From Acidimicrobiia bacterium (GTDB taxonomy: Bacteria; Actinomycetota; Acidimicrobiia; Spongiisociales; UBA11373): a stretch of 64,000 nucleotides of DNA. The notes below the pieces were generated by a model, which was given only the letters and a program-made list of their open reading frames with translations, was not told the origin of the DNA and made no database searches. The DNA lies in contig CP129495.1 in the NCBI GenBank assembly GCA_030584185.1, forward strand, positions 1-64,000, given 5' to 3'. Within the stretch, counting starts at the first letter, position 1. Each line of letters begins with the position of its first letter. Position numbers and translations under genes: made by a program. Shown in pieces: positions 1 to 64,000 of this stretch.

Positions 1-549
1 AACGTCGCCACCGCCCTCCTTCGCCAGCCTGATGTCGCCGGGCGAATCGCCGAGATCGTCCTCATGGGCGGCGGCTTCTTCGAGGGTGGAAACACGACCG
101 CGGCGGCGGAGTTCAACATCTACGTGGATCCCCACGCCGCCGACGCGGTGTTTCGCAGCGGGGTGCCGATCACCGTCATGCCGCTCGATGTGACCCACAA
201 GGCTCTGATCCTGCCCCGGCACCTGGAGCGATTCGCCGCTCTGGGCACCCGGGTCGGTGAGGCCGTCCATGGGCTGCTTGCCTTCTACGAGCGCTACGAC
301 GTGGAGAAGTACGGGATGGAGGGCGGGCCGCTCCACGATCCCTGCGTGATCGCCTTCCTGCTCAGGCCGCAGCTGTTCGGTGGCCGCCAGATCCACGTGG
401 CGGTGGAGACTGCGTCGGAGCTGACGATGGGGATGACCGTCGCCGACTGGTGGGGGATGAGCGGCCTGCCCGCCAACGCCACCTGGATGCGTGACGTGGA
501 CTCGGAGGGCTTCTTCGACCTCCTCCTGGAGCACATCGCCCGGCTCTAG
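1..549 (+). CDS. Inosine/uridine-preferring nucleoside hydrolase, C-terminal part
   Basis: The frame is open from the first base and ends in TAG at 547-549, so the N-terminus lies outside the window. The visible part reads through an LMGGG segment, an FNIYVDP segment and PLDVTHK, all typical of the IunH/Rih family. The HDP triplet at about nt 334-342 corresponds to the late catalytic His and calcium-binding Asp of the family. The early DxDxxxDD motif is not in view. These enzymes hydrolyse the N-glycosidic bond of ribonucleosides in purine/pyrimidine salvage. Base preference cannot be told from this half. The stop overlaps the stop of the convergent MFS gene by a few bases. Confidence 0.9.
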   Translation, partial: NVATALLRQPDVAGRIAEIVLMGGGFFEGGNTTAAAEFNIYVDPHAADAVFRSGVPITVMPLDVTHKALILPRHLERFAALGTRVGEAVHGLLAFYERYDVEKYGMEGGPLHDPCVIAFLLRPQLFGGRQIHVAVETASELTMGMTVADWWGMSGLPANATWMRDVDSEGFFDLLLEHIARL

Positions 550-1679
550 CCGGGTTCGTCCACGGCGACGAGCAGGGTGAGCAACGCCAGGCCGGCCACC
601 AGGGCCGATGCCAGCCCGGTGGCCCCGAACCCCTTCCATCCATAGAGCAGCGGCCCCAGGGCGTCGCCTGCGGCGCGGCCGATCCCGACTGCCACCATGA
701 GCCAGGCGAGGAAGCGCGCCCGCCCCGCCGGCTCCGCCTCGGAGGCGAGCGGGACCGTGGACACGATCGTGATCTCGAATGCGACGAAGGCGGCGGCAAC
801 CACCGTCAGTCCGCCCACCAGGCTGCCGGAGGCGAGAGCGATGCCCAGGTACCCGGCAACCGAGGCCCCGAGTCCGAGAGCCACCATGCGGCGCGGACCG
901 AGGCGATCGGCGAACACCAGCACCGACCCCTCGCCGGCCAGTTCGGCGATGGCCACCGTCATGGCCGCCAGGCCGAGCCCGGCGGCGGTGAGCCCGAAGC
1001 CGTCCTCGAGCCACGCCCCGAACACGATGAAGGTGGTCTCGGCGGCCAGGGAGAACAGGAGCCCGGTGAGGAGGAGGGCCTTGCCCTGTCGTCCGGGCCG
1101 GAAGCGGCCGAGCCTGGCTCCGGTGTCGCCGGTGTCTCCATCGAGGATGCGCGAGGCCGTCGCCGCCGCAACGGCCAGCAGTGCCGCCACCACCCAGAAC
1201 GGCGCCCGCCATCCGTGCGCGGCGATCAACCATCCGGCGGCAGGAGCTCCGATCAGCATGCCACCTGCCCAGGTGAGCTCCAGGATCGACAGGTAGCGGG
1301 CGCGACGCCAGTAGGGGGTTCGATCAGCCACGTACGACTGGGCGGCGGCGTCGAAGGAGGGCTTCCCCAGACCGAGAAGGAAAAGCCCGACGAGCGCCCC
1401 TGCCGGAACTCCACTGGCCGCCGTGATCAGGGCGCCGGCGGCCATCAGCGACAGCCCGAAGGCGGCGAGGCGAACCCGGCGCTCTCCGCGCCCCACGGTC
1501 GAGACGACGGCGGGCGTGGCGACGAAGGCGATGGAGCGCGCCGACAGCATGAGTCCGGCCTGCTCCAGCGAGATGCCGAGGCCGCGGGCGATGGCCGGCA
1601 GAAACGGATACAGGAACCGGTGGGCGGTGTTCACCACCAGCCGGGTTACGACCAGGTACCAGAGGGAGAGGCGGCTCAA
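546..1679 (-). CDS. Major facilitator superfamily permease
   Basis: The 377-residue product has about twelve hydrophobic segments and a GxxxDR-type loop (FADRLGPRR) in the second half, as in MFS drug or sugar efflux permeases. The frame is open further upstream, but hydrophobic protein starts only at LSRLSLWYLVV. A TTG at 1679 overlaps the stop of the upstream phosphatase gene (TTGA). This matches the coupling style seen elsewhere in the window, so I place the start there. The substrate is unknown. It forms a two-gene minus-strand unit with the SixA-like gene. The start codon choice is inference, the family call is firm. Confidence 0.85.
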   Translation of the reverse strand: MSRLSLWYLVVTRLVVNTAHRFLYPFLPAIARGLGISLEQAGLMLSARSIAFVATPAVVSTVGRGERRVRLAAFGLSLMAAGALITAASGVPAGALVGLFLLGLGKPSFDAAAQSYVADRTPYWRRARYLSILELTWAGGMLIGAPAAGWLIAAHGWRAPFWVVAALLAVAAATASRILDGDTGDTGARLGRFRPGRQGKALLLTGLLFSLAAETTFIVFGAWLEDGFGLTAAGLGLAAMTVAIAELAGEGSVLVFADRLGPRRMVALGLGASVAGYLGIALASGSLVGGLTVVAAAFVAFEITIVSTVPLASEAEPAGRARFLAWLMVAVGIGRAAGDALGPLLYGWKGFGATGLASALVAGLALLTLLVAVDEPG

Positions 1680-2152
1680 TGACGCCCGCCGCCGAGGGCG
1701 GCCGGGGTGACCATCCAGCGCAACGAGGCCCCTCCTGGTTCCGGCGGGCCCTCGATCAGTGCGGCTGCGGCGGTGACCATGTCGATCCGGCCGCCGCCGG
1801 TGAGCACCGCCACTGCCTGCGACCACACCGGTTCGTGGCCGAATGCCACGACGGGGCTGCGCCCGTCCTCGGCGAGAGCCCGGAGCAGGGCGCCCACACC
1901 TCCTCCGTAGAGGCTCTCGTCTTCTTCGATCTCGACCTCCCAGCCGGCGGCGGCCGCCACCAGATCGGCGGTACGGCGCGCCCTCACCGCCGGGGAAGTG
2001 ATCACCCGCCCCACCCGGGGAAGGGCCACGGCGAGGAAGGCGCCGAGGAGACGGGCGTCGGACTCGCCTCTGGGCGCCAGGGGACGGCCGATGTCGGCGA
2101 CTCCGGCGGGTCGACCCGCCTTGGCATGGCGAACCAGCAGCATGGTGATCAC
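1676..2152 (-). CDS. SixA-type histidine phosphatase
   Basis: The 158-residue protein belongs to the histidine phosphatase (phosphoglycerate-mutase-like) clan. The catalytic RH is at residues 8-9 in LLVRHAKAG, and the second histidine lies in VVAFGHEPVW. The small size and RHAKAG form fit the SixA branch, which dephosphorylates phosphohistidine or small phosphate esters. The gene starts with ATG and is divergent from the aminotransferase gene, with about 96 bp between them for both promoters. Its stop overlaps the TTG start of the MFS gene. The physiological substrate cannot be inferred. Confidence 0.85.
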   Translation of the reverse strand: MITMLLVRHAKAGRPAGVADIGRPLAPRGESDARLLGAFLAVALPRVGRVITSPAVRARRTADLVAAAAGWEVEIEEDESLYGGGVGALLRALAEDGRSPVVAFGHEPVWSQAVAVLTGGGRIDMVTAAAALIEGPPEPGGASLRWMVTPAALGGGRH

Positions 2153-2248
2153 CGGCGCAAGGCTAGGAGCGCCGACCGGCGAGATCGTCAGGCAGTCCGA
2201 CGAGGGCGACGGCAGGATCCCGTCGAGGGCTTGCTACCTTGCCTTCCG

Positions 2249-3442
2249 ATGACCTCGCCGATCTCTCGCCGCATCGCCGCCATCTCGGCCTCCCCGACCA
2301 TGGCGATCACGGCACGGGCGGCCGCCCTTCGGGCCGCGGGTCGTCCGGTCATCGGTTTCGCTGCCGGGGAACCCGACTTCCCGACCCCGCCCCACATCGT
2401 GGAGGCGGCGCGGGCGGCGGCCGGAGACCCCCGCCTCCACCACTACACCCCCGCAGCCGGGCTCCCGGAGCTGCGGGAGGCGGTGGCGGCCAAGACCCGG
2501 CGCGACTCCGGCATCGAAATCGATGCCGGTGAGGTGGCGATCACCGTAGGGGCCAAGGGGGCGGTCCACGCCGCCTGTGCCGCACTGCTCGACCCGGGCG
2601 ACGAGGTGCTGCTCCCCTCGCCGTACTGGGTCTCCTATCCGGAGATCATCGGGCTGGCGGGTGGTGTGACCCGCTTGGTCCCCTCGTCGATCGAAGAGGG
2701 ATTCAAGGTCTCGGTCGACGCTCTGGAGGCGGCGCGCACCCCGAACACGAGGATGCTGATCTTCGTCTCGCCGGGGAACCCCACCGGGGCCGTGTACAGC
2801 CCGGAGCAGGTGGCCGAGATCGGCCGCTGGGCGGCCCGCCACGGCATCTGGGTGCTGACCGACGAGATCTACGAGCACTTCGTGTACGGGGACGCCCGTT
2901 TCGCCTCGCTCCCGGCGGCGGCCCCGGAGGCGGCGTCGCGCTGCGTCGTGATCAACAGCGTCGCCAAGACCTACGCCATGACCGGATGGCGGGTCGGCTG
3001 GCTGGTCGCCCCCGCCGAGGTGACGTCGGCGGTGATCCGCTTTCAGTCCCACACCCTGTCGCACCCGTCCAACATCGCCCAGGCGGCGGCCCTTGCCGCC
3101 GTCGAGGGTTCCATGGAGCCGGTGGCTTCGATGCGATCTGCATTCGATCGAAGGCGGATCGCCATGCACGGCGCCCTGGCGGCGATACCAGGGGTCCAGG
3201 TGCTGGAGCCCGAGGGTGCCTTCTACTGCTTCCCCTCGGTGAGGGGCATGCTCGGCCGGGAGCTGGGAGGGGTCAGGCCGGAGTCCTCTGCGGAACTGGC
3301 CGTCGCGCTTCTCGAGCAGGCCGAGATCGCCGTCGTCCCCGGTGAGGCTTTCGGTGCTCCCGGGTACCTCCGCCTGTCGTTCGCCCTCGCCGACGACGAC
3401 CTGGAAGAGGGCATGGGGCGCTGGCGCTCGCTGGTCGGTTAG
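2249..3442 (+). CDS. PLP-dependent class I aminotransferase (aspartate aminotransferase-like)
   Basis: The 397-residue protein is a fold-type I aminotransferase. It shows the substrate-binding GEPDF motif near residue 40, the NPTG motif at 177-180, the PLP-binding D-x-x-Y (DEIYEHF) near 205-211, and the Schiff-base lysine K240 in SVAKTYAMTGWRVGW. Length and motifs match the AspC/AAT I-gamma group, which interconverts aspartate, glutamate and their oxoacids. Related enzymes also use prephenate or aromatic amino acids. The ATG at 2249 begins exactly where family similarity begins (MTSPISRR). The long upstream extension of the frame is not family-like. It ends convergently on aroQ with a 4-bp overlap. 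Confidence 0.9.
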   Translation: MTSPISRRIAAISASPTMAITARAAALRAAGRPVIGFAAGEPDFPTPPHIVEAARAAAGDPRLHHYTPAAGLPELREAVAAKTRRDSGIEIDAGEVAITVGAKGAVHAACAALLDPGDEVLLPSPYWVSYPEIIGLAGGVTRLVPSSIEEGFKVSVDALEAARTPNTRMLIFVSPGNPTGAVYSPEQVAEIGRWAARHGIWVLTDEIYEHFVYGDARFASLPAAAPEAASRCVVINSVAKTYAMTGWRVGWLVAPAEVTSAVIRFQSHTLSHPSNIAQAAALAAVEGSMEPVASMRSAFDRRRIAMHGALAAIPGVQVLEPEGAFYCFPSVRGMLGRELGGVRPESSAELAVALLEQAEIAVVPGEAFGAPGYLRLSFALADDDLEEGMGRWRSLVG

Positions 3443-3864
3443 GTCCCGGAGAGGATTTCCAGGGCGTTGCGGTATCCGGCGATACCCATGCCGGCAACTG
3501 TGGCGATGCATGCCGGGGCGATCACCGAGACCGACCGCCAGTTCTCCCGCTGCGAGATGTCTGAGATGTGGACCTCGACGGTGGGGAGCGCCGCCGCCTC
3601 GATGGCGTCGTGCAGGGCAAATGAGTAGTGGGTGAGCGCCCCGGGGTTGATCACCAGGGCGTCGTAGCGGCCGATGGCGTCGTGGATGCGGTCGATGAGC
3701 GCACCCTCGTGGTTCGTCTGGAAGGCATCGACCTCGATGCCCAGCTCCTCACCCCACCGCCGGCATCGATCCTCCACCTCGCCCAGGGTTGCCGTCCCGT
3801 AGACCTGGGGGAGGCGGGTCCCCAGAAGGTTGAGGTTGGGACCGTTGAGCACGAGGACCTTCAT
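3439..3864 (-). CDS. aroQ: Type II 3-dehydroquinate dehydratase
   Basis: The 141-residue protein is full length for the type II family. It shows the N-terminal NGPNLNLLG signature, the flexible lid arginine and tyrosine (R17, Y22 in GTRLPQVYG), NHEG at 51-54, NPGALTHYS near 73-81 and the late VEVHISD...RE segment with the catalytic-site histidine H99. The enzyme dehydrates 3-dehydroquinate to 3-dehydroshikimate in the shikimate pathway. It stands alone here, without other aro genes. It is followed 12 bp from the lipoate-ligase-like gene, on the same strand and probably cotranscribed. Confidence 0.96.
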   Translation of the reverse strand: MKVLVLNGPNLNLLGTRLPQVYGTATLGEVEDRCRRWGEELGIEVDAFQTNHEGALIDRIHDAIGRYDALVINPGALTHYSFALHDAIEAAALPTVEVHISDISQRENWRSVSVIAPACIATVAGMGIAGYRNALEILSGT

Positions 3865-3876
3865 CTGCCGGGCAGG

Positions 3877-4626
3877 CTATCGGGGAATCGCGTGTTGCGG
3901 CGCCGTGCGGCGCGCCTCTTCGACGAGGGAGTCGTCCAACTCGGCCGGGTCCGGCACCCACCCCTCGGCGACCCAGGTGTCGAGCAGGGCTCCGGCGACC
4001 TCATCGGCGCCGACACCGGGAAGGTCCCGGTCGATCGCCCCGGTGGCTTCGGGTCTCCAGCGATATCCCAGGGCCCGATAGACGGGCTCCAGAACCTCGT
4101 TGGTCGACTCGGCGCCCGACACCATGACGACGGCACCGATCTGAACTCCGCCTGCGACCAGACGCTGTGCCACTCCTGCAACCTTCCGGGTTCCTCCGAG
4201 GTTCACCGACCAGCGTCCCGGGCAGTACTCACCGGGTACCTCCCCGACTCGGGGATCCGCTCCGAGTCGGCGCAAGGCGTCGGCGATCGACCTCGCCGTC
4301 GCTTCGAACCGGTCGGCGATCGTCTCCAGGCCTCGGTGGTGGGGGAGGCTGAGTTCGAAGGCGATGGCGCCCGGGTGGAGCACGGCGGCGCGGCCCCCGA
4401 CGTTGCGAACCACCGGAGCGAAGCCGCACTCCCGGGCGGCTTCGGCGGCTGCGGTGAACTCGGGACGAACGGTGTCCTGCCTCCCGAAGGCAACCGTCTC
4501 TGCCGGCGACCACAGGCGGAGCGTCGGCGGATCGACACCGCCGGCGACCCGCCGCAGGACGACCGCCGAGAGGGCGACATCCGCAGCAGGCGGGTCGAGC
4601 CGCCGGTCGAGGAGGCGGATTCGCAC
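3877..4626 (-). CDS. Lipoate-protein ligase A / octanoyltransferase family protein
   Basis: The 249-residue product carries the biotin/lipoate A/B protein ligase fold. A VRNVGGRAAVLHPGA segment near residues 95-110 matches the family RRxSGGGAVxHxxG motif, with R and GGR in the expected places, and KVAGVAQR contains the conserved lysine. These enzymes move octanoate or lipoate onto the lysine of lipoyl domains. A lipoyl-domain E2 subunit is encoded at 37705-38880 in this window and is one plausible target. Ligase (LplA) versus octanoyltransferase (LipM/LipL) function cannot be decided here. It starts at ATG 4626, divergent from the lipoprotein gene. Confidence 0.75.
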   Translation of the reverse strand: MRIRLLDRRLDPPAADVALSAVVLRRVAGGVDPPTLRLWSPAETVAFGRQDTVRPEFTAAAEAARECGFAPVVRNVGGRAAVLHPGAIAFELSLPHHRGLETIADRFEATARSIADALRRLGADPRVGEVPGEYCPGRWSVNLGGTRKVAGVAQRLVAGGVQIGAVVMVSGAESTNEVLEPVYRALGYRWRPEATGAIDRDLPGVGADEVAGALLDTWVAEGWVPDPAELDDSLVEEARRTAPQHAIPR

Positions 4627-4747
4627 GGGACGAGGCTATCAGCGGTCGCTGAGCCCGAGCCCTCCGTACCACCATGCCCGTCGGCGACCGGGTTCGTCCG
4701 GTTCCGACGCCGGGCGGCGATAATCCGGCGACGGGCCGAGCGGTCCG

Positions 4748-5446
4748 GTGATCCAGATGCCTTCAAGAGCCACAACATGGGTAGTCGTTCTCTCGCTGGC
4801 GCTGGCCTCGTGCGGGGACGTCCTCGGCGGCGTCGGCGAGCTGTCGAGACGGGTCGTCCACGGGCGCGACCTGCCGGGCGTGGTCACCACCACGACACCC
4901 GTCGAGGCTCCGGCTCTGAGGCTCAAGCCGGTCACCGGGCTCGCCTGGTCGAACGACGGCATCGACGTGGGTACGGTCGGTCTCGACCGTGACGCCCTGA
5001 TCGTGGCGGTGTGGCGGCGCGGCAACACGGTGGACTCCTTCGTCCAGGCCACCAGGCGCGAGATCGCCATCGCCCTGCCCGGAATCGAGTTCCCCCGGCT
5101 GGTGCCCGAATCCGTCACCCATGTGTCGAGCCAGCTGATCTTCGATCAGGCCACCGGGACGCTTGACGTGGCCAACGCAGCCGCCTTCGGCATGTGGATC
5201 GGGCCACCATACGAGGCGCCACGATCCACGGCTCAGATGGTGGTGCTGCGAGTCGGTCTCGCCGCTCCCGGCGACGATGGGTCGGAGGGCATCCAGTCGT
5301 TTCGGGTCACCGACGGGCGCGAGATGGCGTGGACCGACGGCGGGTTCGTGTACCAGCTCTTCTGCAGGACCGGTGTCACCGAAGCGGCCTGTTTCGAGAT
5401 GGCCGGGGCGGCTGTGACGCTCTCCACGCTCGTGGCCGGCTCGTGA
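4748..5446 (+). CDS. Putative lipoprotein of unknown function
   Basis: The N-terminus has a short basic stretch, a hydrophobic run and a lipobox LASC near residues 19-22, so the protein is probably lipid-anchored on the outer face of the membrane. The rest (about 210 residues) has no motif I recognise. Two cysteines near the C-terminus (LFCRTG and EAACFE) could pair. The start may be the GTG at 4748 or the ATG at 4757, three codons later. It lies 22 bp before the ABC exporter gene and may share its transcript. No function is proposed. Confidence 0.65.
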   Translation: MIQMPSRATTWVVVLSLALASCGDVLGGVGELSRRVVHGRDLPGVVTTTTPVEAPALRLKPVTGLAWSNDGIDVGTVGLDRDALIVAVWRRGNTVDSFVQATRREIAIALPGIEFPRLVPESVTHVSSQLIFDQATGTLDVANAAAFGMWIGPPYEAPRSTAQMVVLRVGLAAPGDDGSEGIQSFRVTDGREMAWTDGGFVYQLFCRTGVTEAACFEMAGAAVTLSTLVAGS

Positions 5447-5468
5447 TCGCCTTTGGCTCCACGGGGCG

Positions 5469-7379
5469 GTGGCGATGATCGGGCAGGGCGGCTGGTGGTC
5501 GTACCTCCGGTACGACGAGGAGCAGGACCGGCCCAGCATCGACCGCGCCCTGGTGAGACGGGTCCTCGGATACGCCCGTCCCTACACCGGGCTGCTGGTC
5601 GTCGTCGCTTTCACGATCGTGTCGATCACGCTGGTCTCCCTGGTCCCCCCGCTGCTGATGCGAGATCTTCTCGACTCGGCGATCCCGGCCTCCGACATGG
5701 GCCGGGTCACCTGGTTGGGGCTGGGGATGGTCGCCGTTCCGCTGGTGAACGGGCTGGTGGGTGTGGTGCAGCGTTGGGCCTCGGCCAAGGCGGGTGAGGG
5801 GATCATCTTCGACCTGCGCACGGCGGTGTACTCCCATCTGCAGCGGATGTCCCTGGGGTTCTTCACCACGACCCGCCCGGGGGAGCTGATGTCGCGTCTC
5901 AACAGCGACGTCGTGGGCGCCCAGTCGGCGGTGACCGGGACCCTGGTCTCGTTGGCGTCGAACGGCCTCTCCGTGGTGGCGACCCTCGCAGTCATGCTGG
6001 GGCTGGAATGGCGGCTCACCCTCGCCGCGGTGGCGCTCCTGCCGCTCTTCATCTGGCCCAGCCGGGGGGTGGGCAGGGTGCTGCGCCGGGTGACCCGGGG
6101 CCAGATGCAGGCCAATGCCCGGATGACCTCGGCGATGAACGAGACCCTCAACCTGAGCGGAGCGTTGCTGGTGAAGCTGTTCGGCCGCACCTCCGACGAG
6201 GACCGCCGTTTTGCCGGCCACGCCGCCGAAGTTCGCGACCTGGGCGTGCGGCGAGCCCTCATCGGCAGGTGGTTCTTCATGGGGCTGGGCGTGGTGGGCG
6301 CCCTCGGCACCGCCCTCGTCTTCTGGCTGGGTGCCGTGCTCGTGATCAGGGGAGCGCTGACCGTGGGCACGGTGGTGGCCCTCTCCGCCTACCTGAGTCA
6401 GTTGTACGGTCCGCTGGCCGCACTCTCCAACACACGGGTGGAGCTGGCGACCTCGCTGGTGTCGTTCGAGCGCGTCTTCGAGGTTCTCGACCTCCCTCAC
6501 GACGTCGCCGAGCCCGATGATCCGGTCACTCTCGACACGGTTACCGGCCGCATCGAGTTCGATTCGGTCTCGTTCGACTACCGCCAGGCGGTTCCCGAAG
6601 GCCTCGACCACGTGGAGCGCTGGTCGTGGCAGGATCAGTCGGTGGAGGTCGGAGTCGAGCCGGTGCCTCGTGTCGGGAGGGGCCGCGCCATCGATCATCT
6701 CGACTTCACCGTCGAACCGGGCACCCTGGTCGCCCTGGTCGGCCCCAGCGGCGCCGGCAAGACCACCGTGACCTACCTGATCCCGCGGCTCTACGACGTG
6801 ACGACGGGCCGCATCCTGATAGACGGCCACGACGTGCGCCGCCTGTCGTTCGCCACCCTCAGCCGGAACATCGGTGTGGTGACCCAGGAGAACTACCTGT
6901 TCCACGACACGATCGCCGCCAACCTGCGCTACGCCCGGCCCGACGCCTCGGCCGGGGAACTCGAGGCGGCCGCTCGGGCGGCGAACATCCACGACCTGAT
7001 CGCCTCACTGCCCGGCGGCTACGACACGGTGGTGGGGGAGCGGGGGTATCGGCTCTCCGGTGGCGAGAAGCAGCGGGTCGCCATCGCCCGCGTGATCCTC
7101 AAGGATCCTCGGGTGCTCGTGCTCGACGAGGCGACGTCTCATCTCGATGCACGATCCGAAGCCCTCATCCAGGACGCCCTGGAGCGGGTGATGGCGGGCC
7201 GCACCTCCATCGTCATCGCCCACCGCCTGTCGACGGTGCTCGCCGCCGACCGGATCCTGGTGCTCGACGAGGGCCGGCTGGTGGAGGATGGCCGCCACCA
7301 GGACCTGCTGGCGGCGGGTGGGCTCTACGCCGAGCTGTTCCGAACCCAGTTCGCCGCCGGCGGGACCGCCACCGGGTGA
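5469..7379 (+). CDS. ABC exporter, fused transmembrane and ATPase domains
   Basis: The 636-residue half-transporter has an N-terminal type I exporter membrane domain (about residues 30-320, six hydrophobic helices) and a C-terminal nucleotide-binding domain. The Walker A is GPSGAGKTT, the Q-loop follows in GVVTQENYLF, the signature is LSGGEKQR, Walker B is VLVLDEAT and the H-loop histidine is in IVIAHRLST. Such proteins dimerise and export lipids, peptides or drugs. Between the first NBD strand (VSFDYR) and the usual LDFTVEPG strand sits an unusual insertion of about 30 residues rich in W, E and V. The substrate is unknown. The GTG start at 5469 is two codons before an alternative ATG. Confidence 0.9.
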   Translation: MAMIGQGGWWSYLRYDEEQDRPSIDRALVRRVLGYARPYTGLLVVVAFTIVSITLVSLVPPLLMRDLLDSAIPASDMGRVTWLGLGMVAVPLVNGLVGVVQRWASAKAGEGIIFDLRTAVYSHLQRMSLGFFTTTRPGELMSRLNSDVVGAQSAVTGTLVSLASNGLSVVATLAVMLGLEWRLTLAAVALLPLFIWPSRGVGRVLRRVTRGQMQANARMTSAMNETLNLSGALLVKLFGRTSDEDRRFAGHAAEVRDLGVRRALIGRWFFMGLGVVGALGTALVFWLGAVLVIRGALTVGTVVALSAYLSQLYGPLAALSNTRVELATSLVSFERVFEVLDLPHDVAEPDDPVTLDTVTGRIEFDSVSFDYRQAVPEGLDHVERWSWQDQSVEVGVEPVPRVGRGRAIDHLDFTVEPGTLVALVGPSGAGKTTVTYLIPRLYDVTTGRILIDGHDVRRLSFATLSRNIGVVTQENYLFHDTIAANLRYARPDASAGELEAAARAANIHDLIASLPGGYDTVVGERGYRLSGGEKQRVAIARVILKDPRVLVLDEATSHLDARSEALIQDALERVMAGRTSIVIAHRLSTVLAADRILVLDEGRLVEDGRHQDLLAAGGLYAELFRTQFAAGGTATG

Positions 7380-7407
7380 AGCCCGCCCCCGGCGGTATCG
7401 TGCCCGG

Positions 7408-8685
7408 ATGATCCGTCTCGCCGTCGCCATCGCCCTCGGTCGCCTTGCCGGATGGGTGAGCAAGGCGTTGGGACGGGGCGCCACCGCTGTTCCCGGGTTG
7501 GTCGCCGAGAAGATCCATCCCGCCGCCTCCTCTTGCCTGGCGGCCACCCTGCCCGAAGGCGTCGTCCTGGTGACCGGGACCAATGGCAAGACCACCACCA
7601 CCCGGATGCTGGTCACGATCCTCGAGCACTCGGGCAAGCGGGTGGTCACCAACAGATCGGGCTCGAACCTGGGCCGGGGGATCCTCACCGCCATGATCGC
7701 CGCCAGCCGCCAGGGTCGTCTGCTCGGCGATCTGGGGGTGTTCGAGGTGGATGAGGCGGCGGTGAGGTCCGTCGCCCCTGCACTGCATCCCCGAATCGTC
7801 GTCGTGACCAACCTGGCTCGCGACCAGTTGGATCGATACGGCGAACTCGACACGACGGCAGGTCATGTCGCCAGAGCCGTCGGGGTTTCCGAAGCCGGGG
7901 TGCTCAACTGCGACGATCCACTGGTGGCCTCGCTCGGCGGTCACCCGGGAGCGGTGCACTGGTACGGCGCGGTCGGGGCGATCCGGGACTCCCTGCCGTC
8001 CGATCCGGCGCTCCACGGAGGAGGGTCCGCTCCTGCTGTCATCGAACCGGATGCCCTGGTGGAGGAGTCCCATCCGGATGGCGACGGCCAGCAGATCCAG
8101 GTGCGTATCGACGGGGAGGTGTTGTCGACACGGCTTCACGTGCCCGGCGCATACAACGCCTACAACGCCGCCGCCGCCCTGCTTGCCGCCGCCCGGTTGG
8201 GGGTGAGACCGGAGGATGCGGCGGCCGCCATCGCCACCATGCCGCCGGCGTTCGGACGGGGCCAGGTCGTCGAGATGGACGGCCGGCGGGTGAAGGTGCT
8301 CCTGGTGAAGAACCCGGCGGGCCTCAACCAGGCGATCCGGCTGCTGGTGGCCGAGGCCGAGCCCCACCAGGTGCTGCTGGCGATCAACGATCAGCACGCC
8401 GACGGGAGGGATGTCTCCTGGCTGTGGGATGCCGCCGTGGAGGAGCTGGCGCACTCGCCGCATCGCTTCGGGGCTTCGGGGCAGCGGGCGCACGACATGG
8501 CACTCAGGTTCAAGTACGCAGGGGTCGATTGCTGGCTGGAGCAGGATGCGAAGGCCGCCCTCTCCCGGCTCGTCCACGACGCCGCCCCTGGCGAGACCGT
8601 CTACCTGGTTCCCACGTACACCGCCATGCTGACTTTCCTCGAGCTGTTGCTGCCGGGGATCCCTCGTGAGGAGGCCTGGTCATGA
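7408..8685 (+). CDS. murT: Lipid II isoglutaminyl synthase subunit MurT, lacking the zinc ribbon
   Basis: The 425-residue Mur-ligase-like protein has the ATP-binding GTNGKTTTT loop at residues 57-65, the Mur central domain with TNLARDQLDRYGE, and a C-terminal DUF1727 domain with DGRDVSWLWD, which carries the catalytic Asp region. With GatD it amidates the alpha-carboxyl of D-Glu in lipid II stem peptides, using glutamine. Family members usually have a four-cysteine ribbon inserted after the NCDDP segment. Here the corresponding stretch (about residues 185-230) has no cysteine and is Gly/Pro/Asp-rich. The ATG at 7408 is preferred over the upstream extension. The stop overlaps the gatD start (ATGA). 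Confidence 0.93.
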   Translation: MIRLAVAIALGRLAGWVSKALGRGATAVPGLVAEKIHPAASSCLAATLPEGVVLVTGTNGKTTTTRMLVTILEHSGKRVVTNRSGSNLGRGILTAMIAASRQGRLLGDLGVFEVDEAAVRSVAPALHPRIVVVTNLARDQLDRYGELDTTAGHVARAVGVSEAGVLNCDDPLVASLGGHPGAVHWYGAVGAIRDSLPSDPALHGGGSAPAVIEPDALVEESHPDGDGQQIQVRIDGEVLSTRLHVPGAYNAYNAAAALLAAARLGVRPEDAAAAIATMPPAFGRGQVVEMDGRRVKVLLVKNPAGLNQAIRLLVAEAEPHQVLLAINDQHADGRDVSWLWDAAVEELAHSPHRFGASGQRAHDMALRFKYAGVDCWLEQDAKAALSRLVHDAAPGETVYLVPTYTAMLTFLELLLPGIPREEAWS

Positions 8686-9401
8686 CCGACTCGGTCGTAC
8701 TGGTCCACCTCTATCCGCGGCGGATGAACATCTACGGGGACGGCGGAAACGTCCTCGCCCTGAGGAGGCGCCTGGAGTGGAGGGGCTTCAAGGTAGAGAC
8801 GGTCACCGTCGACGAGGGTGACGACTTCGATTTCACCCGGGCCGACCTGGTGGTGGCAGGCGGCGGCGAGGATCGATCACAGCGAGCCATCGCCTTCGAC
8901 CTTGTGGGGCGCGGCGATGCCATCGTCGAGGCCGTCGCCGAAGGCGTCGTGTTCCTCACCGTCTGCGGTTCATATCAGCTGTTCGGGAGGCGTTTCGTGA
9001 CCGTCGATGGCGACGAGATCCCCGGGATCGGGGTGTTCGCCGCCGAAACCGTCGCCGGTGACAAGCGGATGATCGGCAACGTCGTCGTCGAGGGTCCTTG
9101 GGGTCGTCTCGTCGGATTCGAGAACCACAGCGGCCGGACCCTCCTCGACCCTGGCCAGGCGACTCTGGGTGTGGTCAGGCGCGGCTCGGGGAACGACGGA
9201 TCGTCGGGCCAGGAGGGGGCGGTGGTGGGGAACTGCTTCGGGACCTACCTTCACGGCTCCCTGCTGCCCAAGAACCCGGACCTCGCCGACGACCTGATCC
9301 GTAGGGCGCTGGAGCGGAGGAGCGGAGCCTCGGTGACGCTGGCGCCCCTCGACGACGCCGTCGAGCGAGCCGCTGCCGACCGTGCGGCGACCCGCCCCTG
9401 A
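8682..9401 (+). CDS. gatD: Lipid II isoglutaminyl synthase glutaminase subunit GatD
   Basis: The 239-residue class I glutamine amidotransferase is of the CobQ/GatD type. The nucleophile C95 lies in TVCGSYQLFG, and the histidine H191 lies in FGTYLHGSLLPKNP, both in standard positions. The protein releases ammonia from glutamine and channels it to MurT, encoded immediately upstream with a 4-bp overlap, for amidation of lipid II. Length and motifs are complete. The overlap predicts translational coupling and equimolar production of the two subunits. Confidence 0.95.
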   Translation: MTDSVVLVHLYPRRMNIYGDGGNVLALRRRLEWRGFKVETVTVDEGDDFDFTRADLVVAGGGEDRSQRAIAFDLVGRGDAIVEAVAEGVVFLTVCGSYQLFGRRFVTVDGDEIPGIGVFAAETVAGDKRMIGNVVVEGPWGRLVGFENHSGRTLLDPGQATLGVVRRGSGNDGSSGQEGAVVGNCFGTYLHGSLLPKNPDLADDLIRRALERRSGASVTLAPLDDAVERAAADRAATRP

Positions 9402-9408
9402 CTCAGGT

Positions 9409-9777
9409 CTAGGTCCCGATGGCGTCGGGCCGGTCGACCGCCACGGCGAACTCCCTGCCGTCCGGTGAGGACCGCAGCAGGTAGAGGGCCTCGATGTTCA
9501 CGCCCGATGCGGCGAGCCTTCCGGTCATCGCCGCCAGGGCGTCTGGCTCGTGGGAGAGGGTGGTGACGATTACCGGTCGTTCCTCGAACGGTGCCGACAA
9601 CGATCGCAGCACCTCCCTTGCGGCGGCGGCGTCGTCGACCACGAGATGGGCGACCCCCTCCGATCCGAGCCCGAACGCGGCCACCGCCTCTATTCGGATG
9701 CCGGCGGCGGCGAGGCGCTCGGCGAGGGCGGCCAGCATCCCCGGTCGATTGGCGAGACGCACCGTGAACTCGGTCAT
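9409..9777 (-). CDS. Tandem ACT domain protein
   Basis: The 122-residue protein has two consecutive ACT-like units. The first begins FTVRLANRPGMLAALAERL and the second follows at about residue 70 with HEPDALAAMTGRL and GVNIEALYLL. The NRPGML motif is the ligand-binding turn of ACT domains, which sense amino acids or related metabolites. There is no attached enzyme domain, so it is probably a small regulatory subunit or sensor. Its target is unknown. It is convergent with gatD, separated by 7 bp. Confidence 0.8.
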   Translation of the reverse strand: MTEFTVRLANRPGMLAALAERLAAAGIRIEAVAAFGLGSEGVAHLVVDDAAAAREVLRSLSAPFEERPVIVTTLSHEPDALAAMTGRLAASGVNIEALYLLRSSPDGREFAVAVDRPDAIGT

Positions 9778-9827
9778 GTCGGAAGGCTACGCCTCCCCGG
9801 GGGAGTTGGGGACGGTCCGCTCCGGCT

Positions 9828-10322
9828 TCAGGGGAGCTCTTCGGCCGCCTGGGCGGCGCTGGGCACGATGAGCACCGGGCGACGACCCTCCCGGATCACC
9901 CTGGCCGAGACGCTCTCCCAATGGTCTTCGGCGAAGAGCTGCTTGGTCGCCCCCATCACGATGATGTCGGCACCCAGTTCCTCGGCGGCGGCGACGATCG
10001 TCGCCGCCGGGTCTTCACCCTCCAGGTAACGCACCACTGCTTCTACGCCGCGGACCCTGAGCGCGGCGACCAGGGGCTCCGTCAGCCGGGTGCCGCGTTC
10101 CTCCACGTAGCGGGCGATCACCGCGTCCTCGGCGGTCGACCATGTCGAAGAGCTCTCTGAGAGCGGGTGCCACTCGTCGGAGCGGATCTCCTCGAGGAAG
10201 CTGCGGGGCACCTCGATGACCGTGACCACCTGGACCTCACCTCCGGCGCCGCCGAGACGCCCGATGATCTCGGCGACGGCCTCTGGAGCGAGCACGCCGG
10301 CGGTGGCGATCAGGATCCGCAT
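9828..10322 (-). CDS. Universal stress protein (UspA) family
   Basis: The 164-residue protein has the UspA Rossmann-like layout: an N-terminal strand MRILIATAG, a middle GEDPAATIVAAAEELGADI segment and the VMGAT...SARVIREGRRPVLIV end. The typical ATP-binding GxxG-9x-GS/T loop is only partly kept: VMGATKQ is present but the GS element is replaced by ESVSARV. It may therefore bind nucleotide weakly or not at all. It is encoded upstream of the ACT protein on the same strand with a 50-bp gap. The role is inferred from the family only. Confidence 0.8.
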   Translation of the reverse strand: MRILIATAGVLAPEAVAEIIGRLGGAGGEVQVVTVIEVPRSFLEEIRSDEWHPLSESSSTWSTAEDAVIARYVEERGTRLTEPLVAALRVRGVEAVVRYLEGEDPAATIVAAAEELGADIIVMGATKQLFAEDHWESVSARVIREGRRPVLIVPSAAQAAEELP

Positions 10323-10376
10323 CCGATCAGCCTATCCGGGCCCGCTTCCGCCGGCGCCGCCCCTATCGTCGGGGGC

Positions 10377-10883
10377 ATGGCGCCTGACCCAGAGACCGTG
10401 AACCGGGTGATGTGGTCGATCCCCAATGTGCTCTGCCTGGTCGGCTCGGCATCGGGAGAGGAATGGAATGCGATGACGGCCTCCTGGGTCACCCAGGTCG
10501 CCATGGACCCGGTGCTGGTGGCCGTATCCGTCGATGCCAGGGCGGTGACGCGTCGGCTCGTCGAAGAGGGTGGCGCCTTCACCATCAACCTCTGGGATCG
10601 GGACGACACCCGGGTGTTCGTCAAGTTCTCCAAGCCGGCCGACCGATCCGGCCAGACCCTCAACGATCGGCCGGTGCGGCTGGGTACGACCGGTACCCCG
10701 ATCTTCGAGGAGGCCGTGGCCTACGCCGACTGCCGGTTGGTCGCCACCCGCGAACTCGGCTCGCACGTCCTCTTCATCGGGGAGGTGGTGGACTGTGGGT
10801 TCCGCCCCGGCGGCGAGGCGGTGGCGGTCGCCCGTATGGAGGACACCCGGATGAAGTACGGCGGCGTGCTGCGTGGCAAGTGA
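10377..10883 (+). CDS. Flavin reductase-like (FMN-binding split barrel) protein
   Basis: The 168-residue protein matches the flavin reductase domain: NAMTASWVTQVAMDPVLVAVSV near residues 30-51 (the usual N-x-M-T-x-S-x(n)-PP/DP pattern) and a downstream SHVLFIGEVVDCG strand. Such proteins bind FMN or FAD and reduce it with NAD(P)H, or supply reduced flavin to a monooxygenase. The ATG at 10377 coincides with the start of domain similarity. Partner and substrate are not evident. A second, more divergent relative occurs at 55228-55746. Confidence 0.85.
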   Translation: MAPDPETVNRVMWSIPNVLCLVGSASGEEWNAMTASWVTQVAMDPVLVAVSVDARAVTRRLVEEGGAFTINLWDRDDTRVFVKFSKPADRSGQTLNDRPVRLGTTGTPIFEEAVAYADCRLVATRELGSHVLFIGEVVDCGFRPGGEAVAVARMEDTRMKYGGVLRGK

Positions 10884-10923
10884 CGGTGGGCCGCCTCCCG
10901 GACCCGCGCAGTAGCCTGACGGG

Positions 10924-11199
10924 GTGCAGATCCCGCGGCGCATAGAGGTCGGAGAGGGGTTGACGCTGGTCGTGGCCTGGACCGACGGCCGTGAGGATCG
11001 CCTGGAGGCCGAGACCCTTCGCATCGCCTGCCCCTGCGCCGCGTGCGGGGGCGATGCCGTCGCCTCTGGAGCATCCATCGTCGGGGTACGGCTGGTGGGA
11101 GAGTACGCCCTCGGGATCACCTTCGGACCCGACGGGCACTCCACCGGGATCTTCTCATTCGACCTGCTGCGTCGGCTCGGCGACGAGGCGGCGGCATGA
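10924..11199 (+). CDS. DUF971 domain protein
   Basis: The 91-residue protein is a stand-alone DUF971 (gamma-butyrobetaine hydroxylase N-terminal-like) domain, with DGREDRLEAETLRIACPCAAC near its middle third and a C-terminal GIFSFDLLRRL. The CPCAAC cysteines are a plausible metal or iron-sulfur site. Some DUF971 proteins are linked to iron-sulfur biogenesis, but that is not shown here. It starts with GTG at 10924 and overlaps the downstream aldehyde dehydrogenase gene by 4 bp (ATGA), so the two are probably translationally coupled. Confidence 0.8.
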   Translation: MQIPRRIEVGEGLTLVVAWTDGREDRLEAETLRIACPCAACGGDAVASGASIVGVRLVGEYALGITFGPDGHSTGIFSFDLLRRLGDEAAA

Positions 11200-12881
11200 G
11201 GGTCTCGGAGCAGCCGGAGTTGGAGGCGTCGCTGAAGACCCTGTCGCTGAGCGCCACCGGTTGGCGGCGAACATCGACTGAGGATAAGGCCCGGCTGCTG
11301 CGGACGGTCGCCCGGCGGTTCTTCGAGGTGAGCGACGACCTGGTCGCCGCCTCCCTGGCGGCCAGGGGCGTCGGACCCGACCGGGCGGGCGAGGATTGGG
11401 TCTCGGGCCCGGTGGCCGTGCTGCGCACCTGGAGGCTGCTCGCAGGCTCCCTGGAGGCGATCGCTCGGACCGGACGGGTTGCCATCCCCGACGGCGCATT
11501 CGGCACGCGGCCCGATGGGACGGTCACCGTCGACGTGATCCCCGCAGACCGCTGGGACCGGGTCCTGTACCGGGGATGGAAGGCCGAGGTGTGGATGGAG
11601 CCCGGCATCGGCATCGACGAGGCCCGACACCACACAGGTGGAGCCCATACCAAGCCGAACATGTCCCCTCCCGGCGTGGCGGCCGTGTTGGGGGCGGGAA
11701 ACGTCATCTCGATCGCCCCGCTGGACCTCGCCCATCAGCTGTTCGTCGAAGGCAGGGTGGCGATCCTGAAGTTCTCACCGGTGAACGACCACATCGGCCC
11801 GTTCGTGGAGCACGCCTTCGCCCCGCTCGTAGCCGCAGGGTTCGTCCGATTCGCCTACGGGGGGCCGGATGTCGGTGAGTTCCTGGTCCATCACCCACTG
11901 GTCGACGCGGTGCACGTCACCGGATCCGAGCGGACCCATGATGCCATCGTCTTCGGGAGCGGCGAGGATGGCAAGCGGCGCAAGGCGGAGGGACGGCCAC
12001 TGCTTCGCAAGCAGATCACCTCCGAGCTGGGGAACGTGAGCCCGGTGATCGTGGTGCCCGGTCGGTGGTCGGATCGCGACGTCGCCCGCCAGGCGCGTCA
12101 CGTCGCCACCCAGGTGGTGCACAACTCAGGGTTCAACTGCAACGCCGCCAAGGTGGTGGTGGTGCCGGCCTCCTGGAACCGCCGGCAGCAGTTCGTGGAT
12201 GCGCTGGCCGAGGCCATGTCGCGACGGTCGGTCGGCTCGGCCCGTTTTCCGGGCACGGCCGAGCGTTACCGGAGAGCCCTCACCGCCGTCCCCCGTGTGC
12301 GCCAGATGGGGGCGATCGACGGCGACAGCGTGCCACCGACCCTGCTCGAGGGCCTCGATGAGGTCTCCGACGCACCGGTGTTCTCCGAGGAGGCCTTCTG
12401 TCAGCTGGCCGCCGTCGTCGACATCGACGGATCCGAGCCCGGCGGATACCTGGAGCGGGCGGTCGGGTTCGTCAACCAACGCCTGCGCGGGACCCTCAAC
12501 GTCACACTGCTCGTGGATCCTGAGACCGCCCGGCTGCCGGAGACGCGCCTGGCGCGCGCCGTGGAGCACCTCGAGTATGGCTCGGTGGGCGTGAACGTCT
12601 GGGCCGCCGCCGCCTACCCGCTGGGAACGACGCCTTGGGGGGCGCGCCCCGGCCACACCCTGGACGACGTGCAGAGCGGGATCGGATTCGTCCACAACGC
12701 CTGCCTGATCGATCGACCGATCAAGACCGTGGTCTCGGCTCCGTTCCGCATGGTGCCCGAGCCCCCGTGGTCGGTGTTCCATCGTCGCTCGGCGGCGACC
12801 ATGCGCCGTTTGGCGGCGTTCGAGGCCGACCCGGGCCCACTCCGTCTGGCGGCGACTCTGGGTGCGGCGATTCGGCCCTGA
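11196..12881 (+). CDS. Aldehyde dehydrogenase superfamily protein, large variant
   Basis: The 561-residue protein is longer than the usual 480-500 residue ALDH. The glutamate region SELGNVSPVIVV aligns with the ELGG general-base motif, and the NSGFNCNAAKVVVVP stretch holds the likely catalytic cysteine. The N-terminal 120 residues (helical, starting MRVSEQPELEASL) and a tail after about residue 520 exceed the core fold. It would oxidise an aldehyde with NAD(P)+, but the substrate is unknown. Its start overlaps the DUF971 stop, so the two may act together. Confidence 0.8.
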   Translation: MRVSEQPELEASLKTLSLSATGWRRTSTEDKARLLRTVARRFFEVSDDLVAASLAARGVGPDRAGEDWVSGPVAVLRTWRLLAGSLEAIARTGRVAIPDGAFGTRPDGTVTVDVIPADRWDRVLYRGWKAEVWMEPGIGIDEARHHTGGAHTKPNMSPPGVAAVLGAGNVISIAPLDLAHQLFVEGRVAILKFSPVNDHIGPFVEHAFAPLVAAGFVRFAYGGPDVGEFLVHHPLVDAVHVTGSERTHDAIVFGSGEDGKRRKAEGRPLLRKQITSELGNVSPVIVVPGRWSDRDVARQARHVATQVVHNSGFNCNAAKVVVVPASWNRRQQFVDALAEAMSRRSVGSARFPGTAERYRRALTAVPRVRQMGAIDGDSVPPTLLEGLDEVSDAPVFSEEAFCQLAAVVDIDGSEPGGYLERAVGFVNQRLRGTLNVTLLVDPETARLPETRLARAVEHLEYGSVGVNVWAAAAYPLGTTPWGARPGHTLDDVQSGIGFVHNACLIDRPIKTVVSAPFRMVPEPPWSVFHRRSAATMRRLAAFEADPGPLRLAATLGAAIRP

Positions 12882-12901
12882 CGGCATGGCAGGATGAGGC
12901 C

Positions 12902-13381
12902 ATGAGCGGCGCCGCCTTTGGGTACACGTTGGTGACGGTCGGCCTGTGGGTGGGCCTGCTGCCTGCGATGCTGATCCGCGATCAGGAGGGGGTCCTCGAG
13001 ATCCCGTGGCGGTCCCCGGCGTTCGTCGTCGCCGGGTTCCTGCTCCTGGCGGTCGGCGGTGCACTGGTGTATCTGGCCGGGCGCAGCCTGTCGTCGCGCG
13101 GGGTCGCCCTGTTCGGCTTGAGACCGGGCCCGGTCCTGGTCGTCGACGGGTACTACGGCAAGGTGCGCAACCCGATCGACGTGGGCACGGCGCTGCTGGC
13201 CCTCTCCCCGATGGCTGCGCTGGCGGTCGACCTGATGTGGGTGGTCCCCGGCGCCGCAGTGGTGTACTTCGTCATCGGTACCGGTGTCTACGAGGATGCT
13301 CGGCTGCGGGAGGAGTTCGGCGACCGGTTCGTGGAGTACCGGGCCGCAGTTCCCAAGTGGCTGCCCCGCCTCGGCCGCTAG
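12902..13381 (+). CDS. Isoprenylcysteine / phospholipid methyltransferase-like membrane protein
   Basis: The 159-residue product has three to four membrane helices and the C-terminal signature of the ICMT/PEMT family: GYYGKVRNPIDVGTALL near residues 83-99 and an acidic-aromatic end EFGDRFVEYRAAVPKWLPR. In this family these residues bind S-adenosylmethionine at the membrane surface. The methyl acceptor is unknown, since bacterial members have varied or unassigned substrates. It lies 20 bp after the aldehyde dehydrogenase gene, same strand, and its stop overlaps the stop of the convergent agmatinase-like gene. Confidence 0.8.
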   Translation: MSGAAFGYTLVTVGLWVGLLPAMLIRDQEGVLEIPWRSPAFVVAGFLLLAVGGALVYLAGRSLSSRGVALFGLRPGPVLVVDGYYGKVRNPIDVGTALLALSPMAALAVDLMWVVPGAAVVYFVIGTGVYEDARLREEFGDRFVEYRAAVPKWLPRLGR

Positions 13382-14337
13382 GCGGAGACTCGTCGCTGTG
13401 CCATTCCGTTGAGCAACTCCAGGACGACCCGATTGGCGAGTAGGGCCGTGATCTCGGCGGTGTCGTAGGCGGGGGCCACCTCGACCACGTCGGCCCCGAC
13501 CACGTTCAGGTCGCGTCCGAGGCGACGAACGGTGTCGAGCAGCTGCCGTGCGGTCAGCCCGCCGGGCTCGGGTGTCCCGGTTCCCGGGGCTGCCGAGGGG
13601 TCGACGACGTCGACGTCTACCGAGACGAACACCCCTTTGGCCCCCAGGGCGGCGTGCTCCACCGCATCGTCGACCACGGCGTCGAGGCCGCGCTCCACTA
13701 TCTCGGCCATGAAGTGGGACCGCATCCCCTGCTCTCGCATCCAGGCCACGGTCGGGGGGTCGGGCCAGTAGCCCCGCAGTCCGATCTGGACGAAGCGGTG
13801 ACCTGGCACCGCCCCGGACTCGATGAGGCGTCGCATCGGTGTGCCATGGCCGTGGAGCATCCCGTAGTGGGAATCGCCGGTGTCGGCGTGGGCGTCGAAG
13901 TGGATAAGCGCCACCTCGCCGTGACCGACGGCATCGGCCACGCCGCCGGCATCGGCGAAGGTGATGGTGTGATCCCCGCCGATGACGACGGGCACCACTC
14001 CGGCTGCGGCCACGGTGCCCACCACCTGGCGTATCCGCTGCAGGCTCTCGTCGACGTACCCGGGCACGACGTGGACGTCCCCGAGGTCGACGGCGCCCAG
14101 CACCGCCAGAGGGTCGATGCCGGTGTCGAGATGGGGTCTGGCGCCGTCAGGCTCCAGGTAGTCGGCGTCGCGCACCGCCTTGGGACCGAAGCGGGCTCCG
14201 GGCCGATGGCTGGTGCCCCAGTCGAACGGGGCGCCGAGGATGGCGACCGACGCCCCGCCCAGGTCGTCGAGGCTGCGATGGGGCACCCCGGCGAAGGTGG
14301 CCCGTGCCGAGAACGAGGAGTGCCCGAAGCCGATCAC
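13378..14337 (-). CDS. speB: Agmatinase-family ureohydrolase
   Basis: The 319-residue protein has all three manganese-binding signatures of the arginase/agmatinase family: IGGDHTITFADA near residue 118, HFDAHADTGDS near 145 and SVDVDVVDPSAAPG near 230. Length and N-terminal extension fit bacterial agmatinase or guanidino-acid ureohydrolases rather than arginase. The reaction releases urea from a guanidino compound. The substrate (agmatine, guanidinobutyrate or other) cannot be decided, so the symbol is by family only. It is divergent from the hypothetical gene at 14376, with a 38-bp gap. Confidence 0.85.
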   Translation of the reverse strand: MIGFGHSSFSARATFAGVPHRSLDDLGGASVAILGAPFDWGTSHRPGARFGPKAVRDADYLEPDGARPHLDTGIDPLAVLGAVDLGDVHVVPGYVDESLQRIRQVVGTVAAAGVVPVVIGGDHTITFADAGGVADAVGHGEVALIHFDAHADTGDSHYGMLHGHGTPMRRLIESGAVPGHRFVQIGLRGYWPDPPTVAWMREQGMRSHFMAEIVERGLDAVVDDAVEHAALGAKGVFVSVDVDVVDPSAAPGTGTPEPGGLTARQLLDTVRRLGRDLNVVGADVVEVAPAYDTAEITALLANRVVLELLNGMAQRRVSA

Positions 14338-14375
14338 CCGGCCAGGGTATCGCGACCTGGGGAGGTGCTGCCAAG

Positions 14376-15038
14376 ATGGGCAGAACCGGGAAGGGGAGTC
14401 CTGCCATCGACATCGCGGTGAACCTGGTGGAGAGCTACCTGCGGCTCAACGGGTATCTGACCCTTAGCGAGTTCGCCGTGCAGGCGAGGGATGCCCACGG
14501 GAAGTTCGAGACCGTCACCGATGTCGACATCATGGCGGTCCGATTCCCCGGTCCGGTGTTCGCCGGCGACCCGCATGACGGCGACGAGGCACACATGCTG
14601 ACCATCGACGATCCGGATCTGATGCTGGAGGACGGCTTGATCGACGTGATCATCGGCGAGGTGAAGCAGGGGACGGCGCAGTTCAACCCCGGGATCCGCC
14701 GCCACGCAGTCCTGCACACGGTGTTACGCCGAATCGAGTGGATGCTCGGCTGCGAGGTGAGCGAGGTGGTCGCCCGACTTGCCGAGGCGGGGGTCTGCGA
14801 GGCGCCGGCGCGCGGGGGAGGGACCATCCGGGTTCGCCTGGTGGCTTTCGGCCGGTCGGATGTGAACGATCTCCAGATCATCGGCCTCTCCCACGTCGTC
14901 ACCGCCATGCTCGGGTTCCTCTCCGGCCACGACGACGCCTTCCGTCCGGTGCAGTTCCGCGACCCGGCTCCGGCGATGCTCAGCCTGCTGCTGAAGACCG
15001 GCTTCGAGGTCAGCCGGAGGCCGGAGCCCCAGGCGTGA
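14376..15038 (+). CDS. Unknown protein with a possible PD-(D/E)XK nuclease-like core
   Basis: The 220-residue protein has no firm family. The arrangement of E19 in a first helix (VESYLRLNGY), D51 in TDVDIMAVRF and E95-x-K97 in IIGEVKQG, each on predicted strands, resembles the alpha-beta-beta-beta core of PD-(D/E)XK phosphodiesterases. The remaining half is helical, with a VVTAMLGFLSGHDD segment. If the resemblance holds, it would bind or cut nucleic acid. This is inference from motif spacing only. The ATG at 14376 is preferred over an upstream ATG in the same frame. The 3' end overlaps the convergent thioesterase gene by 29 bp. Confidence 0.55.
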   Translation: MGRTGKGSPAIDIAVNLVESYLRLNGYLTLSEFAVQARDAHGKFETVTDVDIMAVRFPGPVFAGDPHDGDEAHMLTIDDPDLMLEDGLIDVIIGEVKQGTAQFNPGIRRHAVLHTVLRRIEWMLGCEVSEVVARLAEAGVCEAPARGGGTIRVRLVAFGRSDVNDLQIIGLSHVVTAMLGFLSGHDDAFRPVQFRDPAPAMLSLLLKTGFEVSRRPEPQA

Positions 15039-15411
15039 TGTGAACCGTCCCGGTGAACAGGCCGACCACGCGGCCGTCGTCCCGGGTGACTGATACTCGG
15101 TAGGTGCCCAGGGTGCGGCCTCGCGTCGCCTCCTCGGCCACCGCAACCAGCCGGTCACCCTCACCGGTGGCGGCAGTGAGCACCAGGTGGGTGTCGATGG
15201 CCACGGCCCGCTCTCCGGCGGCGTTGGAGGCCAGGCTGAAAGCGGCATCGGCCAGCGAGAACACCACGCCTCCGTGGGTGACACCGTGGAAGTTGAGGTG
15301 CTGTGGGCCCACCACCATCTCCACCGCCACCCCTTCGACGCCGGCCACCCGCCGGATGCCCAGCATCCGGGCGTACCCATCGGCGGCGAGCATCTCGTCG
15401 ATTCCCGTCAC
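15010..15411 (-). CDS. PaaI-type hotdog-fold thioesterase
   Basis: The 133-residue protein shows the hotdog motif LNFHGVTHGGVVFSLADAAF around residues 38-57, where the HGG turn and following Asp are the catalytic region of PaaI/YbgC-like acyl-CoA thioesterases. Family-like sequence begins at a GTG at 15411, which overlaps the preceding gene's stop (GTGA), so this start is chosen over the longer open frame. It is the last gene of a four-gene overlapping operon (17337 to 15010). The acyl-CoA substrate is unknown. Confidence 0.85.
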   Translation of the reverse strand: MTGIDEMLAADGYARMLGIRRVAGVEGVAVEMVVGPQHLNFHGVTHGGVVFSLADAAFSLASNAAGERAVAIDTHLVLTAATGEGDRLVAVAEEATRGRTLGTYRVSVTRDDGRVVGLFTGTVHITPGAPASG

Positions 15412-15845
15412 GGCAGCGTTCCTCCCCACAGGTTGAGGCCGGTGCAATCGTCCCGCTCCCGGCGCATCGGCTCCCCTAGCAACTCCTCGATTCGCACCTC
15501 GAGGGCAAACACCTCGCACCCGGCGTTCAGGTTCCCTCCGAACGCCGCCCCGCCGCCATCGGAGAAGGCGGCGTGGGCGTGCACGAACGGAGTGCCGTCG
15601 ATGAGCGACACGTTGCCCACACCGGCCACGACCTCGAGATGGCGATCGATCACGAAGTCGTCGTATCGCCGGGCCTCCTGGTCGTAGTAGCGCAGCGAGG
15701 CGCGTCGTACCGCCCCGAGGAAGCCGACCCAGGCGGTGGTGATCGCAGCATCACCGGCGAAACGCGTGATCTCCTCCACCAGGTCGCTGCCGGTGTCGAG
15801 GCGCACCAGGTGCACCGGTCCCGATCTGAAGCTCCCGGAGGTCAC
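15408..15845 (-). CDS. DUF296 / PPC-domain protein
   Basis: The 145-residue protein is a single PPC (DUF296) domain: LVEEITRFAGDAAITTAWV near residue 22, and HAHAAFSDGGGAAFGGNLN, in which the HxH and GG(H/N)L elements are the usual metal-site pattern. The start is a GTG at 15845 overlapping the BtpA-like stop (GTGA). Bacterial stand-alone PPC proteins are trimers of unknown function. In plants the same domain is fused to AT-hooks. It belongs to the tightly overlapping operon with the BtpA-like, TIGR03084 and thioesterase genes. Confidence 0.82.
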   Translation of the reverse strand: MTSGSFRSGPVHLVRLDTGSDLVEEITRFAGDAAITTAWVGFLGAVRRASLRYYDQEARRYDDFVIDRHLEVVAGVGNVSLIDGTPFVHAHAAFSDGGGAAFGGNLNAGCEVFALEVRIEELLGEPMRRERDDCTGLNLWGGTLP

Positions 15846-16609
15846 GCTCGGGCGGCGGCGACGAAGGCGGCGGCCCGTTGCGGATCCACCGGTTCGGTGG
15901 TCGCCCCGCCGACCTTGACCGAGGTGCCGACGATGACCCCGGAGCAGAGTCCGAGAAGGCTGGCGACGTTGCCGGCGGTGACTCCCGAACCGGTGTATAG
16001 CGGGGCATCGGGGACGGCGACCCCGACCCGCTTCAGATGTGCTTCGTCGACGGCGATCCCGGTTCCGGACCCGCTCACCACCAGGGCGTCCGCTCCGCCC
16101 CGGCCCCACAGATCGGCAGCCGCCTGCTCGAGGGTGAGACCGGGGGGCGGAACCGCATGCTTGACGAACACGTCGGCGAGGATGGCCACATCCGGGGCAA
16201 GTGAGTGCCGCAGCCGTGCGACCTCGGCGGCACGGCCGGTGATGGTGCCCTGATCGGTGTGCATCACGCCGGCGAGCACGTTGACCCGGACGAAAGCCGC
16301 ACCGGTGGCGGCCGCAACCGCCAGGGCAGCAAGGGCGTCGTTGCGCAGCACGTTGACACCGACCGGGACCCCGGCCTCGGTGACGGCATTCACCGCCGTG
16401 ACCATCGCCGCCACCGTCGCCTTGGGCACGTCGTCGGCGAAGAAAGGGGCATCTCCGAGGTTCTCGACCATCACCCCGTCGAAGCCGGCGGCGGCCAGGG
16501 CGACGGCGTCATCGCGGGCCCGCCCGACGACGGCCTCGAGGTCGCCGTCGAAACCGGGAGCGCCCGGGAGCGGTCCCAGGTGCACCATTCCGATCAGGGT
16601 GGGGATCAT
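15842..16609 (-). CDS. BtpA-family TIM-barrel protein
   Basis: The 255-residue protein matches the BtpA family throughout: the start MIPTLIGMVHLGPLPGAPG, GFDGVMVENLGDAPF near residue 45, VGVNVLRNDALAALAVA near 83 and the C-terminal phosphate-binding-like GSGVTAGNVASLL and GTSVKVGG. The first characterised member affects photosystem I stability in cyanobacteria, but non-photosynthetic bacteria have many copies of unknown role. The ATG at 16609 overlaps the TIGR03084 stop (ATGA). Context gives no photosynthesis genes. The fold resembles ribulose-phosphate-binding barrels. Confidence 0.87.
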   Translation of the reverse strand: MIPTLIGMVHLGPLPGAPGFDGDLEAVVGRARDDAVALAAAGFDGVMVENLGDAPFFADDVPKATVAAMVTAVNAVTEAGVPVGVNVLRNDALAALAVAAATGAAFVRVNVLAGVMHTDQGTITGRAAEVARLRHSLAPDVAILADVFVKHAVPPPGLTLEQAAADLWGRGGADALVVSGSGTGIAVDEAHLKRVGVAVPDAPLYTGSGVTAGNVASLLGLCSGVIVGTSVKVGGATTEPVDPQRAAAFVAAARA

Positions 16610-17337
16610 CGGTAGATGCCGGCGACGCGCAGGGCGGTGGCGGCAACCTCCCCGGTGGCGGCCAGTTCGCCTGGACTTGAGGTGAATCCGACCACGAGAC
16701 GGCACCAATCGCCTCCCGGGCCTCGGATCACCTCGGAGGCGTCGGCAGGGCCGGACACCCATCTGGAGTACTGCGGACCCGACAGATCGACCTTGATGGG
16801 GGAGTACTGCTCCCCAGCGGCGGCGAATGCGTTGGGGAGGGTCGCCCAGCCGAGCCAGGCGACATGGCGCAGCCGGGCTGCGTCGATGATCTCCTTGGAG
16901 AGGGCGCTGAGGACTCCGAGCCCGTGAGCCCAGGTGTCGGCGAGGCGGATGGTGGCAAAGGTTCGCGCCGCGATCGTCTTGCCCACCCACGGAACCCGGT
17001 CCGACGGACCCATCCTGCTCAGGGCGTCGACCACGTCGGCGCGGGCGAAACGCCACCACTCGATCACCTCCTGAGGCCGTCTCCCCTTGGCCTCGGCGAC
17101 TCCGGCCTTCTCGAAGGTGGCCAGGTCCCCGTAGGTGGCGAGCAGCTCTTCCATGGTGGTCTCGCCGACCAGGAGTGAGGCGGAGTGCTGCTCGCCCCAG
17201 GCGAGGATGGCGATGGTGTCGGCGACTGTTACGCCGCCGCGGGCGACGCGTTGACGCCAGTCCCGATCCGGCGCCCGCTGGAGGGACTGGTCAAGTGCCT
17301 GTTGTTCGGCGACGAGGTCGGCGAGGATCTCGCGCAT
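16606..17337 (-). CDS. TIGR03084-family (DinB/mycothiol maleylpyruvate isomerase-like) protein
   Basis: The 243-residue protein fits the TIGR03084 group of the DinB/MDMPI superfamily: an N-terminal four-helix bundle (LVAEQQALDQSL, VADTIAILAWGEQHSASLL) and a C-terminal SCP2-like segment from about residue 170 that ends GELAATGEVAATALRVAGIYR. Histidines in WGEQHS and DTWAHG are the likely metal-site ligands. Related enzymes use mycothiol, the actinobacterial thiol. The reaction of this group is unknown. It is the first gene of the minus-strand operon and its stop overlaps the BtpA-like start. Confidence 0.83.
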   Translation of the reverse strand: MREILADLVAEQQALDQSLQRAPDRDWRQRVARGGVTVADTIAILAWGEQHSASLLVGETTMEELLATYGDLATFEKAGVAEAKGRRPQEVIEWWRFARADVVDALSRMGPSDRVPWVGKTIAARTFATIRLADTWAHGLGVLSALSKEIIDAARLRHVAWLGWATLPNAFAAAGEQYSPIKVDLSGPQYSRWVSGPADASEVIRGPGGDWCRLVVGFTSSPGELAATGEVAATALRVAGIYR

Positions 17338-17352
17338 GGGAGCACAAGGTTA

Positions 17353-18423
17353 CTAGCACCCGGCGCCGGTACCTTCGGGGGTGTCCACCTCGTTGAGCCG
17401 GTCGATCAGCCTTCGGAGACGGCCGTGGCTGCGACGGTCGAAGTGCAGCGTCACCCGCTCCAGGTGCAGCCGGTCCTGGTCTGCCTCCTCGGCAGCGGTC
17501 GGCGGCGACGCCTTGATCCGACCCGACTCGAGGATGTCGGAGAACTCGTCGTTCAGAGCCGCCACACCCTCCGGCCCCGGTGCCTTGTGCATGCGCAGAA
17601 CGAGGCGTTCGTCGACGTAGCGGTGCGAGTCGTAGTTGCGGTAGAAGCCGCAGATCTCTCTCACCGCCGACTCGGTGTCGGTGACCAGGGTGAACAGGCC
17701 GAGGTCGTCGGGGGAGATCATTCCCTGGGACACCAGAGTGCCTTCGACGAAGTCGATCCACGGGCCCCAGTAACCAGTCCCCGGGGCCTCGATGAGCACG
17801 ATGGGGTGCATCGGCGCCTTCCCCGTCTGGGTGAGGGTGAGCAGTTCGAAGGTCTCGTCCTGGGTCCCGAAGCCGCCGGGGAAGAGGGCGAAGGCGTGCG
17901 ACTCCTTGACGAACATCAGCTTCCGGGTGAAGAAGTACTTGAAGTTGATCAGCCGGGCGTCGTCGACGTAGGGGTTGGCCGCGTCCTCGAAGGGCAGCCT
18001 GATGTTCACCCCGAAGGAAGCCTCGCCGCCTGCTCCCTTGTTGGCCGCCTCCATCGTCCCCGGTCCGGCCCCGGTGATGATCATCCATTGGCGGTCACCG
18101 GTCATCACCTCGCCCAGTTCGGCGGCGAGCAGATAGTTGGGATCGTCCACGGGGGTTCGCGCCGAACCGAAGACGGTGAGCTTGCGGATGTGGCGGTACC
18201 GGTGGAACACGGTGAACGAGTAGCGCAGCTCTTTCAGGGTGGCGTTGACCAGTTTGAGGTCGCCGCGGTCCGGGTCGTCACGATGCAGCCTGAGGATCGT
18301 GACCATCATCTCAGAGATGAGATCTGCGTCCTCGTGTTCGTGGGGGTGCCCGGCCACGGCGTCGGCGGCGAGCCGCCTTATCCGCTCGTCCAGCATCGGG
18401 TCACCCATCTCGTACCGCCGCAT
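17353..18423 (-). CDS. LOG-family protein (lysine-decarboxylase-like Rossmann fold), long form
   Basis: The 356-residue protein contains the LOG motif PGGFGTQDETFELLTLTQTG near residue 170, preceded by TVFGSART (about 86-93) and GAGPGTMEAANKGA (about 118-131). These build the nucleotide-phosphate binding site. LOG enzymes cleave cytokinin or nucleoside monophosphates to base and ribose phosphate. This longer type carries about 75 extra N-terminal and 90 extra C-terminal residues compared with the 190-residue minimal form. The substrate is not known. It precedes the TIGR03084 gene by 15 bp on the same strand and could drive the operon. Confidence 0.85.
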   Translation of the reverse strand: MRRYEMGDPMLDERIRRLAADAVAGHPHEHEDADLISEMMVTILRLHRDDPDRGDLKLVNATLKELRYSFTVFHRYRHIRKLTVFGSARTPVDDPNYLLAAELGEVMTGDRQWMIITGAGPGTMEAANKGAGGEASFGVNIRLPFEDAANPYVDDARLINFKYFFTRKLMFVKESHAFALFPGGFGTQDETFELLTLTQTGKAPMHPIVLIEAPGTGYWGPWIDFVEGTLVSQGMISPDDLGLFTLVTDTESAVREICGFYRNYDSHRYVDERLVLRMHKAPGPEGVAALNDEFSDILESGRIKASPPTAAEEADQDRLHLERVTLHFDRRSHGRLRRLIDRLNEVDTPEGTGAGC

Positions 18424-18465
18424 CCCCGCGACGGTAGTGCCTGCCGGTTGCTCGAACCGCCAGGC

Positions 18466-19458
18466 TCAGGCGGCGAACGGAGGCCCCTCCGGCCCGCGCC
18501 GGGCCACCGCCGACCACACGGTCTCGTAGTGGTCGAGGTCGAACGGGTCGACATGGCTCAGCACGAACTCCTCCCAGGATCTCCGCAGCGGGTCGGCGTC
18601 CCTGGAATACATCCACAGTCCGGCCGGTATCCGGTCCAGGACCGAGCGCAGGCTCATCGGGGTTCCGACGCGGGTGCGTGCATCCGACGAGGTGAAGGAC
18701 TCGTTGACCTCGACGGCGAGCCGGGCGATCGTGGTGACGAACGCCCCCTTGAGCCGCGGGTACCGCCGGTTGAGCATCGCCTCGATCTGGGTGAGGTCGG
18801 GGAAGCGCTTCTCCCAGATCACCCATCGATCGGCGAAAGCCTTGTTCAGCGTCTGGGTCCCGGCGTAGTCGCGAAGGTCGGTGGGGTTCATGGTCCCGAA
18901 GATCCGGGTGTCCGGGCGGAGTCGGACCGTCTCGCCGGTGGGAAGGTCGAGAGCCTGGTAGCGATCGAGCAGGCCATGGAGTGCGAACAGGGTCTCGGCC
19001 CCGGCGGCGTTCAGCTCGGAGAGGTTGATCAGCGAAGGGCCGCGCAGAGCCCGGGTGATGTCGCCGTCCTCCCAGCGGCTCTCGGTTCCGCCGCGCCCAT
19101 CACCGTGGAGCTTGACCGATCCGATGAGGGTGATGTCGCGCACCTCGCCGGTCAGGGGGATGCGGAAGTAGGGCAGGCGCAACAATGCGGCGAACTGTTC
19201 GAGGTCGTGGTCCTTCCCGGTTCCCATGTGCCCGCGCAGTGCCACGTGCAGCGGCGCCTCGATCACCTCCATGCGGCGGACCTGTTCCAGGGCCGCGAGG
19301 CGATAGAGCATCCCCAGGTCCACGTAGTGGGGGTCCGGGTCGGGGATCTTGCCGGCTCGTTGGGTCGCCTCGGGGGTGTCGTCGGGCAGGGCGAACGCCT
19401 CCAACTCGATGGCGGCGCCCTCACCGGTCGGGTCGGTGAACACCACGGTTTCAGGCAT
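18466..19458 (-). CDS. MoxR/CbbQ-like AAA protein with altered Walker motifs
   Basis: The 330-residue protein aligns with MoxR/CbbQ/CobS-type AAA+ proteins: a P-loop region at 76-83 (GHMGTGKD), a sensor-like RIFGTMNPTDLRDYAGT and a C-terminal helical lid. The Walker A Ser/Thr after the lysine is Asp (GKD), and the Walker B region reads LINLSEL (143-149), with Ser where the Mg-binding Asp is expected and the Glu kept. ATP hydrolysis may be impaired or use a different geometry. The ATG at 19458 overlaps the stop of the vWA gene upstream by 8 bp. AAA-vWA pairs act as remodelling or metal-insertion chaperones in known systems. Confidence 0.8.
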   Translation of the reverse strand: MPETVVFTDPTGEGAAIELEAFALPDDTPEATQRAGKIPDPDPHYVDLGMLYRLAALEQVRRMEVIEAPLHVALRGHMGTGKDHDLEQFAALLRLPYFRIPLTGEVRDITLIGSVKLHGDGRGGTESRWEDGDITRALRGPSLINLSELNAAGAETLFALHGLLDRYQALDLPTGETVRLRPDTRIFGTMNPTDLRDYAGTQTLNKAFADRWVIWEKRFPDLTQIEAMLNRRYPRLKGAFVTTIARLAVEVNESFTSSDARTRVGTPMSLRSVLDRIPAGLWMYSRDADPLRRSWEEFVLSHVDPFDLDHYETVWSAVARRGPEGPPFAA

Positions 19459-21541
19459 CGATCCTCCTCGCGAGCGGCTCATCGTAAAGGCGTCCCTCGT
19501 GCCCCCACCACGTGTCGCCTCCGGCGAGGGCGATCGAGCGCCGCAGGGCGGAGCGCACGCCGTCGACCATCGCCCTGGTGAGGGCATCGGGGCGCTCCAC
19601 CACCCGGCTCCGGGAGTACGCCGCCGCCACGGTGGCGTCACCGATCCCGATCCCGAGCACCGTGGTTCCCGCCGCCTCCACGGCGTCCACCGATGCGGAG
19701 AGGGTCTCGATCGACCCCCGGGTCATCCCGTCGGCCAACACCACCAGCATCCGCACCTGGGTGTTGCGTGCCCCGAGGCGGGTGGCGGCGTGACTCACGT
19801 TGAGCTCGTCGACGTTGGCCGCCTTCTCGAACATCGAGACCGGCGGGCTCCCGGCGGGGTCGCGTCTCGCTGCCTGGGAGGCCTCCGCAGGACGCGCCGC
19901 CGTCCAGAAGAGGCCGGCCAAGCCGGGCTCGGCGGCTTCCCACCGCTGGTCGAACGACTTGAGCAGGTAGTGGTTGACCGTCCTGGTGAGCCGGTCGGCG
20001 GCGCCTCCCTGGCTGCGCCGCAGGGAGCCCTGGGTTCCGTCCAGGCGCTGCTGGTAGGAGCGCTCGCTGTCGCCGGGGAGGGCGGCGAATGCCCGGTTGA
20101 AGAGGGCGATCTCGAACTCGATCTGGAGTTCGTCACAGAGTCGGGCGAGGGTCACCGCCCCGAGCGTCGCCGCCGCCATCGCCCACGGCGCCTTGGTCCC
20201 CCCGGGAAGGGAGCGAGGCTGCAACATGCTCGCCGACCCGTCGACGAGCAGGCTCACCGCGTAGGCGCGCCGGGTGGGCAGTGAGCGTCGCTCGAACATC
20301 CGCTGGTAGAGCCCGGCTCCGAGGAACAGGGCGGCATGCGGGGAGAGGTCGCCGGCATCGTATCCGGAGCGAAGGCCGCGTCGCTGGTTGGCCGCAAACA
20401 GCGGGTACAGCTCACCCGAGACCTGCCGTTGGGCGACATCCCAGGCGCGCGCCGCCTCTCCGATGGCATGCCTCCCGTCGGCGGCGAAGCGATCGAAGAG
20501 GCCGGGAAGCGCCGAGACCAGCAGCTTCCCTCCCTGACCGGTGGGGAGGTACACCTCGGGTGCTTCCGAGACCCGCAGGATCTGGTCGGCAGCCGGATCG
20601 CCCGCCTGCTGGGTGTCGGCGCGGCGGCCCTGGTCCGCCTCGACCTGGGCGCTCTGTCGTGTGGCGTCGTAGGACTCGGCGTCGCGCAGGATGGGGGAGA
20701 TGATCCGGACCGCATCGACGGTGGAGTCGATCTGGGATCGTTCGACGGCTTGTGATTCGCGGTCGCCCGACGTCGGAGAGGCCTCGGTGAGCAGTCCATG
20801 GAGGCGCGCCAGTGCCAGCAGCCTCATGGCGGCCGTGGCCGCCTCCCAGGGACCGTCGGCGCCCCGGGCATCGGATATCAGGTCGGCGGCCTCCTCCAGC
20901 GCCGCCGCAACCGGCGGGTCGGCCTCGCCCTGCAGCGAGCCGAGGTCGCGGTACCCGCCGACGGCGAGGAAACAGGCGAGGGCGAACTGGCCCATCGGTC
21001 GGGCCCGCCCCATCGCCGATGGCACCGAGGCCAGGTACAGATCCCGCAGGACCGACCTCGCCCCCGGATAGGCGTCCAGGTTCTGTGCCTCCTGGCGGGC
21101 ATCCTCGATGGTCAGGAACATCGCCTCGGCGGCGGCGCCTCCGGCGCGTTCGATGGCATCGAGCAGCGCCACCGGCTCGTCGGGAGGAGGGTCGGAGCCT
21201 TCGGGCAACCACTCCGCGGGTATGGGGCGGGGCTCGTCGAGATCCGTGCTCAGCAGATGGACCGTCTCATGGAGGGCGGCGGCGAGGGCCACCTCGCCGG
21301 CGGTGACCGGGGCGCGGCGGGCGTACGCCGCCTGGAAGACGCCGGGGTCGAGCACTATCTCGCCGGGTGCGGCCGCCGGGCGCGACCCGAGTCGAACCTT
21401 GAGGTCGTCGTCTCCGGCCAGGGACCGGGCGAAACGGGTGACGGCGGGAGCCACCCGCTGATAGCGCGCCACGACCGCCTCCACCGCCCGTTCCTGCGGA
21501 GGGAGGATCTCGGTGAGCAGTGTCTCGTTGCGGTGACGCAC
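19451..21541 (-). CDS. von Willebrand factor A protein with an HExxH motif, partner of the AAA protein
   Basis: The 696-residue protein has a C-terminal vWA domain whose MIDAS motif DGSAS lies at 434-438, followed by conserved-type segments VRMLVVLADGMT and TTVLGIGIGD. It resembles the CobT/NorD-type partners of MoxR-like ATPases. The N-terminal third contains HETVH at 91-95 with acidic residues in TIEDARQEAQ (E146) further on, the layout of a zincin metalloprotease-like site. The middle is helical and charged. It is the first gene of a two-gene unit, with the AAA gene overlapping its 3' end. The client is unknown. Confidence 0.8.
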   Translation of the reverse strand: MRHRNETLLTEILPPQERAVEAVVARYQRVAPAVTRFARSLAGDDDLKVRLGSRPAAAPGEIVLDPGVFQAAYARRAPVTAGEVALAAALHETVHLLSTDLDEPRPIPAEWLPEGSDPPPDEPVALLDAIERAGGAAAEAMFLTIEDARQEAQNLDAYPGARSVLRDLYLASVPSAMGRARPMGQFALACFLAVGGYRDLGSLQGEADPPVAAALEEAADLISDARGADGPWEAATAAMRLLALARLHGLLTEASPTSGDRESQAVERSQIDSTVDAVRIISPILRDAESYDATRQSAQVEADQGRRADTQQAGDPAADQILRVSEAPEVYLPTGQGGKLLVSALPGLFDRFAADGRHAIGEAARAWDVAQRQVSGELYPLFAANQRRGLRSGYDAGDLSPHAALFLGAGLYQRMFERRSLPTRRAYAVSLLVDGSASMLQPRSLPGGTKAPWAMAAATLGAVTLARLCDELQIEFEIALFNRAFAALPGDSERSYQQRLDGTQGSLRRSQGGAADRLTRTVNHYLLKSFDQRWEAAEPGLAGLFWTAARPAEASQAARRDPAGSPPVSMFEKAANVDELNVSHAATRLGARNTQVRMLVVLADGMTRGSIETLSASVDAVEAAGTTVLGIGIGDATVAAAYSRSRVVERPDALTRAMVDGVRSALRRSIALAGGDTWWGHEGRLYDEPLARRIDA

Positions 21542-21673
21542 AGCCCGTCATCTTCTCATGCCCGGCGGGGTTCGGGCGGCTCGGCAGCGCCCGGATCGGG
21601 TGACTACACTCTCATGACCCTGGGCCCCGGGTATTGCCGCGGCTCAGATTCCAATATGGAGGGAAGCCAGACA

Positions 21674-23005
21674 ATGAGTCGGAGAATGAAGACATTCCGA
21701 CCGCTGGGAGTCCTGCTGGTCGTGCTGGCGCTCGTCGCCGTCGCCTGTGGCGATGACGATGAGACCACCACCACGGCAGCAGGGTTCACTCCCGGCGCTC
21801 TCGGATACATCGAAGTCGCCCCCGGCGAACCGATCGAGATCCGCGCCCTACAGGCGATCTCGGGCGATGTCGCGCCTCTGGGCACCGACCAGGTTCGAGG
21901 CGTCGAGCTCGCGATCGCCGACTACGGCGACATCGCCGGGCACTCGGTGAGCCTGGGCACGGTCGAGGACGACGGCTGCTCCGCCGAAGGCGGGCAGGCC
22001 GGCGCCCAGGCGATCATCGCCCAGCTGACCGACGCCGGCGACGGCAAGTTCACCGGTCCTCTGGCAGTCATCGGGACCACCTGTTCCGGTGCCGGCCGTG
22101 GCGCCCTGCCCCTCCTCTCCGAGGCGGGATTGGTGCTGATCTCGGGATCGAACACGTCGCCTTCGCTGACCTCGGACCTCGAGGGCACCGCCGGTGAGGA
22201 CTACCTCCCCGGCTACTACCGGACCGCGCACAACGACCTGTTCCAGGGTGGTGCGGTGGCGAGGTTCGTCTACAACGAGCTGGGGATCACCACGGCCGCC
22301 GCCATCCACGATGGCGACCCCTACACGGACGGCCTGGCGACCGCCTTCAAGAACACCTTCGAGTCGCTCGGTGGCACCATCTCGGTGTACACGGCGGTCA
22401 ACAAGGGCGACACCGACATGACCGCGGTTCTCACCGAGGTCGCCGCCGGTGCTCCCGAGGCGGTGTTCTTCCCCATCTTCCAGCCCGAGGGTGACTTCAT
22501 CATCCAGCAGGCCGGAAGCGTGGCGGGACTCGAGAACGTCACCTGGATCGGGGCCGACGGCCTCCTGGGCGACGACTTCATGTCGCTCCCGGAGTCGGCG
22601 GGGATGTACTTCTCCGGACCGGACCTTCGCTTCGGTGACAACGCCAGCCAGACGGGCAAGTCGTACAGCGACTTCCTGACGGAGTACGAGTCCACCTACG
22701 GTGAGGCTCCGCCCCAGGTGTTCCACGCCCACACCTACGACGCAACCGTGATGGTGCTCGCCGCCATCGAGGCGGTGGCGTTCCAGGAGGAGGACGGCAC
22801 CCTGAAGATCGACCGGCAGGCGTTCCGTGACGCCCTGACGGCGACCTCCGGGTTCGCCGGGATGACCGGTTCGCTGTCCTGCGACGCATTCGGTGACTGC
22901 GGTGCCCAGACGATCGCCATCGTCAAGCACGAGGATCCGAGCGACGTGGCGGCCGGCAAGGCCAACATCGTCTACAGCGAGGCCAAGGGCGTCGTCAGCG
23001 ACTGA
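21674..23005 (+). CDS. livK: Branched-chain amino-acid type ABC substrate-binding lipoprotein
   Basis: The 443-residue product has a lipoprotein signal (basic start, LLVVLALVAVAC, C at about residue 25) followed by a short Asp/Thr linker and a Leu/Ile/Val-binding (periplasmic-binding fold I) domain. Typical elements are LQAISGDVAPLGTDQVRGVELA, the TCSGAG and NTSPSLTS binding loops, and the hinge region FHAHTYDATVMV. It captures a branched-chain or related amino acid (or amide) outside the cell for the LivHMGF transporter that follows. I prefer the ATG at 21674 over that at 21656, because GGAGGG lies about ten bases upstream of it. Confidence 0.9.
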   Translation: MSRRMKTFRPLGVLLVVLALVAVACGDDDETTTTAAGFTPGALGYIEVAPGEPIEIRALQAISGDVAPLGTDQVRGVELAIADYGDIAGHSVSLGTVEDDGCSAEGGQAGAQAIIAQLTDAGDGKFTGPLAVIGTTCSGAGRGALPLLSEAGLVLISGSNTSPSLTSDLEGTAGEDYLPGYYRTAHNDLFQGGAVARFVYNELGITTAAAIHDGDPYTDGLATAFKNTFESLGGTISVYTAVNKGDTDMTAVLTEVAAGAPEAVFFPIFQPEGDFIIQQAGSVAGLENVTWIGADGLLGDDFMSLPESAGMYFSGPDLRFGDNASQTGKSYSDFLTEYESTYGEAPPQVFHAHTYDATVMVLAAIEAVAFQEEDGTLKIDRQAFRDALTATSGFAGMTGSLSCDAFGDCGAQTIAIVKHEDPSDVAAGKANIVYSEAKGVVSD

Positions 23006-23028
23006 CGCCCCTGGTTCGACAATCGAGT

Positions 23029-23068
23029 GAAGGAGGGGCCCGGCCCCTGGTGACCGGGCCCCTCCTTC
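23029..23068 (+). terminator. Perfect 15-bp hairpin after livK
   Basis: Bases 23029-23043 and 23054-23068 are exact inverse complements (GAAGGAGGGGCCCGG against CCGGGCCCCTCCTTC) with a 10-base loop. It follows the livK stop by 24 bp. There is no T-run afterwards, so it may be a weak or processing-type hairpin that protects the livK mRNA and lowers livHMGF expression relative to the abundant binding protein. This is inference from position. Confidence 0.7.
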
Positions 23069-23116
23069 CACATCCGGCCCCGATTCCCCACAGACCGAGC
23101 AATCCACCATTCAGGC

Positions 23117-24403
23117 ATGACCTCCAGAAACTCCACACTCAGCAGGGTCCTCGCCCTCGATGCCCCCACCCTGGCTGTCGACCTCTTTCTCTTTGCGATG
23201 AAGGCCCTGCTCCTCTTCTTCGCCACCTGGGCCCTGGTGGGAACGATCGCACTTCAGGTTTCCGGCCGCGGCCTCACAGGCGCCGCCTGGGCGGATGTCT
23301 TCGCCGGGGGGCTCGCCCAGGGGTTCATGTACGGGCTGATCGCCCTCGGCTACTCGATGGTCTACGGCGTGCTGGGCTTCATCAACTTCGCCCACGGCGA
23401 GGTGTTCATGGCCGGGGCGATGACCGGATACTTCGTGGCCGACGCCCTCTTCGACGCCGGGATGTGGGAGTCGGCCTTCCTGCCGGCGCTCCTCATCGCC
23501 CTCTTGTGTTCGATGCTGGTCTCGACCCTGGTGGCGGTGGTGATCGAGCGGGTCGCCTACCGGCCCTTGCGGGGTGCACCCCGCCTGATCCCGTTGATCA
23601 CCTCGATCGGGGCGTCGTTCTTCGTGCAGTACGCCGTGCGCGGGCTGGTGGGCGACGCCTACAAGACGTTCCCCCTGCTTCCCGAAGGCCTCCAGAACCG
23701 GGTGTCGATCCTCGGTTTGAACGTCGAGGGCATCAAGCTGCTGGTGATCGGCACCGCGATACTGTCGATGTTCGCCCTGTGGGCCTTCGTCACCCGGTCC
23801 AAGACCGGTCGGGCGATGCGGGCGGTCGCCGAGGACAAGGAGATCGCCTCGCTGATGGGGATCGACGTCGATCGGGTCGTCGTCACCACCTTCGCCGTCG
23901 GCGGCGCCATGGCCGGGGTCGGCGGGATCCTGTGGGCGATGCTCTTCGGCAAGGTGTTCTTCCTCACCGGCTTCCTGCCCGGCATCAAGGCGTTCACCGC
24001 GGCGGTGCTGGGCGGGATCGGCAACCTCCCCGGAGCGATGCTGGGCGGTATCTCGCTCGGCCTCGTGGAGGCGTCGGGCCCCACGCTGCTGTCGGGGATG
24101 AGCTGGGTGATTCCGACCTGGGTCGCACTGGTGGTGTCGGCGTGCGCCGCCGGGGCGATCTTCCACGGCTGGCGGCTGGCAGCCGGCCTGGAGGCGAGAA
24201 GGATGGGCATGGCGATCGGGTTCATGCTGTTCGGGGTGATCGGGGTCCTGGCCGGCGTGTTCCTCCTCCCGGGTGCTTCGGTGTACATCCCGGGGGCTTC
24301 ACAACTCAAGGACATGATCGCCTTCATCGTCCTCATCGGTGTCCTCATGATCCGGCCTATCGGCCTGCTCGGTGAGCGGCTGGCCGTGGAGGAGCGCGGA
24401 TGA
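23117..24403 (+). CDS. livH: Branched-chain amino-acid ABC permease LivH, extended
   Basis: The 428-residue membrane protein carries the LivH core with GFMYGLIALGYSMVYGVLGF near residue 72, FAHGEVFM, a YRPLRGAPRLIPLITSIG loop (the cytoplasmic coupling loop of the family), MGIDVDRVV and a late GGIGNLPGAMLGG. LivH proteins are usually about 290-310 residues. This one has about 65 extra N-terminal residues with one hydrophobic helix, plus a C-terminal stretch of about 70 residues. It forms the translocation channel with LivM. The start ATG at 23117 lies after the hairpin, and the stop overlaps livM (ATGA). Confidence 0.92.
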   Translation: MTSRNSTLSRVLALDAPTLAVDLFLFAMKALLLFFATWALVGTIALQVSGRGLTGAAWADVFAGGLAQGFMYGLIALGYSMVYGVLGFINFAHGEVFMAGAMTGYFVADALFDAGMWESAFLPALLIALLCSMLVSTLVAVVIERVAYRPLRGAPRLIPLITSIGASFFVQYAVRGLVGDAYKTFPLLPEGLQNRVSILGLNVEGIKLLVIGTAILSMFALWAFVTRSKTGRAMRAVAEDKEIASLMGIDVDRVVVTTFAVGGAMAGVGGILWAMLFGKVFFLTGFLPGIKAFTAAVLGGIGNLPGAMLGGISLGLVEASGPTLLSGMSWVIPTWVALVVSACAAGAIFHGWRLAAGLEARRMGMAIGFMLFGVIGVLAGVFLLPGASVYIPGASQLKDMIAFIVLIGVLMIRPIGLLGERLAVEERG

Positions 24404-26322
24404 GGGGGCTCTCCTGGCGCCAGGCGGTGAGATGGGGTGCGATCGGCGGCCTCATCCTGGCCTTCACCGCAGCAATCGGCATGGTGGAGACCTTCGATGC
24501 CCGCAAGGTGATCGACCCGTGGATCAGCCTGGGGCACCTCTCGCTGCTCTGGGTGCCCATCGCCATGGGGTATCGCGTCGCCGCCCGTCCGGTGTTCGAG
24601 GGGATCGAGAACCCGCCTGCCGGCAGGACCGAAGTCATCGCCGGCGCCGGCGTCGGGCTGATCTCTGGGGCCGGGCTCGCCGCCTTCGTCCTCCTCGCCG
24701 AGACGTTCGATCTGCGAGTGATCCTGATCAACGTGACCCCGCGTCTGCTCGACCTGCTCACCTTCGGTCGCGGTACCGCCACCGGGGTCCTCATCATCCT
24801 GGCACTCGGTCTCGGGCTAGGGGCGCTCGGTGGCGCCGCCCACCTGGCGTCGCCTCGCGTCCGAACGATCGCCCAAAGGGTGGTGTTGTGGATCGTGATC
24901 ATCGGGTTCACCGAGCTGGTCTTCGGCAACGTGCTCAAGGAGCTGTCGCTCGGGGCCGTGGACGACTTCATCTACTCGAAGAACCGGGGGGTGGAGTGGC
25001 CGGCGGCGCTGGCGATCGCGGCACTCGTGATCACCCTGAGCATCGTGATGCGGGGCCGCGCCGCTGCCGCCAGGGGACGATTCCAGGCGATGCCCACCGA
25101 CCGCCGCCGGTCGGTCGGGTTCGCCGTGGCCGCCGGTCTCTTCGGCATCGGAATGCTCGCCCCCGACTACTTCGGCCCCTACCTCAACGAGGTGCTGGCC
25201 ACCGTCGGGCTGTTCATGCTGATGGGATTCGGCCTCAACATCGTCGTGGGCTTCGCCGGGATGCTCGACCTCGGCTACGTCGCCTTCTTCGCCGTCGGGG
25301 CCTACTCGGTCGGTATCCTGGTCTCGGCGGCTTCGCCTCAGTTCAGCCCCGAACTGGCCTTCTTCGCGGCCATCCCCTTCATCGTCGTCATCGCCGCCCT
25401 GGCGGGTCTGATCGTGGGCACCCCGGTGATCCGCATGCGCGGCGACTACCTGGCGATCGTCACGCTGGCGTTCGGCGAGATCGCCCGCCTCGTCTTCCAG
25501 GCCGACTGGCTGAAGGGCCTGTTCGGCGGGGCGCAGGGGATCAAGATCACCCCGTCCGAGATCCGGATCCTGTTCGGATACGTGGTGGCGGGCATCGGCG
25601 TGATCCTCGTCATCTCCGGCGGCCTGCGATGGCTGGCGGGCCGCAGGGCGGGCTCCATGGATCCCAAGACCAGACTGGCCGCAGCGATGACCGTGGTCGG
25701 AGTCGGGGTAATCGTGCTCGGCGTGGTCTTCCCCGACCTCGCCGAGTGGACCATGCGCGGCGTGGTGGTGCGCGACGTCTTCCGCCTGGTGCTCGTTTTC
25801 GTCCTCATCGCCGCCTTCGTCTCGTGGCGGCTGGAGGACTCAAGAGTCGGCCGCGCCTGGATGGCGATGCGCGAAGACGAGCAGGTCGCCCAGGCGATGG
25901 GGATCAACATCGTGACCGCCAAGCTCACCGCCTTCATCATCGGGGCGGTGCTCGCCTCGCTGGGTGGGGCACTGTTCGCCGTGAAGGTGGGCACCATCTT
26001 CCCGCACTCGTTCAAGATCGTGCAGTCGATCATCATCCTCGTGGTGGTGATCGTCGGCGGCATGGGCAGCCTGCGGGGCGTGGCAGTGGGCGCCCTGGTG
26101 TTGATCGGCATCCTTGGCGGGCCCACCCAGCCGGGCATGCTGCGCGAGTTCGAGGCGTTCAAGCTGCTCATCTACGGCGTGCTGCTGGTGGTGATGATGC
26201 TCAAGCGTCCCGAAGGCCTCCTGCCCAGCGCCCGGCGTTCGCGTGAGCTGCATCAGGAGGAGTTCATGCAGGATGCCTGGATCAAGGCCACCGCCGACCG
26301 GATCGAGGAGGAGCAGGCATGA
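24400..26322 (+). CDS. livM: Branched-chain amino-acid ABC permease LivM, strongly extended
   Basis: The 640-residue protein has a LivM core starting near residue 265 (LMLMGFGLNIVVGFAGMLDLGYVAFFAVGAY, seen in pieces), with RMRGDYLAIVTLAFGEI near 345 and the coupling-loop region WMAMREDEQVAQAMGIN near 485. LivM is typically 320-460 residues. Here the first 240 residues add about five membrane helices not found in standard members, and a further helical insertion lies near 385-460. It pairs with LivH in the membrane. Both ends overlap neighbours by 4 bp, so livH-livM-livG-livF are one operon. Confidence 0.9.
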   Translation: MRGLSWRQAVRWGAIGGLILAFTAAIGMVETFDARKVIDPWISLGHLSLLWVPIAMGYRVAARPVFEGIENPPAGRTEVIAGAGVGLISGAGLAAFVLLAETFDLRVILINVTPRLLDLLTFGRGTATGVLIILALGLGLGALGGAAHLASPRVRTIAQRVVLWIVIIGFTELVFGNVLKELSLGAVDDFIYSKNRGVEWPAALAIAALVITLSIVMRGRAAAARGRFQAMPTDRRRSVGFAVAAGLFGIGMLAPDYFGPYLNEVLATVGLFMLMGFGLNIVVGFAGMLDLGYVAFFAVGAYSVGILVSAASPQFSPELAFFAAIPFIVVIAALAGLIVGTPVIRMRGDYLAIVTLAFGEIARLVFQADWLKGLFGGAQGIKITPSEIRILFGYVVAGIGVILVISGGLRWLAGRRAGSMDPKTRLAAAMTVVGVGVIVLGVVFPDLAEWTMRGVVVRDVFRLVLVFVLIAAFVSWRLEDSRVGRAWMAMREDEQVAQAMGINIVTAKLTAFIIGAVLASLGGALFAVKVGTIFPHSFKIVQSIIILVVVIVGGMGSLRGVAVGALVLIGILGGPTQPGMLREFEAFKLLIYGVLLVVMMLKRPEGLLPSARRSRELHQEEFMQDAWIKATADRIEEEQA

Positions 26323-27107
26323 GCCCGATCCTCGAGATCAATGGCCTCACCAAGCGCTTCGGTGGCCTCAACGCCCTGGGCGGCGTCGACTTCCATGTCG
26401 ACGAGGGGGAGATCGTCAGCGTCATCGGCCCCAACGGCGCCGGCAAGACGACGTTCTTCAACGTGATCAGCGGGATGTTCGCCCCCGACTCCGGGCAGAT
26501 CCTGTTTCGCGGAGACGACATCGCCGGGTTGACGCCCGATCAGATCACCAAGCGGGGCGTCGCCCGCACCTTCCAGAACGTCCGGCTGTTCCCCAACATG
26601 ACCGTGCTGGAGAACGTCATGATCGCCCGCCATTGCCGTACGACGAAGGGAATCTGGCCCGCTCTCTTCCAAACGCCCGGGTTCGTGGCCGAAGAGGCGA
26701 AGATCCGGGAGGACGCCAAGGAGATCCTCGGGTTCTTCGGTTCCCGACTCACCGGGTACCGCTTCGATCAACCGGCGTTCGTGCTCTCCTACGCCAACCG
26801 GCGCCGGCTGGAGATCGCTCGCGCCATGGCCACCTCGCCGCAGCTGCTGCTCCTCGATGAGCCGACCGCCGGGATGAACCCGCGCGAGACCCTCGAGCTG
26901 ACCGACCTCATCGGCAAGTTGAGGGACGAGAAGGGGTTCACGGTGGTGGTGATCGAACACGACATGAAGGTGGTGCGTGACGTCTCCGATCGGGTGGTCG
27001 TCCTCGACCACGGCGTCAGGATCGCCGAGGGCACCTACGAGGAGGTCTCCACCGACGAGGGCGTCATCGAGGCCTACCTGGGGCGTCCCGCAGGGGAGGC
27101 GTCATGA
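26319..27107 (+). CDS. livG: Branched-chain amino-acid ABC ATP-binding protein LivG
   Basis: The 262-residue ATPase has Walker A GPNGAGKTT, the LivG-specific GVARTFQNVRLFPNMTVLENV segment around residue 80, Walker B LLLLDEPTAGMNP and the H-loop VIEHDMK. In place of the common LSGGQ signature the sequence reads LSYANRRRLEIARAM, with LSY-x-N, a variation typical of LivG proteins. It powers uptake together with LivF. The start overlaps the livM stop and the stop overlaps the livF start. Confidence 0.93.
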   Translation: MSPILEINGLTKRFGGLNALGGVDFHVDEGEIVSVIGPNGAGKTTFFNVISGMFAPDSGQILFRGDDIAGLTPDQITKRGVARTFQNVRLFPNMTVLENVMIARHCRTTKGIWPALFQTPGFVAEEAKIREDAKEILGFFGSRLTGYRFDQPAFVLSYANRRRLEIARAMATSPQLLLLDEPTAGMNPRETLELTDLIGKLRDEKGFTVVVIEHDMKVVRDVSDRVVVLDHGVRIAEGTYEEVSTDEGVIEAYLGRPAGEAS

Positions 27108-27832
27108 CCGATCGCACGCCGGTCCTGGAGTTCCGTGACATCGACACCCACTACGGGCCGGTCCACGTCCTCAAGAACGTCAACCTGAAGATCTACGACG
27201 GTGAGATCGTGTGCCTGCTCGGTGGCAACGCCTCGGGCAAGACCACCACCCTCAAGACGATCCTGGGCATGGTGTTCCCGTCCTCCGGCGACATCCTCCT
27301 CGACGGCGAGGTGGTCTCCACGCTGAGCACCAGCGAGCGGGTGCGGCGAGGAGTCTCCATGGTCCCCGAGAACCGCCGGCTCTTCAAGCGCATGACGGTG
27401 AAGGAGAACCTCGAGATCGGGGCCTTCCTGCGCGAGGACCGCGAGAACCTCGAGGCAGACATGGAGCACATCTTCGAGGTGTTCCCTCGGGTCAAGGAGC
27501 GTCTCGGCCAGAAGGCGGGGACGCTTTCGGGCGGCGAGCAGCAGATGGTGGCCGTGGGACGGGCACTCATGGCGCGACCCAAGGTGTTGCTCATGGACGA
27601 GCCGTCGATGGGCCTGGCGCCGGTGCTGGTGGCTCAGAACTTCGAGATCATCCAGCAGATCAACCAGACCGGGACCACGGTGTTCGTCGTTGAGCAGAAC
27701 GCCAACATGGCGCTCTCCATCGCCGACCGCGGCTACGTGCTGCAGACGGGGCAGATCGTGCTCTCCGACACCGCCGCCGGACTGCTGGCGAACCCGGACA
27801 TGCGTCGCGCCTACCTGGGCGAGGTGGAGTAG
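27104..27832 (+). CDS. livF: Branched-chain amino-acid ABC ATP-binding protein LivF
   Basis: The 242-residue ATPase shows IDTHYGPVHVLKNVNLKI, a Walker A variant LGGNASGKTTT (Ala in place of the more usual Gly), the LivF-type VSMVPENRRLFKRMTVKENL, the signature LSGGEQQMVAVGRALM and Walker B VLLMDEPSMGLAP. It forms a heterodimer with LivG beneath LivHM. The gene closes the livKHMGF cluster. 58 bp separate it from the M16 peptidase gene. Confidence 0.93.
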   Translation: MTDRTPVLEFRDIDTHYGPVHVLKNVNLKIYDGEIVCLLGGNASGKTTTLKTILGMVFPSSGDILLDGEVVSTLSTSERVRRGVSMVPENRRLFKRMTVKENLEIGAFLREDRENLEADMEHIFEVFPRVKERLGQKAGTLSGGEQQMVAVGRALMARPKVLLMDEPSMGLAPVLVAQNFEIIQQINQTGTTVFVVEQNANMALSIADRGYVLQTGQIVLSDTAAGLLANPDMRRAYLGEVE

Positions 27833-27890
27833 CCGGCGGCAGTCGGCCCATCGCCAGTCGCCTTCCGGGCCCCGGTACCATCCTCTCCCG

Positions 27891-29141
27891 ATGCCTCACC
27901 GACTCACCACTCTCCCCAGCGGCCTGCGCGTCATCTCCGAGTCGATGGACTCGGTCCGGTCGGTCTCGGTGGGCACCTGGGTGGACACCGGCTCTCGCGA
28001 CGAGACCCCGGTCGAGGCCGGGTGCTCTCACTTCCTCGAGCACCTGCTTTTCAAGGGGACCGAGACCCTGAGCGCTCGCGAGATCGCCGAGGCCTTCGAC
28101 GCCATCGGGGCGCGCAGCAACGCCTTCACGTCGAAGGAGTACACCTGTTACTGGGCCCAGCTACGCGACGAAGACCTCGCCCTGGGCCTGGGCCTGCTCT
28201 CCGAGATGATCCAGCGCCCGGCGTTTCGCGAGGAGGAGATCGCCTCCGAGCAGCACGTGGTTCTCGAAGAGATCAACATGAACGAGGACGATCCATCCGA
28301 CGTCGCCCACGACCGGTTCGCCAGGGCCCTCTGGGACGACCACGTCCTCGCGCTGCCGGTCCTGGGCACCAGGGAGAGCATCACCGCCATGGGCCGCGAC
28401 GTGATCGCCGGCTACTGGGAGCGCCGCTACCACCCGACGACCACCGTGGTGGCCGCCGCCGGCAACCTCGACCATGACGAGCTGGTGGATCTGGTCGTCG
28501 AACGATTCGGAACCTGGGAGGGCGGTGGCGGTGGCCACTTGCTGCATCCGCCCGAGTCGGCGTCGCGGGTCGACGTGGTGACCCGCGACACCGAGCAGGC
28601 GCATCTTGTCCTCGGAACGCGAGCCTTCACCAGGGCCGACGAGAGGCGCTACGCCTTCGGGCTGCTCGACCACATACTGGGAGGGGGAATGTCCAGCCGC
28701 CTGTTCCGTGAAGTCCGCGAGGAGCGCGGCTTGGCGTACGCCGTCTACTCGTTCCGGATGCCGTACGCCGACTCGGGCGCCTTCGGGGTGTACGTGGGGA
28801 CCACACCACACCAGACCTCGCAGGTGCTCGATCTCGTGCGGGAGCAGCTGGCCAAGGCCGCCGCCGAGGGGGTCACCCTCGAGGAGCTGGAGCGTGCCAA
28901 GGGTTACATGAAGGGGTCGATGGCGCTCTCCCTCGAGGACACCAACAGCCGCATGGTGCGCCTCGGCCGCCACGAGCTCACCGGCGTGGAGCATCTCACC
29001 TTCGACGAGATAGCCGCCCGCATCGACTCCGTGACGCTGCAGGACGTCCACGATGTCGCTGCCGAGGTGTTGAGCGGGCCCCTGGTGCTGGGCGCCGTCG
29101 GACCGTTCGACGCCGTCGACATGGAGCGTCACGTCGCATGA
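27891..29141 (+). CDS. M16-family zinc metallopeptidase
   Basis: The 416-residue protein is a single-chain M16 (processing-peptidase/PqqL-like) protease. The inverted zinc motif HFLEH is at residues 47-51, and the third ligand follows in the ASEQHVVLEEINM stretch about 75 residues later. The second, inactive half with the EERGLAYAVYSF and RAKGYMKGSMALS segments is complete. Such enzymes degrade or process short peptides. Position next to dapB matches the common actinobacterial arrangement of an M16 peptidase (often near pnp/dap genes). The stop overlaps the dapB start by 4 bp. Confidence 0.9.
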   Translation: MPHRLTTLPSGLRVISESMDSVRSVSVGTWVDTGSRDETPVEAGCSHFLEHLLFKGTETLSAREIAEAFDAIGARSNAFTSKEYTCYWAQLRDEDLALGLGLLSEMIQRPAFREEEIASEQHVVLEEINMNEDDPSDVAHDRFARALWDDHVLALPVLGTRESITAMGRDVIAGYWERRYHPTTTVVAAAGNLDHDELVDLVVERFGTWEGGGGGHLLHPPESASRVDVVTRDTEQAHLVLGTRAFTRADERRYAFGLLDHILGGGMSSRLFREVREERGLAYAVYSFRMPYADSGAFGVYVGTTPHQTSQVLDLVREQLAKAAAEGVTLEELERAKGYMKGSMALSLEDTNSRMVRLGRHELTGVEHLTFDEIAARIDSVTLQDVHDVAAEVLSGPLVLGAVGPFDAVDMERHVA

Positions 29142-29899
29142 CCTCGGTGGCGATCTCCGGCATCGGGGGTCGCATGGGCCGGCTCATCGCCACCGCCGTG
29201 GCCGCCGCTTCCGACCTGGACCTGGTTGCCGGATACGACCCTTCGCATTCCGGTGAGGAGATCTCGGGGATTGGCGTCGCCTCCGATCCGCTGGTGGTGG
29301 GCGAGGCGGAGGTCGTGGTGGAGTTCACCAATCCGTCCGTGGTGATGGGCAACCTCGCCAGGTGGCGGGCAATGGGGATCCATGCGGTGGTGGGCACCTC
29401 GGGATTCGGCCAGGGGCGGATCGCCGAGCTGGAGATCATCTGGGGTGATGGCCCGGGGCGCTGCCTGGTGGTTCCCAACTTCTCGATCGGGGCGATGCTG
29501 ATGATGAGGTTCGCCGCCATGGCGGCACCGCACTTCGCCGCATCCGAGATCGTGGAGTTGCATCACGATCGCAAGGCCGACGCCCCTTCCGGAACGGCGC
29601 TGGCCACCGCCGCCGGGATGGTCGCCGCCGGAGGACCACAGCGCCGAAAGGTCACTTCCGAGGAAGTGCTCCCCGGCGCCAGGGGAGGCGACGCCGGACC
29701 CCGAATCCACTCGGTCCGGCTTCCTGGCCTGCTCGCCCACCAGGAGGTGATCCTGGGCTCGGAGGGCGAGGTGCTCTCCATCCGGCACGACACCACCGAC
29801 CGCGCTGCCTTCCTGCCCGGCGTCCTGCTGGCGGTACGGGGTGTCGGTGGCCTCTCGGCTCCGGTCACCGTCGGCCTGGAGGCGGTGCTGGGGGAGTGA
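29138..29899 (+). CDS. dapB: 4-hydroxy-tetrahydrodipicolinate reductase
   Basis: The 253-residue enzyme shows the N-terminal nucleotide-binding SGIGGRMGRLI (residues 7-17), the loop VVGTSGFG and the catalytic-site segment ELHHDRKADAPSGTAL near residue 145, in which the His-His-x-x-Lys pattern and SGTA phosphate-like binding loop are diagnostic. It reduces the dapA product in the lysine/diaminopimelate pathway with NAD(P)H. dapA is nearby (30828-31718) with the thioredoxin-TPR gene between them. The start overlaps the M16 gene. Confidence 0.95.
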   Translation: MTSVAISGIGGRMGRLIATAVAAASDLDLVAGYDPSHSGEEISGIGVASDPLVVGEAEVVVEFTNPSVVMGNLARWRAMGIHAVVGTSGFGQGRIAELEIIWGDGPGRCLVVPNFSIGAMLMMRFAAMAAPHFAASEIVELHHDRKADAPSGTALATAAGMVAAGGPQRRKVTSEEVLPGARGGDAGPRIHSVRLPGLLAHQEVILGSEGEVLSIRHDTTDRAAFLPGVLLAVRGVGGLSAPVTVGLEAVLGE

Positions 29900-29942
29900 G
29901 GTCGTTGGAACAGTCGGGGCCACCGGTTCGTTGGAGAGAGTG

Positions 29943-30776
29943 ATGGAACACGTCAAGGACATCGACCAGTCCGACTTCGGTGCCGCGGTGCTGCAGCGCA
30001 GCAACGAGGTGACCGTGGTGGTCGACTTCTGGGCTTCGTGGTGCGGCCCGTGCAAGGTGCTGGGGCCGCTCCTGGAGAAGGCCGCCGCCGACTACGACGG
30101 GCGCTTCGAGCTGGCCAAGGTCGATGTCGACGCCAACACCGAGCTGGCGGCCCGGTTCGGCGTGCAGTCGATCCCCACCGTCATCGCCTTTCAGGGCGGC
30201 GAACCGGTCGGGCGGTTCACCGGGGCGATTCCCGATGCCTCGATACGAAAGTGGATCGACTCGCTGCTCCCCACCGAGGAAGATGCCATCGTCGAGCGGG
30301 CGCGCGATCTCGCCATCGAGGGCGACGAGGCCGGCGCCGAGGCCCTGCTCCGGCAGGTACTGGACACCAGATCAGATCATGTGGAGGCGGTGACCGCCCT
30401 GGCTTCGCTGCTCATTGCCCGCGGCGAGGCGGAGGAAGCGCTCATCGTCCTGGGCCGCGTCCCCCGTACTGGCGAGGTGGAGCGCCTCGAGGCGGCGGCG
30501 CGCACCTCATCCGGCAAGAACGCCGATCTGCCTGCCCTTCAGGCGGCCGTCGCCGCCGATCCGAGCGATGCCTCCGCCCGCATCGCCTTGGGACGGGCCC
30601 TGGCCGCCCATGGCGAGTTCGAACCGGCGCTCGACCAGATGCTCGAGGCGGTCCGCTCGGGCGGTCCGCTTCGAGACGAGGCCCGCCAGGCGATGGTCGA
30701 CGTCTTCGGCCTCATCGGGCCCGAGCACCCTCTCGCCGCCACCTACCGGCGGCTGCTCGCCAACGAGCTGTTCTAG
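29943..30776 (+). CDS. Thioredoxin-domain protein with TPR-like tail (YbbN/CnoX type)
   Basis: The 277-residue protein has an N-terminal thioredoxin domain with the active site WCGPC (C34 and C37) and the cis-Pro segment SIPTVIAF. From about residue 115 it changes to helical repeats (ARDLAIEGDEAGAEALL, ALASLLIARGEAEEALIVL, ALGRALAAHGEFEPALDQML) typical of the YbbN/CnoX family of holdases. Unlike some CnoX proteins it keeps both active-site cysteines, so disulfide exchange is possible. The ATG at 29943 is used. It lies between dapB and dapA, all on one strand. Confidence 0.88.
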   Translation: MEHVKDIDQSDFGAAVLQRSNEVTVVVDFWASWCGPCKVLGPLLEKAAADYDGRFELAKVDVDANTELAARFGVQSIPTVIAFQGGEPVGRFTGAIPDASIRKWIDSLLPTEEDAIVERARDLAIEGDEAGAEALLRQVLDTRSDHVEAVTALASLLIARGEAEEALIVLGRVPRTGEVERLEAAARTSSGKNADLPALQAAVAADPSDASARIALGRALAAHGEFEPALDQMLEAVRSGGPLRDEARQAMVDVFGLIGPEHPLAATYRRLLANELF

Positions 30777-30827
30777 GCTCAGGGACCCGGCCTCGGGAGT
30801 ACCCTCGGCTACGACCTGGGAGGTTTC

Positions 30828-31718
30828 ATGCCCGCTGCTCCGTTCGGGCGTCTGCTCACCGCAATGATCACACCCTTCGACGAGGCGGGTGCGGTCGATC
30901 ACGAAGTCGCCTGGGAGTTGGCGCGTCGCCTCATCGCCGAGGGCTCGGACGGCTTGGTGGTGGCCGGGACCACCGGGGAGGCGCCGACCCTTTCCGAGGA
31001 CGAGAAGGTGGCCCTCTTCGGGACCGTGGTCGGCGCCGTGGCCGGCAAGGCGGTCGTCATCGCCGGGACCGGCACCTACGACACGGCGGAATCGATACAC
31101 CTCACCCGTCGTGCCGTGGACGCCGGTGTCGACGGGGTGATGGCGGTGACCCCCTACTACTCGCGCCCCCCGCAGGAGGGCCTGCTCGGTCACTTCACCG
31201 CCATCGCCGACGCCTCCGAAGTCCCGGTTCTGCTCTACAACATCCCTTCGCGGACCGGCCGGCTGATCGAGGTGCCCACCCTGGCCCGGCTGGCCGAGCA
31301 CGAGCGGATCGTGGCGGTCAAGGACGCCGTGGGGGATCTTGCGTTCACCGGCCGCGCCGCCCTGGCGGTGGGCGACGGCATGGCGATCTACTCCGGCGAC
31401 GACGTGCTCACGCTGCCGATGATGGCCATCGGGGCGGTGGGGGTGGTGTCGGTGGCGTCGCATCTCGCAGGCCCGACGATCGCAGCCATGGTGGCGGCGA
31501 TGGTCGGCGGCGACCTGGGAGCGGCTCGCCGTCTGCATCTCGCCCTCGTCCCCCTCTTCGAGGCCTGTTTCCTCGAGCCGAACCCGATTCCGGTCAAGGC
31601 GGCCCTGGGCAAGACGTGGCGAGAAGTAGGGCCTCCGCGACTGCCCCTGGTGCCGGCTTCCGCCGCCACAGTGGAAGCCGTGCTCGAGGCCGTCGAGTCG
31701 GCGGCTGCCGCCAGATGA
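30828..31718 (+). CDS. dapA: 4-hydroxy-tetrahydrodipicolinate synthase
   Basis: The 296-residue protein is a class I aldolase of the DapA family. The Schiff-base lysine is K165 in VAVKDAVGDL, the catalytic tyrosine Y137 lies in LLYNIPSRTG, and the TT pair (48-49) in AGTTGEAPTLSEDEK completes the triad. It condenses pyruvate with aspartate semialdehyde, the first step of the DAP/lysine branch feeding peptidoglycan. The stop overlaps the RNase J start (ATGA), the usual dapA-rnj order of Actinobacteria. Confidence 0.96.
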   Translation: MPAAPFGRLLTAMITPFDEAGAVDHEVAWELARRLIAEGSDGLVVAGTTGEAPTLSEDEKVALFGTVVGAVAGKAVVIAGTGTYDTAESIHLTRRAVDAGVDGVMAVTPYYSRPPQEGLLGHFTAIADASEVPVLLYNIPSRTGRLIEVPTLARLAEHERIVAVKDAVGDLAFTGRAALAVGDGMAIYSGDDVLTLPMMAIGAVGVVSVASHLAGPTIAAMVAAMVGGDLGAARRLHLALVPLFEACFLEPNPIPVKAALGKTWREVGPPRLPLVPASAATVEAVLEAVESAAAAR

Positions 31719-33346
31719 CGGTACGCATCTCCTTCCTCGGCGGGCTCGGGGACATCGGACGCAACTGCGCCGCGATCGAGGTCGGCGGGCGGATCGCCCT
31801 CATCGACTGCGGGCTCATGTTCCCCGAAGAGCACATGCTGGGTGTCGATCTGGTGCTTCCCGACTTCGCCTCGCTCATGGAGCGCCGCGCCGACGTCGAC
31901 TGTGTCGTGCTCACCCACGGCCACGAGGACCACATGGGTGCGCTGCCCTACCTGCTCGCCGAGATCCCGGTTCCGGTGTACGGCACCCCGCTCGCCGTCG
32001 CCCTGGCGCGGGGGCGGATAGAGGAGGCGGGCATCGAGCCCGACCTGCGTCCGGTGGAGGTCGGAACCTGGCTGGAGCACGGGCCCTTCAAGTTCATGCT
32101 GGTTCCGGTGTCGCACTCGATCCCCCAGGGCGCCGGGATCGCCTTCGACACCCCCGACGGCCTGGTGGTCCATTCCGGCGACTTCAAACTGGATCCGACT
32201 CCGATCGACCGGATTCCGACCGACCTTCCCGAGTTCGCCGCCCTGGGCAGGCGCGGGGTGAGGCTGCTGTTGTCCGACAGCACCAATGCCGAGGTCCCGG
32301 GCTTCGTTCCTTCGGAGTCGAGCCTGGCCCAGCCCCTCTACGAGATCGTCGTCGAGACGCGCGGCAGGGTGATCGCCGCATGCTTCGCCAGCCACATCCA
32401 CCGGGTGCAACAGATCGTCGACGCCGCCGTCGATGCCGGGCGTTACGTCGGGTTCATGGGACGCACCATGTTGCGCAACGTTCCCACCGCCGAGGATCTC
32501 GGGCTGCTGCGGGTCCCGACGGACTCGGTCCTCCCTATCGAAGAGCTCCTCACCATGCCTCCGGCGGAGACCGCCATCATCTCCACCGGGAGTCAGGGTG
32601 AGCCGTTCGCCGCCCTCTCCCTGATGGCTTCGGGACGGCATCGCTGGGTTCAGGTGGGGGAGGGGGACACCGTGATCATCTCCGCCCGTCCGATCCCCGG
32701 CAACGAGACCAAGGTTTCGAGGGTCATCAACGGCCTGCTGCGGCGAGGGGCTCGGGTGTATCACGGCAACAACGCCACCGTCCACGTTTCCGGGCATGCG
32801 GCGCGCGAAGAACTGAAGACCTTCATCAACGTGGTCCGCCCCGAGGCGTTCGTGCCCGTCCACGGCGAGTACCGGCATCTGAGCGCCCACGCCGCGCTGG
32901 CGCGAGAGATGGGCGTGCCCGAGGTCCTGCTCTGCGAGGACGGCGACGCGGTGGTGCTCGACGCCGACGGCGTTCGCCGTCAGGAGGGGGCGGTCCCGGC
33001 GGCCCATGTGTTCGTCGACGGCCTCGAGGTGGCGGGATCGGCCACAGGCGTGATCCGCGACCGTCAGCATCTCGCCGACGACGGCGTAGTGGTGGCGACC
33101 CTGGCCATCGATGGTCACACCGGCGAGATCGTCCAGGGTCCCGACCTGGAGAGCCACGGCTTCATGGACGACCCCGAGGAGGTGTTCGCCCTGGTGGAGA
33201 AGGCGGTGGCATCCGAGGTGGGGCGGGTCGAGCTCCCCATCGACGAATCCGGTGTGCGCAGTCGGGTGAAGGGCGCCGTCAACCGAGTGTTGCGCCCCGA
33301 GACCGGCCGCAAGCCGGTGGTGATCGTGGTCGTGCTCGAGGTGTGA
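31715..33346 (+). CDS. rnj: Ribonuclease J
   Basis: The 543-residue beta-CASP metallo-beta-lactamase has the metal motif HGHEDHMG at residues 68-75, the FLGGLGDIGRN start, SDSTN in motif III, the beta-CASP helix FASHIHRVQQ, STGSQGEP and the late ISARPIPGNE plus VHVSGHA and VPVHGEYRH motifs. It is full length including the C-terminal domain. RNase J acts as an endo- and 5'-3' exoribonuclease in mRNA decay and rRNA maturation. RNase Y is also encoded in this window (60302-61834). Confidence 0.96.
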   Translation: MTVRISFLGGLGDIGRNCAAIEVGGRIALIDCGLMFPEEHMLGVDLVLPDFASLMERRADVDCVVLTHGHEDHMGALPYLLAEIPVPVYGTPLAVALARGRIEEAGIEPDLRPVEVGTWLEHGPFKFMLVPVSHSIPQGAGIAFDTPDGLVVHSGDFKLDPTPIDRIPTDLPEFAALGRRGVRLLLSDSTNAEVPGFVPSESSLAQPLYEIVVETRGRVIAACFASHIHRVQQIVDAAVDAGRYVGFMGRTMLRNVPTAEDLGLLRVPTDSVLPIEELLTMPPAETAIISTGSQGEPFAALSLMASGRHRWVQVGEGDTVIISARPIPGNETKVSRVINGLLRRGARVYHGNNATVHVSGHAAREELKTFINVVRPEAFVPVHGEYRHLSAHAALAREMGVPEVLLCEDGDAVVLDADGVRRQEGAVPAAHVFVDGLEVAGSATGVIRDRQHLADDGVVVATLAIDGHTGEIVQGPDLESHGFMDDPEEVFALVEKAVASEVGRVELPIDESGVRSRVKGAVNRVLRPETGRKPVVIVVVLEV

Positions 33347-33386
33347 TCGTTTGAGGTAGGACGACACCGGTGTAACCTCGACATCC

Positions 33387-35645
33387 ATGCCATCGCGCAA
33401 GTCCTCCCGCCGGGGCAACGGGCGGGCCGGGACTGCCCGGAGCACCAAGAAGGCGGCTCCCACGACGCAGCGGTCGAAGCTGGCGACGCTGCGGGAACGG
33501 ATCCGCAGCGGGTTCGGCCGGCACACCGATGACCTGTGGGGTGTCCTCCTGGTCCTGGGTGGAGTCCTGGTCGCCCTTTCCTATTTCGACCTTGCCGGCC
33601 CCGTCGGCCTGGGCACCGTCGCCGCGTCGTCGCTCCTGTTCGGAGTGTGGGGGTACGCCGTGGCACCGCTCCTGGTCGGCATCGGGGTGTTGCTGCTGGT
33701 GGTGAACCGTCCCGAGGACCTGCGGCGGCTCGTGGCCGGTGCCGTCGTCACATTCGTCGGCTCGCTCGCCATGTTCCACCTGATGACCGGAGCGATTTCG
33801 CTCGCCGCCTCCCTCGATCTGGTCAGGGAGCGGGGTGGGGCGGTGGGCTCGGTGATCGCCTTCCCACTGCGGCGAGTCATCGGCTTCTGGGGTGCCATGG
33901 TCGTGCTGTTCGCCATCATCGGCCTCGGAGTCCTGCTGCTGACACGAACCACGGTCGGGGAGGCCCTGCGGGCCGTGGGCACCGGTTCCGCCTCCGCCTG
34001 GCGAAGGCTGCGTGGCAGTGCCAAGCGCCGCCGTCCGGTGGTGGAGGTGCGGGTGTCGGAGCCGCCGCGCCCCCGCCTGGTCCCGGTTCCTTCGGATCAG
34101 ACACCGGTGGCGGCCGACCGGCCCACGCCGCAGCGCCCGCCGGCGCGCCCTGCGCCCCGCCCCGCGCCTCCTTCTCCAAGACCCGAGAAGCGGGGCTATT
34201 CGCTACCGCCTCTGGAGCTGCTCTCCCTGGGCGGGGGAGCCGGTCACAGCAAGAAGGCCCTCGACGAGACGGCGCAGGAGCTGGAGGACACCCTCATCCA
34301 GCACGGTGTCGATGCCAGGCTCACCCGCATCGTGCCCGGGCCCACCGTGACCCGCTACGAGATCGAGCTCGCCCCCGGGGTCAAGGTCGCCCGGGTCACC
34401 TCGCTCGCCCACGACATCGCCTACGCCCTGGCCACCCCGGACGTGAGGATCCTGGCCCCGATCCCCGGGCGCAGCGCCATCGGCGTGGAGGTTCCCAACC
34501 GGCGTCGGCAGCTGGTCACCCTCGGCGACATCCTGCGCAGCCCCGAGGCGAAGGAGGCCACGCATCCCCTGGAGGTGGCCCTGGGCATGGACGTCTCCGG
34601 ACGCCCCCAGATGATCAGCTTGAGCGAGCTGCCCCATGTGCTCATCGCCGGCGCCACCGGGGCGGGCAAGTCCTCGTGCATCAATGCCATCGTCACCTCG
34701 CTGCTGATGCGGACCACACCCGAGGAGGTGCGGCTGATCCTGGTGGATCCCAAGCGGGTGGAGATGGGTCAGTACAACGACGTCCCGCACCTCCTCACCC
34801 GGGTGATCACCAACCCGAAGAAGGCGGTCGACGCCCTGCAGTGGGCGGTGCGGGAGATGGACCGCCGCTACGACCTGCTGGCCGCCGCCGGGGTGCGCGA
34901 CGTCATCGGGTACCACGAGAAGTTCGATCGGGCGATGCTCGACGAGGACGGCCGGTTCGATCGGTTTCCCTACGTGGTCGTGGTCGTCGACGAGCTCAAC
35001 GACCTGATGATGGTGGCGGGCAGGGCGGTCGAGGATGCCATCGTCCGCATCGCCCAGATGGCCCGGGCGGTCGGCATCCACCTGGTCATCGCCACGCAGC
35101 GGCCGTCGGTGGATGTGATCACGGGTGTCATCAAGGCGAACATCCCCTCGAGGATGGCGTTCGCCGTGGCCTCCCAGGCGGACAGCCGTGTGATCCTCGA
35201 CCTCTCCGGAGCGGAGAAGCTGGTCGGGCTGGGAGACATGATCGTGGTCACGGCGCGCGACCCCAAGCCGGAGCGGATCCAGGGGGCGTGGGTGGCCGAA
35301 GAGGAGATCCACGCCGTCGTCGACTTCGTGCGCGAGCAGCGGGCTGCCGAGTACGCCGAGGAGGTCCTCGACGTGGTCGAGGCCGCCGCCGGCGGTGAAG
35401 ACGACTACGACGGTGAGGACGGCGATGTCATTCGTCAGGCGATCGAGCTGGTGGTGCGATCACAGCTGGGCTCGACGTCGATGCTGCAGCGCAAGCTGCG
35501 AATCGGCTTCGCCCGGGCGGGCCGTGTCATGGACATCCTGGAGAGCCGCGGGATCGTGGGTCCCTCCGAGGGCTCGAAGGCGCGCCAGGTCCTCATCACC
35601 CCGGACGAGCTGGACGCCATCCTCGGCGAAGCGGTGGACGTCTGA
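33387..35645 (+). CDS. ftsK: DNA translocase FtsK/SpoIIIE
   Basis: The 752-residue protein has four N-terminal membrane helices (about residues 50-190), a Pro/Arg-rich linker, and the motor. Elements are PGPTVTRYEIELAPGVKV (alpha domain), Walker A GATGAGKSS near 425, DPKRVEMGQYNDVPHL, Walker B VVVVDELNDLMM and the arginine-finger region RPSVDVITGVIKANIPSR. The C-terminal gamma winged helix (about 670-740, STSMLQRKLRIGFARAGRVM) would read KOPS-like sites. It pumps DNA across the division septum and activates dimer resolution. It stands outside the mobile element and is chromosomal. Confidence 0.95.
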   Translation: MPSRKSSRRGNGRAGTARSTKKAAPTTQRSKLATLRERIRSGFGRHTDDLWGVLLVLGGVLVALSYFDLAGPVGLGTVAASSLLFGVWGYAVAPLLVGIGVLLLVVNRPEDLRRLVAGAVVTFVGSLAMFHLMTGAISLAASLDLVRERGGAVGSVIAFPLRRVIGFWGAMVVLFAIIGLGVLLLTRTTVGEALRAVGTGSASAWRRLRGSAKRRRPVVEVRVSEPPRPRLVPVPSDQTPVAADRPTPQRPPARPAPRPAPPSPRPEKRGYSLPPLELLSLGGGAGHSKKALDETAQELEDTLIQHGVDARLTRIVPGPTVTRYEIELAPGVKVARVTSLAHDIAYALATPDVRILAPIPGRSAIGVEVPNRRRQLVTLGDILRSPEAKEATHPLEVALGMDVSGRPQMISLSELPHVLIAGATGAGKSSCINAIVTSLLMRTTPEEVRLILVDPKRVEMGQYNDVPHLLTRVITNPKKAVDALQWAVREMDRRYDLLAAAGVRDVIGYHEKFDRAMLDEDGRFDRFPYVVVVVDELNDLMMVAGRAVEDAIVRIAQMARAVGIHLVIATQRPSVDVITGVIKANIPSRMAFAVASQADSRVILDLSGAEKLVGLGDMIVVTARDPKPERIQGAWVAEEEIHAVVDFVREQRAAEYAEEVLDVVEAAAGGEDDYDGEDGDVIRQAIELVVRSQLGSTSMLQRKLRIGFARAGRVMDILESRGIVGPSEGSKARQVLITPDELDAILGEAVDV

Positions 35646-35690
35646 GCGGCGGCGGGTCCACCGGCACACCCCGATAGCATCCCCTGGTCC

Positions 35691-36731
35691 ATGGAACCGC
35701 TGCGCATCCTCGATCCCTCTGGCAGGCTGGTCGGCGAACCTCCTGTCGACGCCGCCGAGGTCCGCCGGCTCTTCGAGGCGATGGTGACGGCGCGAACCTA
35801 CGACCGGAAGTCGTCTGCCCTGCAGCGGCAGGGAAGGCTCGCCACGTATGCGCCGTTCGAGGGGCAGGAAGCCGCCCAGATCGGGGCGACGGCAGCGCTT
35901 CGCCGCGACGACTGGCTGGTGGCGACCTACCGCGACGCAGCCGCCATGTGGATGCAGGGGTACACCTTCGAGGCTCTGTTCCTGGGGCGGATGGGCGACG
36001 AGCGGGGAGGGTCTCCGCCGGCAGGTGTCGGCGTGCTGCCTCCCTCGATCACGGTGGGAGCCCACATGATCCATGCCGTCGGGCTCGCCTGGGGCGAGCG
36101 GCTCCTGGGTGGCGATCGAATCGCCATGACGTTCTTCGGCGACGGTGCCACCTCGGAGGGTGATTTTCACGAGGCGATGAACTTCGCCGGGGTGTTCCGC
36201 ATCGGGACGGTGTTCGTCTGCCAGAACAATGGCTGGGCGATCTCGATGAGTCGGGATCGGCAGACCGCCTCGGCGACGATCGCCCAGAAGGCCGACGCCT
36301 ACGGCTTCCCCGGGGTTCTGGTGGACGGCAACGACCTGCTGGCGATGCTCGCCGCAGCGAGGGCGGCGGTGGAGCGCGCCCGCGCCGGCAAGGGCCCGAC
36401 ACTGATCGAGGCGCTCACCTATCGCATCGGCCCCCACACCACCACCGACGATCCCGGGCGCTACCGCGACGAGGCCGACGTCGCCGAATGGAGTGAGCGT
36501 GACCCACTGCTGCGGGTTCGGCGGTACCTGCAGGCGGCGGGCGAGTGGAGCGAGGATCGGGAGCGGGCGGTCGAAGAGGCAGCTGCCGCCGGGATCGAGG
36601 AGGCGGTGGTGCGCGCCGAGGGGCTGGCGCCCTTCGGCCCCGGGGCGGCGTTCGACCGGATGTACGCCCGGCCCACCGGCGCCCTCGAGGAGCAGCGCCG
36701 CCTCCTGCTCGAAGGTGAGGCCGGCCAGTGA
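35691..36731 (+). CDS. 2-oxoacid dehydrogenase E1 component, alpha subunit
   Basis: The 346-residue protein carries the thiamine-pyrophosphate motif GDGATSEGDFHEAMNFAG (from 150) ending in QNNGWAIS (about 178-185), and the phosphorylation-loop-like YRIGPHTTTDDPGRYR near 243. It is full length for the E1-alpha of pyruvate (PdhA-type) or branched-chain 2-oxoacid dehydrogenases, which decarboxylate the oxoacid on ThDP. The exact substrate is not decided. The E1-beta gene follows with a 4-bp overlap, and E2 follows that. No E3 is present in the window. Confidence 0.9.
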   Translation: MEPLRILDPSGRLVGEPPVDAAEVRRLFEAMVTARTYDRKSSALQRQGRLATYAPFEGQEAAQIGATAALRRDDWLVATYRDAAAMWMQGYTFEALFLGRMGDERGGSPPAGVGVLPPSITVGAHMIHAVGLAWGERLLGGDRIAMTFFGDGATSEGDFHEAMNFAGVFRIGTVFVCQNNGWAISMSRDRQTASATIAQKADAYGFPGVLVDGNDLLAMLAAARAAVERARAGKGPTLIEALTYRIGPHTTTDDPGRYRDEADVAEWSERDPLLRVRRYLQAAGEWSEDRERAVEEAAAAGIEEAVVRAEGLAPFGPGAAFDRMYARPTGALEEQRRLLLEGEAGQ

Positions 36732-37705
36732 GCGAGATGAACATGGCCCAGGCCCTCAACGACGCATTGGCGGTCGCCCTCGAGGCCGACCCCCGGGTGG
36801 TGCTCATCGGGGAGGACGTCGGGACCACAGGAGGGGTGTTTCGGGTCACCGACGGGCTGCAGCAGCGATTCGGCGACGAGCGGGTGATCGACACCCCGGT
36901 CGCCGAATCGGGAATCGTCGGGGCGGCCTTCGGGATGGCGATCGCCGGGATGCGTCCTGTGGCCGAGATCCAATTCCTCGGGTTCTCCTACCCCGCATAC
37001 GACCAGGTGGTGAGCCACGTTGGCCGAATCCGCAACCGGAGCAACCACAGGTTCTCGGCTCCCATGGTGATCCGCATCCCCTTCGGAGGGGGCATCGGTG
37101 CCGCCGAGCATCACAGCGAGGCCAGCGAGGCGATGTACGCCCACACTCCGGGGATCAAGGTTGTGGCGCCGGCCACGCCGGCCACCGCCAAGGGCCTGCT
37201 GCTGGCCGCCATCGAGGACGCCGACCCGGTGGTGTTCCTGGAACCGATCCGGGTGTATCGGGCGATCAAGGAGGAGGTCCCAGAAGGTCACTACCTGACA
37301 CCGATCGGTCGTGCCGAGGTCGTGAGGGAGGGGGCCGATGCCACGATCGTGGCCTACGGTGCGATGGTGCGCGACGCCCTGAAGGCGGCCGATGCGCTGG
37401 CAGCGGACTCGGTGGCGGTGGAGGTGGTGGATCTGCGCACGCTGTCGCCGATCGATGCGGCCACCGTGGTCGCCTCGGCGGTGAAGACCGGCCGGGTGGT
37501 CGCCGTCTCCGAGGGGCATCGCACCGCCGGGATCGCCTCGGAGATCGTCGCCATCGTCCAGGAGAAGGCCCTCTACTCGCTGCTGGCACCGGTCGCCCGG
37601 GTGACCGGATGGGACACCGTGGTCCCGCTCAAGAGAACCGAGCAGCATCACATCCCGTCGGTGGGGCGGATCGTGGCGGCGGTGCGCCGCACCCTGGAGG
37701 ATTGA
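36728..37705 (+). CDS. 2-oxoacid dehydrogenase E1 component, beta subunit
   Basis: The 325-residue protein matches E1-beta (transketolase-like): MNMAQALNDALAVALEADPR, the GEDVGTTGGVFRVTDGL loop, DTPVAESGIVGAAFGMAIAG, FRIPFGGG-like RIPFGGGIGAAEHHSEASE and the C-terminal transketolase domain (EVVDLRTLSPIDAATVVASA, VSEGHRTAGIASE). It completes the ThDP site together with E1-alpha. The stop shares a base with the E2 start (TGATG), so the three genes are translationally coupled. Confidence 0.93.
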   Translation: MSEMNMAQALNDALAVALEADPRVVLIGEDVGTTGGVFRVTDGLQQRFGDERVIDTPVAESGIVGAAFGMAIAGMRPVAEIQFLGFSYPAYDQVVSHVGRIRNRSNHRFSAPMVIRIPFGGGIGAAEHHSEASEAMYAHTPGIKVVAPATPATAKGLLLAAIEDADPVVFLEPIRVYRAIKEEVPEGHYLTPIGRAEVVREGADATIVAYGAMVRDALKAADALAADSVAVEVVDLRTLSPIDAATVVASAVKTGRVVAVSEGHRTAGIASEIVAIVQEKALYSLLAPVARVTGWDTVVPLKRTEQHHIPSVGRIVAAVRRTLED

Positions 37706-38880
37706 TGGCGTACGAGTTCCACCTGCCCGACATCGGTGAGGGCCTGGCCGAGGCCACGGTGGTGTCGTGGCTGGTCCCGGTCGGCGGGAGGGTGGGACTC
37801 GACCAGCCCATGGTGGAGGTGGAGACCGACAAGGCGGTGGTGGAGATCCCGGCGCCTCGCGCCGGGATCGTCCTGCACCACGGGGCGCCGGAGGGCGCCA
37901 CCGTCGCCGTCGAGTCCTTGCTGGTGGTGATCGGCGAGGAAGGGGAGGAGTGGGCTCCGGGAGAGACCCTGGCCGCGCCGCCTCCGGCTCGATCGGCGCC
38001 CGCCCCGCAGTCGTCACAGGCGGCGCCGATCGTGGGAAGCCTGGAAGAGGCCGAGGCGGGCACGCCGGCTCGAATCGGGCCACCAAAGGCGCTGCCTCTG
38101 GTCAGACGACTGGCGGCCGCACTCGGCGTCGACCTGGGCTCGGTGGGCGGCACCGGGCCGGGTGGGCGGATCCTTCGATCCGACGTGGAGGCCGCAGCCG
38201 GCGCCGCGAGCGGTCCGGTGGAGCGGGTGAAGATGTCGGCCACTCGCCTCGCCATCGCCCGCAACCTGACCAAGTCGTGGCAGGAGATCCCGCACGTCAC
38301 CACCTTCGGGACCGCCGACCCGACGGCCCTGCTCGCTGCTCGAGCCGCCTGGAAGTCGGCGCACGGCGAGTCGCTCCCGGTCGAGGCGCTGCTGATCGGG
38401 GCGATGGTGCCGCTACTGGAGGCACACCCCGAGTTCAACGCCGTCGTCGACGGTGATCATGTGGTGTATCGCAGGCACTACGACGTCGGTTTCGCCGTGG
38501 ACACCCCCGATGGCCTGATGGTGGCGGTGGTCCGTGGCGCCGACACCCTGGATGTGGCATCGATCGCCGGCGAGGTCCGAAGGCTCGCAGCCGCAGCCCG
38601 CGACCGGACCATCGCCGCCGCCGACCTGCGCCGGGCCACCTTCACGATCTCCAACATCGGGGCGGTCGGCGGCGGGTTCGGCACCCCGATCATCCCTTAC
38701 GGGACCACGGCGATCCTCTCGGTGGGCCGCGCCGAGGAGAAGCCGGTTGTCCGGGACGGGAAGGTGGTCGTGGGCCGGGAGTTGCCCCTGTCGCTCTCCT
38801 ACGACCACCGGGTGATCGACGGTGCCAAGGGACGGGTGTTCATGGCGGCGGCGGTGGAGGCGATCGAGGGGATCGAGTAG
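37705..38880 (+). CDS. 2-oxoacid dehydrogenase E2 component (dihydrolipoyl acyltransferase)
   Basis: The 391-residue protein has one N-terminal lipoyl domain with the lipoylated lysine K43 in EVETDKAVVEI, an Ala/Pro linker, a peripheral subunit-binding domain near 127-165 (ALPLVRRLAAALGVDL) and the catalytic acyltransferase domain ending in SLSYDHRVIDGAKG (H368). It accepts the acyl group from E1 and passes it to CoA. The lipoate-ligase-like protein at 3877-4626 could modify K43. The gene ends 24 bp before the remnant HNH gene at the element border. Confidence 0.93.
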   Translation: MAYEFHLPDIGEGLAEATVVSWLVPVGGRVGLDQPMVEVETDKAVVEIPAPRAGIVLHHGAPEGATVAVESLLVVIGEEGEEWAPGETLAAPPPARSAPAPQSSQAAPIVGSLEEAEAGTPARIGPPKALPLVRRLAAALGVDLGSVGGTGPGGRILRSDVEAAAGAASGPVERVKMSATRLAIARNLTKSWQEIPHVTTFGTADPTALLAARAAWKSAHGESLPVEALLIGAMVPLLEAHPEFNAVVDGDHVVYRRHYDVGFAVDTPDGLMVAVVRGADTLDVASIAGEVRRLAAAARDRTIAAADLRRATFTISNIGAVGGGFGTPIIPYGTTAILSVGRAEEKPVVRDGKVVVGRELPLSLSYDHRVIDGAKGRVFMAAAVEAIEGIE

Positions 38881-38904
38881 GCGGGGCCGGCCCGAGGACC
38901 TCCC

Positions 38905-38977
38905 TCATTTCCGCTGCGGGATCGGCGCCCGGTCGTGTGCGTCCCGGTGGTGCCGGCGGCACAGCAGGACCAGGTTG
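38905..38977 (-). pseudogene. C-terminal HNH fragment of the split DUF222/13E12 gene
   Basis: Read on the minus strand, the bases from about 38977 down to the TGA at 38905-38907 encode NLVLLCRRHHRDAHDR plus a short tail. This is the final half of an HNH nuclease motif (N-x-x-x-LC-x-x-HH). It has no start of its own. The missing N-terminal part lies 14.2 kb away at 53211-54234. Joining the two at the shared CAACC (minus strand) gives an uninterrupted LDNLVLLCRRHH. It is therefore the displaced 3' end of that gene. Confidence 0.88.
38973..38977. other. Left attachment-site core (GGTTG)
   Basis: The chromosomal side to the left reads as the C-terminal HNH codons. The element side begins GAGAGGGTC followed by an arm GGGTAGTCGCAC at 38987-38998. 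The arm is inverse-complementary, 10 of 12 bases, to GTGCAACTATCC at 53191-53202 near the other end. The central TT of the core is the likely crossover dinucleotide. Confidence 0.82.
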
Positions 38978-39039
38978 GAGAGGGTCGGGTAGTCGCACCA
39001 TCAGTCAGGCGAGACACGCCGCCCGACTACCGTCCCTTC

Positions 39040-40098
39040 ATGCCCGGACCGCGATCAACTTGCTACTTTCCGTTGCGATCTAACGCGCATGCGCTCGTTT
39101 CAGGAGGGCCTGCGAATTCTGTCCGGCGGAGGATCATGATCGCGGCTCTCCTCCACGACCAGGTGCTTCTCGAGGACGGCTTGTACGAACTCACCGCCGG
39201 ACCCTCGGGCTCATTCGAGTTCTGGATACCCGAACGCGACCGAGCGCCGGACCGATTTCAGACACCGAGCGAACGAGCTCGCCGAACGGGGTCACAACCG
39301 CTTGTCCTGGTCGGAACCCAAAAACCGCACATCGGTGACGAGCACCTGGGTTGGCAGCCGACGTTTCATCCGCTTAAGGCCGAACTCAAGAAGCCCTACC
39401 GCTGGATCGACTTCGCCACGCCGCGACTCAACTCCGAGGGCGCGCGTCTGCGGGACACGCTCACCAGGAGCCACCTGAACGACGCGCAGTTGCTTCCAAC
39501 CGAACCCCTCTTTGTTCGTAGGGCGGTCCTTGATGCTATGAACGCCGATGCGATCATCGCCATCGGACAAGGAACAGCCTTGAGCGTCGACCGATTCCAT
39601 TCGCTTCTCACCGCGCATCGAGTCCGTACTGGCCTTGCGACGCCCGTACGCGGGCCGCTTGCGGCCTCCGTGGTAGCTCCCCGGGACCTCACTTGGGATG
39701 AGGTGCACGAGCTGCGTGCCATGAATGGATTTCGCGAATGGCGCGCGGTCATTCGAGATGTCGAGAGAACCGCATTGACTTCTGGTCCGGACTTTGAGTC
39801 GGGCGTCCTAAGTGAGCTTGCAGCGAGAAGGGATCACGCGGTGGCGGCGCTGCTCGAGCTCCACAGAACAAGCCCCAAGCTCGCTCGAGCAGCAGGGTTC
39901 GCTGTAGGGGTCATCTCCACCGTGTTGGGCGTGCCTGCTGGGCTTGGACTTGCGGCGCCGCTGGCGGCGGATGTCGCGGCAAGTTCAGCCGTGGAATCCG
40001 CGATTTCGTATCGCTGGCTCACCTTCGACCTGGCGCTCAGACGTGCCAGTTCCGCGAAGGCCCGCTCGGTTACCGACAAGTCACGAAACCCCGCCTAG
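39040..40098 (+). CDS. Unknown protein, first gene inside the element
   Basis: The 352-residue product starts MPGPRSTCYFPLRSNAHALV (ATG at 39040) and has no family I can name. The first 150 residues look globular, with an ELTAGPSGSFEFW stretch. A Gly/Ala-rich hydrophobic segment at about residues 290-325 (AAGFAVGVISTVLGVPAGLG) may insert in a membrane. The rest is mixed helical. The frame is open further upstream, but those codons run across the attachment site. Codon use is less GC-biased than in the chromosome. It could be a cargo gene. No function is proposed. Confidence 0.6.
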   Translation: MPGPRSTCYFPLRSNAHALVSGGPANSVRRRIMIAALLHDQVLLEDGLYELTAGPSGSFEFWIPERDRAPDRFQTPSERARRTGSQPLVLVGTQKPHIGDEHLGWQPTFHPLKAELKKPYRWIDFATPRLNSEGARLRDTLTRSHLNDAQLLPTEPLFVRRAVLDAMNADAIIAIGQGTALSVDRFHSLLTAHRVRTGLATPVRGPLAASVVAPRDLTWDEVHELRAMNGFREWRAVIRDVERTALTSGPDFESGVLSELAARRDHAVAALLELHRTSPKLARAAGFAVGVISTVLGVPAGLGLAAPLAADVAASSAVESAISYRWLTFDLALRRASSAKARSVTDKSRNPA

Positions 40099-40273
40099 CT
40101 GAGTCCGGACGCGCCGGCGGCACCGCCGACGTCAAGAGCGTTAGGAGGATCGAGGCTCCGGCTGAGCCTGTCTTAGACAGGGCAGGAGGTCAACGTGACT
40201 CGCTTCAGACCTACGACTGTGGTGCGACATGGAGAGTGTCACAACCTTTGCGTGGCCGACTTAGGGTTACGGC

Positions 40274-40969
40274 ATGCCAAGAGTCAGCGCGCTCCGCTCA
40301 ACCCTCCCGAACTGGCTCGGCCTATGGGAGCCGTGGATGTCAGTCGTCGCGTTTCTGCTTGCGGTGGTCGCGTTGCCTGCCATCTTCCAGCAGTTCGGCG
40401 GCGCCGCCAGGGTGTGGTTTGAGTTCATACGACCTCCCCTGGCCGACATCAACAAGATCGCACTCATAGTTGAGATGACACTCCGGCCTCCGAGAAGGGC
40501 CCTGCGTTGGATGGGGGTCCATCGCAACACGAGCCAACAGGTGAGCGCGGGGTTTGCTGTGTTCGACATGAAGGGTGAAAACAACCGGACAGGCGGACTC
40601 ATTGTCCCCCTACTACAGACCGTAGGACGAAGTAACAGCAGTCCTGTTGGTCAGCCATTTGCTCTTCCGGTCGATCAACCCTTCGTTATGCAGATCGCCG
40701 TCAAGGTCCGAGGAGTGGACACATTCGGCGTAGTGCTCCCCAGCCCCAAGAACCTCTTGCTCCCGATCGGAACGTATCGCGTTGAGGTGTTCGGTCACAT
40801 TCGGGAGCGCGGCAAGACCTTCTACGCAGCGCGCTACCTGCTCTGCTCCGTGGACAACCTTGCCTGGGGAAAGGCAGCCAAACCCGTCATCAGGCGCAGG
40901 GGCGGCATCCGACCCAGCCGCGACTCCGTTGCTGTGCCCAGATGGAAGCAAGGGCAAACGCCCCAGTAA
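40274..40969 (+). CDS. Unknown protein with one N-terminal membrane helix
   Basis: The 231-residue product has a hydrophobic helix near residues 20-40 (WMSVVAFLLAVVALPAIF) and a soluble remainder with beta-rich segments (FAVFDMKGENNR, FVMQIAVKVRGV, GTYRVEVFGHI) that could form an immunoglobulin-like or small beta fold. The C-terminal tail is basic. I see no catalytic motif. It lies 175 bp after the preceding unknown gene on the same strand, and 216 bp before the convergent end of the ABC cassette. The ATG at 40274 is the first of the frame. Function unknown. Confidence 0.55.
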   Translation: MPRVSALRSTLPNWLGLWEPWMSVVAFLLAVVALPAIFQQFGGAARVWFEFIRPPLADINKIALIVEMTLRPPRRALRWMGVHRNTSQQVSAGFAVFDMKGENNRTGGLIVPLLQTVGRSNSSPVGQPFALPVDQPFVMQIAVKVRGVDTFGVVLPSPKNLLLPIGTYRVEVFGHIRERGKTFYAARYLLCSVDNLAWGKAAKPVIRRRGGIRPSRDSVAVPRWKQGQTPQ

Positions 40970-41185
40970 GTCCACTTGTTCGTCCTGTCGACGCCTGAAC
41001 AGCGGCACCCTCAGGGTAAGCCGGTCTTGAGGAGACCTGGCGCTGCGGGTGCCCAAGGTCGGGGATCGGCAGTTGGCGTGCTGCAGAGCGAGGTACGTCA
41101 GTACCATTCGGTCGTGCAACGAACTCGATGACCGGGATGTGACCACCGAACCCCACCGAAGGAGCATCACATCGACGAGTCCGTG

Positions 41186-42418
41186 CTAACCAACTCGGAG
41201 GGCATCAACGGGCTGCATGCGTGCAGCGCGCAATGATGGAAGTGAGCCCGATGCGAGACCGACAATCCCGCCGACGATGGGTCCGGCCGTTACGACCCAC
41301 AGATCCATCGCTGGCGTCCACCCTCGTTGCGCTGACACCACCACCGTCGTCGCGAGGCCGAGCGCCGCACCTGTGACACCACCGAATAGACCGATGAGTC
41401 CTGATTCAAGAACGAATTGAAGGGCGATGTGCTTCCGACGTGCTCCGACCGCCCGTCGAATGCCTATTTCATGAGTCCTTTCGAGCACAGAAGCAAGGGT
41501 CGTATGTGCAATTCCCAGAGCACCTGTGAGCAAGACCATCACCCCCAGTGCCACCGACAGCGACGCGAGATCCGCCGCGACCTTCTCTCTGAGGATTCGC
41601 GGCTCGGGAGGGATTGAGACCCGAAGCTGTCCGGGATCATTCGGCATGAGAGCGAGCGCGGCCTGTTCTGCGATCGTCGCCGCAGCGCCCGGCAGGGTCA
41701 GGATCTCGATCCGGCCGGGTTCGAGCAGTTCCCAAATCTCGCGTGCTGTGGACTCTGGCACGATTACAGCGTTGAGCAAGGACGCGTCGCGATCTACGTT
41801 GCCCAACACGCCAATGATCGTGAATGAGCGTTCGCCCACAAACACTGCCTGACGTTGGTCGACTCTGGTAATCCCGAGCCGATCAGCGGCGCCTCGACCA
41901 AGCACCGCAACACGGTCATGTCGCGCGTCGTGACCGGCATCAAAGAACCGCCCGGTTGACAATGTTGCCGCGATCGCGTTGAACGCGTCTGGAGACAGAG
42001 CAACGACCTCTACGCCCAGAACACCACCGACTTGGACGGGATCAGCGACCTGCAGAGACCGGATGCTTGCCTCCCCGACACTGACCACGGTCAAGGACCC
42101 CACGTCAACGACTCCGTACAGCCGACGCAGCTGGTCGTCCGCATTCCATGGAAGGAGGGCCGACTGCTCGTCGATGATCGAGTCGCTTCGACGTTCCACG
42201 GTGACGGCGGTAACGGATAGCAGGTTGAAGCTGCGTTCCACTTCCGCCCTTGCCGTACTCGCCAAACCGACGGTGGCTACGAGCGCTCCAATCCCGAGCA
42301 TGGTCCCAAGACTCGTCAAGAGGGCTCTGCCTGGTCGTGAGAGCGCACCGATCGCCGCTTCAGAGAGCAAGTCCCTCAGACGCATCTTCGACTTGAAGGG
42401 AGGGCCTGGGGACTTCAT
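41186..42418 (-). CDS. MacB/FtsX-type ABC permease of the element's export cassette
   Basis: The 410-residue membrane protein has the MacB/FtsX layout: one N-terminal helix (LLTSLGTMLGIGALVATVGLA, about residues 33-53), a long extracytoplasmic domain of about 220 residues, then three C-terminal helices. HEIGIRRAVGARRKHI near 315 is the FtsX coupling motif and the tail ends ARMQPVDALRVG. Such permeases do not make a channel through the bilayer but act by mechanotransmission on an adaptor. It is the last gene of a five-gene minus-strand cassette. Substrate unknown. Confidence 0.88.
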   Translation of the reverse strand: MKSPGPPFKSKMRLRDLLSEAAIGALSRPGRALLTSLGTMLGIGALVATVGLASTARAEVERSFNLLSVTAVTVERRSDSIIDEQSALLPWNADDQLRRLYGVVDVGSLTVVSVGEASIRSLQVADPVQVGGVLGVEVVALSPDAFNAIAATLSTGRFFDAGHDARHDRVAVLGRGAADRLGITRVDQRQAVFVGERSFTIIGVLGNVDRDASLLNAVIVPESTAREIWELLEPGRIEILTLPGAAATIAEQAALALMPNDPGQLRVSIPPEPRILREKVAADLASLSVALGVMVLLTGALGIAHTTLASVLERTHEIGIRRAVGARRKHIALQFVLESGLIGLFGGVTGAALGLATTVVVSAQRGWTPAMDLWVVTAGPIVGGIVGLASGSLPSLRAARMQPVDALRVG

Positions 42419-42420
42419 GT

Positions 42421-43125
42421 CTACGCCTCCGAGAGAGTTCCGTCGTCGAGGGTCAGGACTCGTGAAGCGCGGTTACCCAAGCGTGGATCGTGAGTGACAA
42501 TCACGACGGTGAGGCCATCAGAGTGCAGCTCGTCTATCAAGTCGAGCACCGTTCCCGCTGTGTCACTGTCGAGGTTCCCAGTGGGCTCATCGCACAACAG
42601 GAGGGACGGGGTTCTCGCGATCGCTCGAGCGATCGCAACCCGTTGGCGCTCTCCTCCCGAGAGGTCTCTGGACAAGAACTGCGATCTGAGATTGAGTCCG
42701 ACCCGCGAGAGGGCCTTCGTTGCGAGCGCTCGCCGCTCCCTTCGCGCAACCCCGCTGTACAACATGCCGACCATCACGTCATCCTCAGCGGTTCGATGTC
42801 TTGACAGGTGGTAGTCCTGGAACACGAAGCCGATCTCGTGGCCTCGGATGGCGGACCGTTCCGCATCGCCTAGATAAGCAACCTGATGCTCGAGGAATTC
42901 GTGGTCACCATCCGTGGGCTTGTCCAGGAGACCGATGATGTTCAGCAAGGTGGATTTCCCTGAGCCCGACCGCCCCCTAACGGCAATGTAGTCGCCACGC
43001 CACACTTCAAGGCTCACTCGGCGTAGGGCAGTCACGGGGCTACGCCCTGGGTAGATCCGGCTTACGCCAGACAGCCGTACGAGTGCCGACGCCTCGGTTC
43101 CACTAGCCACTGGGCGCTGTGCCAA
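42421..43125 (-). CDS. MacB/LolD-type ABC ATP-binding protein
   Basis: The 234-residue ATPase shows Walker A GRSGSGKST, the MacB/LolD-type IGFVFQDYHLSRHRTAEDDV, signature LSGGERQRVAIARA, Walker B LLLCDEPTGNLDSDT and the H-loop IVTHDPRLG. It pairs with the FtsX-type permease whose gene begins 2 bp after its stop. The ATG at 43125 lies 23 bp inside the adaptor gene's end. A later start (about residue 15) would remove the overlap, so the exact start is uncertain. Confidence 0.9.
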   Translation of the reverse strand: MAQRPVASGTEASALVRLSGVSRIYPGRSPVTALRRVSLEVWRGDYIAVRGRSGSGKSTLLNIIGLLDKPTDGDHEFLEHQVAYLGDAERSAIRGHEIGFVFQDYHLSRHRTAEDDVMVGMLYSGVARRERRALATKALSRVGLNLRSQFLSRDLSGGERQRVAIARAIARTPSLLLCDEPTGNLDSDTAGTVLDLIDELHSDGLTVVIVTHDPRLGNRASRVLTLDDGTLSEA

Positions 43126-44212
43126 CGATCACTAGGTCACCCACGGTGAGCTGACCGACTACAACGGGATCGACCTCAACCATGCCATCGGGACTACTCA
43201 GTCCTGTCAGCACCTCAACGTCCGAAGTCACCCCCGCCGGCGTCACAACCGTCACGTAGGTCCTCGAGTCTCCCCTGCTGAAAAGCGCGGCGAGCGGGAC
43301 AGCGAGCACTGGTTCGGGCGTTGAGCGAGACTCGATCTCGATCCTGATCCGGACAGGCTGGGGTCCCTGAACCTCCAGGTCTCGCTGAACAGGTGTGAGT
43401 CTGACAAACACCTCATCGGGCCCGGCGCCCTGCGTGCCCGGGCGTGTCGCGATTTCCGTGACGATCGCTTCAATCGCCGTGAGGCCGATGCCAACTTCAA
43501 CGGTGCCACTATCTCCAACAGCAAGATAATCAACCTCGTCAAGACTCACGGCAGTGTCAATGCCAAGTTCCACGCCGGAGATCTCCAAAATCGGTCCTGC
43601 TGCAATGTCCCCGACCCGAGCGCGTAAGTCGCCCACGCGGAACGGAACAGTTGCGACAATCAGGATTTCGGTTCTCGGTGCTGGCCTTCCCGGGAGAGGT
43701 GAGTACCCTTGGGATTCGTAGAGCATCTGAATGGCGTCTCGGGTTGCGCGTCCGTAGATCCCGTTTGTGGGTCCGTCGTAGAGTCCCAGCTGTGTGAGCG
43801 CCTCCTGCAGAACCGCGATGTCCTTCCCGGTTGCCCCGGCTGTGGCGGTGCGGAACAGCGGGAACTCTCCAGGTAGAACGATTGCCGGGCGACCCGCGAT
43901 CTCGTAAACGACGTCTCCCTCGTTGATGATTGTTCCCGCCTCGGGAAGCCACGTGATGACCGGCAGGAGGCCGCTCACCTCAACATCAGCCGCGGATAGT
44001 GTGCCGAGGCTGTCGAACCCGAGCGTGCCACGAGTGACCACTTGATTCGTGATGCGCACCAGCTGAACAGGCACCGTGACTGGTTGGGGGGGCGGCAGAG
44101 TGGTTTCCGCAGACGCCTCCTGGGGTGTAGCGAGCTTAGAAATCGCGATCGAGGCAGCGATCGCCGCCATCAAAGTCGTAGACAGAAACGCGATGAAGAT
44201 GCGACGGTTCAT
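43103..44212 (-). CDS. Secretion adaptor with peptidoglycan-binding domain
   Basis: The 369-residue protein starts with one membrane anchor (residues 4-25). A beta-barrel-like segment follows, then a peptidoglycan-binding type 1 domain at about 127-170 (GKDIAVLQEALTQLGLYDG, RATRDAIQML), and a C-terminal half with HlyD/MacA-type features (VGDIAAGPILEI, PVLAVPLAALF). Such adaptors bridge a MacB-type ABC pump and the cell wall in Gram-positive bacteria. The order lipoprotein-adaptor-ATPase-permease and spacing of only a few bases support a single complex. Confidence 0.85.
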   Translation of the reverse strand: MNRRIFIAFLSTTLMAAIAASIAISKLATPQEASAETTLPPPQPVTVPVQLVRITNQVVTRGTLGFDSLGTLSAADVEVSGLLPVITWLPEAGTIINEGDVVYEIAGRPAIVLPGEFPLFRTATAGATGKDIAVLQEALTQLGLYDGPTNGIYGRATRDAIQMLYESQGYSPLPGRPAPRTEILIVATVPFRVGDLRARVGDIAAGPILEISGVELGIDTAVSLDEVDYLAVGDSGTVEVGIGLTAIEAIVTEIATRPGTQGAGPDEVFVRLTPVQRDLEVQGPQPVRIRIEIESRSTPEPVLAVPLAALFSRGDSRTYVTVVTPAGVTSDVEVLTGLSSPDGMVEVDPVVVGQLTVGDLVIVGTAPSG

Positions 44213-44219
44213 CAGCGAG

Positions 44220-45194
44220 TTACTGCTCGGGGGAAACGATGTTCAGGAACTCGCCATACCGGTCAACAGCCGAGCGCGCCTCATCGACCGCCAAGGCAAG
44301 GCGATCCCCATTGCTCCGAAGCCACTCTGCTTCGTACTCTGCTCGGACCAAACGCTCGGTTGTTGCCTGCGCTTCGAAGCAGGCACGCGCCGACTGGTTG
44401 TAGGCGCGCTCGTTCGCAGCAACTACGAGCAGCTGTTCCTGCGCGTCCTGATAGGACAGATCACCCTCTCGATAGTGATCGAAGATCGCGGAGGCCTCCG
44501 CCTGAAATCGGTTTGAGGCCTGTTCCATTCCCCCCCTCTCGAATCCCTGATTCGCGACACACGCCATCGCATCCTCTGCCGCCTTGATGACGCGGGCGTC
44601 CTGGGTAACCCGCGCGTTAAGATCTCCAGTCTCGATCGTCAACCATGAGGCCAGCGATGCGAGCGGATCAGGGAACTGCGCGATAGCTGTGCTCCAGCAT
44701 TTCGCCTCGTCTTCCGAGTACTCAGGAGAACCCGGCTCGCTGGGAAGGGGCTCAGGTGCGGCTAGGACTTCGAGCAAGTTGAGGAAGTACTCCGCAACAT
44801 CTCCCGTAAGTGAACTGCGAGGTCCCGCGGAGACGTTGGGTTCCTCGACCGATGGCAGATCGTTAAGACTGAAGTCCCATCCCTGGGCCACCATGCAATC
44901 AACGATCGCTTCGTATCTGGCGAGGTCCACGGCTCGAAGGATCTCGGACTCCGAGTAGCCAAGGACCTCTTCGATGGCTGCCTCAACCGGAAGTACGCGA
45001 CCTGTGTAGGCTCCTTCAGCCGCTCCCTGGTCACCTGCCTCGCCCTTCGCGCAGGCGATCACGACGAGCATGGACAGCGACACAAGCACCGCTCGACCTG
45101 CACGCCTCCGCCCGCAGTATCCCCCAGGGCGATTCGCACCGGATAAGACAACAGCTGCTGTACGCGCCGGTCTCACTCGCTTGTGTACCCTCAC
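44220..45194 (-). CDS. Lipoprotein of the export cassette, unknown
   Basis: The 324-residue product has a lipobox LVVIAC with cysteine at about residue 48. The 47 residues before it are longer than a usual signal, so the true start may be an internal GTG nearer the hydrophobic run. The mature part is acidic and helical. It contains several cysteines (IVDCMVAQGW, EAKCWS, MACVANQGF, RACFEAQA), with a repeated C-x(2-3)-Q-G-W/F style pattern (DCMVAQGW and ACVANQGF). It lies 7 bp before the adaptor gene and 75 bp after the small secreted protein. I infer a surface sensor, immunity or accessory role, but no motif proves it. Confidence 0.65.
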   Translation of the reverse strand: MRVHKRVRPARTAAVVLSGANRPGGYCGRRRAGRAVLVSLSMLVVIACAKGEAGDQGAAEGAYTGRVLPVEAAIEEVLGYSESEILRAVDLARYEAIVDCMVAQGWDFSLNDLPSVEEPNVSAGPRSSLTGDVAEYFLNLLEVLAAPEPLPSEPGSPEYSEDEAKCWSTAIAQFPDPLASLASWLTIETGDLNARVTQDARVIKAAEDAMACVANQGFERGGMEQASNRFQAEASAIFDHYREGDLSYQDAQEQLLVVAANERAYNQSARACFEAQATTERLVRAEYEAEWLRSNGDRLALAVDEARSAVDRYGEFLNIVSPEQ

Positions 45195-45269
45195 TTTCGC
45201 CCACGCGGGAGGACCCGCGCGGGAGTCCTTACCGAACCTGCCATGCGGAACTTACCGTGCCCCAACCTC

Positions 45270-45683
45270 CTAGAAACCGTAGTTCGATCCGGTGGTCGCA
45301 CAGGTCCGCGTGTATGGCCAACTGATCAATTCCTTGCATAGCCGGAAGTACGCGAAGCTGTTGTTGTCATAATACGTGAACTGCACCCACTCGCCATATG
45401 AGGGCTGCGACTTGAAGTAGCCGGTACTCGGCCAGGACTCAAAGAAAACGAAGGCGCCATCGGTCGCAGTATCGTGCACCTTCCCTACGTAATAGAGGTC
45501 CCCGTCGCAGGTCGAGGCATAGGCTACGGTTTCCTCGCCCCATCCCGCCGACGACCACCACGGAACGTCCCACCTACAGTGCGCGTTCGCGCTGCGCATG
45601 CTCACGATGCTGAACGCAACGACAAGCACTCCCAGAACCGCGCCAACCAACGGCCTACGCCATGTCGTGACCACTTTCCACAC
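45270..45683 (-). CDS. Small secreted aromatic, four-cysteine protein at the head of the export cassette
   Basis: The 137-residue product has a typical Sec signal peptide (RRPLVGAVLGVLVVAFSIVS, then SANA at 31-34, cleavage likely after A34). The mature 103 residues are short, rich in Trp, Tyr and Phe (for example DVPWWSSAGWGE and YGEWVQFTYYDNNSFAYF) and hold four cysteines (C36, C59, C116, C128), which could form two disulfides. No known family fits. In particular it does not match lactococcin 972 motifs. As first gene before a lipoprotein, adaptor and MacB-like pump it may be the exported or sensed ligand, bacteriocin-like at most. This is inference. Confidence 0.65.
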   Translation of the reverse strand: MWKVVTTWRRPLVGAVLGVLVVAFSIVSMRSANAHCRWDVPWWSSAGWGEETVAYASTCDGDLYYVGKVHDTATDGAFVFFESWPSTGYFKSQPSYGEWVQFTYYDNNSFAYFRLCKELISWPYTRTCATTGSNYGF

Positions 45684-46127
45684 CCCCAGTCCGTTGACTG
45701 CCCCCTGCCGCCATCATGGTGAGGAACGGTCGATGGTGCCCACTAGGGCCAAAGGTCCCGATTCCCGAATCGAAGCCATAGGTTGTTCGGTGTCCAGGGA
45801 TTCGAGGGGACACGTGCCCTGGTGCTGCTCCATCGTCAGGTGGTTGACAAATCCTCGTCGCGGCCTCCGGCGGCGGTGCCGCCCTCCCCAAGCCCTTATG
45901 CCCGGGGTAATCGCCTCGACCTGGCGCTCGACGGGGATCTCGAGGGGGATGTCGAGGGGGGAACAAACCGAACTTCCCGATCCTATGGATCTAGGCGACC
46001 CGCCAGCCGAAATCGGAAGCCTCGGCGATGGGCAGTCGGCCAGCCGACGCCTGCGGAAACTCACAAGGCGAGTCGTACCCCGAGTCGGACTGTGTTGGGA
46101 GTTTGTCGGCGGTATCAAGTCGAGGTG
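45684..46127. other. Intergenic stretch between the cassette and the DUF6119 gene
   Basis: I see no convincing gene in these 444 bp. Overlapping frames exist on both strands but give low-complexity, Arg/Pro/Ser-rich proteins. It should hold the promoter of the minus-strand cassette just upstream of 45683. A small 12-bp tandem repeat occurs at 45928-45963 (TCGACGGGGATC, TCGAGGGGGATG, TCGAGGGGGGAA). Confidence 0.5.
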
Positions 46128-47759
46128 CTACGAGGCAGCCGGGGTCCAGGGGAGCCCCGCAAGGGAGACTCCTACGCCCATGTTCCCGAGGGTGCGTGCT
46201 GCTTGCGCCAGCGCCACCTGGCTGAAGAAGGGCAGGTCCTCCGCAGGGCTCCCATTGTGTGCTGTTCCGAGGATCAGGTACACGACGTTGTAGTCCGATC
46301 CAACCTTGCCGTCTTCAGCGAGGTCTACGAAAGTAGGGTTGAGGCGCCTGATCCTCGAGGTCAGCCGCCTTCGGAAGGCTTCGTCGCCGAGGACTGAGTC
46401 CATTGCCACCGTCGCTTGACTCCACAGGTGGCTGAGGGTGCTCGACTGAGATCGTCGCTTCGCGAACACGAGAGTCTTGCGATCCGGCAGCGCGAGATCG
46501 CAGAACTCGATCTTGTTGGCACCGCCTCCGATGGGGATGGTCTTCTTGTCGAGCAGCAGCGCGCCCAGCTCACTCGCGGCCCGCTTGTTGTAGGCGGGCT
46601 CGTCATCTGTGTCCATGAGCACGGGGAACCGGACTGAGCTCAGTCGTATTCGAGCTGTGTCAGATCGAATCCGCTTCACGAAGTCTGACTCGATCTGGTA
46701 CCAGTCTCCATCTACGAGTTGGTAGGTCTCGCCCGCGGGACCGTCGACTTCGGCGATCAGGCATCGATAGACGCTCGCCAGGTTTCGATGCTCTGCGCCC
46801 TCGTAGCGGATGAGCACCTTGTCTCCATGTATCCGATCGATGCTTACGTCGTCTTCGCGCGTCGATAGGTACTCCTCAAGTCGGAGATCCGTGCGGAAGG
46901 TCTTCTCGCGGCCTCTCTCGCTTGAGAAAGCGAAGCCTTCGAGTTTCTCCAGTTCAAGCACTTCAGGCGCGGCGAGGTATAGGCAGCGGAACTCCGAGTC
47001 TCCTTGCTCGCCGACAGCAATGAGTGCGGCCGCGAGCTTCCGGTCCAAGGACTCAGAGGTGTCCTCATCGACTCGTTGCACGAAGTCCACGAATGCGAAG
47101 TCGGTCTTGTAGTCGTCGCGACGAGAGATCTGAAGGAGATCTCGGGCCTTCTCGGCTAGCCCTTCGGCGCTTATGCGCACATCAATCGTGACGCCCGTCG
47201 ATCCTCTCACAAGCGGGCCAACCACTGCTTCGTAGAGGCTCTTGGTCGCCCCGGCGGCACCCTGAAGGATGTCCCTGAAGATGTCGAGAGAGAAGGCGCC
47301 AAGGTCGGTGCCGCTGCTCGACTGAAGGGTCGTTCTAACAACGACATCATCCTGGCGCCATGTGTTGAAGCCCCGCAGGCGTGCCGGATCTACCGTGTTG
47401 AGAGCGACCCGGATCCCAAATGTCCGATCGACATAGCGCTGGTTGATCAGGTAGCGGCCGTGCCCGAACGTGAAGCAGACGATCCGGCTGTTCGGACCGG
47501 AAATGGCCGGTCGTAGGACGAGGAGCGCGCTCGTGGTGCGGATCGCTGGAGCCCGGAGATCATCGCTTGAGATCGGGTCGAGGAACTCGACCCACCATGG
47601 GACCGTCTCTTCCGACGTCTTTAGATAGAGGGCGCCCTCCAGCCCTGACTCACGTGTGAGTCTCTTCTCGGTCAACCCGTCTACGCCGCGCACTACATCC
47701 TCTCGAGACGTTCCCGGCCTCATCAGAAACGCGGTCAGGTGGCGACGAGCATCGACCAT
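46128..47759 (-). CDS. DUF6119 / TIGR04141 sporadically distributed protein
   Basis: The 543-residue protein matches the TIGR04141 family over its length: an N-terminal ARRHLTAFLMRPG, FGHGRYLINQRYVDRTFGIR near 125, the ALNTVDPARLRGFNTWRQDD block, a SLDIFRDILQGAAGATKSL block and a C-terminal nuclease-like DLALPDRKTLVFAKRRSQSS with a HLWSQA segment. The last resembles a conserved K/H-containing core. The family is known for patchy presence on mobile DNA and near restriction or defense genes. Its function is not established. The ATG at 47759 matches the family start, so the upstream open frame is dropped. It is likely cargo of the element. Confidence 0.8.
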   Translation of the reverse strand: MVDARRHLTAFLMRPGTSREDVVRGVDGLTEKRLTRESGLEGALYLKTSEETVPWWVEFLDPISSDDLRAPAIRTTSALLVLRPAISGPNSRIVCFTFGHGRYLINQRYVDRTFGIRVALNTVDPARLRGFNTWRQDDVVVRTTLQSSSGTDLGAFSLDIFRDILQGAAGATKSLYEAVVGPLVRGSTGVTIDVRISAEGLAEKARDLLQISRRDDYKTDFAFVDFVQRVDEDTSESLDRKLAAALIAVGEQGDSEFRCLYLAAPEVLELEKLEGFAFSSERGREKTFRTDLRLEEYLSTREDDVSIDRIHGDKVLIRYEGAEHRNLASVYRCLIAEVDGPAGETYQLVDGDWYQIESDFVKRIRSDTARIRLSSVRFPVLMDTDDEPAYNKRAASELGALLLDKKTIPIGGGANKIEFCDLALPDRKTLVFAKRRSQSSTLSHLWSQATVAMDSVLGDEAFRRRLTSRIRRLNPTFVDLAEDGKVGSDYNVVYLILGTAHNGSPAEDLPFFSQVALAQAARTLGNMGVGVSLAGLPWTPAAS

Positions 47760-47829
47760 GTGGTGAAGGCTACTAACTGCTCCCAGGCCTCCGCCTTCGC
47801 TTGTGCAACTTGGCTTCGCTTGGTCAAGG

Positions 47830-47852
47830 ACACGCCCCCTGCGGGGGCGTGT
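47830..47852 (-). terminator. Perfect 10-bp hairpin downstream of rep
   Basis: ACACGCCCCC at 47830-47839 and GGGGGCGTGT at 47843-47852 pair perfectly around a TGC loop. It lies 126 bp past the stop of the minus-strand replication gene and 71 bp before the start of the DUF6119 gene. It may terminate rep transcription. In a rolling-circle replicon a hairpin here could also serve replication. It lacks a T-run. Confidence 0.55.
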
Positions 47853-47978
47853 GAGCGTGTCGCCCGGGGCTCTTGAGTGTCTGAGCGGAGTTGGAGACAC
47901 GGTTTCGCCCTGGTGAGGAGAGGTGGCAGTCGATCTTGGGCGCGTCGACTACGGCGCTGGTCAGGGGCTGGCGATGGG

Positions 47979-49367
47979 CTAGAAGGGGTCGGGAAGGTCG
48001 CGCGGGGGTGCGTGAGGCTGACTTGGGTTGTTGTCTGAGTGTCGGGATGGGTGTCTGGATGGGTGACTGGATGGCCCGATCCACCTCCATCTCGCGGGGA
48101 TCGCGGGGCGTTGGCTAGTGGCGGCGGCGTATCTGGCTCGGTTTCGCCGGAGCGCGGTGAAGGTGAGCCCCTTGGGTCGGCAGTGCCTTCCGTAGACGGG
48201 GAGCCACCGACCGGGATGGCGGCGGCTCTCTCGGTGTTCGGTGGCCCAGTGCTGGGACTTGGTGATCGGCTGGCTGCGGATACCGAGGTGTTCGGCGTAC
48301 CTGCCGAGGCGGTGGCGCACCTCACACCGACAGGTGCGGCAGCGGAGGGTGTCAGCGTCGGCGAGGGCCAGTTCTCCGCCACAGGTCGGATTGGGACAGG
48401 GGGCGCCGGGTCGACGGGCGGCGCGTTCGACAGCGACGTGTTGCGATGCTCGCTCAAGACGCTGGAAGTGGGTCTTGGCGTGTGGATTGGCTGCGGTGCT
48501 CCGTACCGTCGACGGGGCGCCTTTGGTGACGTACTTGGCGATGTAGGCGGAGATGCGCCCGACCTGGCGACCGTCGGGGCTGTTCGGGTCGTTGGTGAGA
48601 TGCTGGAGATCGGCGATGTGCCCCCATCCTCGGTTGGGGTTGGCGTACGACTCGTTGGTCCGGTCGATTGCCCTGCGGAGTTGCTCCTCGGTGATGTTGC
48701 CAGCGAGGAGTACGTGGAGATGGGCTAAACCTCGCCGCTGGACTTCGCGGGCTTTGAGGAACTCGGGCCGGTGTCCGAGCTCGCGTTCAAGGTAGACCAT
48801 CAGGCGGCTCCAACGGTCACCGAGTTCCCAGTTCCACTCCGCAGCCGCGGCGTAGTCGAACGCATCGAGATCGACGGGCAACCCGGCAAGCGGATCGTCC
48901 GGCCCATGAATCACCGGGGCCACGGACCGGGATCGACGACCGGCCAGTTTGGCCTTGCCACGGGCGTGTTTGGTGCACCATGCGCAGACGGCGCGTGGCC
49001 GCTGCGCCGCCAGATGTCGTGCCCGGGCAGGGCCCTTCGTGTAACGAGCCCGCCAGTACGCGACGTGGTACCGGTGGATGACGCGCAACTCGGCTGGTGC
49101 ATCGGTGCGCCACATCGGCGGCGCGGTGAGGGTGACGAAGGTGACGGTGCCACCGGGTTCAAGGCGCTGCCAGACTCCGCTGCGGGTGATCGCCTTGGCA
49201 TCGCCCTGGTAGAGCGCGGCGCAGCCTGGGCACAGATCGAAGCTGGTCGCCTTACAGCGCGACAACTCCCGGCGCCCGGTGCGTTCGTCCACGAACAGGC
49301 AAGGACGGACACACCCGAACGGCGTCGAACGCGACTGGGCGGACCCGGTCTCCCGAGGGGCGGCCAC
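47979..49367 (-). CDS. RepSA-like rolling-circle replication initiator
   Basis: The 462-residue protein resembles the RepSA-type initiators of actinobacterial plasmids and integrative elements. N-terminal Cys pairs (GCVRPCLF, FDLCPGCAALYQGDA) look like zinc sites. FVTLTAPP at 77-84 is motif 1. HLH at 216-218 (in GLAHLHVLLAG) is the HUH metal motif. YIAKYVTKG at 275-283 holds the likely nicking tyrosine. A further CPNPTCGG...CRTCRC cluster follows. It would nick the origin and prime rolling-circle replication of the excised circle. The proposed start is a GTG. The protein's C-terminal tail is Pro/His/Ser-rich. Confidence 0.83.
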   Translation of the reverse strand: MAAPRETGSAQSRSTPFGCVRPCLFVDERTGRRELSRCKATSFDLCPGCAALYQGDAKAITRSGVWQRLEPGGTVTFVTLTAPPMWRTDAPAELRVIHRYHVAYWRARYTKGPARARHLAAQRPRAVCAWCTKHARGKAKLAGRRSRSVAPVIHGPDDPLAGLPVDLDAFDYAAAAEWNWELGDRWSRLMVYLERELGHRPEFLKAREVQRRGLAHLHVLLAGNITEEQLRRAIDRTNESYANPNRGWGHIADLQHLTNDPNSPDGRQVGRISAYIAKYVTKGAPSTVRSTAANPHAKTHFQRLERASQHVAVERAARRPGAPCPNPTCGGELALADADTLRCRTCRCEVRHRLGRYAEHLGIRSQPITKSQHWATEHRESRRHPGRWLPVYGRHCRPKGLTFTALRRNRARYAAATSQRPAIPARWRWIGPSSHPSRHPSRHSDNNPSQPHAPPRDLPDPF

Positions 49368-49708
49368 GGCGGCAGGGAGGTGCCGTTAGGACGCCGTGGC
49401 CGCACCGGCACAAGCCGGCTTGCCCTCGGGCTCCCGCACCCGGGCCGCGGTCTGCAGCAACGCTGCAACACACGCCAGGGTGGCGGGATCGGTGACCCGC
49501 TCCGGAAGACCCTGAGCGAGCCGTGACCGAGAAACGAAAGAGGGGATGCGCTCCCTTGCAGGCGAGGACATGCGGCACCTCCCGGTGCAACATGTCCCGA
49601 CTGGCAAACTTGCACATCCCCTAGGGATGACGGCCCAACTCGGGACGAGTGGGTTGTTGGGGACCAAACTACATAGCTGTGACCCGCTTGTAAAGGGGGA
49701 CCCGGAGA
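49368..49708. other. Divergent intergenic region, candidate promoters and origin
   Basis: These 341 bp separate the minus-strand rep gene from a small plus-strand ORF. I see no gene I trust. Palindromic and repeated words occur (TGCAACATG at about 49590 and TTGCACATC at about 49609; GCAGCAACGCTGC near 49453). Such regions usually hold control sites or the double-strand origin in RepSA-type replicons, but no nick site can be identified here. Confidence 0.4.
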
Positions 49709-50022
49709 ATGCAGCGCTATCCGCATGACACCGTGCGGCTCGAAAGAGACCGACCACCACAGCAGCTGGTGGAACAGATCCGCTCCACCGTGGCCCGCCA
49801 GCATGGAATCGGCACCTTCCGGCTGCACAGCAGGTCGGGCCGCCGACTCGCCTACCGGCTCCGCGACCTGCTCGAAGCTGACTTTGACGTCGTGGTGTCG
49901 GTAGCGGACCCCAACCAGGACTCACCCCGCCACCAGGACTGGCGCAGCCGCTGGGTTGAACCTCCCCGGGTTTCTTGGAGGCTTTGGGGTGTCCTGGGTT
50001 TGGCGGAGGCAGCTTTCTGGAT

Positions 50023-50871
50023 TCATGCTGCCGGTGTCGATTGATGTCGAGCTTCGAACTCGACTGGTGTGATCATGCCAAGTGCCGAGTGCCGTCGCTG
50101 CCGATTGTGCCAGATCTCGAGATACTCGAAGATTGCCGTCGCCAGCTCGACTCGAGTCTTCCACCGCCGGGTGTTCAACAGTTCGACCTGCATCCGGCTC
50201 CAGAACGATTCGATGACCGCATTGTCGAAGCAATCCCCGATCGAGCCCATCGACGGGACCAATCCGGAATCGACGGCGCGTTGGGTGAACGCCCACGACG
50301 TGAACTGCGTGCCCTGGTCGCTGTGGATCACGGTCACACCGCCGATGGGCCGGCGGTTATCGATGGCCATCCCGAGGGCGTTGGTCACCAGGCTGGCGGT
50401 GGCAGTCGAATCGATTGACCAGCCGACCACGCGTCGAGAGAATGTGTCCAGGACAACAGCGCAGTAGACCTTGCCTTCCCGGGTGGGATGTTCGGTGATG
50501 TCAGTTACCCACAAACGATCTGGCCGGTCACGACCGAAACGGCGGTCGACCAGGTCCGATGCGGTCGCCATGTTGGGAACCTTGCGAAACTTCGGCCTTC
50601 CGGATAGACCGTGGATGCCAGCCCGGCGCATCAGCATCGCCACCGCCTCAAGCCCGACGGCGATGCCGTGGCCGAGGGTGAGTTCGGCGTGCACCCGCCG
50701 AGCACCGTAGGCAGCCTTGGCGTCGGCGTGGATCTTGCTGATCAGCTCGCTCAACCATGCGTGACGCACCGCTCGAGGCGACAGCGGACGGTCCAGCCAC
50801 CCGTAATAGCCCGACACCGACACCCCCAACACCCGACAGGCCTTCTCCACGGGGAGTCCTTCTGCGGCCAT
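50023..50871 (-). CDS. IS3-family transposase OrfB (DDE integrase core)
   Basis: OrfB carries the HTH_21 region (AAYGARRVHAELTLGHGI) and the rve-type DDE core: first Asp in WVTDITEHPTREGKVYCAVV, second Asp in VIHSDQGTQFTS and Glu in FDNAVIESFW, followed by EYLEIWHNRQRRHSALG. All three acidic residues are present. It can be read alone from the ATG at 50871, which overlaps the OrfA stop, or as an OrfAB fusion by -1 frameshifting at 50895-50901, which makes the active transposase in this family. Confidence 0.92.
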   Translation of the reverse strand: MAAEGLPVEKACRVLGVSVSGYYGWLDRPLSPRAVRHAWLSELISKIHADAKAAYGARRVHAELTLGHGIAVGLEAVAMLMRRAGIHGLSGRPKFRKVPNMATASDLVDRRFGRDRPDRLWVTDITEHPTREGKVYCAVVLDTFSRRVVGWSIDSTATASLVTNALGMAIDNRRPIGGVTVIHSDQGTQFTSWAFTQRAVDSGLVPSMGSIGDCFDNAVIESFWSRMQVELLNTRRWKTRVELATAIFEYLEIWHNRQRRHSALGMITPVEFEARHQSTPAA

Positions 50872-51176
50872 CACCCGGATCGCCGCGAATCGCCTTTTGG
50901 GGAGGCCTCGCCCTTCAACAACTCGGTGGCTCGCCGGTGGATAGCGACCTCGATCTCCAACTCCCGAATCCGCCTCCGGGCAGCGACCAGCTCGGCCTTC
51001 TCCCCAGACGTCAACCCCGGCTCCACGCCAGCGTCGATGCGGGCCTGACGTCGCCACGTGTAGATCGACTGGTCGCTGATCCCCAGCTCGGCCGCCACCT
51101 CCGCCACCCGGCGGCCACCCTCGACCAGGTCCACCACACGGCGCCGGAACTCCCCCGGATACCCTCTGCGTGCCAT
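50871..51176 (-). CDS. IS3-family transposase OrfA
   Basis: The 101-residue protein has the helix-turn-helix of IS3 OrfA (FRRRVVDLVEGGRRVAEVAA, LGISDQSIYTWRRQARID) and a C-terminal leucine-zipper-like helix (EKAELVAARRRIRELEIEV). It binds the IS ends. Near its end the minus strand reads CCCAAAA (plus-strand TTTTGGG at 50895-50901), a canonical X-XXY-YYZ slippery heptamer in the right phase for a -1 shift into OrfB. Confidence 0.9.
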   Translation of the reverse strand: MARRGYPGEFRRRVVDLVEGGRRVAEVAAELGISDQSIYTWRRQARIDAGVEPGLTSGEKAELVAARRRIRELEIEVAIHRRATELLKGEASPKGDSRRSG

Positions 51177-51374
51177 AGGTCCTCCTCACAGACCATGACA
51201 GCAGAATCCAACAATCCGCCTCCGCAGAACCCGGGGCACACCAGGTCACCGAACTCCTAGTCAGAACCCCATCCCACTAACCATCCACAAGGCCATCCCG
51301 GGACCCGGCTGTTCCACAACCCTGCGACCGTTAGACCTGCCTCTCGATTCGGCCGGAGGCACCTCCGGGATACC

Positions 51375-51563
51375 CCGGGACCTGGCCGGGATTGCCCGGG
51401 ACCTGGCCGGGATTGCCCGGCACCTGGCGGACCTTGACCGGCACGTGGCGGATCTTCACCGGCACCTGACCGACACTGCCGGGCACCCGGCGGACCTTGA
51501 CCGGGACCTGGCCCACATTGGCCGGCACCTGGCCCACATTGGCCGGCACCTGGCGGCTTTTCT
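51375..51563. repeat. 21-bp tandem repeat array, nine copies
   Basis: Nine consecutive 21-bp units begin at 51375, 51396, 51417, 51438, 51459, 51480, 51501, 51522 and 51543, with consensus CCGGSACCTGGC then a more variable end of nine bases. Two pairs of neighbours are almost identical. The period is a multiple of three. It could encode heptapeptide repeats, but no start, signal or family supports a gene. It lies between the IS and the integrase gene, inside the element, so iteron or recombination-accessory roles are possible. Confidence 0.85.
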
Positions 51564-51640
51564 CCCCTCGCTGCCGCGGATGCGCCGGGACCGTGGCGGG
51601 TCTTGGCCGGAAACGCCGGCACCTGCCGGCTTTTCTCCCC
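51545..51640. repeat. 23-bp direct repeat with one mismatch
   Basis: GGCACCTGGCGGCTTTTCTC plus CCC at 51545-51567 recurs at 51618-51640 with a single G-to-C change. The rest of 51282-51735 holds the 21-bp array and similar CCGG-rich words and no gene I can support. These repeats end near the integrase stop (51736). Confidence 0.7.
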
Positions 51641-51735
51641 GGTCGCCCGGGAGCTTGCCTGATACGCCGTAGCCCTAGGGAGCATCGCCGGGGATACGCC
51701 GGAGCCTGCCGGTGTTTCTGCGCCGCGGATCGGGG

Positions 51736-53151
51736 TCAGGCGGCCCAGGTGATGTCGATGCGGTCGGGGTCGAAGGTGTTGATCGGCCGGGTGACGGGTT
51801 TGACGGTGAGGGTGGCGACGACCGCGGTGATCAGGGCGCGGCGCCACTCGACGCTGCCGGTATCCCAGGCTTGGCGAAGAGCCTTGTGGGATTTGGGAAG
51901 GTTGGCAGTGGGTCCGCGGTGACGGCTTAGTAGCCGGGAGGCGTCGGCGATGCGCTGGTCGGTGACTTCGCGGATCTTGAGCCACTCCCGTCGGGTGATC
52001 TCACCGGCACCGAACATGGCCGCAGCCTCCTCCCGCCGCGCCTCGGCGGCGGTGAGTTCCCGGGCTGCCTGGGTCTCTCCAGCGTCGCCGCGGCGTCGGG
52101 CGGCCAGGGTCTTGGCCAACTCGGGGCCGGAGACAGCGAAGATCACCGCGTCGCGGACCAGCTCGTCGAGGGGAGCCGCGGTGACGGTGAGTTTGCCGCA
52201 ACCCGGCCCCCCGGGACGAGCCACACAGGCGTAACGGGCCACCCTGGTGCCATCGTTGCCAGGACGCCACGAGGTCCACAGCGGCCCGCCACACCGCCCG
52301 CAGCGGGCAATACCGGAGAGCAGATGCGACGAGGGACGCCCCGGCCGGGCCACCCGCCGGATCCGTGCGGCCAGGGTCTCCCACTCGGCACGCTTGAGGA
52401 TCGGCTGCCACTGCCCGTCGGCGACCACCTGACCCTTGTAGGTGCGCAGTCCGGCGATCCGGGGGTTGCGCAGCACCCCCATCAGCGTGGCCGCCGACCA
52501 GCCGTACCGTGCCGCCTGCGGCGACGGGATACCCCGGCGGTTGAAGTCCCGGGCCACCGCCGGCACCGTCTCCCCGGCCAGTACCCGACGCGCCGCTTCC
52601 CGCACCAGCTCCGCCTCAGAAGGTCGGATCGTGGTCTTGTCGTCCTCCCAGCCGAACGGACGGCGCGAACCACGGGGGATGCCCCGCCGGGCCGCCTGCT
52701 CCGCCTCCCGGGCCACCCGCTCCCCCTTACGCTCCGACTCCTGACGGGCCACCGCCCCCATGATCCGAGCCTTCAGGCGCCCGTCAGAGCTCCCCAGGTC
52801 GGTGTCACCCGACACATTCGCCAAAGCGATCCGCAGCCGATCGGCGAGGGCGACGAACTCCTCCAACTCCGCCGGATGCCGGGTCAACCGGTCCAGATCC
52901 ACACAGATCACCGCATCCCGCAGACCCGCTTCGAGATCGGAAAGCATCCGCCGGTAGGCGGGCCGCACCTTGCCGTTGAACGCCGAGGTCGAACCATCCA
53001 CATACACCTCGGCCACCGGCCAACCCTTCGCCGCCGCCAGCCTGCGACCCAACACCTCCTGGCGGGCCACCCCCAACCCTTCGCCGGTCTTGTCCAAGCT
53101 GATCCGGCAATAGATCGCCGCCGCCGTCGGTTTCCTGGCAGCCACCCGCAA
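51736..53151 (-). CDS. Large serine recombinase (integrase)
   Basis: The 471-residue protein has an N-terminal resolvase domain with the catalytic serine S18 in YCRISLDKTGEG, and the conserved DGSTSAFNG, VICVDLDRLTR and MGAVARQESERKGERV elements. The recombinase domain follows (GIPRGSRRPFGW, ILGVLRNPRIAG-like LMGVLRNPRIAGLRTYKG). A zinc ribbon follows with C284, C287, C309 and C318, then a coiled coil near 345-400. The gene begins 45 bp from the right attachment core, the usual place. It integrates and, with a directionality factor, excises the element. Length is close to that of the phiRv1 integrase of mycobacteria. Confidence 0.95.
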   Translation of the reverse strand: MRVAARKPTAAAIYCRISLDKTGEGLGVARQEVLGRRLAAAKGWPVAEVYVDGSTSAFNGKVRPAYRRMLSDLEAGLRDAVICVDLDRLTRHPAELEEFVALADRLRIALANVSGDTDLGSSDGRLKARIMGAVARQESERKGERVAREAEQAARRGIPRGSRRPFGWEDDKTTIRPSEAELVREAARRVLAGETVPAVARDFNRRGIPSPQAARYGWSAATLMGVLRNPRIAGLRTYKGQVVADGQWQPILKRAEWETLAARIRRVARPGRPSSHLLSGIARCGRCGGPLWTSWRPGNDGTRVARYACVARPGGPGCGKLTVTAAPLDELVRDAVIFAVSGPELAKTLAARRRGDAGETQAARELTAAEARREEAAAMFGAGEITRREWLKIREVTDQRIADASRLLSRHRGPTANLPKSHKALRQAWDTGSVEWRRALITAVVATLTVKPVTRPINTFDPDRIDITWAA

Positions 53152-53196
53152 CCTCCTGGGAGTGTCACCGGGGGAGGATACCGGCTAGTAGTGCAA

Positions 53197-54234
53197 CTAT
53201 CCAATGCTTGGGTTGTCGAGGTCGGTGCGGCCGCCGTCGGCCCAATGGATCACGTGATGGGCGTCGCACCATCGGGCCGGCCGTTCGCATCCCGGCCTGC
53301 GGCAGTGGCGGTCGCGGGCGACCAGGGCGGTGCGCGTAGCCGGTGGGATGGTCCGTGTGGCCCGCCCCACGTCGACCACCTGTGATCCCGGCCCCATGAC
53401 CACGCGGGTGACGGTGGCGTCACAGGCGACCCGGCGGGCAGCCCGCGGGGTGATCACGGTGCCGTCGTCGAACTCGCAGGGATCGGCGGAGTGGCCCGCG
53501 AGGGCGTGGGTGGAGACGATCACCGAGACCTGGGGGCGAGTCTGGCCGGTCACCGGGGCGTCGCCGTGGGCCAGGTGGTCGGCACAGAGGTCGACCAGGG
53601 CGTCGGCGCGGCGCTGCGCCTGACAGCGGGTGTCGTTCGGATCGAGCCCGGCCGGATCGGTGAGCGATCGCAATGCGGTGAGGACGACCTGCCCTCCGTC
53701 GGGGTCGAGCTCACCATCGATGCGGACCATTCCTCCGAGGGTGGGCGAGACGTGGAGGTGGCGCCGGTCGTGGAGATGGCGGGCGTCGGCGTCGGCGGCG
53801 TGCCGATCGGCGGCCTGGATCCAATAGGAGACGGCGCGTCGGGCGTGGCCGGTGCCGAGCCCGGCCACCGTGTCGATGAGCAGGGTCCGGTCGCGGGCGA
53901 AGAGCGGGGCGGAGACGGAAGCCGCCTCGAGGAGCATGCGGACGCGGGGGAGGTCGATGCGGGCGGTGGCGAACGCCTCGGCCACCTCGGACTGTGCCCG
54001 GAGGCCACGGGCATCGGCCACCCGTCGCGCCGCCTCGCCGGCCGAGACTCCGACACGATGGCGGAGCAGGGCGGTGGTCGAGGTGAGGCCTTCATCCAGG
54101 AAGGCCTCCGCGGCGTCGATCTCGCCGAGGAGCTCGGCCTGGCGGGCCTCGAGCATCACCCGTTCTCGTTCCAGGCGCAGGTACTCGTCGGTCGGCGACT
54201 CGATCCAGGTGGGCGCCGGTCGAAGCGTCGTCAT
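53197..54234 (-). pseudogene. DUF222 / 13E12-family HNH endonuclease, truncated by the element
   Basis: The 345-residue frame starts at ATG 54234 and has the DUF222 (13E12 repeat) domain (AELLGEIDAAEAFLDE, GEAARRVADARGL, QAQRRADALVDLCADHL) and the first half of an HNH motif, CRRPGCERPARWCDAHHVIHW and GGRTDLDN. After N the frame enters element DNA and stops after four foreign residues (PSIG). The true C-terminus is at 38905-38977. Such genes are multicopy in many actinobacteria. Their role is unclear, probably DNA cleavage or mobility. As it stands the HNH metal site is incomplete. Confidence 0.9.
53211..53215. other. Right attachment-site core (GGTTG)
   Basis: To the right the sequence is the DUF222/HNH gene (minus-strand codons for T-D-L-D-N). 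To the left is element DNA with the arm GTGCAACTATCC at 53191-53202. With the left arm at 38987-38998 it forms an imperfect inverted repeat around the TT of the core in the reconstructed attP. Confidence 0.82.
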
Positions 54235-54368
54235 TCCTCGAAAGTACGACCCCGGTGTGACAGGAATGCGACCCCACGCCCCCTTGGTGACGCCGGTCTC
54301 CGGCCCCGTCGGGTCGACCCGTCCAGACACCCGACCGCCAACCGGACCCATCTCGTGGCGCTTCCCGC

Positions 54369-55130
54369 CTAGGTCCCGACCATCTCCAACACCACCTCGT
54401 GGAGCGGACCGTTGGTCGCCACGGCGTTCCCGCCGCGCACGGTCCTCGCCCCGGAGCGGTCGGTGAACCGTCCCCCCGCCTCCTCGACGATCACGATCAG
54501 CGGGGCCAGGTCCCACTCCGCCGCCACCGGCTCGGTGACGACGTCGACGGCGCCGTCGGCGAGGAACATGAAGGAGAGGAAGTCGCCGAAGCCGCGGGTC
54601 CTGCCGCAACGCCGGCTCAGGTCGATCGCACCGGTCCATCCGCGGCGTTCGTGGTCGACGAGCGAGTTCATCGAGTACGTCGCCTCCTCCAGGGTGTCCA
54701 CCGAGGAGGCACGCATCGCGGTGGCGTTGCGCCAGGCGCCGCCGCCGCGTGACGCCCACCAGCGATGTCCCAAGGCCGGCGCCGAGACCACCCCCACTGC
54801 GATCTCCCCGTCGATCTCCAGGGCGATGAGGGTTCCCCACACCGGCACCCCCCTCATGTAGTTGAGCGTGGCGTCGATGGGGTCGACGATCCATCGTCTT
54901 TGGCCGGAACCCTCGGTGCCGTACTCCTCGCCGGCCACGGCGTCGGCGGGGCGGGCTGTGGCGAGAACACCCCGGATCGCCATCTCGGCGGCGCGATCCG
55001 CCTCGGTCACGGGAGTGGAGTCGGCCTTGGTGTCGATGCGGAGGTCGACCGCCCGGAAGCGGGCCAGCGTGACCGCGTCGGCGGCGTCGGCGGCTTCGAT
55101 CGCCACCAGCAGGTCGGAGCGGAGTTCCAT
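54369..55130 (-). CDS. Inositol-monophosphatase family phosphatase (HisN-like)
   Basis: The 253-residue enzyme has the Mg-binding motifs of the IMPase family: GEEYG near 67-71, DPIDATLNY at 83-91 and the late EWDLAPLIVIVEEAGG. The second motif is normally DP-x-DGT; here Gly is Ala. Members act on inositol phosphate, histidinol phosphate, fructose bisphosphate or PAP. The sequence resembles the HisN group (histidinol-phosphatase), but the substrate is not proved. The ATG at 55130 matches the family start, the upstream open frame does not. Confidence 0.85.
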   Translation of the reverse strand: MELRSDLLVAIEAADAADAVTLARFRAVDLRIDTKADSTPVTEADRAAEMAIRGVLATARPADAVAGEEYGTEGSGQRRWIVDPIDATLNYMRGVPVWGTLIALEIDGEIAVGVVSAPALGHRWWASRGGGAWRNATAMRASSVDTLEEATYSMNSLVDHERRGWTGAIDLSRRCGRTRGFGDFLSFMFLADGAVDVVTEPVAAEWDLAPLIVIVEEAGGRFTDRSGARTVRGGNAVATNGPLHEVVLEMVGT

Positions 55131-55227
55131 GCGGGCGATGTTGGCAGAATCTCGAGTGGTCGCGACCGACCCTCCGGAGCAGCAACTCGGAGGGGTTGGG
55201 GCTCGCCGCTGGGCTACATTCGGCATC

Positions 55228-55746
55228 GTGATCCACGATTCGCATCCCTTCGCCACCCCGGACGAGGAGCGTGATCCGGTGCGGAGGTTTCGGGGCCGGC
55301 TGTCCGCCCCGGTTACGGTGGTGACCGCCGGGAACGGAGAACGGCGGACCGGGCTCACCGTCTCCTCCCTGATGGTGGCCGACGGCGAGCCGGGTCGGGT
55401 GTTCTTCCTCTGCGGCCACAACACCGACCTCTCGGATCGTGTGGTCGAGGCCGGCGGGTTCGTGGTCCACGTCCTGGGGTGGGTCGATCGGCACCTGGCC
55501 GATCGGTTCTCGGGACGGGTTCCAAGTCCCGGGGGCCTGTTCCTGGGGATCGAGGCGAGCGACGGACCCCGCGGCCCGCTGATCGCCGCCCTGCCCACCA
55601 GGGCCGAGTGCCGCTTGATTTCGACCACGGATGTCGGCTGGTACCTGTTGATCGAGGGGGAGGTGGAATCGGTGGCGCTCGGCGAGCCGGTGGCCCCGCT
55701 GCAGTACCACAGGGGCCGTTTCCCGCCGCCACCGGGCCACTCCTAG
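55228..55746 (+). CDS. Flavin reductase-like protein
   Basis: The 172-residue product starts at a GTG (55228) and has the split-barrel flavin-binding layout: FRGRLSAPVTVVTAG, RTGLTVSSLMVADGEPGRVFFL near residues 40-60 (T-V-S-S-L and a following G-P/E element), FVVHVLGWVDRHLADRF and a C-terminal PLQYHRGRF strand. The last fits the conserved late strand in which flavin-reductase domains often have P-L-x-Y-x-x-G-x-F/Y. It probably binds FMN or F420. The partner is unknown. It is divergent from the phosphatase gene and ends 20 bp before rimO. Confidence 0.8.
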   Translation: MIHDSHPFATPDEERDPVRRFRGRLSAPVTVVTAGNGERRTGLTVSSLMVADGEPGRVFFLCGHNTDLSDRVVEAGGFVVHVLGWVDRHLADRFSGRVPSPGGLFLGIEASDGPRGPLIAALPTRAECRLISTTDVGWYLLIEGEVESVALGEPVAPLQYHRGRFPPPPGHS

Positions 55747-55766
55747 GCGCTCCCTACACTCGCAGG

Positions 55767-57077
55767 ATGCCCACCGACGCCCCCCGGGTATGGCTCGCCA
55801 CGCTCGGCTGTGCCAAGAACCAGGTCGACTCCGAGAAGCTCCGGGGAAGGCTGGCGACCGCCGGTTACGCCGAGGCATCGGCACCGGAGTCGGCCGACGT
55901 GGTCATGGTCAACACCTGCGCCTTCATCGAGGAGGCGCGTCGGGAGTCGGTCGCCACCGTCCTCGAGGCCGCCGATCGCCGGTCGCAGGGTGCTCCCCTC
56001 CTCGTCCTGGGGTGCATGGCGCAGCGATACGGTGCCGAGTTGGCGGCGGCGCTCCCCGAGGCGACGGCCGTGATCGGAATGGACGGGTACGGCGATCTGG
56101 TGGGGGACCTCGACGCCCTCACCGGGCACCAATCGGCGCCCACCCCGGTGGGCGACATCCTCTACGACGCCCTCCGGCCCACCCCGGACGTGCCATACGC
56201 CTTCGTCAAGGCGGCCGAGGGCTGCGACAAGCGGTGCACGTTCTGTGCCATTCCGGGGTTCCGCGGGCGCCAGCGGTCACGGCCCGTCACCGACGTGGTG
56301 TCCGAGGTGACCGCGCTCTGCGCCGACGGGGTGCGCGAGGTGGTCCTGGTGGCACAGGATCTCGCCGCCTACGGACGCGATCTCGACGACGCCTCCGATC
56401 TTCCCCGGCTGATCAGGGAGGCGACTCGGGCACCCGGCCTGGAGCGGCTGCGACTGCTCTATCTCTACCCGCGTGAGGTCACCGACGCCCTGATCGCAGC
56501 GGTCGCCGGCAACCCGCTGGTCGCTGCGTACTTCGATCTCAGCCTCCAGCACGCTTCGGGCCGGCTGCTGCGAGCCATGAGCCGTCCCGGCGACGGCGGC
56601 TCGCATCTCGAGCTGATCGACCGCATCCGCGCGGCGGCGCCCGACGCCGCCCTGAGGTCTTCGTTCATCACCGGGTTCCCCGGTGAGACCGAAGCCGACT
56701 TCGAGGAGCTCATGGGGTTCCTCGAAGCGGCCGACCTGGACTGGGCGGGGTTCTTCCCCTTCTCGGCGGAGGAGGGCACCCCGGCGGCGACCCTCCCCGG
56801 GCAGGTCCCCTCGGTGGAGGCGGCGGAGCGGGCGCGGCTGCTGGCGTCACGCCAGGAGGAGATCACGGGGCGACACGGTGCCGAGCAGATGGGGAGAACG
56901 CTGGTGGTGCTCGTCGACGGGGTCGAGGACGGGGTACCCGTGGGACGGTCTCATCGCGAGGCGCCCGAGATCGACGGCGTGGTCCGCCTCGACGCGGGGA
57001 GCCGGGGGCAGATGGTCACCGCCCGGGTCACGGCGTCGTACGGCGACGAGCTGCTCGCAGAGGTGCTCTCACGATGA
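55767..57077 (+). CDS. rimO: Ribosomal protein S12 methylthiotransferase
   Basis: The 436-residue protein has the MTTase architecture: N-terminal Fe-S cysteines C15, C51 and C83 (LGCAKNQVDSE, VNTCAFIEEAR, LGCMAQRYG), the radical SAM triad C152-x3-C156-x2-C159 (GCDKRCTFC) and a C-terminal TRAM-like domain. The LGCAKNQVDSE form and TFCAIPGFRGRQRSR distinguish RimO from MiaB. It adds a methylthio group to an aspartate of S12. The ATG at 55767 is used. It overlaps cinA by 4 bp. Confidence 0.94.
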   Translation: MPTDAPRVWLATLGCAKNQVDSEKLRGRLATAGYAEASAPESADVVMVNTCAFIEEARRESVATVLEAADRRSQGAPLLVLGCMAQRYGAELAAALPEATAVIGMDGYGDLVGDLDALTGHQSAPTPVGDILYDALRPTPDVPYAFVKAAEGCDKRCTFCAIPGFRGRQRSRPVTDVVSEVTALCADGVREVVLVAQDLAAYGRDLDDASDLPRLIREATRAPGLERLRLLYLYPREVTDALIAAVAGNPLVAAYFDLSLQHASGRLLRAMSRPGDGGSHLELIDRIRAAAPDAALRSSFITGFPGETEADFEELMGFLEAADLDWAGFFPFSAEEGTPAATLPGQVPSVEAAERARLLASRQEEITGRHGAEQMGRTLVVLVDGVEDGVPVGRSHREAPEIDGVVRLDAGSRGQMVTARVTASYGDELLAEVLSR

Positions 57078-58318
57078 TCGTCGAGGTGCTGGCGGTGGGA
57101 ACCGAGCTGCTGCTCGGTCAGATCGTCAACGGGAACGCGGCGACGATCGGGAGCAGGCTGGCGGCCGCCGGCCTGGATCACTACCGCCAGGTCGTGGTCG
57201 GCGACAACCGGGAGCGGCTCACCAAGGCGATCGGCGAGGCGGCAGGGCGGTGCGACGTCCTGATCGTCACCGGCGGCATCGGGCCCACGCAGGACGACCT
57301 CACCCGGGAGGCGCTGGCCGCCGCCGCAGGAGTGCCCTTGGAGCGGTCTCCCGCCGAGGAGGATCGGCTGCGGTCCTGGTGGGAGTCGCGTGGTCGGGAG
57401 ATGCCGTCGAGCAACCTTCGCCAGGCGGAGCGCCCCGTGGGGGCCGAGTTCGTCCCCAACCCCAAGGGCACGGCGCCCGGGCTGAGGATGCAGGTGGGCG
57501 ACTGCCTGGTGTTCGCCCTTCCCGGGGTGCCCGAGGAGATGGTGGCCATGCTCGACGCAGAGGTCATGTCGCACCTGGCCGGCCTGCGCGGCGGGCAGGG
57601 CGGCGCCATCGTGAGTCGGCTGCTGCGCACCTGGGGCGAATCGGAGTCGCGGCTCGCCGAGATCCTCGGCGACCTCTACGAATCCGGTCGGAACCCGACG
57701 CTGGCGTTCCTGGCCTCGGGTGGCGAGATCAAGCTGAGGCTCACCGCCCGTGCCGCCGGCGAAGACGATGCCCGCCGCCTCATCGACCCGGTGGAGGCGG
57801 AGATCCGTTCCCGGCTGGGGTCGCTGGTGTTCGGCGCCGACGCCGAGACCGTGGAGGCGGTGCTGCTCGGGGCATGCCGCCATCGTCACTGGACGCTGGG
57901 CACCGCCGAGTCGGCGACCGCCGGGATGGTGGCGGCGGCCATCACCTCGGTGCCCGGGTCGTCGGAGGTGTTTCGTGGCGGCATCGTCGCCTACTCGGCG
58001 GAGGTCAAGGAGGCGCTGCTGGGGATCCCCTCTCGAACGCTCCACCAGTTCGGGCTGGTCAGCTCCGAGACGGCCGAGGCAATGGCCCAGGGGGGACGCC
58101 GGGCACTCGGGGCCGATGTGGTGGCGGCGATCACCGGCTCGGCCGGCCCCGATCGGCTGGAGGCTCCTGCAGGGACCATGGTGATCGCAGTCGCCACCCC
58201 GGATCGCTGCGCGGCGCGCACCCTGCGTCTCCCGGGAGACCGGGAACGGGTGCGAACCTACGCCACCACTTCGGCCCTTCACCTGGCTCGCCTCGCCGTC
58301 ACAGGGGACTGGTGGTGA
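57074..58318 (+). CDS. cinA: CinA-family competence/damage protein
   Basis: The 414-residue protein has an N-terminal molybdopterin-binding-like domain (VLAVGTELLLGQIVN, VTGGIGPTQDDLTREALA) and a C-terminal nicotinamide-nucleotide amidase domain with GTAESATAGMVAAAITSVPG and ITGSAGPDRLEAPAGTM. It degrades or deamidates damaged pyridine nucleotides in known members. The order cinA-thpR-recA is common in actinobacteria and deinococci. The start overlaps rimO and the stop shares a base with thpR. Confidence 0.94.
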   Translation: MIVEVLAVGTELLLGQIVNGNAATIGSRLAAAGLDHYRQVVVGDNRERLTKAIGEAAGRCDVLIVTGGIGPTQDDLTREALAAAAGVPLERSPAEEDRLRSWWESRGREMPSSNLRQAERPVGAEFVPNPKGTAPGLRMQVGDCLVFALPGVPEEMVAMLDAEVMSHLAGLRGGQGGAIVSRLLRTWGESESRLAEILGDLYESGRNPTLAFLASGGEIKLRLTARAAGEDDARRLIDPVEAEIRSRLGSLVFGADAETVEAVLLGACRHRHWTLGTAESATAGMVAAAITSVPGSSEVFRGGIVAYSAEVKEALLGIPSRTLHQFGLVSSETAEAMAQGGRRALGADVVAAITGSAGPDRLEAPAGTMVIAVATPDRCAARTLRLPGDRERVRTYATTSALHLARLAVTGDWW

Positions 58319-58869
58319 TGAGGATCTTCGTGGCCGTGTCACTGGACGGAGAGACGCGCCACGCTCTCGCCCACGCCCTGTCCGCAGGGGTGGCATCGAT
58401 TCCCGGCAAGATCGTTCCCCCCGAGAACTGGCACCTCACGCTGCGCTTCCTGGGCGATGTCGAAGAGGTCGCATGCGACCGGCTGCTCGGCTGTCTCTCC
58501 GAATCCGATCTCGGGGGTGCCTTCACGCTTCGTTGGGAGGGGCTGGGAGCGTTCCCTCGACCCGATCGGGCGACGGTGCTCTGGGTGGGGGTCGGCGCCG
58601 GGCTCGATCGGCTGGAGGCGCTCGAGGATGCCACCGACGCCGCCATCGACCGCGCCGGGTTCCCGGCCGAGGAGCGTCCTTTCAACCCGCACCTCACCTT
58701 GAGCCGGATCCGACCCCCGCAGGATCTGACTGCGATCCTGGCCTCGGCTCCCGGCGTCTCCATCCCGATGGCCGTCGACCGCATCGGCGTCTTTCGGAGT
58801 CGCCTGGGCGAGGGCGCCCCGCGGTACCGGCTGCTCGAGGAGTTCCTCCTGCCCTCTTCGGCGGGGTGA
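58318..58869 (+). CDS. thpR: RNA 2',3'-cyclic phosphodiesterase (2H family)
   Basis: The 183-residue protein shows the two catalytic HxTx motifs: HLTLRF at residues 39-44 and HLTLSR at 125-130, with the usual spacing and MRIFVAVSLD start. It belongs to the ThpR/LigT group, which opens 2',3'-cyclic phosphates on RNA ends. It lies between cinA (one-base overlap) and recA, which has its own SOS box. Confidence 0.9.
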   Translation: MRIFVAVSLDGETRHALAHALSAGVASIPGKIVPPENWHLTLRFLGDVEEVACDRLLGCLSESDLGGAFTLRWEGLGAFPRPDRATVLWVGVGAGLDRLEALEDATDAAIDRAGFPAEERPFNPHLTLSRIRPPQDLTAILASAPGVSIPMAVDRIGVFRSRLGEGAPRYRLLEEFLLPSSAG

Positions 58870-58877
58870 TTGCCACC

Positions 58878-58889
58878 GAACAGATGTTC
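58878..58889. promoter_or_regulatory. SOS (LexA) box upstream of recA
   Basis: GAACAGATGTTC fits the Gram-positive/actinobacterial LexA consensus GAAC-N4-GTTC exactly, and flanking C and G extend the match to CGAACAGATGTTCG. It lies 115 bp upstream of the recA start. LexA binding here would repress recA until DNA damage. lexA is not in the window. Confidence 0.88.
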
Positions 58890-59004
58890 GGCTACCTTTG
58901 CGGGGTACGTTCGAATATCATCACTGTGATTCACCGTGTCGTGTCATACCGGCGTCGTATCTTCGGCGATGGTGACTCGGATCGAATCCGGAAGGAGCAA
59001 CACC

Positions 59005-60087
59005 GTGGAAGGTGACAAGTCCCTCGACATGGCCCTCTCTCAGATCGAGCGTCAGTTCGGCAAGGGCGCCATCATGCGGCTCGGTGCTGCCAACGTGCAG
59101 AAGATCGGTGCCATCTCCACGGGGGCACTGGCCCTCGACCTGGCGCTCGGTATCGGCGGTGTACCCCGCGGCCGCATCGTGGAGGTGTTCGGACCGGAGA
59201 GCAGCGGCAAGACGACGCTGGCCTTGCACATCGTCGCCGAGGCCCAACGCAACGGCGGCATCGCCGCCTTCATCGACGCCGAGCACGCCCTCGACCCCGG
59301 CTACGCCGCCGCCCTCGGAGTGGACGTGGACGAGCTCCTGATCTCACAGCCCGACACCGGAGAGCAGGCTCTGGAGATCACCGACATGCTGATCCGGTCC
59401 GGCGCCCTCGACGTCGTCGTGATCGACTCGGTGGCTGCGCTGGTCCCTCGAGCCGAGATCGAGGGCGAGATGGGCGACACCCACGTCGGCCTCCAGGCAC
59501 GCCTCATGTCGCAGGCACTGCGCAAGCTGGCCGGGAGCATCAATCGTTCTCAGACCACCGCCGTGTTCATCAACCAGATCCGCGAGAAGATCGGAGTGAT
59601 GTTTGGCAGCCCGGAGACCACCCCGGGCGGACGGGCCTTGAAGTTCTACTCATCGGTGCGCATCGACGTGCGAAGGATCCAGACCATCAAGGAAGGCCAG
59701 GAATCGGTGGGCAACCGGGTGGTGGCCAAGGTGGTGAAGAACAAGGTGGCTCCGCCGTTTCGGAAGGCGGAGTTCGACATCATGTTCGGGGAGGGGATCT
59801 CCCGGGAGGGCTCGCTGCTCGACGTGGCCACCGAACAGGACGTGGTGCGCAAGAGCGGTGCCTGGTACACGTTCGATGGCGACCAGCTCGGGCAGGGACG
59901 GGAGAACGCCAAGCGGTTCCTCAAGGAGAACCCCGAGGTGGCTGTGCAACTCCAGGCGCGGGTCATGGAAAAGGTCGGCCTGGCGGGTCCGGCCGGTGGC
60001 TCGTTCGACGAGGAAGCGGCCGACGACGAGGCGAACGAGGAGTCCGGCAGCCTGGAACGCGTGGAGCTGGGTGATGTAGATGCGTGA
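59005..60087 (+). CDS. recA: Recombinase A
   Basis: The 360-residue protein is complete: Walker A GPESSGKT at residues 63-70, [21 protein letters not shown] (Walker B), [20 protein letters not shown] and an acidic C-terminal tail. The GTG at 59005 is chosen because GGAAGGAG lies seven bases upstream and family similarity begins here. A longer upstream frame starting at 58936 lacks family residues. RecA performs strand exchange and triggers LexA self-cleavage. Neither recX nor an intein is present. Confidence 0.97.
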
Positions 60088-60241
60088 GGGGGGCGGTTTC
60101 CAGATCGACCCTTTCCTGAGACCACCAACGCAGTACCATGGGTGTCCTGACGCGCACAAGAACTTGAACCGTATGTCGACAAGAGTGACCCTGATTGGAG
60201 GTGGGATCGGCCGGACTCGAGACTGACGAGATCGGCTGATG

Positions 60242-60267
60242 CGCGTCGGACCGGCCGGTCCGACGCG
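60242..60267. promoter_or_regulatory. 26-bp perfect palindrome upstream of rny
   Basis: CGCGTCGGACCGG followed by its exact inverse complement occupies 60242-60267 with no loop. It lies 155 bp past the recA stop and 35 bp before the rny start. It could fold as a hairpin in the 5' leader, terminate recA transcription or be a protein-binding operator. No T-run follows. Confidence 0.75.
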
Positions 60268-60301
60268 TCGTGCGTTCAGGGGTCACCGAGAGGAGTTGCC
60301 G

Positions 60302-61834
60302 ATGCTGACCGCGATCGTTTCCGCGATCGTCGGCCTGGTGGCCGTCCTGGTCGGACTCGCCCTGGGCAGGATATGGCTGAGGCGCAGCCTCGGGCGCGCC
60401 GGAGTGACCGCCGACGACATGTTGCACGAGGCGCGACGGGAGGCACAGCGGGTCATCGAGAACGCCGAGCGCGAGGCGCGGGCGCGCGCCGACACCTATC
60501 GGGAGCGTGAGGACGCCACGCTCGAGCACCGTCGTTTCGAGCTTGAGTCACAGGAAGAACGCGCCATCCAGCGCGAGGCCACCCTGGAGCAGCGGGCCGC
60601 CAACCTCGCCCAGCGCGAGACCAACCTCATCGAGCGCGAACGGGAGCTGGTCGAGGACCGCCGCCAGGTGGAGGCGATGCGTGAGGACGCTCGCTCGTCG
60701 CTCGAACGACTCGCAGGGGTGGACGCTCGGGCCGCCAAGGCGGAGCTGCTGCAACGCGTCGAGGACGAGGGTCGCCGCGAGGCCATGGTGCTGATGCGAG
60801 ATCTGGAGATGAAGGCCCGGGAGGAGGCCGAGAAGCGGGCCCGGCGCATCCTGACCTCAACGGTGCAGCGGCTCGCTTCGGAGGTGGTGGCGGAGACCAC
60901 CCTGTCCACGGTGGTCCTTCCCAGCGACGAGATGAAGGGGCGGATAATCGGCCGTGACGGCCGCAACATCCGGGCCTTCGAGTCGGTCACCGGCGTCAAC
61001 ATCATCGTCGACGACACTCCCGAGGCGGTGGGGTTGTCCGCCTTCGACCCGATTCGCCGGGAGGTTGCTCGGATCGCCCTCGAGCGCCTCGTCGCCGATG
61101 GCAGGATCCATCCGGCCTCGATCGAGGACGCCTACGAGAAGGCTCTCGGTGAGGTGGAGCAGAGCGTGCGCGACGCTGGGGAGTGGGCGATTCTGGAGGC
61201 GGGTGTGTCGCGCATCCATCCGGAGTTGATCAACCTCCTGGGGCGCCTCAAGTACCGCATGTCGTATGGCCAGAACGTGCTGCACCATCTCATCGAGTCG
61301 GCCAAGGTGGCGGGAATGCTCGCCGGCGAGATCGGAGTCGACGCCACCGAGGCCCGCCGGGCGGCGTTCCTGCATGACATCGGCAAGGCGGTCAGCCACG
61401 AGCTGGGAGGCTCCCACGCCCTGGTCGGTGCCGAGATCGCCCGGCGGTTCGGCGAGGCGCCGGCGATCGTCCATGGGATCGAGGCGCACCACAACGAGGT
61501 GGAGCCGCGAACGCTGACGGCGGTGATCGTCCAGGCCGCCGATGCGGTGTCGGCGGCGCGCCCGGGAGCCCGGCGCGAGGCGGTGGAGTCCTACGTCCGC
61601 CGCCTCGAACAGTTGGAGACCATCGCCCGGTCCTTCGACGGTGTCGAGAAGGTGTACGCCATGCAGGCGGGACGAGAGGTGCGGGTCGTGGTCGATCCGG
61701 GGACCGTCGACGACCTTGCGGCGCACGATCTGGTGCGGCGCATCTCACGGCGGTTCGAAGAGGAGCTGCAGTACCCGGGACAGATCCAGGTGACCGTGAT
61801 ACGCGAGCTGCGGGCCACCGACTACGCCAGATGA
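60302..61834 (+). CDS. rny: Ribonuclease Y
   Basis: The 510-residue protein starts with a membrane helix (MLTAIVSAIVGLVAVLVGLA). A long coiled coil rich in Arg and Glu follows (about 35-195), then a KH domain (GRIIGRDGRNIRAFES) and an HD domain with AFLHDIGKAVSHE and a second HHNE. It is a membrane-anchored endoribonuclease starting mRNA decay. A GAGAGGAG stretch lies about eight bases before the ATG at 60302. It overlaps miaB by 4 bp. Together with RNase J this suggests a Y/J-type decay system. Confidence 0.95.
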   Translation: MLTAIVSAIVGLVAVLVGLALGRIWLRRSLGRAGVTADDMLHEARREAQRVIENAEREARARADTYREREDATLEHRRFELESQEERAIQREATLEQRAANLAQRETNLIERERELVEDRRQVEAMREDARSSLERLAGVDARAAKAELLQRVEDEGRREAMVLMRDLEMKAREEAEKRARRILTSTVQRLASEVVAETTLSTVVLPSDEMKGRIIGRDGRNIRAFESVTGVNIIVDDTPEAVGLSAFDPIRREVARIALERLVADGRIHPASIEDAYEKALGEVEQSVRDAGEWAILEAGVSRIHPELINLLGRLKYRMSYGQNVLHHLIESAKVAGMLAGEIGVDATEARRAAFLHDIGKAVSHELGGSHALVGAEIARRFGEAPAIVHGIEAHHNEVEPRTLTAVIVQAADAVSAARPGARREAVESYVRRLEQLETIARSFDGVEKVYAMQAGREVRVVVDPGTVDDLAAHDLVRRISRRFEEELQYPGQIQVTVIRELRATDYAR

Positions 61835-63210
61835 CACTTCTCGGCGATCCGGTGGTCCGTCGCAACCGGGTGCCCACCAGGGTGGGACGGCGCTACCTGG
61901 TCAGAACCTTCGGATGCCAGATGAACGAGCACGACTCGGAGCGGCTCGCCGGACTGTTCGAGGAGGATGGGATGGTTCCCGCCTCGGGTGCGGCCGATGC
62001 CGATGTGGTCCTGATCAACACCTGCTGCGTGCGTGAGAACGCCGACAACCGCCTCTACGGCAACCTGGGCCAGCTGAAGGCCGTGAAGGACGAAAAACCC
62101 GCCCTGCGGATCATGGTGGCCGGCTGTCTGGCGCAGAAGGACCGGGAAGAGGTGCAACGGCGTGCCCCGTGGGTGGACGTCGTGTTGGGAACCCACAACG
62201 TCCATCGTGCCGTGGATCTCCTCGACCACGCCGAGGAGTGGGGACCGGTCACCGAGATCTGGGAGGAGGCCGGCGGGATCGACGAGTCGGCGACGGCGTT
62301 GCCCGCCCATCGCGAGTCGCCGCACTCGGCGTGGGTGACCATCACCATCGGGTGCGACAACGCCTGCACCTTCTGCATCGTGCCGGCGGTTCGGGGCAGA
62401 GAGATCTCCAGGCGGCCCGGCGAGGTGATCTCCGAGGTGGAGAGGTTGGTGGCCTCGGGTGTGGTCGAGGTGACCCTGCTCGGGCAGAACGTGGACTCCT
62501 ACGGTCGCGACCTTGCGGTCGATGGTCGGCGGCGTCCCGTGTTCGCCGAGCTGCTGCGACGGGTCGGCGAGGTCGACGGCCTGCGGCGGATTCGCTTCAC
62601 CAGCCCGCATCCCAAGGACATCAAGGAGGAGGTCCTCCTGGCGATGGCCGAGACCGAGGCGGTGTGCGAGCACCTCCACCTCCCCCTGCAGAGTGGCAGC
62701 CGTCGCATCTTGCGTTCCATGCAGAGGGGGTACACGCCGGAACGCTTCCTCGAGAAGCTGCGTCTCGCCGAGGCGATGATCCCCGGATTGGCCACCTCGA
62801 CCGACGTGATCGTCGGCTTCCCGGGTGAGACCGAGGACGACTTCGCCGCCACACTGGACGTCGTCGAGCAGGCCCGCTTCGATGGGGCCTACATGTTCGT
62901 GTACTCGCCGCGTCCGGGGACCCGGGCGGCGGAGATGCCCCATCAGGTGGATCCGGAGGTCGCCTCGGAGCGCTTCTCCCGCCTGGCCGCCCTGCAGCAG
63001 CAGATCTCGCTGGAGAAGAACGAGGCACTGGTGGGCTCCGTTGTCGAGGTCCTCGCCGAGGGGCAGTCGCGCAAGGACCCCGAGGTCGTCACCGCCCGCA
63101 CCCGAACCAACAAGGTGGTGCACGTGGCCGGCCGGCACCCGGCCGGGCAGTTCCTGCAGGTGCGGCTGGTGCGGGCCGCCCCGAGCCATCTGATGGGGGT
63201 CCTCGCCTGA
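61831..63210 (+). CDS. miaB: tRNA-2-methylthio-N6-dimethylallyladenosine synthase
   Basis: The 459-residue MTTase has N-terminal cluster cysteines C29, C65 and C99 (TFGCQMNEHDSE, INTCCVREN, AGCLAQK), radical SAM cysteines C175, C179 and C182 (GCDNACTFC) and a TRAM domain at the end. The GCQMN and CCVRENA forms identify MiaB. It methylthiolates i6A37 in tRNAs, using the product of MiaA, whose gene follows with an overlapping start. The N-terminus has about 20 extra Arg-rich residues. Confidence 0.95.
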   Translation: MTLLGDPVVRRNRVPTRVGRRYLVRTFGCQMNEHDSERLAGLFEEDGMVPASGAADADVVLINTCCVRENADNRLYGNLGQLKAVKDEKPALRIMVAGCLAQKDREEVQRRAPWVDVVLGTHNVHRAVDLLDHAEEWGPVTEIWEEAGGIDESATALPAHRESPHSAWVTITIGCDNACTFCIVPAVRGREISRRPGEVISEVERLVASGVVEVTLLGQNVDSYGRDLAVDGRRRPVFAELLRRVGEVDGLRRIRFTSPHPKDIKEEVLLAMAETEAVCEHLHLPLQSGSRRILRSMQRGYTPERFLEKLRLAEAMIPGLATSTDVIVGFPGETEDDFAATLDVVEQARFDGAYMFVYSPRPGTRAAEMPHQVDPEVASERFSRLAALQQQISLEKNEALVGSVVEVLAEGQSRKDPEVVTARTRTNKVVHVAGRHPAGQFLQVRLVRAAPSHLMGVLA

Positions 63211-64000
63211 CCCGTCTCGCCGCCATCGTCGGCCCGACGGCGGCCGGCAAGAGTGCGGTGGCGATGATCCTCGCCGAGCGCCTGGGCATGGAGATCGTCT
63301 CGGTCGACGCCATGCAGGTGTATCGGGGAATGGATGTGGGCACCGCCAAGCCGACGCCGGCCGACCGTGCCCGGGTTCCTCATCACATGATCGACGTCGC
63401 CGAGCCGGAGGAGGCCTACTCGGTGGCCCGCTTCCAGCGCGAGGGGCGAGCTTCCTTGAGTGACATCGCCGGGCGTCGCGGGCGAGCACTGGTGGTCGGC
63501 GGGAGCGGACTGCACCTCCGCGCCCTGGTGGATCCCCTCGAGTTCCCGCCCACCGATGAGGAGGTGCGTGCCCGTCTCGAGGCGCTCCCTCCCTCCGAAG
63601 CGCGCCACCGGCTCCTGCTGGTCGATCCCGAGGCAGGCGAATTGGTCGATCTCGACAATCCGAGACGGGTGGTGCGCGCCCTCGAGATCCATGAGCTCAC
63701 CGGATCGACTCCGGCGGCGCGCTTCGCCACCGTGGGGGCAGAGGCAGTGAGGGAACGCCGACCGTTGCTCCCGGTGACGATCCTTGGGATCGATCCCGGG
63801 CACAGGCTTGGGCGCCGGGTCGAATCCCGATTCCAGGCGATGCTCCAGGCGGGGTTGGTCGAGGAGGTGAGGGCGCTGACGAGCCGCCTCGGGCCGACAG
63901 CGGCCCAGGCGGTCGGGTACCGGCAGCTGGTCGGTGTGGTCCAGGGAGAGGTCACCCTCGACGATGGCGTGGCCCGGGCGCTGTCCGCCACCAGGGCCCT
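63207..64000 (+). CDS. miaA: tRNA dimethylallyltransferase, N-terminal part
   Basis: The frame runs to the window edge. It shows the P-loop VGPTAAGKSAVA near residues 8-19, IVSVDAMQVYRGMDVGTAKP, VPHHMIDVAEPEE, GGSGLHLRALVDPLEF and the QAVGYRQL segment at the end. MiaA transfers dimethylallyl to A37 of tRNA, the substrate for MiaB. No ATG, GTG or TTG fits the required N-terminus, but a CTG at 63207-63209 overlaps the miaB stop (CTGA) exactly where the protein should begin. I therefore propose a rare CTG start by translational coupling. Confidence 0.9.
   Translation, partial: MTRLAAIVGPTAAGKSAVAMILAERLGMEIVSVDAMQVYRGMDVGTAKPTPADRARVPHHMIDVAEPEEAYSVARFQREGRASLSDIAGRRGRALVVGGSGLHLRALVDPLEFPPTDEEVRARLEALPPSEARHRLLLVDPEAGELVDLDNPRRVVRALEIHELTGSTPAARFATVGAEAVRERRPLLPVTILGIDPGHRLGRRVESRFQAMLQAGLVEEVRALTSRLGPTAAQAVGYRQLVGVVQGEVTLDDGVARALSATRA

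What the first reader, a model, noticed from the sequence alone, without database searches (positions are those of the whole stretch)
41186..45683. Five-gene cassette: small secreted cysteine protein, lipoprotein, cell-wall adaptor and MacB-like pump
All five genes are on one strand with gaps of 75, 7, -23 and 2 bp. The first encodes a 137-residue secreted protein, very rich in aromatic residues with four cysteines and no known family. The pump has a peptidoglycan-binding adaptor, suiting a single-membrane cell. A plausible system is export of, protection from, or sensing of an antimicrobial or signalling protein, carried as cargo of a mobile element. The lipoprotein contains repeated Cys-x-x-x-Q-G-aromatic patterns.
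Basis: inference. Interest (0 to 1): 0.78.

Follow-up and report, generated by a model that had tools for sequence, protein, structure and literature searches.

The report
Secreted-protein and lipoprotein pair beside pump
A bacterium probably of the class Acidimicrobiia carries, on a likely mobile element, a small secreted cysteine protein with its own matching membrane-anchored lipoprotein and a MacB-type pump; related bacteria swap in other secreted proteins, each with its own matching lipoprotein, which looks like an undescribed family of bacteriocin-and-immunity-like pairs.

Summary
The five genes are real and as described. The pump is a MacA/MacB-type ABC system with a peptidoglycan-binding adaptor. 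The secreted protein and lipoprotein match no known family. Comparison with related loci changes the picture. The unit is not "secreted protein plus pump" but a cognate pair: secreted protein plus four-cysteine helical lipoprotein. The tree of the lipoproteins sorts by the class of their small secreted neighbour: this protein, DUF2690, I36/crystallin-like, or a peptidoglycan-binding type (13 label changes against 28 shuffled; three classes form single starred clades). The pump's tree does not. The pump with its lipoprotein often occurs without any secreted partner, and the pair also occurs without a pump. Three such loci exist in this genome. Best reading, inferred: a Sec-exported bacteriocin-like protein, a lipoprotein that binds it as immunity or receptor, and a MacB-type machine that clears or releases it through the wall. 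Nearest in working: lactococcin 972, SDP/YknWXYZ, AS-48EFGH. No activity has been shown, and the structure model of the secreted protein is unusable (pLDDT 47). New variant of a known kind; the cognate-pair pattern is the novel part.

The parts
45270..45683 (-). Small secreted protein (SEC): 137 aa, Sec signal peptide, mature about 103 aa, 24% aromatic, 4 Cys; no known family
   Evidence: relatives
44220..45194 (-). Lipoprotein (LIPO): lipobox, all-helical, two CxxxQG[W/F]...C repeats; four Cys (C100, C166, C212, C272) invariant in the family
   Evidence: pLDDT 79; no PDB fold match
43103..44212 (-). MacA-like adaptor with a PG_binding_1 domain (PF01471)
42421..43125 (-). ABC ATPase, MacB/LolD/FtsE/lactococcin-972-exporter type (start codon uncertain)
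41186..42418 (-). FtsX/MacB-type permease with extracytoplasmic MacB_PCD domain
46128..47900 (-). DUF6119 / TIGR04141 protein, element neighbour, probably not part of the cassette
47979..49367 (-). RepSA-type replication initiator of the mobile element
50023..51249 (-). IS3 family transposase (OrfB part), with OrfA-like HTH_Tnp_1 at 50871-51176
51736..53151 (-). Large serine recombinase (Resolvase, Recombinase, Zn_ribbon_recom), probable integrase of the element

Best explanation
SEC is a Sec-exported, disulfide-containing, bacteriocin-like protein. LIPO is its cognate membrane-anchored partner on the outer face of the membrane, acting as immunity protein or capture receptor. The adaptor, ATPase and permease form a MacB-type machine that does not move SEC across the membrane but works outside it, pushing LIPO-delivered or membrane-bound SEC away from the membrane and through the cell wall, so giving release and self-protection. 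The lipoprotein-pump core is a general module; a secreted gene together with its own lipoprotein clade is the exchangeable specificity part, and here it travels on a mobile element. Shown: gene identities, order, pairing of SEC class with LIPO clade, exchange of the secreted fold, mobile-element context. Inferred: antibacterial activity, binding of SEC by LIPO, and the role of the pump.
For: LIPO tree sorts by partner class: SEC, DUF2690 and PG-binding partners are each one clade (96*, 99*, 96*), 13 changes against 28.1 in shuffles, 0 of 200 as low, although single genomes contribute lipoproteins to several clades, so organism kinship does not explain it. A profile scan of upstream DNA finds a partner family in 32 of 88 LIPO regions against 2 of 321 controls; part of this is by construction because family members trained the profiles, but six partners not used in training all have the class that their LIPO clade predicts. 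Small aromatic-rich secreted ORFs lie upstream of 21 of 86 LIPO genes against 7 of 351 controls, p=6e-11. Unrelated secreted folds replace each other in one gene order, in arrays (L052, L127, L139) and three times in this genome (window; L065; L141). Frameshifted or truncated secreted genes stand beside largely intact LIPO genes, as with orphan immunity genes. The ATPase scores 183 bits with the lactococcin 972 exporter model TIGR03608, below its cut-off. Literature: lactococcin 972-like proteins are Sec-secreted beta-sandwiches with a predicted immunity protein and ABC protein (PMC11796350); YknWXYZ protects against SDP toxin (PMC4887032); MacB works on extracytoplasmic substrates and exports a protein toxin (PMC5985334).
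Against: No antibacterial activity or binding is shown. I36 proteins are named as peptidase inhibitors and PG-binding proteins could be wall proteins, so the partners need not be toxins. SEC-LIPO pairs occur without an adjacent pump (L053, L080, L082) and pumps without SEC, so the pump may have another substrate. SEC matches no bacteriocin model and PF09683 is absent from the class at its cut-off. Within the SEC class alone, co-evolution with LIPO is weak: r=0.48, p=0.006 without the near copy; r=0.35, p=0.08 without the fragment too. Frameshifts in metagenome assemblies may be assembly errors, and a few LIPO genes look broken too.
Confidence: 0.45

Rival explanations
1. Signalling or wall-homeostasis module: SEC and the other small proteins are secreted signals or wall-binding proteins, LIPO is their specific surface receptor, and the FtsX/MacB-type transporter is the transducer or remodeller (as BceAB or FtsEX), not a toxin-immunity system.
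For: Partners include PG_binding_1 proteins and DUF2690; ECF sigma factor genes lie near several loci: L053, L057, L083, L131, L138, L139, L196; MacB-type transporters are also used for sensing and cell division (PMC5985334).
Against: Arrays of many different pairs in one genome, decay of secreted genes and exchange between unrelated folds fit conflict systems better than a conserved signal; the window has no sigma or two-component gene next to the cassette.
Confidence: 0.27
2. Protective secreted proteins: the small proteins are inhibitors or binders of foreign proteases, lytic enzymes or antimicrobials, and LIPO plus pump clear the bound complexes from the wall zone.
For: Inhibitor_I36 matches above the curated cut-off in several partners; the pump type confers resistance elsewhere (abstracts of PMC5768738, and PMC5985334).
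Against: Does not explain why each secreted class needs its own lipoprotein clade; SEC itself has no inhibitor similarity.
Confidence: 0.15
3. Adjacency only: LIPO and pump are a housekeeping export system, and small secreted genes hitch-hike beside it on mobile DNA without functional link.
For: About two thirds of pump loci have no secreted neighbour; the FtsX tree does not track partner presence.
Against: The LIPO tree tracks partner class far beyond shuffles and pairs persist without a pump; 11 of 12 SEC copies adjoin LIPO.
Confidence: 0.1

Closest known systems
Lactococcin 972 / streptococcin B loci (bacteriocin, predicted immunity protein, ABC ATPase; PF09683, TIGR03608)
   Same: Small Sec-exported non-helical protein encoded next to a predicted immunity protein and an ABC ATPase of the same branch
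   Different: SEC has no PF09683 match and carries several cysteines; the partner is a helical four-Cys lipoprotein; adaptor and separate MacB-type permease are present
YknWXYZ of Bacillus (SDP toxin protection)
   Same: MacA/MacB-type adaptor, ATPase and permease in a monoderm cell, linked to a small secreted toxin (PMC4887032)
   Different: From general knowledge, toxin and pump are encoded apart there; no cognate lipoprotein family is described
MacAB-TolC and pneumococcal Spr0693-0695
   Same: MacB_PCD/FtsX permease; PDB relatives found; MacAB exports a protein toxin from outside the inner membrane (PMC5985334)
   Different: No cognate lipoprotein or co-encoded secreted protein; the adaptor here has a peptidoglycan-binding domain
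AS-48EFGH bacteriocin transporter
   Same: MacB-type permease proposed to handle a bacteriocin (table in PMC5985334)
   Different: AS-48 is a circular peptide (general knowledge); no LIPO family is described
Polymorphic toxin / orphan immunity systems (CDI, Rhs)
   Same: Exchangeable effector with matching partner, arrays, remnants of effector genes beside partners (comparison from general knowledge)
   Different: Here whole small secreted proteins of unrelated folds are exchanged, and the partner is one lipoprotein family

Membership tests
Lactococcin 972 family (PF09683) | Match to the Lactococcin_972 profile | tested here: not met
   No Pfam hit for SEC at E<=0.1 and no PF09683 hit for any family member even at E<=10; no hit over the cut-off in 148 class genomes
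Lactococcin 972 family (PF09683) | ABC ATPase of the TIGR03608 group next to the bacteriocin | tested here: not met
   183 bits against a cut-off of 254.85; other MacB-group models score as well
MacB-type (type VII) ABC transporter | FtsX-like C-terminal domain plus MacB_PCD core | tested here: met
   PF02687 E=2e-17 and PF12704 E=2e-16, above gathering scores; PDB MacB E=2e-18
MacB-type (type VII) ABC transporter | MacA-type adaptor encoded with it | tested here: inconclusive
   Adaptor position, N-terminal membrane anchor and recurrence fit, but only PF01471 matched above its cut-off and no HlyD/MacA Pfam domain
Bacterial lipoprotein | Lipobox at the end of the signal peptide | tested here: met
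   LVVIA-C in the window and lipoboxes in many relatives; lipidation itself is not testable here
Actinobacterial integrative element of the pSAM2 kind | RepSA-type initiator | tested here: met
   PF20199 E=2e-30; NCBIfam equivalog RepSA cut-off not reached
Actinobacterial integrative element of the pSAM2 kind | Integrase and att sites | tested here: inconclusive
   Large serine recombinase at 51736-53151 instead of a tyrosine integrase; no att direct repeat found; no tRNA in the window
Bacteriocin-immunity pair | Growth inhibition relieved by the partner | not testable with these tools
   Needs expression experiments

The most novel reading that the evidence does not exclude
An undescribed polymorphic conflict system of Actinomycetota: one lipoprotein family (four invariant Cys, CxxxGF repeats) has diversified into clades, each the dedicated immunity or receptor partner of a different small secreted protein fold, optionally coupled to a MacB-type pump, kept in arrays and spread by mobile elements.
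Probability: 0.4. Interest if true: 0.8.

Novelty: new variant of a known kind. Interest (0 to 1): 0.62.

Why it matters
If true, it gives a rule for finding a new set of antibacterial or signalling proteins in uncultured Actinomycetota: look upstream of the CxxxGF lipoprotein. It would also put a function to DUF2690 and to I36/crystallin-like secreted proteins in this setting, and it makes the open question of what MacB-type pumps with adaptors do in single-membrane cells directly testable, because substrate and matching partner are encoded together.

Tried and rejected
Lactococcin 972 membership of SEC: no profile support. Structure of SEC: AlphaFold2 on 4 sequences gave pLDDT 47, so no fold search was made. 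Structure of LIPO: pLDDT 79, all-helical, no PDB fold match with E<=0.001. PDB sequence search of SEC and LIPO: nothing useful. Plasmid, phage and viral-contig searches for SEC, and a plasmid search for LIPO: no match. Broad genome-contig scan: only two SEC loci, both metagenome assemblies already held. Pump tracking the partner: tested and not found. Residue-level co-evolution of SEC with LIPO inside the class: weak. att repeats: none found. The raw heuristic for small secreted ORFs has a high background (59 of 351 controls), so only the aromatic- and Cys-filtered counts and the profile scan are used.

Full report
WHAT IS THERE. The five ORFs at 41186-45683 are on the minus strand with gaps of 75, 7, -23 and 2 bp, and a codon-usage caller picks all five. 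In transcription order: SEC (137 aa), LIPO (324 aa), adaptor (369 aa), ATPase (234 aa), permease (410 aa). Adaptor: PF01471; ATPase: ABC_tran, best models MacB, LolD, FtsE and TIGR03608, none reaching its cut-off; permease: FtsX plus MacB_PCD, with MacB structures as PDB relatives. SEC and LIPO have no significant family. Mature SEC has 25 aromatic residues in 103, pI 4.7.

SETTING. The genome is one contig of 2.21 Mb. Two relatives with named records are an Acidimicrobiia and an Actinomycetota metagenome assembly, so the class is probably Acidimicrobiia. The cassette is 61% GC against 69-70% around it. Neighbours are DUF6119, RepSA, IS3 and a large serine recombinase. Mobile-element cargo is likely, but the ends were not found.

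RELATIVES OF SEC. They are rare: 8 of 395 genomes of the class and 4 of 297 of the phylum sample, one of them outside the class. Alignment shows up to six Cys. The window lacks both Cys of one pair (TDG-A-F, PSYG) and L052/L053/L080 lack both of another (RLG-K and the C-terminal one). Joint loss suggests disulfides C36-C59, 78-95 and C117-C127 (inference). Of 12 SEC copies seen, broken ones included, 11 lie directly upstream of a LIPO gene; the exception is L196, where SEC follows an ECF sigma gene, a gene in the usual anti-sigma position and a 283-aa secreted protein.

RELATIVES OF LIPO. 34 of 148 class genomes, 16 of 397 in the phylum sample. Four Cys and one Gly are invariant in 13 sequences; two CMxxxGF...C repeats. 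The model is all-helical (pLDDT 79) with no known fold. Nearly every adaptor-ATPase-permease locus fetched through the adaptor has LIPO directly upstream, so LIPO is a regular part of the pump operon. But about 16 of 24 such loci with enough upstream sequence have no small secreted gene, and pairs also occur with no pump near (L053, L080, L082).

THE KEY PATTERN. Upstream of LIPO lie unrelated small secreted proteins: SEC; DUF2690 (L065, L092, L139); I36/crystallin-like (L058, L133, L136, L141, L142, L175); PG_binding_1-bearing (L055, L127, L128, L135); others. Class labels were set by Pfam hits where there were any, else by BLAST or profile similarity within the set. In this genome there are three LIPO loci, each with a different one: SEC (window), DUF2690-like (L065, contig 829-834 kb) and I36-like with another FtsX-type ABC transporter (L141, about 100 kb). 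A LIPO tree of 50 rows puts the SEC, DUF2690 and PG-binding partners each in one clade (96*, 99*, 96*), 13 changes in all against 28.1 in shuffles. Organism kinship does not explain this: G014 contributes LIPO genes to SEC, I36 and PG-binding groups, and G000 to SEC, DUF2690 and I36. With all 86 rows the clustering holds (18 against 27.8), and in that tree several 'no partner' rows lay inside partner clades. A profile scan of the upstream DNA then found partners of the predicted class for L052_3, L083_5, L129_1, L139_5, L139_7 and, weakly, L132_4; overall 32 of 88 LIPO regions against 2 of 321 controls, partly by construction. The permease tree does not sort by partner presence (7 changes against 8.2). 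Hence the specific bond is SEC-LIPO; the pump is generic.

HOW IT PROBABLY WORKS. SEC has a Sec signal, so the ABC machine need not carry it across the membrane. MacB-type machines act outside the membrane and can export a protein toxin (PMC5985334). A peptidoglycan-binding adaptor fits pushing substrates away from the membrane through the wall. LIPO, held at the membrane and specific to the SEC class, fits an immunity protein or a receptor that hands SEC to the pump. Exchangeable effectors with matching partners, arrays and broken effector genes beside LIPO fit a conflict system. Binding, killing and release are not shown. Frameshifts in metagenome assemblies may be errors, and some LIPO genes also look broken, so the decay argument is weak.

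KNOWN RELATIVES. Lactococcin 972 loci are the closest in working: Sec-secreted beta-sandwich, predicted immunity protein, ABC protein; the roles of the last two were unproven there as well (PMC11796350). SEC is not a member: no PF09683 match. YknWXYZ with SDP (PMC4887032) and AS-48EFGH (PMC5985334) are the closest for the pump. A search for DUF2690 found one unrelated paper, and searches for I36 in Streptomyces and for MacB with lipoproteins in Actinobacteria showed no title describing this pairing; the library is open-access only.

VERDICT. The pump types are ordinary; the cognate secreted protein-lipoprotein pairs are the new part.

Noticed in passing
L065 (contig C1 822000-838000) about 7.0-11.5 kb, and L141 (C1 94000-108000) about 5.6-9.9 kb: Two further loci of the same genome with small secreted protein, LIPO and FtsX-type ABC transporter; the secreted proteins are DUF2690-like and I36-like; GC 64-65% against 66-71% in the flanks.
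   Followed up: yes
L052, L127, L128, L130, L132, L139: Arrays of several LIPO genes alternating with different small secreted genes, some of them frameshifted or C-terminal remnants.
   Followed up: partly
L053, L057, L083, L131, L138, L139, L196: ECF-type sigma factor genes close to LIPO, SEC or pump loci, suggesting envelope-stress or density control in some lineages; none beside the window cassette.
   Followed up: partly
window 46128-47900: DUF6119/TIGR04141 'sporadically distributed' protein of unknown function on the same element; no PADLOC match.
   Followed up: partly
window 51353-51640: Tandem 21-bp repeats (8 or more copies) between the IS3 genes and the serine recombinase.
   Followed up: no
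window 38935-40098 and 40274-40969: Two plus-strand ORFs (387 and 231 aa) at the left side of the element without any significant family match.
   Followed up: no
L127 11571-11984 and L130 3372-3809: A further small secreted family (...HFAVLETCSYGADYL...) next to a second lipoprotein and LIPO; no Pfam match.
   Followed up: partly
L171 2054-3501: In a genome of another class a LIPO relative without an obvious lipobox is followed, not preceded, by an I36 protein.
   Followed up: no
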